Origin: Acidithiobacillales bacterium SM1_46
Lineage (GTDB): Bacteria > Pseudomonadota > Gammaproteobacteria > Acidiferrobacterales > Sulfurifustaceae
Length of the DNA stretch: 32,230 bases
NCBI GenBank assembly: GCA_001304215.1
Contig: LJVB01000010.1
Span: 1-32,230, forward strand
Reading direction: 5' to 3'
Shown: positions 1 to 32,230 of the stretch, piece after piece
Position numbering within the stretch: position 1 is the stretch's first letter
How the letters are laid out: each line of letters opens with the position of its first letter
Made by a program: the position numbers and the translations under genes
The notes under the pieces: model-generated
Database searches by the model: none
What the model saw: only the letters and a program-made list of their open reading frames with translations
What the model was told of the DNA's origin: nothing

Positions 1-125
1 GCCGCATCATTACTATCATTTCCGCAGCCTGTCAGCGCCACGCCCGCTAGGGATGTTATGGCGATCATGACAAGGCCCGATACAAATTGTTGCCAACGAA
101 AATGTTGAGTTTTGTGCGTTTTCAT
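1..125 (-). CDS. Lipoprotein, N-terminal part only (runs off window start)
   Basis: ATG at 125-123 (minus) preceded by AAAGGAGG. Translation [40 protein letters not shown]... has a signal peptide with an LTGC lipobox. Start overlaps the upstream gene's stop (ATGA). Confidence 0.7.
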
Positions 126-2322
126 GACAAACCTCCTTTCGGCGAAGTGCCGTAATGCAGTTCCTGTGCCCCGATACGCGGGGCGGTTGTCTGCGGCGCA
201 CTCGCGCCGACAAATTCCTTCGCGGTAACAGCCACCGGTTCGGCGACCAGCCAGCGGCTCAACGCCACCAGCGGCTCCAGACCTGTCCGCACGACTCTGC
301 GAAGCATTTCGTGTTCGCGAATGACGTCGGCGACCGGCGGGCTGTAGCGGTAGTAGTACGCCACAAGCTGCTGGCCGATCTTGTTGGTCAGTAGATACTG
401 GTCGCGGAACGCCCGCAGATAGCCGATCTCCTTGGCCATCGGCGTGCCGTAGGCGGCAGTGGCAATGAAGCAGCGCGAGTCCTTGGGTGTTGCGGTGGCC
501 AACACCACATCGCGCGCACCATCCGGCGGCATCTCCTGCATCCAAAGCATGGCAACCGACGAACCGTCTGGAGTCGCGCGGAGCTGGGTTTCGGATTGCC
601 CGAGTCCCCCGGGCGCCTCGGCGAGACGTTCAAAGCTATTGCAAAAGTCGGTCGTTCGAGTGACTACTACGGAGTAGTCCGCCCCCTTGCTGTCGTTCCC
701 GTACAGGCCCCACGCCGCATACAACACATCAGTGTTCTGGGTATCGCCGGGGTCGGGCACCCCAGTCAGGGGATTGGTGATCGTGCCCGGTGTCGGCACG
801 AGGCGCGGTTCACCGACGCTGACGCGCGGATTCCAGACGTTTGACAGGTTGCGCGCCGGTCCAAAAGTTGCGCCCGAGTCGGAAGAGATCCGGACGTAGA
901 AGTTGTAGTTTCGCGTCGGGTTCGCCGTGAAGTCGGGTTCAGCAGCCATCATGTCCGGCGTGTGCGTGTAGCCCACCGCGATGGAGCTGCCGCGAACGAC
1001 GGCGCGATGGGCGCGCGCGTTATCGATTGCGCTCAGTCCGCCCGGATCGCTCACGTTCTGCGCGGCGCTCTGCGGTTCGATGTCTTCCGGGCGATAGCCG
1101 GTGGATGCCGCGTTCGTCGAGTCCTTCAGCCCGCGCAGTACGACGATGTCAGCGGGTGCGCCCGGCATGGTGGCGGGGCCCTGACGATAAAGAATGACGA
1201 CGCGCAGCGGCGAGGTACCGGCCTGTGTCGCTCCCTGCAGAACGACGCGCGCACGACGGGCATTGAGATTCGGGTCGCTCACCACGATGCCGTCGCTCTC
1301 TACGTCCGGCGTGTCGAAGCGGAACGAGTGGTAGTGAACGCTCTTTCCGCCGCCACCGCTTGATCCTTGCCACCACCACCGCCACCCTTCGACTCTTCAT
1401 ATACGATGGCCGCAGTAGTCCCGCTCATCTGGAGCGTCGGGCGCGATGCCCCGGGCCCGGTTGGTGGGCCGTCGCCCGGCGGCGGTGTGGGAACGTTGTC
1501 GGTAAGTTGCACGATCTTGCTGCGCAGCAGCGGGTTCGCGCCGGCGAGGTTCGCCGCGTACGTGTACCAGATGTTGGTGCCGCCCGTGGTGTGTGCACCG
1601 GATCCGCCGTCTCCTGGCCCCTCAGCTTCGCCGGGCTGAAGCCCGAGCGGATCTTCTTGCCAGGCAATTGCAAAGCCGTTGTTGCTCTGCGAACCGGACA
1701 CCACATCGTTCGTGGCATCGCGCCGGGCGTCCGTCAGCTGTTCGCTTGTCCATGTCGCACCGGCATCCACCGAGCGCGCTGTCCACACGCACTTGTATGG
1801 CTCATTCGGTACCATTGCCGTGTTGATGAGCTGATCGGGATTGGGTAGCTCGCCGGTGTCAAGCGTTGGGCAATACGAGCTGCTCCAAGTCACCAGCACG
1901 CTGCGGTTGGCGTTGTTGGCATAAAATTGCGGCGCGAATATCGAGGCTTTGCGGTTCGATGCGAAGAAGGCGACGCCCTGCACGGCAATCGCCTGGCCGC
2001 CAGTCGGCTGGTCGGTGGCATCGCGTGAGAGCAGGGCGGGCGCTTCCCACGTTACGCCGCCATCAAAGGAGCGGCGCGCATAGACATTGAACTCGCCATT
2101 CGGTGTTCCAGATGCGTCGATGTAGACGACCAGGATTGGCTTTACAAACTCGCCGTTGTCGACATACGTAAGCCGTGCGAGCCGGCCTTTCTCGCTAGCC
2201 GCAGCGGATTGGGAAACGTTGACCGCAGTATCGAACTGAAGCTGTATAGCCGCGTAGGCTGCTGCAATCATGGCGAGGGTTGCGGTCGCGAACGCGACGC
2301 GAATCTTTGTGCGTTCTCTCAT
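122..2322 (-). pseudogene. Sialidase/BNR-like secreted protein with C-terminal CFI-box domain, interrupted by a frameshift (ORFs 1300..2457 and 122..1285)
   Basis: ATG at 2322 with AGGAGGG SD. N-terminal signal anchor MRERTKIRVAFATATLAMIAAAYA and BNR-like 'RRSFDGGVTWEAP', 'ARSVDAGATWTSEQ', continuing in the other frame with '[17 protein letters not shown]'. C-terminus '[51 protein letters not shown]' is the CFI-box pattern. The frame switch falls in the Gly-rich stretch 1347..1387. Confidence 0.7.
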
Positions 2323-2419
2323 GACACCCTCCTGCAGATTCTTTAGTCGTTCATTGCTCCAGCTGTAGTGGGGACCTTCTTGCTCTCTTCTTGTACAGGT
2401 ACTATGTGCGCCAACGTCT

Positions 2420-2435
2420 CTGTCAGCTTTGACAG
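2420..2435. promoter_or_regulatory. Inverted repeat CTGTCA-GCTT-TGACAG, candidate operator
   Basis: Perfect 6-bp arms upstream of the CFI-box gene (start 2322, minus). Confidence 0.4.
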
Positions 2436-2461
2436 GTATCAAATTTTCACCAGGCATGTGT

Positions 2462-2480
2462 CGCTGTCAGAGTGACAGCG
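2462..2480. promoter_or_regulatory. Inverted repeat CGCTGTCA-GAG-TGACAGCG, candidate operator
   Basis: Perfect 8-bp arms sharing the TGTCA/TGACA core with the 2420 repeat. Confidence 0.45.
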
Positions 2481-2794
2481 AACTGCGAGAAGAATTTATG
2501 GAACCATTTCTTCCGTGCCCGTCGCTGCGGATCAGTTTTGGGGGATGCGGTGTCGCGACATGCTGGCACCGAGACATTGCCGAACGATCGACGCCCTAGA
2601 ACACTGAATACGTTCGCCAAAAGCGGGATCGTCCCAGCACGTCGGAGATGGGCGTAGCACCGAGCCTGACAGGCGCGGAGTGCGCCCGGCCTTCTCGATC
2701 GGCGTGATCGCCAGATCACTTGATTGCGTCAAAAAAAGATCGCGCGCGGGCGGGCGATGAGATCACACACGCTGTCGTGATGCCGGAAATATGT

Positions 2795-3694
2795 TCACTT
2801 GTGGTCGACTACCCAAAGCTGGGCCGCGCCTCGCACCCCGGAGCTGTCACCGTGGCTATTGCGCAGAATCGGCGTTCGCAGTTCGTCGCTAAACAGGTAA
2901 CGCGCGACCGCCTTGCGTCCATCGGAATAGAGTCGCCCGATGTTCGACATGCCGCCGCCGAGCACCACGGCGTCGGGGTCCAGGATGTTGATCACGACCG
3001 ACAACGCGCGCCCGAACCGGTCGAAGTAGCGTTGCATCGCGGCTATGGCGAGCGGATCTCCTTGCTCCGCAAGCGCTACGATGCGGACAGTGTCATGCGC
3101 TGCATCACCACCACTGGAGCGATAGTCATGCAGCAAGCCGGGCCCGGAAAGAAGCGTCTCGACGCAGCCACGCTTGCCGCAGTAGCAGGGCGGCCCGTGC
3201 GCTTCGAGGACGTTGTGTCCCCACTCACCGGCGATATGCTGCGGGCCTTCGTGCAGCCGGCCGTGGAACACGATTCCGCCTCCCACACCGGTTCCCATGA
3301 TGACGCCGAATACGACGCCATGGTCTTGTCCCGCTCCATCGATCGCCTCGGAAAGCGCAAAGCAGTTGGCGTCGTTGGCGATCCGGATCTCGCGCGCGAG
3401 TAATCGCTCGAGGTCCTGCTTGATTGGCTTGCCGTTAAGACACACGGTGTTCGAATTCTTGAGGCAACCGCTGCGCGCAGAGATCGCGCCGGGAGTACCG
3501 ATACCGACCGAACACTCATGGCTCGCAGTTCTTTCGAGATCGTGTATGAGCGAGACGACGTTGGCGAGTATGGCTTCGTAGCCCTCGGCCTGCGGAGTCG
3601 GGCGGCGCTCGCGCGCAAGGATCGCACCGCTTGCGTCCATGACAACGCCCTCGGTCTTGGTGCCACCCAGGTCGACGCCGATGCGCAGTGTCAC
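2795..3694 (-). CDS. ROK family sugar kinase (fructokinase/N-acetylhexosamine kinase-like)
   Basis: N-term 'RIGVDLGGTKTEGVV', 'IANDANCFALSE', 'GVIMGTGVGGGIVFHGRLHEG', Zn motif 'HGPPCYCGKRGCVETLLSG'. Confidence 0.92.
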   Translation of the reverse strand: MTLRIGVDLGGTKTEGVVMDASGAILARERRPTPQAEGYEAILANVVSLIHDLERTASHECSVGIGTPGAISARSGCLKNSNTVCLNGKPIKQDLERLLAREIRIANDANCFALSEAIDGAGQDHGVVFGVIMGTGVGGGIVFHGRLHEGPQHIAGEWGHNVLEAHGPPCYCGKRGCVETLLSGPGLLHDYRSSGGDAAHDTVRIVALAEQGDPLAIAAMQRYFDRFGRALSVVINILDPDAVVLGGGMSNIGRLYSDGRKAVARYLFSDELRTPILRNSHGDSSGVRGAAQLWVVDHK

Positions 3695-4395
3695 TTCAGA
3701 CCCTTGATCCAGCGGGCGTAAAACACATCTGCAATGCGGTTCATGCGTTCAGCGCGCGCGACGAGATTGACGCGCATCTGCCGTGCGCTTTGCACCGTAT
3801 CCGTCGGTCTGGCGATCTCGGCCGCACCGGCACGCGCCCAGCTGCGCACGAGCACCGGCGTCATCTCGACGTGACACTGGAAGGCAAGATGCTTGCCGAG
3901 GACAAAGGCCTGATGCCTGCAATCTCGACTCTTGAGAATGGCGGTTGCGCCGGACGGCAGCCCGCTGAAGGTCTCGCCGTGCCAGTGGAATACCTCGAAT
4001 TGCGGCGCGAGCCCGGTCATCCAATCGTGCGCGACGGAAGATTCAATGACGCGCACCGGCAGCCAGCCGATCTCCTTCACGCGGTTGCGCGTCACGCGCC
4101 CGCCGAACGCCCTGGCCATGAGCTGCCCGCCAAGACAGTGTCCGAGTACGGGCACGTCCTTTTGCGCCGCCTCTCGAATCAATGCCAGTACCGGCGGTAT
4201 CCATGGGAGGCGGTCGTTGGCGCTCATCGGGCCGCCCATGAAGACCAAGCCGGAAATTCCGGCTATGCTTTTTGGCACTGCTTCGCCCGCATCGATGCGC
4301 ACGAGACGGTAGCGAAGATTGTGGCGCGCAAGGAAGTCGGCAAGATAGCCGGGTCCTTCGTGAGCGGCATGGCGAAATACCAGTATCTCTGGCAT
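3691..4395 (-). CDS. Class I glutamine amidotransferase domain protein (GMP synthase-like)
   Basis: 'PVLGHCLGGQLMARAFGG' nucleophile region, 'AFQCHVEMTP' His/Glu; stop overlaps the ROK start (ATGA). Confidence 0.9.
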   Translation of the reverse strand: MPEILVFRHAAHEGPGYLADFLARHNLRYRLVRIDAGEAVPKSIAGISGLVFMGGPMSANDRLPWIPPVLALIREAAQKDVPVLGHCLGGQLMARAFGGRVTRNRVKEIGWLPVRVIESSVAHDWMTGLAPQFEVFHWHGETFSGLPSGATAILKSRDCRHQAFVLGKHLAFQCHVEMTPVLVRSWARAGAAEIARPTDTVQSARQMRVNLVARAERMNRIADVFYARWIKGLK

Positions 4396-4411
4396 GCGAG
4401 GATTCTAATCG

Positions 4412-5092
4412 GTGGGGCGAACATTGCGGAACAGAGCGGGTTGCAAAGGCGTTGTCGGCGTGTTTGTCGGCGTGCTACTCGCGCTCGCCGTGCACCCGGC
4501 TGGTGCAGTGGAGAAGGTTTCCCTGCAGGCTCTATTTAAGGATAAGGCGATCGTGGTGATCGACGGCAAGCGCCGTGTCCTGAAAAGCGGTGAGCCCAGC
4601 CCGGAGGGTGTGCGGCTCAAGGCCACTGATACGCAGCAGGAAACCGCAACACTCGAGGTCGACGGCAAGGAGCGAACCATTCGGCTGGGAACGGTTGTTT
4701 CCAGCTTCGCTCGCGCCCCCGACAAGGGCAAGGTCACGCTCTACCCGAACGGCAAGCACTTCTATGCCGATGGCACGATTAACAGCGTGCCGGTACGGTT
4801 CGTGGTCGATACCGGTGCGACCACCATCGCCATGAACAGTAGGGAGGCCAGGCGTATTGGAATCGACTACAAACGCTTCGGCGTGCCTGGTGTCTCAAGT
4901 ACTGCTGGCGGCTTTGTGAGGACCTATTCGCTCAAACTTGAGCGAGTTGAGCTCGGCGAAATTGTCCTTTTCAATGTCGATGCTGGCGTCGTGGAAGGCG
5001 GCTTCCCGCAGGATATCCTGCTCGGCATGTCGTTCCTGGGCCAGCTCGATATGCAGCAGTACGTCGATCGCATGGAACTAATGCAGCGTTAA
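4412..5092 (+). CDS. Retropepsin-like aspartic protease, clan AA (TIGR02281-like)
   Basis: Signal peptide followed by 'KHFYADGTINSVPVRFVVDTGATTIAMN' and 'ILLGMSFLGQLD'; catalytic D-T-G motif. Start codon (GTG 4412) uncertain. Confidence 0.85.
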   Translation: MGRTLRNRAGCKGVVGVFVGVLLALAVHPAGAVEKVSLQALFKDKAIVVIDGKRRVLKSGEPSPEGVRLKATDTQQETATLEVDGKERTIRLGTVVSSFARAPDKGKVTLYPNGKHFYADGTINSVPVRFVVDTGATTIAMNSREARRIGIDYKRFGVPGVSSTAGGFVRTYSLKLERVELGEIVLFNVDAGVVEGGFPQDILLGMSFLGQLDMQQYVDRMELMQR

Positions 5093-5136
5093 GCGTGTTG
5101 CTGCCGGGCCCCGGGGCGCCGCAATCGCAGGTGCAA

Positions 5137-5154
5137 GCGCCGGCGGGCCGGCGC
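5137..5154 (+). terminator. Strong GC hairpin GCGCCGGC-GG-GCCGGCGC after the first retropepsin gene
   Basis: Perfect 8-bp stem 45 nt after the stop; no good T-run, so the terminator call is tentative. Confidence 0.35.
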
Positions 5155-5233
5155 CTTCTCCGTAGTTTGCGCCTCCATCACTATCGTGACGGTTTTCTGA
5201 CGAAATTCCCCCACAGGCATGAGTCTTGCTCAT

Positions 5234-5283
5234 GGTTACCCGGAGCGGCGTGACCGGCGGGGAAGCTGGCCGCCCGGAGAACC
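5234..5283 (+). promoter_or_regulatory. Structured 5' leader hairpin upstream of the second retropepsin gene
   Basis: GGTT-AC-CCGG-A-GCGGC ... GCCGC-CCGG-AG-AACC: three stacked stems of 4, 4 and 5 bp, ending 23 nt before ATG 5307. Confidence 0.4.
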
Positions 5284-5306
5284 AGAATGGATTTCGGGGG
5301 AACGGA

Positions 5307-5981
5307 ATGAAGGCTCGCAGTGCGGTGGTGACGGGTATGACGGCGGCGCTCTTGTTTACGGTTGCGGCGGCGTTCGCGGCGGTGCCGAAGATCAGGGTCC
5401 AGGCACTGTTCGAAAACAAGGCGCTGTTCACCATCGATGGCAACCGCCGGCTGCTCAAGGTCGGCGAGGTCAGCCCGGAGGGCGTGAGGCTCATCGCCAC
5501 CGATACCCGGTCCGAGCGCATGATCGTCGAGCGTGACGGACGGCAGGAGGTGCTGGTGCTGGGAGTGGTCATGATGCCACGGGTGGATAATGACCCGGTG
5601 GAGGCCGCGCTGAATGCCAGTGTGGTACTGCAGGCGCAGGACAAGCACTTCTATGCCGACGGTGCGGTCAATGGCAAGAAGACACGCTTTCTGGTGGATA
5701 CCGGTGCGACAGTGGTGACACTGAGCGGAAACGACGCCCGACGCCTTGGCATCGCCTACGTCGGCAGCACCAATCGTGCCGAAGCGAGCACCGCTGGCGG
5801 CGATGTCTCGACTTATATGGTGAACCTGGAGCGCCTGCAGGTCGGTTCGATCGAACTGACCAATGTCGAGGCCAGCATCATCGAAGGTCGATTCCCAAAG
5901 GAGCCGCTGCTTGGAATGTCGGCGCTGGGCCAACTCAATGTGCGCCACGACGGCGAGCGCATGGAACTTAGCAAGCGCTAG
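5307..5981 (+). CDS. Retropepsin-like aspartic protease, clan AA (paralogue of 4412..5092)
   Basis: MKARSAVV... signal peptide; 'KHFYADGAVNGKKTRFLVDTGATVVTLSGNDARRLGI', 'PLLGMSALGQLN'. ORF extends to 5226; ATG 5307 has a GGGGGAACGG region upstream. Confidence 0.88.
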   Translation: MKARSAVVTGMTAALLFTVAAAFAAVPKIRVQALFENKALFTIDGNRRLLKVGEVSPEGVRLIATDTRSERMIVERDGRQEVLVLGVVMMPRVDNDPVEAALNASVVLQAQDKHFYADGAVNGKKTRFLVDTGATVVTLSGNDARRLGIAYVGSTNRAEASTAGGDVSTYMVNLERLQVGSIELTNVEASIIEGRFPKEPLLGMSALGQLNVRHDGERMELSKR

Positions 5982-6016
5982 TAAACAGACTTACCCAACT
6001 CTCTCCTGTTGTTGAA

Positions 6017-6066
6017 CTCCGCATCGGCAGGCGGTATGTTGCCTACCGACAGCGGAGACTTTTTTT
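6017..6066 (+). terminator. Intrinsic-terminator-like hairpin with T7 tract abutting the next start codon (possible attenuator)
   Basis: CTCCGC(6017-6022) ... GCGGAG(6052-6057), inner stem CGG-c-AGGC/GCCT-a-CCG, then ACTTTTTTT directly before ATG 6067. Confidence 0.75.
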
Positions 6067-6825
6067 ATGGGGGTTTGGAAAACCTCGATCGTTGCCACAG
6101 CGCTGCTGCTGATTGCCAAATCGGCCGGCGCGGCCGAGGCAAGTGCGGCGCAGATCATCAAGAGCGCCATCGACTACTGGCGCGACGTTTCCTCCTATTC
6201 CGTCGTGGACATGACTATCCACCGTCCCGATTGGGAGCGCACCATGACGATTCGCGTATGGACGCGTGGCAGCAAGGAATCGCTCGTCCGCGTCACCGCA
6301 CCGCCCAAGGACGCCGGCAACGCCACACTGCTCCTTGACAACGACATGTGGAGCTTCACGCCCAAGATCAATCGCGTCATCAAGATCCCGTCGAGCATGA
6401 TGAACCAGAGCTGGATGGGATCGGATTTCTCCAACAACGATCTTGCCAAGGCCGACGACCTGATCGAGCAATACGATCATAAGCTACTGCGCACCGAGTC
6501 ACATGAGGGCCGCAAGGTCTATGTCATCGAGTCGGTGCCCAAGGAGGCTGCGCCCGTTGTGTGGGGCAAGGAAGTCGTAAAGGTGCGCGAAGACTGGATA
6601 ATGCTTGAGCACGAGTTCTATGACCAGGAGAACAGGCTGCTCAAGAAGCTCGTGACGTCCGACATCAAGCCGATGGGCGGCAAGCTCATCGCCGCGCGCG
6701 AGCGAATGCAGCGAGTCGACAAGCCCGGCGAGTGGACCGACGTCGTCACGCACGAGATCAAGTTCGGGGTTACAATCGGACCCAACACGTTCACGCTGTC
6801 GAACCTTCGTAATCCGCGGGAGTAG
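6067..6825 (+). CDS. Outer membrane lipoprotein-sorting (LolA-like) protein
   Basis: Signal peptide MGVWKTSIVATALLLIAKSAGAAEA; 'WRDVSSYSVVDMTIHRPDWERTMTIRVWTRGSKESLVRVTAPPKDAGNATLLLDNDMWSFTPKINRVIKIPSSMMNQSWMGSDFSNNDL' is typical of the LolA-like family adjacent to ABC exporters. Confidence 0.88.
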   Translation: MGVWKTSIVATALLLIAKSAGAAEASAAQIIKSAIDYWRDVSSYSVVDMTIHRPDWERTMTIRVWTRGSKESLVRVTAPPKDAGNATLLLDNDMWSFTPKINRVIKIPSSMMNQSWMGSDFSNNDLAKADDLIEQYDHKLLRTESHEGRKVYVIESVPKEAAPVVWGKEVVKVREDWIMLEHEFYDQENRLLKKLVTSDIKPMGGKLIAARERMQRVDKPGEWTDVVTHEIKFGVTIGPNTFTLSNLRNPRE

Positions 6826-6828
6826 GGT

Positions 6829-8055
6829 ATGGGTATTACGCTGCGATTTGCGTGGCGTAACCTGTGGCGGCATCCGCGCCGCACCTGGCTCACGGCTTCT
6901 GCCATCGCCTTTTCCGCCACGTTGCTGGTGTTCATGATCACGTTGCAGCTCGGTGCTTACGATCTCATGATCGACACCAGCCTGCGCGTATACACGGGGC
7001 AGCTGCAGGTGCAGCGCACGGGCTACCTCGATAAGCCCCAAATCCGCTCCACCATCCCCGAGGCCGCGTCCCTTGCCGCGCGGCTTCGCGGAGCCGGGTT
7101 CCCTGCGGTCGCAACTCGTGCGCAGGGCTTTGCGCTTGCCTCGAGCGGTTCACGTTCGTATGGCGTACCGGTCGTCGGTGTAGAGCCTGCGCATGAAAAG
7201 GAGGTATCGACCATTCCAGGCCGGGTGACGGAGGGGCGTTACCTTTCCGACGTGCGCGCCCAGGAGGCCGTGATTGGCGCGACCCTGGCGCGCAACCTCA
7301 AGGTGAAGTTGGGCGACGAGCTCACCCTGCTTGGCAGCGGAAAGGACGGTTCGGTCGCCGCCACCATCGTTCCGGTCGTGGGCATCTTCGAGAGCGGAAA
7401 TCCCGAGCTCGATCGCCACTTCGTGCAGTTGCCGCTTGCGACATTTCAGGACGTCTTCAGCATGGGCAGTGATGCGCATGCGATTGTATTAAGTGGTCTC
7501 GACCTGCGCACACTGGCGCAAGCGGCTACACGCGTCGAGGCAAGGTTGCCAAAGGATCAGGATCTCGTGCTAAGGCACTGGGAGGAACTGCTGCCAGGCA
7601 TCAAGGAGGCGATTCAGGCCGACATGGTGCAGAACTGGTTCACCTACATCGTGCTGATCGTGGTGGTGACCTTCAGCATTCTTAACACCTTTCTCATGTC
7701 GGTACTGGAGCGCACGCGCGAGTTCGGAGTGATGCTTGCGCTTGGGGCATCGCCCTATCGCATCGGCAGTCTCGTCATGCTCGAATCCACGCTGCTTGCG
7801 CTGCTCGGAATCTTGATCGGCATGGGATGCGGCTCGGGGCTCGCCGTTTATTTCCATTTCGAGGGATTCACCTTCCCCGGGATGGCCGAGCTCTATGGCC
7901 AGTTTGGACTGCCCGGTGTCATCCATTCGAAACTTTCTTTCACTACCCTGACGCTCGGGCCGGCAGTCATCTTTGTCTTTACCGTCGCCGCCGCCCTTTA
8001 TCCGGCGCTGCGCATCCGCCGGCTCACACCAGTTGAGGCGATTCACGCGGTGTAG
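6829..8055 (+). CDS. ABC transporter permease, FtsX/LolC/E/MacB-like
   Basis: 'ITLRFAWRNLWRHPRRTWLTASAIAFSATLLVFM'; C-terminal FtsX TMs 'NTFLMSVLERTREFGVMLALGASPYRIGSLVMLESTLLALLG', 'LRIRRLTPVEAIHAV'. Confidence 0.93.
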   Translation: MGITLRFAWRNLWRHPRRTWLTASAIAFSATLLVFMITLQLGAYDLMIDTSLRVYTGQLQVQRTGYLDKPQIRSTIPEAASLAARLRGAGFPAVATRAQGFALASSGSRSYGVPVVGVEPAHEKEVSTIPGRVTEGRYLSDVRAQEAVIGATLARNLKVKLGDELTLLGSGKDGSVAATIVPVVGIFESGNPELDRHFVQLPLATFQDVFSMGSDAHAIVLSGLDLRTLAQAATRVEARLPKDQDLVLRHWEELLPGIKEAIQADMVQNWFTYIVLIVVVTFSILNTFLMSVLERTREFGVMLALGASPYRIGSLVMLESTLLALLGILIGMGCGSGLAVYFHFEGFTFPGMAELYGQFGLPGVIHSKLSFTTLTLGPAVIFVFTVAAALYPALRIRRLTPVEAIHAV

Positions 8056-8057
8056 CC

Positions 8058-9287
8058 ATGCTGCGCGCCCAGCCACTCTTGCTCACGCTTGCCTGGCGCA
8101 ATCTCTGGCGCCACCGTGGGCGTACCGCCGCAATCCTGTTCGCGCTCGCGCTAGGCATCTGGTCGATGGTGGCGCTTGCCGCGCTCTCGCGTGGATCGCT
8201 CGAGGGACAGCTGCAAAAGGCAATTGGCAATCTGACCGGGCATATACAGATACACGCACGCGGGTACCGGGACGATCCGGCCATCGATCATCGCATGCCT
8301 GCGCCGGACGCGGCGCTCGCGACCGCATTGACCGATCCCTCGGTACGTGTCTGGGCGGGGCGGGTGCGGGTACCGGCCGTGATCGCAAGCGAGCGCGAGT
8401 CGGCAGGCGTGACGCTCGTCGGAATCGAGCCGCAACGCGAGCAAGGGTTGTCCTTCATCGGGACCGCAGTCACCGACGGTCGCTATCTAGAGTCTCCGGG
8501 CGACACCGGGTTGTTGCTCGGTCGCAAGCTCGCCGAGCGTCTTGAGACGGCGCTGGGGCGACGCGTAGTCGTGATGAGCCAGGACGTGAAAAATCAGGTG
8601 GGTGACCGCGGCTTCCGGGTAGTCGGCATTTTTGACGCCGAGCCTGAGGCAATCGAGACCGCTTTTGTCTTTGTTGGCCGTGCCACGGCGCAGGAGATGC
8701 TCGGAATGGGAGATACCCTTTCGGAGATTTCCCTACGGAGCGACGATCGCAATCGGCTCGAAGTGCCGCTCAGCACGCTACGCACGGTGGCACCAAGTCT
8801 CGATATTGAACCTTGGACCGTGGTGGAGCCGTTGCTGACGCTTACTGAGAAGATCGTCAACGTCATCCTTGTCATTTGGTACGCAATCGTGTTCGCCGCC
8901 ATGTCCTTCGGACTCGTCAACACGCTTCTTATGGCAGTATTCGAGCGCACCCGCGAATTCGGACTGTTTCAGGCGCTGGGCATGCCCCCGCGGCATATTC
9001 TGGGCCAGGTGCTGGTCGAGTCGCTCATCCTGCTCGCCATCGCACTGGTGATTGGAAATCTTGGCGCGCTGGCAACGGTTCACGCGTTGCGGGATGGTCT
9101 CGATCTCTCTGCATTCGCCGAGGGCATGGAGTATTTCGGAGTAAGTCCGATCATCTATCCGGCGCTTTCGGTAGGGGACGTCACGATGGCAAACACACTG
9201 GTCGCTGTGCTCGGGCTGGTGGCGAGCCTTTATCCGGCATGGCGTGCCGCGCGACATGTCCCGATCGAGGCTATTACGCGTGTCTAG
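8058..9287 (+). CDS. ABC transporter permease, FtsX/LolC/E/MacB-like
   Basis: 'LTLAWRNLWRHRGRTAAILFALALGIWSMVAL'; 'NTLLMAVFERTREFGLFQALGMPPRHILGQVLVESLILL', 'WRAARHVPIEAITRV'. Confidence 0.93.
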   Translation: MLRAQPLLLTLAWRNLWRHRGRTAAILFALALGIWSMVALAALSRGSLEGQLQKAIGNLTGHIQIHARGYRDDPAIDHRMPAPDAALATALTDPSVRVWAGRVRVPAVIASERESAGVTLVGIEPQREQGLSFIGTAVTDGRYLESPGDTGLLLGRKLAERLETALGRRVVVMSQDVKNQVGDRGFRVVGIFDAEPEAIETAFVFVGRATAQEMLGMGDTLSEISLRSDDRNRLEVPLSTLRTVAPSLDIEPWTVVEPLLTLTEKIVNVILVIWYAIVFAAMSFGLVNTLLMAVFERTREFGLFQALGMPPRHILGQVLVESLILLAIALVIGNLGALATVHALRDGLDLSAFAEGMEYFGVSPIIYPALSVGDVTMANTLVAVLGLVASLYPAWRAARHVPIEAITRV

Positions 9288-9303
9288 GCAAGGGATGGAG
9301 CGA

Positions 9304-9996
9304 ATGACCGACAATACGGTGGTGCTGCGCAACGTGAGCAAGGTGTATCGGCAGAATGCCATTGCCGTGCATGCGCTCACAGAAATCGACCTTGATGTGC
9401 CGCGCAAAGATTTCATGTGTCTTTCGGGCCCGTCCGGGTCTGGCAAGAGTACGTTATTGAATCTGATCGGCGGGCTTGATCGGCCCACGACCGGAGAGAT
9501 AACGGTTGACGGTCAGCGGGTCGATCAGTTACCGAAAGGCGAGCTCGCGCGGCTGCGATTGCACAAGATCGGCTTTGTATTTCAGGCCTACAACCTGATT
9601 CCGGTACTGACTGCGATCGAAAACGTCGAGTTCGTGATGCAGTTGCAGGGTGTTGCCACGGCCGAGCGTAGGGAAAAGGCGCTCCAGATCCTGATGGAGG
9701 TGGGTCTCGAGGGCCTCGAAAGTCGTCGGCCCGGTGAGCTCTCCGGAGGTCAGCAGCAGCGTGTCGCGGTGGCGCGCGCCATCGTCTCCGAGCCGTCGCT
9801 GGTGCTCGCTGACGAGCCGACCGCCAATCTTGACTCGAAGACCGCGGAGAATCTCATGCAGTTGCTCGTGCATATGAATACCGAGCATAACGTCACCTTC
9901 ATATTCTCCACACATGACAAGCGGGTCATGGATTTCTCGCGCCGTCTCATCAAGCTGCGCGACGGACGGATCGTTGAGGACGAGCGCAGGCAATAG
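9304..9996 (+). CDS. ABC transporter ATP-binding protein, LolD/MacB family
   Basis: Walker A 'LSGPSGSGKSTLLNLIGGLDRP', signature 'LSGGQQQRVAVARAI', Walker B 'LVLADEPTANLDSKT'. Confidence 0.95.
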   Translation: MTDNTVVLRNVSKVYRQNAIAVHALTEIDLDVPRKDFMCLSGPSGSGKSTLLNLIGGLDRPTTGEITVDGQRVDQLPKGELARLRLHKIGFVFQAYNLIPVLTAIENVEFVMQLQGVATAERREKALQILMEVGLEGLESRRPGELSGGQQQRVAVARAIVSEPSLVLADEPTANLDSKTAENLMQLLVHMNTEHNVTFIFSTHDKRVMDFSRRLIKLRDGRIVEDERRQ

Positions 9997-10036
9997 TGTA
10001 AGACCGGTTTTGGCATCCGTCGCTCGAGCCGGCAGG

Positions 10037-10879
10037 GTGTGTAGCGTTCTGGCTGTGCTTGCCGCCATGTGCTTGTCTGCTATCGCATCAGCCGGCGAGC
10101 TGCCAATCTTTGATGCGCACATTCACTACAGTGAAGATGCCTGGAGCATACTGTCGCCGCAGGAGGCCGTGGCGCGGCTGCGCAGCGCCGGTGTCGTCCG
10201 CGCGCTGGTGTCTAGTTCGAATGACGACGGCACGCAGAAACTTTATGCGGAAGCGCCGGATCTCGTCATTCCGGAACTTCGCCCCTACCGCACGCGCGAC
10301 GATCTGAACGGATGGTTCAACGATGAAACCATTGTCGTGCACGTCGAGCAGCGCCTGAAGCAGTATCGCTATGTCGCCATCGGTGAGATTCATCTCGATG
10401 ACGAGCAGGCCGACACGCCAGTAGTACGCCGTGTCGTTCAGTTGGCGAAGCGCTATGGCCTGATGCTGCATGTGCACTCGGACGCCAACGCCATCGATCG
10501 AATTTTTCACCAGGATCCCGAGGTGCGAATCCTGTGGGCGCATGCAGGCTTCGAGAATCCCGAGCGAGTGGCCGAACTGATGCGCCGGCACAGGCAGCTC
10601 TGGGCGGATCTGTCGTTTCGCTATGAAATCCAAACGGCTGAAAAGATTGCGCTTTCTTGGCGCGCACTGTTCCTCGAGTTCCCGGACCGCTTCATGGTCG
10701 GCACGGATACCTACACACCTGACCGCTGGAGCGAGGTGGCGCGCCATGCTTCATGGGCACGAACCTGGCTTGCCGATCTGCCCCGCGGGGTTGCGGAGCG
10801 TATTGCCTACAAGAATGGCGAAGCGGTGCTGACGGTGGCTTTCTGTGAGTCGCCGCGCCGCGGAAACAGCGCGAAATAG
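10037..10879 (+). CDS. Amidohydrolase family protein with signal peptide
   Basis: 'LPIFDAHIHYSEDAW', 'GLMLHVHSDANAIDRI', 'ILWAHAGFE', 'RFMVGTDTYTPDRW'. ORF extends to 9914; start (GTG 10037 or ATG 10067) uncertain. Confidence 0.82.
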   Translation: MCSVLAVLAAMCLSAIASAGELPIFDAHIHYSEDAWSILSPQEAVARLRSAGVVRALVSSSNDDGTQKLYAEAPDLVIPELRPYRTRDDLNGWFNDETIVVHVEQRLKQYRYVAIGEIHLDDEQADTPVVRRVVQLAKRYGLMLHVHSDANAIDRIFHQDPEVRILWAHAGFENPERVAELMRRHRQLWADLSFRYEIQTAEKIALSWRALFLEFPDRFMVGTDTYTPDRWSEVARHASWARTWLADLPRGVAERIAYKNGEAVLTVAFCESPRRGNSAK

Positions 10880-10959
10880 CGGGCCTGCGCGGAATGGTGC
10901 TGGACGCGACTGGGCGGATTCCGGTAGTCTGCGCGGGTCGTGTCCTTCTCCATGCCCGC

Positions 10960-11868
10960 GTGAAACGTTTTCCCCTTTGTCGTCGTGTTGGTGTTGCCTG
11001 TGCAGCGCTGTTCGCTGTATTCGCCAGTGTGCTTGTCGGTTGCGTAACGATATCGACTGATGGCCGCACCTTGCACGGCGATGCGCAAGGCACGGTTGCG
11101 GTCGTCTCGGCGCCATGCAAGGCAACCGGTCTACCGGGTTTGAATTCCAACGGTGAATCACGGACGCTGGATACAACGCGTCTGCGAGTGCTCACCTGGA
11201 ACGTGCACAAGACCGAGGATAATGGATGGCACGAAGATTTCGCGCGCTTGGCAGCCAATCACGATCTGCTTGCGCTTCAAGAGGCCGTCGTCAACGATCG
11301 GCTGCGGGGTGCGTTGGCGCAAGAGGGCTATGACTGGCGCCTCACCTCGGCGTTCCAGTTTCTCGCGGTCGAAGCGGGAGTGCTGACCGCGGCGCGTGTT
11401 CCGGCTGCTGGTGCGTGCAGCCTGCGCGCCACCGAGCCGGTGACGCGAATCCCGAAGTCGGCATTGACGACCACCTATCGCCTGTCGGGCAGCAGTGAGA
11501 AGCTTATGGTGGCGAATCTTCATGGGATCAACTTCACGCTCGGCACCGCCGCCTTCCGGAACCAGATCGAGGCAGTGGCCGTTCAACTGGCGGCGCACGC
11601 AGGACCGGCGATACTCGCCGGAGATTTCAATACCTGGAGCAGCGAGCGCCTCGCGGTGCTCGACGAAGTGGCGGGGCGGCTAGGGTTGGTCGCGGTCGCG
11701 CTCTCCGATGATCATCGCACCCGATTCCTGGGTCAGCCGGTCGATGGCATGTACTACCGCGGGCTTCAGGTCGTCACTGCGGCGGCTTTTCCGGTAACGT
11801 CCTCGGATCACAATCCTGTCAGTGTGACGTTCCGCGCTACGTCCTCGCAACTGGCGAGTAGCCACTGA
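10960..11868 (+). CDS. Endonuclease/exonuclease/phosphatase family protein, probable lipoprotein
   Basis: 'LRVLTWNVHKTEDNGWHEDFARLAANHDLLALQEAV', 'PAILAGDFNTWSSERL', 'SSDHNPVSVTF'; signal 'KRFPLCRRVGVACAALFAVFASVLVGC'. ORF open from 10894; GTG 10960 preferred. Confidence 0.83.
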   Translation: MKRFPLCRRVGVACAALFAVFASVLVGCVTISTDGRTLHGDAQGTVAVVSAPCKATGLPGLNSNGESRTLDTTRLRVLTWNVHKTEDNGWHEDFARLAANHDLLALQEAVVNDRLRGALAQEGYDWRLTSAFQFLAVEAGVLTAARVPAAGACSLRATEPVTRIPKSALTTTYRLSGSSEKLMVANLHGINFTLGTAAFRNQIEAVAVQLAAHAGPAILAGDFNTWSSERLAVLDEVAGRLGLVAVALSDDHRTRFLGQPVDGMYYRGLQVVTAAAFPVTSSDHNPVSVTFRATSSQLASSH

Positions 11869-11876
11869 TCCGTAGC

Positions 11877-11897
11877 GGCGAGCCATCGATGCTCGCC
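11877..11897. terminator. Hairpin GGCGAGC-CATCGAT-GCTCGCC between EEP and beta-barrel genes
   Basis: Perfect 7-bp stem, 9 nt after the stop; weak T content downstream. Confidence 0.3.
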
Positions 11898-11928
11898 TTG
11901 ATCTTGCGCGCCATGCAAAAATGTCCGC

Positions 11929-13206
11929 ATGGCCTCCCCATTCCTTCGTTGCGCCGTGGCTGCGGTTGCATTGCCGCTTCTGGCCACCACGCCTGCGCTG
12001 CAAGCACAAGATGAATGGCGCTTTGGCGGCCATGCCAAGTATCAGTTCGGCTATACGGACTTCCGCAGCGATGATGTCGCCGCGCTGCTCGGCGAGGATC
12101 CCGCCCGCAATCACGAAATCGATCTGCGCCTGAAGGCTGACGGCCGCAAGGGTGCCTGGGATTTCAGTGCGCACTACGAATTGCTCGGCATTTATGGTGA
12201 CACGGTCCCGCTTCGGAGGGCGTTGGTGCAGCGCGGATTGTCGCCGGCCGCAGGCCCGAATCCGTTGCCGGACGATCGCCAGCAGCTCTTCGATCTCACG
12301 TCCGAGGTTGCGGACAGCGCCATGGCTTACGCCGTCCAGCGCCTGGACCGATTGTCCGTTGGACATACGACGAGTCGCACCGTAGCGCGTTTCGGCCGCC
12401 AGGCCGTGAGCTGGGGGAATGGTCTGGCCTTTCAGGTACTGGATTTCGTTAATCCGTTCTCACCCACGGCAATCGACAAGGAGTACAAAACCGGCGCCGA
12501 CATGTTCTACGCGCAGTGGACCGTAGCAGACCGCGGCGACCTGCAGGGCATGATCGTGCCGCGCCGCGATATTGCGAGTGGTGCCATCATGAGCAGCGAG
12601 AGTTCCTACGCGCTCAAGTTGCGCAGCCGACTCGGCATGTTCGACCTCGAACTGCTAGGTGCACAGCACTACGATGATGGCTACTTCGGCGTCGGGGTAG
12701 TGCGTAGCGTCGGTGGGGCGGTATGGCGGCTGGATGTAGCGTACACGAACCTGCGCGACGGTGGTTCGGCCACGTCAGTCGTGACCAATCTTGACTACTC
12801 CTGGACGTGGTTCGAAAAGAACATGTACGGCTTCGCTGAGTACTATCGCAACGGCTTCGGGGTTACCGACGAGCAGGACTATCTTGCGCCGCCGTCGGCG
12901 CTTGCGCGACGCATAGCGCGCGGTGAGGTCTATACCTTGGCGCGGGACAATGTCGCGCTTGGTGCGCAGCTCGAGGTAACGCCACTTGTCAATATTTTCG
13001 CCAACCTGCTGTGGAACCTGAACGACTCAAGCGCATATTTTCAGCTGCGCGGCGTCTATGACTGGCAGCAGAATGTGCAGTTCATGGCCGGCGTCAACGT
13101 GCCGGGCGGCGCGCGCGGCACGGAATATGGAGGGATCACGGTGCCCGGGTATGGTTACCTTGGCGTGGGCCGCACGGTGTACGCGCGGGCGGCGTACTAC
13201 TTCTAA
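11929..13206 (+). CDS. Outer membrane beta-barrel protein of unknown function
   Basis: Signal peptide ...PLLATTPALQAQ; alternating amphipathic aromatic strands; C-terminal '...VGRTVYARAAYYF' (terminal Phe). Confidence 0.72.
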   Translation: MASPFLRCAVAAVALPLLATTPALQAQDEWRFGGHAKYQFGYTDFRSDDVAALLGEDPARNHEIDLRLKADGRKGAWDFSAHYELLGIYGDTVPLRRALVQRGLSPAAGPNPLPDDRQQLFDLTSEVADSAMAYAVQRLDRLSVGHTTSRTVARFGRQAVSWGNGLAFQVLDFVNPFSPTAIDKEYKTGADMFYAQWTVADRGDLQGMIVPRRDIASGAIMSSESSYALKLRSRLGMFDLELLGAQHYDDGYFGVGVVRSVGGAVWRLDVAYTNLRDGGSATSVVTNLDYSWTWFEKNMYGFAEYYRNGFGVTDEQDYLAPPSALARRIARGEVYTLARDNVALGAQLEVTPLVNIFANLLWNLNDSSAYFQLRGVYDWQQNVQFMAGVNVPGGARGTEYGGITVPGYGYLGVGRTVYARAAYYF

Positions 13207-13721
13207 TGAGCGAGCTAACGATACGAGCAGAATTGCCGGGCGACGCGAGCGGGGTTCGGCGCGTGAACGAGCAGGCCTTCGGTCGTCGCGACGAGGCGGA
13301 TCTGGTCGAGCGCTTGCATGCGGGCGGCAAGGTTATTGTGGCGTTGGTGGCCGAACAGGATCGCGCGATTGTGGGCCACATCCTTTTCAGTCCAGTCACC
13401 ATCGAGGGTGCGGCCAAGCCGTGCACGGCTGTGGCGCTGGCTCCGATGGCCGTGCTTCCGTCACATCAGCGCCGTGGCATCGGGCGCCGGCTGGTGGAAG
13501 AGGGCATCATCGCGTGCAAGGAACTCGGCTACACGCGCATCATCGTGCTCGGGCATCCACAGTACTACCCATGGTTCGGGTTCGGTCCGGCCAAACGCTA
13601 CGGGCTGCACTGCGAGTACAATGCGCCGGACGAGGCGTTCATGGCGCTGGCACTTGAGCCCGATGCATTCCGTGACTGCGCTGGCTTGGTGAAGTTTGCG
13701 CCAGAATTCGCCGATGTTTGA
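13206..13721 (+). CDS. GNAT family N-acetyltransferase (YhbS-like)
   Basis: 'VNEQAFGRRDEADLVERLHAGG', 'ALAPMAVLPSHQRRGIGRRLVEEGI', 'IIVLGHPQYYPWFGFGPA'; TAATG overlap with the upstream gene. Confidence 0.92.
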   Translation: MSELTIRAELPGDASGVRRVNEQAFGRRDEADLVERLHAGGKVIVALVAEQDRAIVGHILFSPVTIEGAAKPCTAVALAPMAVLPSHQRRGIGRRLVEEGIIACKELGYTRIIVLGHPQYYPWFGFGPAKRYGLHCEYNAPDEAFMALALEPDAFRDCAGLVKFAPEFADV

Positions 13722-13760
13722 AGAAAAGTGCGGGCCCTGCAAAAAGTAAGGAGAATAAAA

Positions 13761-14138
13761 TTGACTCACAAGTTGTTCGTGCTGACCGGCGCGCTCACCG
13801 GCGCGCTCGCGGTTGCACTTGGTGCCTTTGGTGCGCATGCGCTGAAGGCACGCCTTGCGCCGGACGCTATGGCCGTTTACCAGACCGCCGTGCAATATCA
13901 CTTCTATCATGCGCTCGGACTGGTGCTCGTCGGGCTGGCAGTCGCGCACTGGCCAGATTCTGGCTGGATTCGGGCATCGGGCTGGACGATGCTCGCAGGC
14001 ATCGTGCTTTTTTCGGGCAGTCTGTATTTGGTCGCGTTTACCGGTCAGCGCTGGCTTGGCGCCGTCACCCCGGTCGGTGGGCTTGCCTTCATCGCGTCGT
14101 GGGTGTTGCTCGCAGTTGGTGCATTCAAGGGATCGTAA
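13761..14138 (+). CDS. DUF423 family membrane protein
   Basis: 'LTHKLFVLTGALTGALAVALGAFGAHALKARLAPDAMAVYQTAVQYHFYHALGLVLVGL'; TTG start with AAGGAG upstream. Confidence 0.85.
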   Translation: MTHKLFVLTGALTGALAVALGAFGAHALKARLAPDAMAVYQTAVQYHFYHALGLVLVGLAVAHWPDSGWIRASGWTMLAGIVLFSGSLYLVAFTGQRWLGAVTPVGGLAFIASWVLLAVGAFKGS

Positions 14139-14154
14139 CTTCAGGGAGGCCGGC

Positions 14155-14568
14155 ATGCAGGCAGGCAAACGGGCGCGGCGCGAACGCGATGCCCAAGGCT
14201 ACTACCAGAACTATGCCGAGTACAATCGTACCTTGCGCGCGTGGTTCGTGGTGTTTGGTGTCGGTGGTCCCGCGACGCTGATTGTCAATCGTGATCTCAC
14301 GGCCAACCTCGCGCAAGCGGGCACGCTCGCCTACGTTGTAGCGCTGTTCTTGATCGGTGCCGGCGCGCAGGTGTTGATTGCGCTTGTTAACAAGACTGCC
14401 AGCTGGTATGCCTATGCTGCCGAGCTTCACCCGGAGCTTGCGAAGACGCCGAACCACCGCTTTTGGGCATGGGTTAACCAGCGGTTCATTCTTGACGTGG
14501 TGATGGATCTCACCAGCATCATCACCTTCGCACTTGCCATATGGGAGCTGTTCCGGTTGTTCACCTAG
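14155..14568 (+). CDS. Small integral membrane protein of unknown function
   Basis: MQAGKRARRERDAQGYYQNYAEYNRTLRAWFVVFGVGG...; hydrophobic segments; GGGAGG upstream of ATG 14155. Confidence 0.65.
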   Translation: MQAGKRARRERDAQGYYQNYAEYNRTLRAWFVVFGVGGPATLIVNRDLTANLAQAGTLAYVVALFLIGAGAQVLIALVNKTASWYAYAAELHPELAKTPNHRFWAWVNQRFILDVVMDLTSIITFALAIWELFRLFT

Positions 14569-14612
14569 CGTCAGCCCAATCCCGCCGTAAACAGTCGACG
14601 GCTTACGGTCCG

Positions 14613-15620
14613 TCAGCAGATTCGCGGAAGCGGATCGTCTTCCAGCTCTTCCAGCAGCCGTTCTCCGCCGAACTCAGTCTCGAGCACGACGTGCGGTTTA
14701 CCGGACTCGATCTTGCCGATGATTGCAGCTGCGCCTCCCTGCGGCAGGGCACGCCACATTGCGAGGGCAGCACCTGCGTCCTCGGGTGTGACCACCGCGA
14801 CGACGCGCCCCTCGCAGGCGAGGTAGAGTGGATCGTAGCCAAGCATCTCGCAGACCGACACGACCGGATCACGTACCGGGATGGCAGGTCCGTTCAGCCG
14901 CACGCCAAGTCCGGTAGCGCGGCAGATCTCGTTCGCGATCATGGCAAGCCCGCCACGCGTCGGGTCACGCATGAAGCGCAGACCCGGGAGTCCAAGAAGC
15001 GCTGAGGTAAGGGGGTAGACACTCGCGGCGTCGGATTGCAGATCGCCCCGCAAGCCGAACTGCTCGCGCGCGAACATCACGGCGATGCCATGGTCGCCGA
15101 TCGGCCCGCTCACCAGCACCGTATCGTCGGCGCGGATCTGGTTCATTCCCAGGCGTAGCTGCCGGTCGCGTACGCCGATACCGGTGGTGGCGAGATAAAT
15201 GCCGCCACCCTCGCCGCGGCGCACCACCTTGGTGTCGCCCGCCACCACCTGAACGCCAGCCTCGCGTGCTGCCGTGGCGAGTGAGCTGATGATCCGTTCT
15301 AGCTGCGCGATCTCGAGACCCTCCTCGATGAACGCATTGAGCGACAGATAAAGTGGCCTGGCGCCAGCAACCGAAAGGTCATTTACGGTGCCGTGCACCG
15401 CCAGCGAGCCGATCGTTCCGCCCGGGAATTCGAGCGGTTGTACCGTGAATCCATCGGTGGTGAAGACGATCTCCCCGGCGCCGTCTATTGGCAACGGCAC
15501 GGCATCGGCCTGGATATCGAGCAGGGGGTTGGAGAGATGACGCGCGAAGATGCTCTCGATCAGCTCGCGCATGAAGCGCCCGCCGTTGCCGTGTGCGAGT
15601 GTGATATGCAGATCATCCAT
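14613..15620 (-). CDS. hypE: Hydrogenase expression/formation protein HypE
   Basis: 'ITLAHGNGGRFMRELIESIF', 'TTDGFTVQPLEFPGGTIGSLAVHGTVNDLSVAGARPLYLSLN', 'VVAGDTKVV', C-terminal '...PRIC' cysteine. Start MDDLH at 15620. Confidence 0.96.
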   Translation of the reverse strand: MDDLHITLAHGNGGRFMRELIESIFARHLSNPLLDIQADAVPLPIDGAGEIVFTTDGFTVQPLEFPGGTIGSLAVHGTVNDLSVAGARPLYLSLNAFIEEGLEIAQLERIISSLATAAREAGVQVVAGDTKVVRRGEGGGIYLATTGIGVRDRQLRLGMNQIRADDTVLVSGPIGDHGIAVMFAREQFGLRGDLQSDAASVYPLTSALLGLPGLRFMRDPTRGGLAMIANEICRATGLGVRLNGPAIPVRDPVVSVCEMLGYDPLYLACEGRVVAVVTPEDAGAALAMWRALPQGGAAAIIGKIESGKPHVVLETEFGGERLLEELEDDPLPRIC

Positions 15621-15674
15621 AGCGCGCCATTCTCGCACGCTTCGTGCGGCGCGCAATTGCCGTGACGTCCGCGA

Positions 15675-16232
15675 TCAGCGCGTCGGAGCAGGCTTGGCAA
15701 TCTCGGCTTCGATAGACTGTATGAGCTCCTTGTCGGTCGGCGCTACGGTACTGCCGAAACTCCCCACAGCCCGGCCATCGCGGCTAATGAGGTACTTGTG
15801 AAAGTTCCAGCGTGGTCGCTTGCCGGTTTCGCGGGCGAGCGACTCGTAAAAGGGGTGCGCGTCGGGTGCCTTCACGCGTGTCTTCTCAAACATCGGGAAC
15901 TCGACGCCGTAGGTGAGCCGGCAAAACTCCTGGATCTGCTTCTCGGTCCCCGGCTCCTGGCCGAGGAAGTCATTGGAAGGAAAGCCAAGCACCACCAGAC
16001 CGCGTTCCCGATACCTGTCGTAGAGCTTCTCGAGCCCGGCGTACTGGTCGGTGAACGCGCACTTGCTCGCGGTGTTGACCACCAGCAGCACCTTGCCAGC
16101 GTAGCGCTCGCACAAGTGCACGGATTCTTCAGATGCGAGGGTGCGTACCCTCAAGTCGAGCAGCGGCGGACAGGCGGCTTGCAGCGGCAATGACGTGATG
16201 ACCAGTAACAACCCGGCAATCATACGCAGCAT
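15675..16232 (-). CDS. Glutathione peroxidase family protein (Cys type)
   Basis: Signal peptide; 'LLVVNTASKCAFTDQYAGLEKLYDRYRERGLVVLGFPSNDFLGQEPGTEKQIQEFC', 'RWNFHKYLISRDG'. Confidence 0.93.
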   Translation of the reverse strand: MLRMIAGLLLVITSLPLQAACPPLLDLRVRTLASEESVHLCERYAGKVLLVVNTASKCAFTDQYAGLEKLYDRYRERGLVVLGFPSNDFLGQEPGTEKQIQEFCRLTYGVEFPMFEKTRVKAPDAHPFYESLARETGKRPRWNFHKYLISRDGRAVGSFGSTVAPTDKELIQSIEAEIAKPAPTR

Positions 16233-16336
16233 GGAAACGATCCTTTGCGAAGTTGACCGAATTGATATGTGGGCACTTCGCGGCGATTAAAGCCCAACTC
16301 GTGTCGCATGGCGGGAAGACCTAATCGGGTTGGGGC

Positions 16337-18619
16337 CTAGCGATTGCGCGACGCAGTCCATCCTGCCTCCACAATCTGGCCGAAGCTGATAGCGGCGTCG
16401 TTGACCGGGACCGAGCATGCGAGCCGAATGTCGAAGCCCATGCGCGAAAGACGCGCCTGTGCTTCTGCGCTCAAGACCGCATTCTGGAAGACTCCTCCGC
16501 ACAATCCGACCGCAAACTCGCCTTCGTGGCCACGGACCTTTCCAGCTTGATCGGCGAGAGCCTGCGCGAGGCTCGCATGAAAGACACGAGCACGCTCGCT
16601 GGTTGGCCTTGTGGTTGCCAGAAGATGCGGCAGGAGCGGCGACCAGTCGCTTCGCCAGATGCCCTTGGTGTCGCGATCAAGCGGCAGTGGCAGCGCCTCC
16701 GTCGGCTGCGTGCAAGCCGCCTCGAGCAGCATCGGCCCCTGGCCCTCGAAACTGGATCGGTGGTTGAGGCCGGTGAGAGCAGCCGCTGCGTCGAACAACC
16801 TGCCCACCGCGCTCGATGACGGCGCGTTCAAGCGTTTGTGCCAGGCCGCGCGCAGTACAGTGGTGTCCTCGGGACACCCGGGCCATTCCATGCCTGCTTC
16901 CCAGAGCAGCGCGAGGGCCGAGCGCCAAGGTTCGCGGCCGGCCTTCTCGCCTCCTGGCAAGTGAAAGGGCCGGAAGCTTGCAACGCGTTGCCATGCGCCA
17001 GGGCGGCCAAGCAATGCCTCGCCTCCCCAGAGTGTCCCGTCGGCGCCATAACCGACGCCGTCCCAGGTGAAAATCAGCCAGCGTTTCACGTCGACATGCT
17101 CTCCGGCAAGGGCTGAGGCATGGGCGTGGTGATGCAAAACGCTTGTGACGGGAAGCCCCGAACGGCGCGCCCAGCGCGTGCTGGCATAGCCGGGGTGTGC
17201 ATCGCAGGCAACGCGTTCGGCTTGCACGTCATACAGCGCTTGCAGGTCGGTGATCACCTGCTCGAAGACGGACAGCGCGCGTGGCGAATCGAGATCGCCG
17301 ATGTGCGGGGAAATCACAACACGATTCCCCCACGCGAGCGCGACTGTGTTCTTCATGTGACCGCCAACCCCGATCATCGGAGACGGTAGCGAAACTGGTA
17401 GTGTGAGCTCGAGGGGCGCACTCCCGCGCCCGAGGCGAAGCGGGCGCGTGTCGCCAGCGATCAAACGGATTACCGGATCGTCAGCCGGGCGGGCGATCGG
17501 TCGGTCATGATGCAGGAAGGCATCCGCGACCTGTGCGAGCCTTGCCTCGACCTCGGCATTGTTCGTGAGTACCGGCTCGCCGCTCAGGTTCGCCGAGGTT
17601 GCCACCAACGGACCGCCAGCATCGCTGAGCAGGAGATGGTGCTGCGGGCTGTATGGCAAAAACGCACCGATCTCACCGAGGCCGGGTGCGACCGATGGCG
17701 CTACCTCCGTGTTGGCGCGCATGGGGACCAGCACGATCGGGCGCATGGGATCGAGCAGCACCCGTGCGTGCTCCGCCGTAAGCGCTGCCGCCGCACGGAC
17801 GGCATCGAGGCCATCGTGGCCACGAAACGGAAACATGATAGCAAGCGGCTTGTGCGGGCGACGCTTACGCGCGCGCAGCCTCGCAACGGCGGCCTCGTTG
17901 CTTGCATCGCACAGGAGGTGGTATCCGCCGATGCCCTTGGCCGCGACGATTCCGCCCTGACGCAACAACATGACGCACGCCGCCAGTGCCGCCTCGTTGT
18001 CTTCGGCAATCGTGGTGCCGTTCGCGACGAACGAGAGTCTCGGCCCGCATATCGGGCAGGCGACTGGTTCGGCGTGAAAGCGGCGGTCGAGAGGGTTCTC
18101 GTATTCGCGCAGACACGGCTCGCAGAGCGGAAACGACGCCATCGTGGTGTTGGCACGATCATAGGGCAGCCGTGTGATCAGGGTGTAGCGCGGACCGCAC
18201 TGTGTGCAGTTAATGAAGGGGTAGCGGTAGCGCCGGTTCGCCGGGTCGTTCATCTCGCGCACGCAGTCATCGCAGGCGAAGTAGTCGGGCGGCACGTGAA
18301 TCTCCGGCTGCTCGGCACGCTCGCTCGGCAGAATGGCGAAGGCCGTGACAGGGGAAAGTGGCGCGCTTTGGCTTGAGGTGATCTCGGGACGAGCCAGGGG
18401 CGGGGCTGCCGAGAGCAGGGCCTGCGCGAAGCGGTCGAGGGAAGGCGCGTCGCCCTGCGCGAAGATCTCCACCCGACCGGTCAGGTTGCGTATCCAGCCT
18501 ACGACCTGGTGGGCATGCGCAAGACGGTAGACAAAAGGTCGAAAGCCCACGCCTTGCACGCGCCCGCCGAGCACGATGTGGCGTGCTTCCTGTGCCGATG
18601 AGTCGTGCTCCTTATCCAT
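16337..18619 (-). CDS. hypF: Carbamoyltransferase HypF
   Basis: Acylphosphatase 'HIVLGGRVQGVGFRPFVYRLA'; zinc motifs 'CDDCVREM...CTQCGPRY...CEPCLREY...CPICGPRL'; 'GVGGHMKNTVALAWGNRVVISPHIGDL'; C-term 'VGLCGGVFQNAVL'. Confidence 0.96.
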   Translation of the reverse strand: MDKEHDSSAQEARHIVLGGRVQGVGFRPFVYRLAHAHQVVGWIRNLTGRVEIFAQGDAPSLDRFAQALLSAAPPLARPEITSSQSAPLSPVTAFAILPSERAEQPEIHVPPDYFACDDCVREMNDPANRRYRYPFINCTQCGPRYTLITRLPYDRANTTMASFPLCEPCLREYENPLDRRFHAEPVACPICGPRLSFVANGTTIAEDNEAALAACVMLLRQGGIVAAKGIGGYHLLCDASNEAAVARLRARKRRPHKPLAIMFPFRGHDGLDAVRAAAALTAEHARVLLDPMRPIVLVPMRANTEVAPSVAPGLGEIGAFLPYSPQHHLLLSDAGGPLVATSANLSGEPVLTNNAEVEARLAQVADAFLHHDRPIARPADDPVIRLIAGDTRPLRLGRGSAPLELTLPVSLPSPMIGVGGHMKNTVALAWGNRVVISPHIGDLDSPRALSVFEQVITDLQALYDVQAERVACDAHPGYASTRWARRSGLPVTSVLHHHAHASALAGEHVDVKRWLIFTWDGVGYGADGTLWGGEALLGRPGAWQRVASFRPFHLPGGEKAGREPWRSALALLWEAGMEWPGCPEDTTVLRAAWHKRLNAPSSSAVGRLFDAAAALTGLNHRSSFEGQGPMLLEAACTQPTEALPLPLDRDTKGIWRSDWSPLLPHLLATTRPTSERARVFHASLAQALADQAGKVRGHEGEFAVGLCGGVFQNAVLSAEAQARLSRMGFDIRLACSVPVNDAAISFGQIVEAGWTASRNR

Positions 18620-18789
18620 GCAACAGTAGAGCTGGGCGGTGGCGCCGGTCGGATGGCCGAACGCCACTCTAGCATTGGGGCGGTCGCTGAGCAGGCTCGC
18701 TCTTGGGGATTGGCGGCAATCGGGCATGAATTGCTGCCGTGCGTTCTGTCGGCTTCAAGGCGGGCACTTTCGGCGAGCACGAAGGCGGT

Positions 18790-18948
18790 ATGCAGAAGCT
18801 GCTGTCCGGCAGGATGACGCTGTTGCCCGGAACGCTCTTGCTGTTTGCCACGCAGCATGTCCGCAGCACCTGGGTTGCCGGTGCCCTGGCGGCGGCGCTG
18901 GTGATCGTCGGCCTGATCGAGCTTACGCGTCGATTTCGACCAGACTAG
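18790..18948 (+). CDS. Small single/double-TM membrane protein, hypothetical
   Basis: MQKLLSGRMTLLPGTLLLFATQHVRSTWVAGALAAALVIVGLIELTRRFRPD; GAAGG before ATG 18790; not obviously antisense to another gene. Confidence 0.35.
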   Translation: MQKLLSGRMTLLPGTLLLFATQHVRSTWVAGALAAALVIVGLIELTRRFRPD

Positions 18949-19323
18949 GGTCGCCTGGCCGGCGACTGCGCGAGCCTGGGGTCCGGAGTTCGCGGCCCTG
19001 ATACTGCACGCCCTACCCGAAAGCCGGCGCCTTTACGGCGGCCCGTTTCGATTCGCGTGATTTCACTGATATGTTTTTTACTTAAAAACAGTAGGTTGCG
19101 TGTTGTTTAGGAGACGATTTTTACGGCGTCGGCTGGCCCGGATGTTGCACCTAGATAAGCGCCACAGGAGCTTGCCCCGCGAAGGGAATGGGGCAGCGCC
19201 GGGGGTTTTTGCTGTCCGGCTAGGGAACATGGGACCGAGAGACAACTCAATGGACGTTCGTCAGGGCGGTTGGTCGCAGGTCGCGGCAACGATTGGGCGC
19301 GCCTGTCGCGCAGGCAGGGCCTG

Positions 19324-21795
19324 ATGTTCAACGGTCGTCGCTGCAGTATTGCCGCCAAGCTTAACGCGCTCGTGATCGGCTTGGTCGCCGTCACGACGTT
19401 CGGCACGGCATGGTTGCTGTTCTCGCGTGAGGCCTCAGAGTACGAAGCCGCGTTGGTGCAGGATGGCGCGGCTCTCGCGAATATCGTTGCCGAGAACAGC
19501 GAGTTTGCACTGTATACCCAGAATGCGAGCGCGATGGAACAAATTGCGCGCAGTCTCCAGGCCTATCCGCACGTTGCCTACATCCGCTTTGCTGATCATC
19601 GCCAGCGCGTACTGTTCGAAAAGAGCCTGCACCCCAACGCAGTACCATCCCCGCTCGGTGCCGAGCGACCAACTCATTTGAAATACCGCGTCCCGTTCGC
19701 CGAGTTCACGGACACGTCCAACGGACGGCACTACTACGACATGCGGGTCGCGGTGCGGGGTGCCTCTGCAGTCGATCCGACGCGCATGTTCCAGGAGATC
19801 GATCCGCGCAGCACCGACATGGACATGATCGGTTATGTCCAGATCGGCTTTAGTGACGAGCGCATACGGGCGCGCATCAATGAGGCGGGATGGAGCACTC
19901 TGCTCTACGCGGCGCTGTTCGTCCTGCTCGGCGTGACGGTGACGCTGTTTGTGACGCGAGGCATCACTGGTCCGCTTGGCAAGCTGGCGGCGGCGGCGCG
20001 CGCAGTGGGCGACGGGCACCTCAATCCGGACATCGACGTAAATACCAATGACGAGGTCGGTGATCTGGGCCGGGCATTCCGCGAGATGCTCGAAAATTTG
20101 CGTCGTACCCGCGAGGAGGTCGAGCAATCGCAGCGCACCCTCGAGGAAAAGGTCGAATGGCGTACGCAGGAGTTGGCGCTCGCCAAAGAGCACGCAATGG
20201 TGCTGGCCGACAAGGCCGAACATGCCAACCAGGCAAAGTCGCAGTTCCTGGCCAGCATGTCGCACGAGATCCGCACGCCCATGAATGGCATCATCGGAAT
20301 GGTCGACATGCTGGCCGCGACCAGGCTTGATGCCACCCAGCAGCATTATGTACGCACGTTGCACGGCTCGAGCGAGAGCCTGTTGACGCTACTGAACGAT
20401 ATTCTCGATCTCTCCAAAGTTGAGTCGGGCAAGCTGGAGCTGGAATCCGTTGACTTCGGTGTGCGCGATCTCCTCACCGAGGTCTGCGACCTCTTTGCCG
20501 GGCCGACGCAGCAAAAGCAGATTGAAATCGACTGCGTCTGTACGGAGGACGTTCCGGGACTGGTTCGCGGGGACCCAGCACGGTTGCGTCAGGTGCTGGC
20601 CAATCTGGTCGGTAACGCGGTCAAGTTCACCGATCGAGGAAAGATCATGGTCCGCGCACAACTGCACGGCACCCGCTCCGAGCAGGTCGTCCTGCGCTTT
20701 GAGGTTCGTGACACCGGTATCGGTATCGCGCCGGACAAGCTCGATCGCGTGTTCGAGGTGTTTACTCAGGGAGATAGTTCCACCACTCGCCGATTTGGCG
20801 GCAGTGGCCTTGGACTCGCGATCGTACGCCAACTGGTAAGTCTTATGGGTGGCGAAATCCGGGTGGAAAGCCAGCCGGGCCAGGGATCGCGCTTCTGGTT
20901 TACGGTGCGCCTCGGTCGGGTAGAGGCTTCGAGCGTGCAGTCTCCTGCGGTGGCGCCGCCGCGCACTACCCCGCGCCACGTGACCCATGCACGTGTGCTG
21001 CTCGCCGAAGACAATGCCGTGAACCAGGAAATCACGCGAAATATGCTGACGCTGCTCGGCTGCGAGGTCGAGGCAGTCGGTGATGGATTGCAGGCCATCG
21101 AGGCAATGCGCCGCTATGCCTACGATATGGTGCTCATGGACTGCAACATGCCGAACTGCGACGGCTACGATGCCACGGTGGAGATTCGCCGTCTCGAGCG
21201 CGCCCGCGGTGGGCGCCACGCGCCGATCGTCGCGATTACCGCAAATGTGATGCCGGGGGATCGCAAGCGTTGCCTCGCCGCGGGCATGGATGACTATCTG
21301 CCCAAGCCCCTGCGCCAGGAAGATCTCAAGGCAGCGCTGGAACGCTGGCTCGGTGCGCCAGCCGAACCCGCGAGCGCGCCTGATGTTCCGGCGCCGGCTG
21401 CGGGGCCGGAGCGGTCAACCGTTATCAATTCGCGTGCGCTGGATTCGATCCGCGCGCTCCAACATCCGGGTGGTCCGGATCTGGTCCAACGCGTCACGAG
21501 TATCTACCTCCTCGACGCGCCCAAGCTCCTCGCCCAGCTCGGCGAGGCTGTGGGGCGGGGCGACGGGCAAGCAGTGAGAAATGCAGCGCACTCGCTCAAG
21601 TCGAGCAGCGCGAGCGTTGGCGCGACGCGGTTCACCGAGTTGTGTCGCGAGATGGAGGCACTGGCCAAGAGCAACCGAATCGACGAATGCGAACGGAATC
21701 TGCCGGCGTTGCAGCAGGAATTTTCTGCGGTAAAGGGTGCGCTCGCCGGCCATGCGAAGGGAGATACGGATGAAGCAGCCAGACGTTCAGCGTGA
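19324..21795 (+). CDS. Hybrid sensor histidine kinase: CHASE8-like periplasmic domain, HAMP, HisKA, HATPase, REC, HPT
   Basis: '[40 protein letters not shown]' (CHASE8-like), '[23 protein letters not shown]' (H-box), '[20 protein letters not shown]', REC '[18 protein letters not shown]...[14 protein letters not shown]', HPT '[14 protein letters not shown]'. Confidence 0.95.
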
Positions 21796-23902
21796 CGTAT
21801 CGGTCCTGATTGCCGACGATGATGCCACCGCCCGCATGTTGGTGCGTGCGGCGCTCGAGCAATCAGGGTTCCAGGTCGTGGAAGCAGCGGATGGCGCCGA
21901 GGCGCTTGAATGCTATCGGCAGCATCAGCCGCAGCTCGTGCTGCTCGATGTCGTAATGCCGGGTCTTGACGGGTTTTCGGCCTGTGCCGCGATCCGCGCG
22001 GCCCCGGGTGGCGGCACGGTGCCGATCCTGATGCTCACTGGCCTTGATGACCTCGAATCGATCAACCGGGCCTACGAATGCGGCGCTACCGATTTTGCCA
22101 CCAAGCCGATCAACTGGCCGCTGCTGGGGCACCGGGCAAAGTACTTGCTGCGTGGCGCGCGCCTGTACGACGAACTCGTGGAGAGCGAGGCGCGCCTCGC
22201 ACATGCGCAACGCATCGCGCGGCTCGGGCACTGGGAGTGGGAGCCCGGCGCCGACGAGATCGTGTGTTCGGCACAGCTATGTGGGCTACTGGGGTGCACG
22301 GATGCGAAAGGGCCCTCAAACCTTGAGGCGTTTCTTGCTTGCGCGCATCCTGGAGATCGCGCGAGCCTCGAGTATGCGATCCAGCGCGCGCTGGTGGAAG
22401 CACGCTTTGAGGGCATAGACTTTCGGGTGATGGTGCCGCAATTCGGCGCGCGTTTTGTACGTGCCGAGGTCGAGGTGGTTTTGGGAGCGGACGGCAAGCC
22501 GGTGCGCCTCTCCGGCACCCTGCAGGACATTAGTGAGCGGAAGACGGCGGAGCAGCAGATCAGCTTTTTAGAGAACTATGACAGCTTGACGGGCCTGCCA
22601 AACCGTAATCTGTTTCGGGATCGGCTCGATTTCGCGCTGCAGTCGGCGCGGCGTCACGACCGTGTGCTCGCAATACTCGCCGTTGATCTGGATCGCTTCA
22701 AGCGGGTTAACGACACCCTGGGACATGGTGCAGGCGACCGGCTGTTGCAAGCGGTGGCGGAGCGGCTCGCACAGTGCGTGCGATCGAGCGATGCTGTAAT
22801 GCGCCCCGAACGCGACTTGGCGGTAAGTCGCCTCGGTGGCGACGAGTTTACGCTGATGCTCTCCGACATTGAACGTGTCGAGGACACAATCGTAGTCGTG
22901 CAGCGGATCTTTGATGCGCTTGCGCAGCCGATTACCATTGATGGCAACGCCATGTATGCCGGTGCCAGTATCGGTATTAGCGTATTCCCCCACGATGGTG
23001 CCGACGCCGAGGCGCTGTTGCGCAACGCCGATGTTGCGATGCATGCGGCCAAGGATGTAGGCGGCGGGACCTACCAGTTTTATGGCGAGGCCATGAACAA
23101 GGCGACCACCAATCGCCTTACGCTGGAGCATGATCTGCGCCGCGCGCTGCAGCGCCAGGAGTTCCGTCTGTTCTACCAACCGAAGGTGGATCTGGTGAGC
23201 GGCGCCGTGGTAGGTGCCGAGGCGCTGATCCGCTGGCGGCACCCGGAGCGCGGGTTGGTGTCTCCGGCAGAGTTCATTCCGCTGGCCGAGGAGACCGGAC
23301 TCATTGTCCCGATCGGAGAATGGGCATTGCACGAAGCCTGCCGGCAGGTGCGCATCTGGCAACAGTCCGGAAGCCGACCTATCAGTGTGGCGGTGAACCT
23401 CTCGGCACGGCAGTTCCGTCACAGCGATCTGGCAAGCGTGGTACAGCAGGCGCTCGCCGCGAGTGGTCTGGATGCGCGCTGGCTTGAGCTCGAGATCACC
23501 GAAAGTGTCGTGATGCAGGACGCCGCCCAGGCAGTCGTGACGCTCGGGCAGCTGAAGGCCATGGGCCTAACCATTTCGGTGGATGATTTTGGCACGGGCT
23601 ACTCGTCTCTCAGTTACCTGAAGCGTTTTCCGATCGATGCGCTCAAGATCGACCGATCGTTCGTTCGGGACATTGCCACCGACCCCGACGATGCCGCAAT
23701 CGCGCGCGCGATCGTCACCATGGCCGAGAGCCTCAAGCTTGAGGTAGTGGCCGAGGGCGTGGAGACGGAGGAGCAGCTGCGATTCTTGCGCAACCATGGC
23801 TGCGGCCTTGCGCAGGGATTTCTCTTTAGCAAGCCGGTGCCGGCGGACGAATTCGTGCGCTTTCTTGAGACACATCGAGACGCCGCGCGAGGCGCCGCGT
23901 GA
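21770..23902 (+). CDS. Response regulator with REC-PAS-GGDEF-EAL domains
   Basis: REC '[36 protein letters not shown]...[11 protein letters not shown]'; '[11 protein letters not shown]' (GGDEF); '[16 protein letters not shown]' (EAL), '[28 protein letters not shown]'. Overlaps the HK stop by 26 nt. Confidence 0.95.
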
Positions 23903-24786
23903 TGCGCAGAATGGTGCAGTGCATTGTTGGACTATCCGCGCTATGCATGTCAGTCCTAGCCAACGCGGATCCGGCGGCCGAATTTGTGCCGCTGCGCTTT
24001 GGTTCCGCCGCCATGGATATCCCGGCAGAGATGGGGCGGCGCATCGTGCCGCTGACGCGATACCTGAGTGACGCCCTGGGCAGACCGGTGGTGCCGCAGC
24101 TCTCGCGCAGCATGCAACATGCGGTCGACCAGCTTGGCAAGAGCGAGGTAGATATCGCATTGCTGACCCCGGTTGCGTACGTGCGCGCAGAAGAGCAGGG
24201 CGCGCGGATCATCGTGCAGCCGACAACCCAGGGTCGCAAGACCTTTCACCTTATGGTCATGACGCGCGACAGCGGACCTATTCGCAGTCTTGCCGATCTT
24301 GCCGGAAAGCGCTTCGCGTTCGGTGATCCGGCGGCAGTGCTGCAGTACGCCATGATGCGCCAGGCGCGGCTGCCATTTCACGAGCTCAGCGAGATCCAGT
24401 ATCTCCGTTATCACGACGTGGTCGCACGGGCGGTAGCGCAGGGCGACGTGGACGCCGGCGTGATGCGCGAAAGCACAGCACTCAGCTGGCGTGCGCGAGG
24501 GTTGCGTGCCATCTATACGACTCCGCCGTTGCCTTCCTACTGCATTGCCGTCAGCGCCAGACTTGACGGTCGTTCAGTCGAGCGAGTGCGCGAGGCATTC
24601 CTCAAGTTGAATGGGCTCGATCCAATGCATCGCGCCATTATCCGGGCGCTGGATCCGACCTATGACGGCTTCGTGGCCGGAAGCGACCACGACTATGACA
24701 TTGTTCGCAGCTATATCGGTCGCTTTGGCGCGGACGCCAAGCGCACAGTAGCGGATGCCATGCCTAGGGCGGTGGGCCGGAACTGA
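23902..24786 (+). CDS. PhnD-like phosphate/phosphonate-type periplasmic substrate-binding protein
   Basis: Signal peptide; 'PLTRYLSDALGRPVVPQLSRSMQHAVDQLGKSEVDIALLTPVAYVRAEEQGARIIVQPTTQGRKTFHLMVMTRDSGPIRSLADLAGKRFAFGDPAAV'. Start overlaps the upstream stop (TGATG). Confidence 0.88.
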   Translation: MRRMVQCIVGLSALCMSVLANADPAAEFVPLRFGSAAMDIPAEMGRRIVPLTRYLSDALGRPVVPQLSRSMQHAVDQLGKSEVDIALLTPVAYVRAEEQGARIIVQPTTQGRKTFHLMVMTRDSGPIRSLADLAGKRFAFGDPAAVLQYAMMRQARLPFHELSEIQYLRYHDVVARAVAQGDVDAGVMRESTALSWRARGLRAIYTTPPLPSYCIAVSARLDGRSVERVREAFLKLNGLDPMHRAIIRALDPTYDGFVAGSDHDYDIVRSYIGRFGADAKRTVADAMPRAVGRN

Positions 24787-25726
24787 GCGCAAGGCTTGCG
24801 GCGAGCAACAGGCCGTGGAATCCGGCCGCGGCGATAGAGAGTGGAATGGCAGGGACGAGCCGGCCGGGAACTGCGGCGAAGCGCAACAGGTCGCGCGCCG
24901 CACGCAGGCTGAGTGGTGCCGCGAGCAGACTGACCAGAGTGAGCGGGGGCAAGTATCGCATGCTCACCGCTGCCACAAGCCAGCCGTAGGCGAGCAGGGC
25001 GATCAATACGTAGCCCCAGCGTGCCGAGCGGATCTCGAGGCGCGCCACCCAATGGCGCTTGCCAACCGCAGCATCGGCGGCGCGATCGGGGAACTGGTTG
25101 ATATACAGAATGTTGGTGACGAGCAACGCGTAGGAGATTGCCGCAATCAACGGGGTCCACGAGAAGCTGCTGCGCTGCACGTAGTCGGCACCCACCGTGA
25201 TCAGCCCAAACCCGAGCGCCACGCACAACTCGCCCAGCCCGCGGCTATTGAGTCTGAGTGGTGGAGCTGAGTACGCCCAGCCGATCAGGAGTCCGGTCGC
25301 GCCGATGACGAGCAGCCCGGGCCCTGACCACCAGGTCAGGAACACACCCGCAACGAATGTCGCCCCGAACAACGTGGCCCCGAACATGGCCGTCTCCGTG
25401 GTTGTCAGGACGCCGTTCTGGATAAAGCGGCTGCCGCCGGTGAACGGAAACACACGCTCCGTGTTGATCGCGTCGGTGCCGTTCAATGCGTCGTAGTAAT
25501 CGTTCAGCACGTTGACACCGGCATGCGCGATCAGCGCAAACACCACGGTCAGGATCGCCGTAAGGGGTTGCATCGGGACGCCAGTGGCGTACGCACCGGC
25601 GAGCCCGATCAGGGCCGCGAACAATGTCACGCTCAAGAATGGCGGGCGTGTCGCGAGCAGGTAGCGCAGCAGCGGGTTGGGTAGGGCGGCGAGGGTCGGT
25701 TCAGCAGGTGGCATGCGTGGCTCCAT
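24764..25726 (-). CDS. UbiA/MenA-type prenyltransferase
   Basis: 'NVLNDYYDALNGTDAINTERVFPFTGGSRFIQNGVLT' (NDxxD), 'NQFPDRAADAAVGKRHWVARL'; multiple TM segments. Confidence 0.88.
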   Translation of the reverse strand: MEPRMPPAEPTLAALPNPLLRYLLATRPPFLSVTLFAALIGLAGAYATGVPMQPLTAILTVVFALIAHAGVNVLNDYYDALNGTDAINTERVFPFTGGSRFIQNGVLTTTETAMFGATLFGATFVAGVFLTWWSGPGLLVIGATGLLIGWAYSAPPLRLNSRGLGELCVALGFGLITVGADYVQRSSFSWTPLIAAISYALLVTNILYINQFPDRAADAAVGKRHWVARLEIRSARWGYVLIALLAYGWLVAAVSMRYLPPLTLVSLLAAPLSLRAARDLLRFAAVPGRLVPAIPLSIAAAGFHGLLLAASLALSSGPPP

Positions 25727-25755
25727 TTGCCGGATGGTTGAAATGCGTCGTGGAA

Positions 25756-27231
25756 TTAAATTGCGGTTTCGATCCGCTCACACAGGGTCTTGAGCACTTC
25801 AATGCGCGCGTAGCGCTTATCTTCGGCTGATATCAATTGCCAAGGTGCGATCTCGGTACTGGTTCGATCAACCATGTCGAGCACGGCGCGCTCGTAGAGC
25901 GGCCGCTTCTCCCGGTTGCGCCAGTCTTCGGGCGTGATCTTGAAGCGCTTGTGCGCCGTGGCCTCGCGCTCCTTGAAGCGCCGCAACTGCTCCTCGGGGC
26001 TGATCTGCAGCCAGAACTTCAACACGATCGCGCCGGCGCGAACCAGCTGTTCCTCGAAGTCATTAATTTCTGAGTACGCCCGCATCCAGTCATGTTCGGT
26101 GCAGAGATTGTCTACCCGCTCGACCAGCACGCGTCCATACCAGGAGCGGTCGAAGATCGCGATGCGTCCACGCGCCGGCACGTGCCGCCAGAAGCGCCAC
26201 AGGTAGGGTTGCGCGCGCTCTTCATCCGTCGGTGCCGCGATGGGGTAAATGTCGTAATGCCGGATGTCGAGAGCATTGGCCACGCGACGAATCGCACCGC
26301 CCTTTCCGGCGGCATCCACGCCCTCGAACAACGCGATTACCGAGTGATCGCGAAAGCGCTTTTTGCGTGTCAGACGCGCCAGTCTTCCCTGATATTCGGG
26401 TAGTTGCTTCTCGTACTTGGCCTTGTCGAGTTTTTGCGAAAGGTCGAGGCGCGCAATGATGTTGTGCTGGTCAATGCGCTCGGGAAGCGGCGGTTCGGTT
26501 GCCGGGCCCGGTGTCTCCGGCTCAGCCAGACGATGCCGCAGCGCGCCGAGCAGCGTCTTGCCGACGGACAAGTTGCGATAGTATCGGTCCGTACCTTCCA
26601 CGACAATCCACGGCGCGTGGGCGGTGCTCGTCTGGCGCAAGGTGCGCTCGGCGACGTCGCGGAATTGCCGGTAGAGCCGATAGTGCGCCCAGTCGCGCTT
26701 GGTGACGCGCCAGCGGGTCGCCGGATCGGCTTCGAGCTTCTCGAGCCGCTTCTTCTGTTGCTTGCGTGGCAGATGAAACCAGAACTTGAGTATCAGCGCG
26801 CCTTCGTCCGCGAGCATGCGCTCGAATCGCAGAATCTCGTCAAGATGCTGGTCGAGTTCGGCGGCACGTAGTTCCCCGCGCACCCGCGCGATCAGCGGCA
26901 GCGTGTACCAGTTGCCGAAGAAGATGCCGATACGTCCTTTAGGTGGTAATGCGCGCCAGAATCGCCACGCCTCGGGCCGTTCCCGCTCCTCCTGGCTCGG
27001 CTCGACCAGGGCATGAACCCTGAGGTGGCGTGGATCCATCCATTCCTTGAGCGCGTTGACCGTCTCGCCGCGGCCCGAGGCATCGAGGCCGTTGACGAGT
27101 AGCATCGCGGGAAAGCGTGCTTTCTCCAGAAGTTCGTACTGCGCGCCAAGCAGATCTTCGCGCAGAGCGGGCAGTTCGCGCTCGAAGGTTGCCTTGTCGA
27201 TCGTGTGTCCAACTTCAGCCGATTCCAGCAT
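25756..27231 (-). CDS. pap: Polyphosphate:AMP phosphotransferase (two fused PPK2 domains)
   Basis: Duplicated PPK2 motifs: 'AMLLVNGLDASGRGETVNALKEWMDPRH' and 'VIALFEGVDAAGKGGAIRRVANALD'; 'RIAIFDRSWYGRVLVERVD'; 'APWQLISAEDKRYARIEVL'. Confidence 0.92.
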   Translation of the reverse strand: MLESAEVGHTIDKATFERELPALREDLLGAQYELLEKARFPAMLLVNGLDASGRGETVNALKEWMDPRHLRVHALVEPSQEERERPEAWRFWRALPPKGRIGIFFGNWYTLPLIARVRGELRAAELDQHLDEILRFERMLADEGALILKFWFHLPRKQQKKRLEKLEADPATRWRVTKRDWAHYRLYRQFRDVAERTLRQTSTAHAPWIVVEGTDRYYRNLSVGKTLLGALRHRLAEPETPGPATEPPLPERIDQHNIIARLDLSQKLDKAKYEKQLPEYQGRLARLTRKKRFRDHSVIALFEGVDAAGKGGAIRRVANALDIRHYDIYPIAAPTDEERAQPYLWRFWRHVPARGRIAIFDRSWYGRVLVERVDNLCTEHDWMRAYSEINDFEEQLVRAGAIVLKFWLQISPEEQLRRFKEREATAHKRFKITPEDWRNREKRPLYERAVLDMVDRTSTEIAPWQLISAEDKRYARIEVLKTLCERIETAI

Positions 27232-27300
27232 CTTTTGTCAGGGCAGAATGGAGGGGCGCACTTAAAGAAGCGCTTTGCCAGCGCGCCGTGGATCAATCTA

Positions 27301-28410
27301 TCACAGGTTCGCCGCTACCCTGGATTCACGAACCCCGCTGGCCCACCAGATACGACAGGCTCCCTCATCAGAGACCATGCACGGGCCGATGGGTTGGCGG
27401 GGGGTGCAGGCGCGGCCATAGAGGATGCACTCGCTCGGGTAGATCTTGCCGAGTACCACGCGGGCGCAGTCGCAGCCGGGCGGCATTTCGCCACGGCGCT
27501 TGCGCGATTCGTCTTCATATGAACGGAACTGCAGGCGCGCATCGTGCGCGGCGAACCGGTCGCGCAACCTGAAGCCCGAGCCCGGGATGATGCCGACGCC
27601 ACGCCAGTTGGCGGCCTCGACCTGCATGGTCTCGGCAAGCCAACGCTTTGCCGTGGGATTGCCGCCGGGGTGGGCAACCTGTCGATAACAGTTGTCGAGA
27701 AAGTGTTGACCTTCGACGTGCTGGCGCAGTACCGAGTACATCGCGGCGAGGAGGCTCTCCGGATCGAAACCGGCAACCGCTGCCGGCAGTCCGTGCCGGT
27801 CTACCACAAACTGCCATTCCTCCGGGCCCATGACGGTGGAGACGTGTCCGGGCGCAATCAGCGCATCGAAACCTGGTGCGTCGGATTCAAGCAGCATCGC
27901 CACGGCGGGCCAGGTAAGCCGGCCAGACAGCAGGACGAAGAGATTGTCCGGCACGCCTTCGGCCAGCATGCCAGCGATAGGCGCGGTTGTGGTTTCGAAC
28001 CCGGCGGCGAAGAACACCACCGCCTGGTCCGGATGCTGGCGGGCGATCGCGACCGCTTCGACTGGCGAAGCAATCGGACGGATGTCAGCGCCCTGCGCCT
28101 TCGCCTGTTCAAGCGAGCGCGCGTCTTTCTTTGGTGCGTTCACCGGCACGCGCAGCATGTCACCGAAGGCGATGAGGATCACGTCCTCGTGCAACGCAAG
28201 CTGGATAGCCTGGTAGACATCCTCTTCCGGGCAGACACACACCGGACAACCGGGCCCCGGGATCAGCTCGACTTGCTGCGGCAGCGCACCGCGCAGGCCG
28301 GCCATGGTGATCGAGCGTTCATGGCCGCCGCAGACATTCATGATGCGCACCCGGCCGGGAAGCGGCAGGGCGCGGATCTTCTCAAGCCATTGCCTCGCGC
28401 TGATGGTCAT
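27301..28410 (-). CDS. hypD: Hydrogenase formation protein HypD
   Basis: 'VRIMNVCGGHERSITMAGLRGALPQQVELIPGPGCPVCVCPEEDV', 'FFAAGFETTTAPIAGML', 'PPGCDCARVVLGKIYPSECILYGRACTPRQPIGPCMVSDEGACRIW'. Confidence 0.96.
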   Translation of the reverse strand: MTISARQWLEKIRALPLPGRVRIMNVCGGHERSITMAGLRGALPQQVELIPGPGCPVCVCPEEDVYQAIQLALHEDVILIAFGDMLRVPVNAPKKDARSLEQAKAQGADIRPIASPVEAVAIARQHPDQAVVFFAAGFETTTAPIAGMLAEGVPDNLFVLLSGRLTWPAVAMLLESDAPGFDALIAPGHVSTVMGPEEWQFVVDRHGLPAAVAGFDPESLLAAMYSVLRQHVEGQHFLDNCYRQVAHPGGNPTAKRWLAETMQVEAANWRGVGIIPGSGFRLRDRFAAHDARLQFRSYEDESRKRRGEMPPGCDCARVVLGKIYPSECILYGRACTPRQPIGPCMVSDEGACRIWWASGVRESRVAANL

Positions 28411-28417
28411 GCGCACT

Positions 28418-29242
28418 TCAGCCCCGGATACGCCACTGGCCAAACGACTGATGCAGCTTCGCGCCATCCGGCTGGATCGCGGGCCTGAGGCTCACGCGCG
28501 CGGCAACTCGATGGCGCTGGTCACGCACTTCCTGCTTCAGCCACGCGATCCAGTGCTCCATGCCCGCACCCTTGCGTGCGGAAAGTTGTATCGCCGGGGC
28601 AGGATTGGCAAGCGCCCGCAAGTTCGCTTCCGCCCGTTTTGTATCAAAGTCATCGAGCACGGCGAGTAGGTCGGTCTTGGTGAGCAGCATAAGATCCGCA
28701 GCGCGGAACATGACCGGATACTTCGACGGCTTGTCGTCGCCTTCGGTCACGGACAGCAATGTCACGTTGCGATGCTGACCGAGATCGAAGCTCGCCGGGC
28801 AGACAAGATTGCCGACGTTCTCAATGAACAGCACATCGAGACCCGCGAGCGGCAGGTGATGCAGCGCCTCATGCACCATGTGCGCATCGAGATGACAGGC
28901 GGTGCCAGTCGTGATCTGGTGAGCGGGGACGCCCTTCGCACGCACGCGCGCGGCATCGTTCTCGGTTTCGAGGTCGCCCTCAATCACGGCGATCCGCAAC
29001 TCATCCTTGAGCGCGTCAATCGTGGCCTCGATGAGCGCGGTCTTTCCAGCGCCGGGCGAGGACATGAGGTTCAGCGCCAGCACGCCGTGCGTGTCGCAAT
29101 GCGCGCGGTTGTGGGCGGCCACCTGATCGTTCGCGGTCAGCAGACTGGATAGGACCGAAACCGCGCTTTCGCCTCGTTCATTGGGGGTGTGCGCAAGGTG
29201 CGCGTTGCCCGGCGTTACGTTGCAGCCACAGGTGTCGCACAT
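28418..29242 (-). CDS. hypB: Hydrogenase nickel incorporation GTPase HypB
   Basis: N-term 'MCDTCGCN'; P-loop 'LNLMSSPGAGKTALIEATIDAL', 'VIEGDLETENDAARV', 'FIENVGNLVCPASFDLGQHRNVTLLSVTEGDDKPSKYPVMF'. Confidence 0.96.
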   Translation of the reverse strand: MCDTCGCNVTPGNAHLAHTPNERGESAVSVLSSLLTANDQVAAHNRAHCDTHGVLALNLMSSPGAGKTALIEATIDALKDELRIAVIEGDLETENDAARVRAKGVPAHQITTGTACHLDAHMVHEALHHLPLAGLDVLFIENVGNLVCPASFDLGQHRNVTLLSVTEGDDKPSKYPVMFRAADLMLLTKTDLLAVLDDFDTKRAEANLRALANPAPAIQLSARKGAGMEHWIAWLKQEVRDQRHRVAARVSLRPAIQPDGAKLHQSFGQWRIRG

Positions 29243-29595
29243 GCTTCTTCTGCCTCCAGGAGTTCCACGCTGGCCAATAGCAGTTCGTCGCCGCTCAACA
29301 ATCGTGTGTGCCAGTCACCGCATCTGCCGCATAGCAGGCGGTTAGCGGTTGCGTCCGTCTCGGCGCCGCATTGCTCGCACTTGACCCGTATCGGAAGGTC
29401 TTCGATGACCAGCTCGGCGGTCGCGGCAAAGGTACCGCCACGGGCAAGCGGAAAAGCGGCTTGGAGCAGTTGCGGCTCCACCCCCGAGAGCGGACCGATC
29501 CGCAGCACAATGCGGCTTACCGATTGTGCGCGGTGCGATTTTGCCACTGTCGCCACTTGCTCGAGCAGCGCCTGGCAGACCGACAGTTCATGCAT
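29215..29595 (-). CDS. hypA: Hydrogenase nickel metallochaperone HypA
   Basis: 'MHELSVCQALLEQVATVAKSH...' N-terminal Ni site (MHE), Zn site 'CEQCGAETDATANRLLCGRCGD'. Confidence 0.94.
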   Translation of the reverse strand: MHELSVCQALLEQVATVAKSHRAQSVSRIVLRIGPLSGVEPQLLQAAFPLARGGTFAATAELVIEDLPIRVKCEQCGAETDATANRLLCGRCGDWHTRLLSGDELLLASVELLEAEEACATPVAAT

Positions 29596-29848
29596 GGCCA
29601 GGTCCCGGCTCGACATTCAGGCTTTGCTCGGCAGCGAGGATTTCGTCATAGAGTTCCCAGGCGCTGCGTGCCGCTTCCGGCTCAATCTTCTGGATAGCGT
29701 AGCCGACGTGCACCATCACGAAATCGCCAACCTGCGGCGGCTCATCCTGTACCAAGAACAGGCTCACATCGCGGCTCACGCCCTTGGCCTCGCAACGCGC
29801 GGTGAAGCCGTCGATCTGCATCACCTGCATGGGAATGCCGAGACACAT
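29588..29848 (-). CDS. hypC: Hydrogenase assembly chaperone HypC
   Basis: 'MCLGIPMQVMQIDGFTARCEAKGVSRDVSLFLVQDEPPQVGDFVMVHVGYAIQKIEPEAA'. Confidence 0.96.
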   Translation of the reverse strand: MCLGIPMQVMQIDGFTARCEAKGVSRDVSLFLVQDEPPQVGDFVMVHVGYAIQKIEPEAARSAWELYDEILAAEQSLNVEPGPGHA

Positions 29849-29913
29849 GTGCGGTTTATTCCTGATGGGTCTGGTTAAGTATTCCCCGATCTGCTGATCG
29901 AGACAATCTCGCG

Positions 29914-29981
29914 ATCGTAGTGTGAATCCGGGCGGCGATATTGATTTGCGTCAATAACTTGAAAGATCGATCACGTAGGAT
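29914..29981. promoter_or_regulatory. Putative bidirectional FNR/ANR-type promoter between hypC and the hydrogenase operon
   Basis: TTGAT-TTGC-GTCAA at 29941-29954 (extended TATTGAT..GTCAATA); -10-like TAGGAT (29976-29981, plus) and TACGAT (29919-29914, minus), each 28.5-33.5 nt from the palindrome centre. Confidence 0.6.
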
Positions 29982-30057
29982 GCTGGCACACATGACGGCC
30001 CGCTGATCCGGCGCGTGGGCAAAACCCCCGCGGAGTTTGCGGGTTCTGGGGGTAGCG

Positions 30058-30598
30058 ATGACAAGAAGAACCCTGGTGCTTGGAATCGGCAACACGCTTC
30101 TTGGCGACGAAGGCGTTGGCGTGCACGCCGTTCACGCACTCCGCCGTTCACGCACTCGAGGCCCGCCTCGGGTCGCCGAAGAACGTTCAGTTCCTGGATG
30201 GCGGGACACTTAGTTTCACGCTCGCCGGGCCGATTGAGTCCACCGACCAGCTCATCGTGATCGATGCGGCGCAGCTGAATGCGCCGCCCGGTACCGTACA
30301 GGCCTTCGAGGGCGAGGAGATGGATCGCTTTCTCGGTCGTCAGCGCAAGCGCAGCGTGCACGAGGTGGGGCTGCTTGATCTGATGACCATCGCCAGACTC
30401 ACCGACGCGCTGCCGGCGCGACGTGCGCTGATCGCGGTGCAGCCAGAATATGTGGATTGGGCCGATGCTCCCACACCCGCGGTAGCCGCGGCTATTCCGC
30501 GCGCGTGCGACATTGCGAATGGACTGATCGAGCGTTGGCAGGGCTCGGTCGTCACCCACGTGGCGGACGCCAGATTCCAAGGGAGCCAAAGCGCATGA
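30058..30598 (+). pseudogene. [NiFe]-hydrogenase maturation endopeptidase (HyaD/HynD-type), frameshifted by a 16-bp tandem duplication
   Basis: ATG 30058: MTRRTLVLGIGNTLLGDEGVGVHAVHAL, then a frame change; the remaining frame reads EARLGSPKNVQFLDGGTLSFTLAGPIESTDQLIVIDAAQLNAPPGTVQAFEGEEMDRFLGRQRKRSVHEVGLLDLMTIARL. In the given sequence frame 1 stops at TAG 30211-30213. Confidence 0.88.
30126..30157 (+). repeat. Perfect 16-bp direct tandem repeat (CGCCGTTCACGCACTC) x2
   Basis: Copies at 30126-30141 and 30142-30157 are identical and contiguous. Confidence 0.97.
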
Positions 30599-31035
30599 CC
30601 GGCCTCGCTGACATTGGTGTACAGGTCGAGAGCGCGTCTTCCATGACCGGCGCGGCACCCGCGGTGCTGCGCGAAATCGAATCCATGCTTGTTGAGCTGA
30701 TCGAGCGTGGAACGCTCGGGAGGATCGATCTGCGCAGTCTACCGTTGTCGCCCGCTGATCTTGACTGGCTCGCCGGCGCGCTCGGTGAGGGTGAAGTGCA
30801 GGCCAGCGTCGAGACCATGGGATCCAGCGATGTACTGGAAACCGGCGTCTTCGGCGTGTGGTGGGTGCGGCACTTCGACGAAGGCGGCAACGTGACGGCG
30901 GATTTCATTGAAGTCACGCAGCTACCGGAATTGCTCAAGACCCATCCGGCAGACATGCAGGCCGGGCTCGCGCGCCTACGCGAACAGATGAATACCTTGC
31001 AGAATCTCGAAGAAGGAGACGGTCATGTCCGATGA
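30595..31035 (+). CDS. hupH: Hydrogenase expression/formation protein HupH/HyaF-like (C-terminal domain)
   Basis: 'ASVETMGSSDVLETGVFGVWWVRHFDEGGNVTADFIEVTQLPELLKTHPADMQAGLARL'; ATGA overlap with the protease gene. Confidence 0.8.
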   Translation: MTGLADIGVQVESASSMTGAAPAVLREIESMLVELIERGTLGRIDLRSLPLSPADLDWLAGALGEGEVQASVETMGSSDVLETGVFGVWWVRHFDEGGNVTADFIEVTQLPELLKTHPADMQAGLARLREQMNTLQNLEEGDGHVR

Positions 31036-32113
31036 ACTTACGCTGGGTGAAGCGCTGGCGCGGCGCGGCGTCAGTCGCCGCACATTTCTCAAGTTCTGTG
31101 CCTCGGTCGCATCGGTGATGGCCATGCCACCCGGCATGGTCGAGGTGATGGCAGAGGCGCTCGCCAAGGTAAAGCGCCAATCGGTGATCTGGCTGAGTTT
31201 CCAGGAGTGTACCGGCTGCACGGAGTCCATCACGCGCTCGCACTCACCGACGCTCGAGAGCCTGATCTTCAATGCCATCTCGCTCGACTACCATCACACC
31301 TTGATGGCGGCCTCTGGCACGGCGGCGGAGGAGGCTCGCGCGCAAGCGATGAAGGAGAATGCCGGTAAGTACATTCTGGTAGTTGACGGCTCGGTGCCGA
31401 TGAAGGACGGCGGCATATATTCGACGATTGCCGGTATATCGAACCACGACATGCTGGTAGAGACCGCCAAGGGTGCGATGGCGATCATAGCGGTAGGCAC
31501 CTGCGCGGCATTTGGTGGCATTCCGCATGCCAAGCCAAATCCGACCGGCGCCGTCTCGGTAATGGACATCATCAAGGACAAGCCAATCATTAATGTTTCG
31601 GGTTGCCCGCCGATCGCCACTGTCATGACCGGCGTGATCGCGCACGTGTTGACGCTCGGGACGATTCCCGCGCTCGATCACCTCAAGCGCCCGAAGGCGT
31701 TCTTCGGCGACACCATTCATGATCGCTGCTATCGCCGTCCATTCTACGAGCGTGGCCAGTTTGCAAAGACCTTCGATGACGAGGGCGCGCGTAACGGCTG
31801 GTGCCTGTTTGAGCTCGGTTGCAAGGGTCCGACCACATACAACGCCTGTGCAACCGAGAAGTGGAACGGCGGTGTGAGCTTCCCGATCCAATCGGGTCAC
31901 GGCTGCATTGGCTGCTCGGAGCCGGACTTCTGGGATGCGGGCAGCTTCTACGCGCCAGTGTCGACTCCGGGCGTGAACGTTAAAACCATTGCGACGGCGG
32001 CGGTGGCTGCCGGTGCCGCGGCAGGTGTGGCCTTTGGGCTTTATGACCGCGCCAAGCGCACGCGCGCCCAGGCGAGTCACGAGAAGCTGACGGTGAAGGA
32101 CATCAAGGAGTAA
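31025..32113 (+). CDS. hynS: Membrane-bound [NiFe]-hydrogenase small subunit with Tat signal (HynS-like)
   Basis: Tat 'SRRTFLKFCASVASVMA'; 'IWLSFQECTGCTESITRSHSPTLESLIFNAISLDYHHTLMAASG'; 'AVGTCAAFGGIPHAKPNPTGA'; 'VSGCPPIATVMTGVI'; 'HDRCYRRPFYERGQFA', 'SGHGCIGCSEPDFWD'; C-terminal hydrophobic segment. Confidence 0.93.
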   Translation: MSDELTLGEALARRGVSRRTFLKFCASVASVMAMPPGMVEVMAEALAKVKRQSVIWLSFQECTGCTESITRSHSPTLESLIFNAISLDYHHTLMAASGTAAEEARAQAMKENAGKYILVVDGSVPMKDGGIYSTIAGISNHDMLVETAKGAMAIIAVGTCAAFGGIPHAKPNPTGAVSVMDIIKDKPIINVSGCPPIATVMTGVIAHVLTLGTIPALDHLKRPKAFFGDTIHDRCYRRPFYERGQFAKTFDDEGARNGWCLFELGCKGPTTYNACATEKWNGGVSFPIQSGHGCIGCSEPDFWDAGSFYAPVSTPGVNVKTIATAAVAAGAAAGVAFGLYDRAKRTRAQASHEKLTVKDIKE

Positions 32114-32117
32114 TGCC

Positions 32118-32230
32118 ATGACCGTAACCGAATGGCTGCATTTCGTCCGGGGCCCGTTGCTCGGTTTCTCCGTTGCGGTATTTGTGCTCGGCCTTGTCTA
32201 TCGGGTCGCGCACAATTATTTGCTGGGGCG
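32118..32230 (+). CDS. isp1: Isp1-like (NarI/DsrM-type) membrane cytochrome subunit, N-terminal part (runs off window end)
   Basis: ATG 32118 with AAGGAG upstream: MTVTEWLHFVRGPLLGFSVAVFVLGLVYRVAHNYLLG...; a membrane protein rather than the expected large-subunit N-terminus. Confidence 0.65.
   Translation, partial: MTVTEWLHFVRGPLLGFSVAVFVLGLVYRVAHNYLLG

Follow-up and report, generated by a model that had tools for sequence, protein, structure and literature searches.

The window analysed here, a stretch of 32,230 nucleotides, is the whole of one contig (C171) of a draft genome (G000) that comprises 182 contigs and 2.62 Mb and is 91% complete. A gene for a hydrogenase maturation protease of the HupD/HyaD type lies near one end of the window, adjoined by hyp genes, a HupH gene and the gene for the small subunit of a [NiFe] hydrogenase (Table 1); the contig breaks off 117 bp past the last of these. 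Within the protease gene, the unit CGCCGTTCACGCACTC stands twice, in perfect copies placed back to back at 30126-30157, exactly as a preliminary description of this DNA had claimed. When up to two mismatches are allowed, the two copies are the only matches to this unit in the window (mean in shuffled sequence, 0.02), and the duplication, with a unit of 16, a total length of 32 and an extension of 0, scores highest among the nine arrays that TRF reported in the window. No microhomology was found at its ends.

Table 1. Features of the hydrogenase locus in the window, and the similar duplications found on other contigs of the draft
Feature	Coordinates	Strand	Basis
hypD, intact	27301..28467	-	TIGR00075
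hypB, intact	28418..29242	-	TIGR00073
hypA, intact	29215..29616	-	TIGR00100
hypC, intact, divergent from hupD	29588..29848	-	TIGR00074
hupD, frame-shifted N-terminal fragment, 51 codons as the file reads	30058..30213	+	ORF reading; N-terminal part matches TIGR00072
hupD/hyaD-type hydrogenase maturation protease gene, 174 aa with one copy	30058..30598	+	TIGR00072, HycI and HybD matches
16-bp unit CGCCGTTCACGCACTC, first copy	30126..30141	+	Sequence search, TRF
Second, surplus 16-bp copy	30142..30157	+	Missing in all relatives; same signature elsewhere in the draft
HupH_C-domain hydrogenase expression protein, intact	30595..31035	+	PF04809, 103 bits
[NiFe] hydrogenase small subunit, intact	31025..32113	+	TIGR00391, 419 bits; PF14720
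Duplications elsewhere in the draft	C7:3081, C19:3916, C24:278, C37:16292, C48:4135, C71:6291, C76:19472, C167:1265		

The protease gene and its ancestral form

The hupD frame that opens with the ATG at 30058 begins MTRRTLVLGIGNTLLGDEGVGVHAVHALRRSRTRG... and, owing to the extra 16 bases, is shifted after residue 28, so that 51 codons are read before the stop at 30211-30213. Removal of one copy restores a clean frame of 174 aa, which matches TIGR00072 with 139 bits (cut-off 47) over residues 6-148 and the Pfam family HycI (PF01750) with 83 bits, and is similar to the E. coli HybD protein (1cfz) with E 4e-22. In this one-copy reading, the full-length match and the conserved N-terminal motif GIGNTLLGDEGVGVH place the product among the HyaD/HybD/HupD endopeptidases, as does the gene neighbourhood; the two-copy reading splits the family match in two, and it is in this frame shift that the gene as filed departs from the family. 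Hence, the preliminary description was right about the identity of the gene, its conserved N-terminus, the position of the stop and the effect of deleting one copy. Its further statement that the remaining hyp genes are intact is also borne out, HypA, B, C, D, E and F all being recovered by family match. The 150 codons of hupD that remain are undamaged, which implies that, unless it arose very recently, the surplus copy is not real.

The preliminary description had proposed a comparison of the allele with related strains. An alignment of the DNA with that of four relatives contains exactly 16 columns that are absent from all four, and when about 100 homologous loci were searched by tblastn with the one-copy protein, no inserted block was seen after GDEGVGVHAV, so that none of the relatives compared carries more than one copy. 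Judging from these alignments, the single copy is the ancestral state. Among the species representatives searched, nothing closer than 65% protein identity was found and, hence, no second genome of this species; plasmid records yielded distant matches only, to small subunits.

No gene for a [NiFe]-hydrogenase large subunit (PF00374) was found in the draft; the clusters on contigs C171 and C172 are both cut by the contig ends where the large subunit would lie. In one relative (G011), the same gene order is followed by a 217-aa membrane protein, a 453-aa Fe-S protein and the large subunit, the C-terminus of which reads DPCIACAVH-VTDPDGEELTKVKIS; this order, we take it, resembles the arrangement of the Isp-type (group 1e) hydrogenases. 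Apart from hupD, the draft contains two HycI-family genes, one on contig C62 and the other at C172:129, the latter directly after a reading frame that ends ...YDPCISCATHFLRLQVSRA, which we read as the probable C-terminal end of the large subunit of another hydrogenase. Contig C172 (L006) starts, within positions 1-701, with a DPCISCATH-FLRLQVSRA tail that is followed by a HycI-family protease of its own. On C62 (L005, 192-5436), the HycI-family protease adjoins hdrABC-like and Fe-S hydrogenase-like genes, a set that suggests a third hydrogenase-related system. Since both of these genes form part of separate hydrogenase or Hdr clusters, there is no obvious stand-in for hupD: a second intact cognate protease, which the preliminary description had named, together with fixed presence of the duplication, as grounds for refutation, was not found, and rescue by another protease of the draft is rejected on the same grounds.

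Similar duplications elsewhere in the draft

A scan of 1.21 Mb, or 46% of the draft, recovered perfect two-copy tandem units of 43, 36, 34, 22, 17, 16, 16, 14 and 11 bp. With the 43-bp unit present twice, ilvD has an altered C-terminus; its end is normal when one copy is taken out. The units of 22, 17, 14 and 11 bp split, respectively, a histidine kinase/response regulator gene, a glutathione-transferase-like gene, a cysQ-like gene and a gene for a dynamin-like GTPase, each of which is normal with one copy (these names, as well as ilvD, were read from the translations). The 36-bp unit, at 16292 of contig C37 (L201), adds 12 residues to S-adenosylhomocysteine hydrolase (ahcY) as compared to its best PDB match, and an 8-bp duplication at 16081, 211 bp away, lies where the ahcY frame breaks; the 34-bp unit falls in a stretch with no gene assignment. 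Finally, the second 16-bp unit, at 4135-4166 of contig C48 (L212), is located inside the 16S rRNA, between GACUGAGACAC and GCCCAGACUCC, where the Rfam comparison presents it as an insertion of 16 nt in a universally conserved stretch that is otherwise close to the consensus; the universal 16S motif beside it occurs only once in the whole draft. For ahcY and the 16S rRNA, too, the one-copy reading is the normal sequence.

In the control sequences from five relatives (307 kb), no tandem unit of at least 16 bp was found. The control set of 80 other loci (587 kb) contained five such units, three of them multiples of three in length and the other two associated with repeat extension or low complexity. 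Units of 7-8 bp were not in excess over the controls, so that it is the longer units on which the argument depends. An automatic test of ORF length, applied to all the duplications, proved too blunt: open frames on other strands caused it to miss both hupD and ilvD.

The lengths of the contigs bear on the way in which the draft was put together. The contig numbers track falling length: from C14 to C90, 33 contigs form a descending series (at most 18 in shuffles), and of the 35 contigs that stand off the series, 31 exceed the length that their rank permits. From C162 to C182, the series is no longer than in shuffles, and all 14 off-series contigs are over-long. We infer that the numbering preceded an extension or merging of contigs. 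In a comparison that was devised after the duplications were known, the duplication splits the contig at the piece length predicted from its rank in three of the four simple two-piece contigs, namely C24 (larger piece 8107, bracket 8002-8193), C167 (10166, bracket 10084-10266) and C71 (6304 or 6255, bracket 5965-6541), and misses narrowly, by 40 bp, in the fourth, C48 (6855, bracket 6895-6962). Among the long contigs C19, C37, C76 and C171, which fall outside this comparison, C76 cannot be read as a simple join of two pieces, and a join at 30126 of C171 cannot be located independently because this contig seems to have been extended more than once.

Origin of the duplication

Taken together, these data make it very likely that the 16-bp tandem duplication is an artefact of assembly, present in the file yet very probably absent from the organism. 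The same signature recurs across unrelated loci, including those that would not tolerate it, such as ilvD, ahcY and 16S rRNA, and its occurrence in vital genes and in the only 16S site almost certainly indicates a joining error and not a biological switch. The process can be envisaged as follows: two pieces with an overlap of 16 bp would have been placed end to end with the overlap unmerged, so that it was written twice. An overlap written twice yields a perfect repeat of arbitrary length that shows neither extension nor preference for any type of gene. The second copy is, thus, best read as the unmerged overlap at a contig join; the cause would lie in the join step, and the reads would be expected to support one copy. 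Most likely, the hupD gene of the organism has a single copy and is intact, encoding an ordinary HyaD/HupD-type protease that would trim the large subunit of the adjacent [NiFe] hydrogenase at its C-terminus.

In metagenome assemblies, joins that are made despite overlapping flanks have been described to leave duplicate sequence, the two copies being separated by Ns (Chen et al. 2020, PMC7111523). The hupD duplication resembles such local assembly errors in being a perfect duplicate of arbitrary length, in breaking a gene, in belonging to a draft that has the appearance of a metagenome bin and, if it is an unmerged overlap, in its position at a join, but differs from them in that the Ns usually found between the copies are absent and the two copies abut. 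A search of the literature on reversible short duplications and on frameshift artefacts in metagenome-assembled genomes found nothing directly usable.

Among the three explanations put forward in the preliminary description, it is, accordingly, the one listed last, an assembly artefact, that we retain, whereas neither a recent mutation nor an ON-OFF switch is supported, given that conserved genes and the only 16S site carry the same signature. The foremost of the rivals, although improbable, is a real and recent inactivating duplication, fixed or common in the population, such that HupD would be lost, the large subunit would stay unprocessed and the enzyme would be inactive. The frame is truly broken as written, the draft has no second protease of the same type, and the intact remainder of hupD is what one would expect of a recent event. 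However, the presence of the signature in ilvD, ahcY and 16S rRNA would then require many simultaneous mutations of a near-lethal kind; the ends of the duplication lack microhomology, and neither the six hyp genes nor the genes for HupH and the small subunit are disrupted. It is very improbable that the duplications are real as a group, the organism belonging to a lineage in which short tandem duplications free of microhomology arise frequently and the two-copy hupD being a reversible OFF allele.

Perfect tandem copies can be lost through slippage, and a repeat unit that is not a multiple of three inside a coding frame is a trait that hupD as filed has in common with phase-variable contingency loci. 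Nevertheless, a reversible slippage or recombination switch, with hydrogenase maturation OFF at two copies and ON at one, appears extremely improbable. Unlike a phase-variable locus, hupD has two copies only and no repeat array; the duplication is not conserved in the approximately 100 homologous loci, no repeat tract, conserved or variable in number, having been found in the relatives, where recurrence would be expected of a contingency locus; and the signature is also seen in rRNA and housekeeping genes, which cannot be switched off. Slippage is further disfavoured by the absence of the short end homology that usually accompanies it, and slippage driven by a hairpin was considered and rejected, the single-copy site having a modest potential to fold (z -1.6) and the ends no microhomology. 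Scarcely credible, too, is a two-copy gene that still functions through a +1 ribosomal frameshift or a downstream start: a 172-aa ORF from the TTG at 30080 does match HycI, with 80 bits, but lacks the GIGNxLLGDEGVGVH segment, which is present in nearly all homologues and presumably contains the nickel-binding glutamate known from HybD, inspection revealed no recognised frameshift signal at CTC-CGC, and no conserved feature speaks for either route as normal expression.

If the duplication is, as we argue, an unmerged overlap, it carries a warning, in that perfect tandem duplications which break genes in draft genomes can be mistaken for a switch or a pseudogene. A cheap way of telling such artefacts from real features is to look through the assembly concerned for further cases of the signature, chiefly among rRNA and housekeeping genes; in the present draft, the ilvD, ahcY and 16S records are likely to be wrong. 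Two minor observations may be added. On contig C19 (L163), the gene-breaking 22-bp duplication at 3916 is accompanied by an in-frame duplication of 12 bp at 4344, 428 bp away in the same histidine kinase gene, and the pair might flank a short inserted fill piece. On the minus strand of the window, two large ORFs (122-1285 and 1300-2457), neither of which has a Pfam match, look like the halves of a single gene that a small frameshift has divided, close to a repeat of glycine codons (1285-1380), and this frameshift may be another assembly error.
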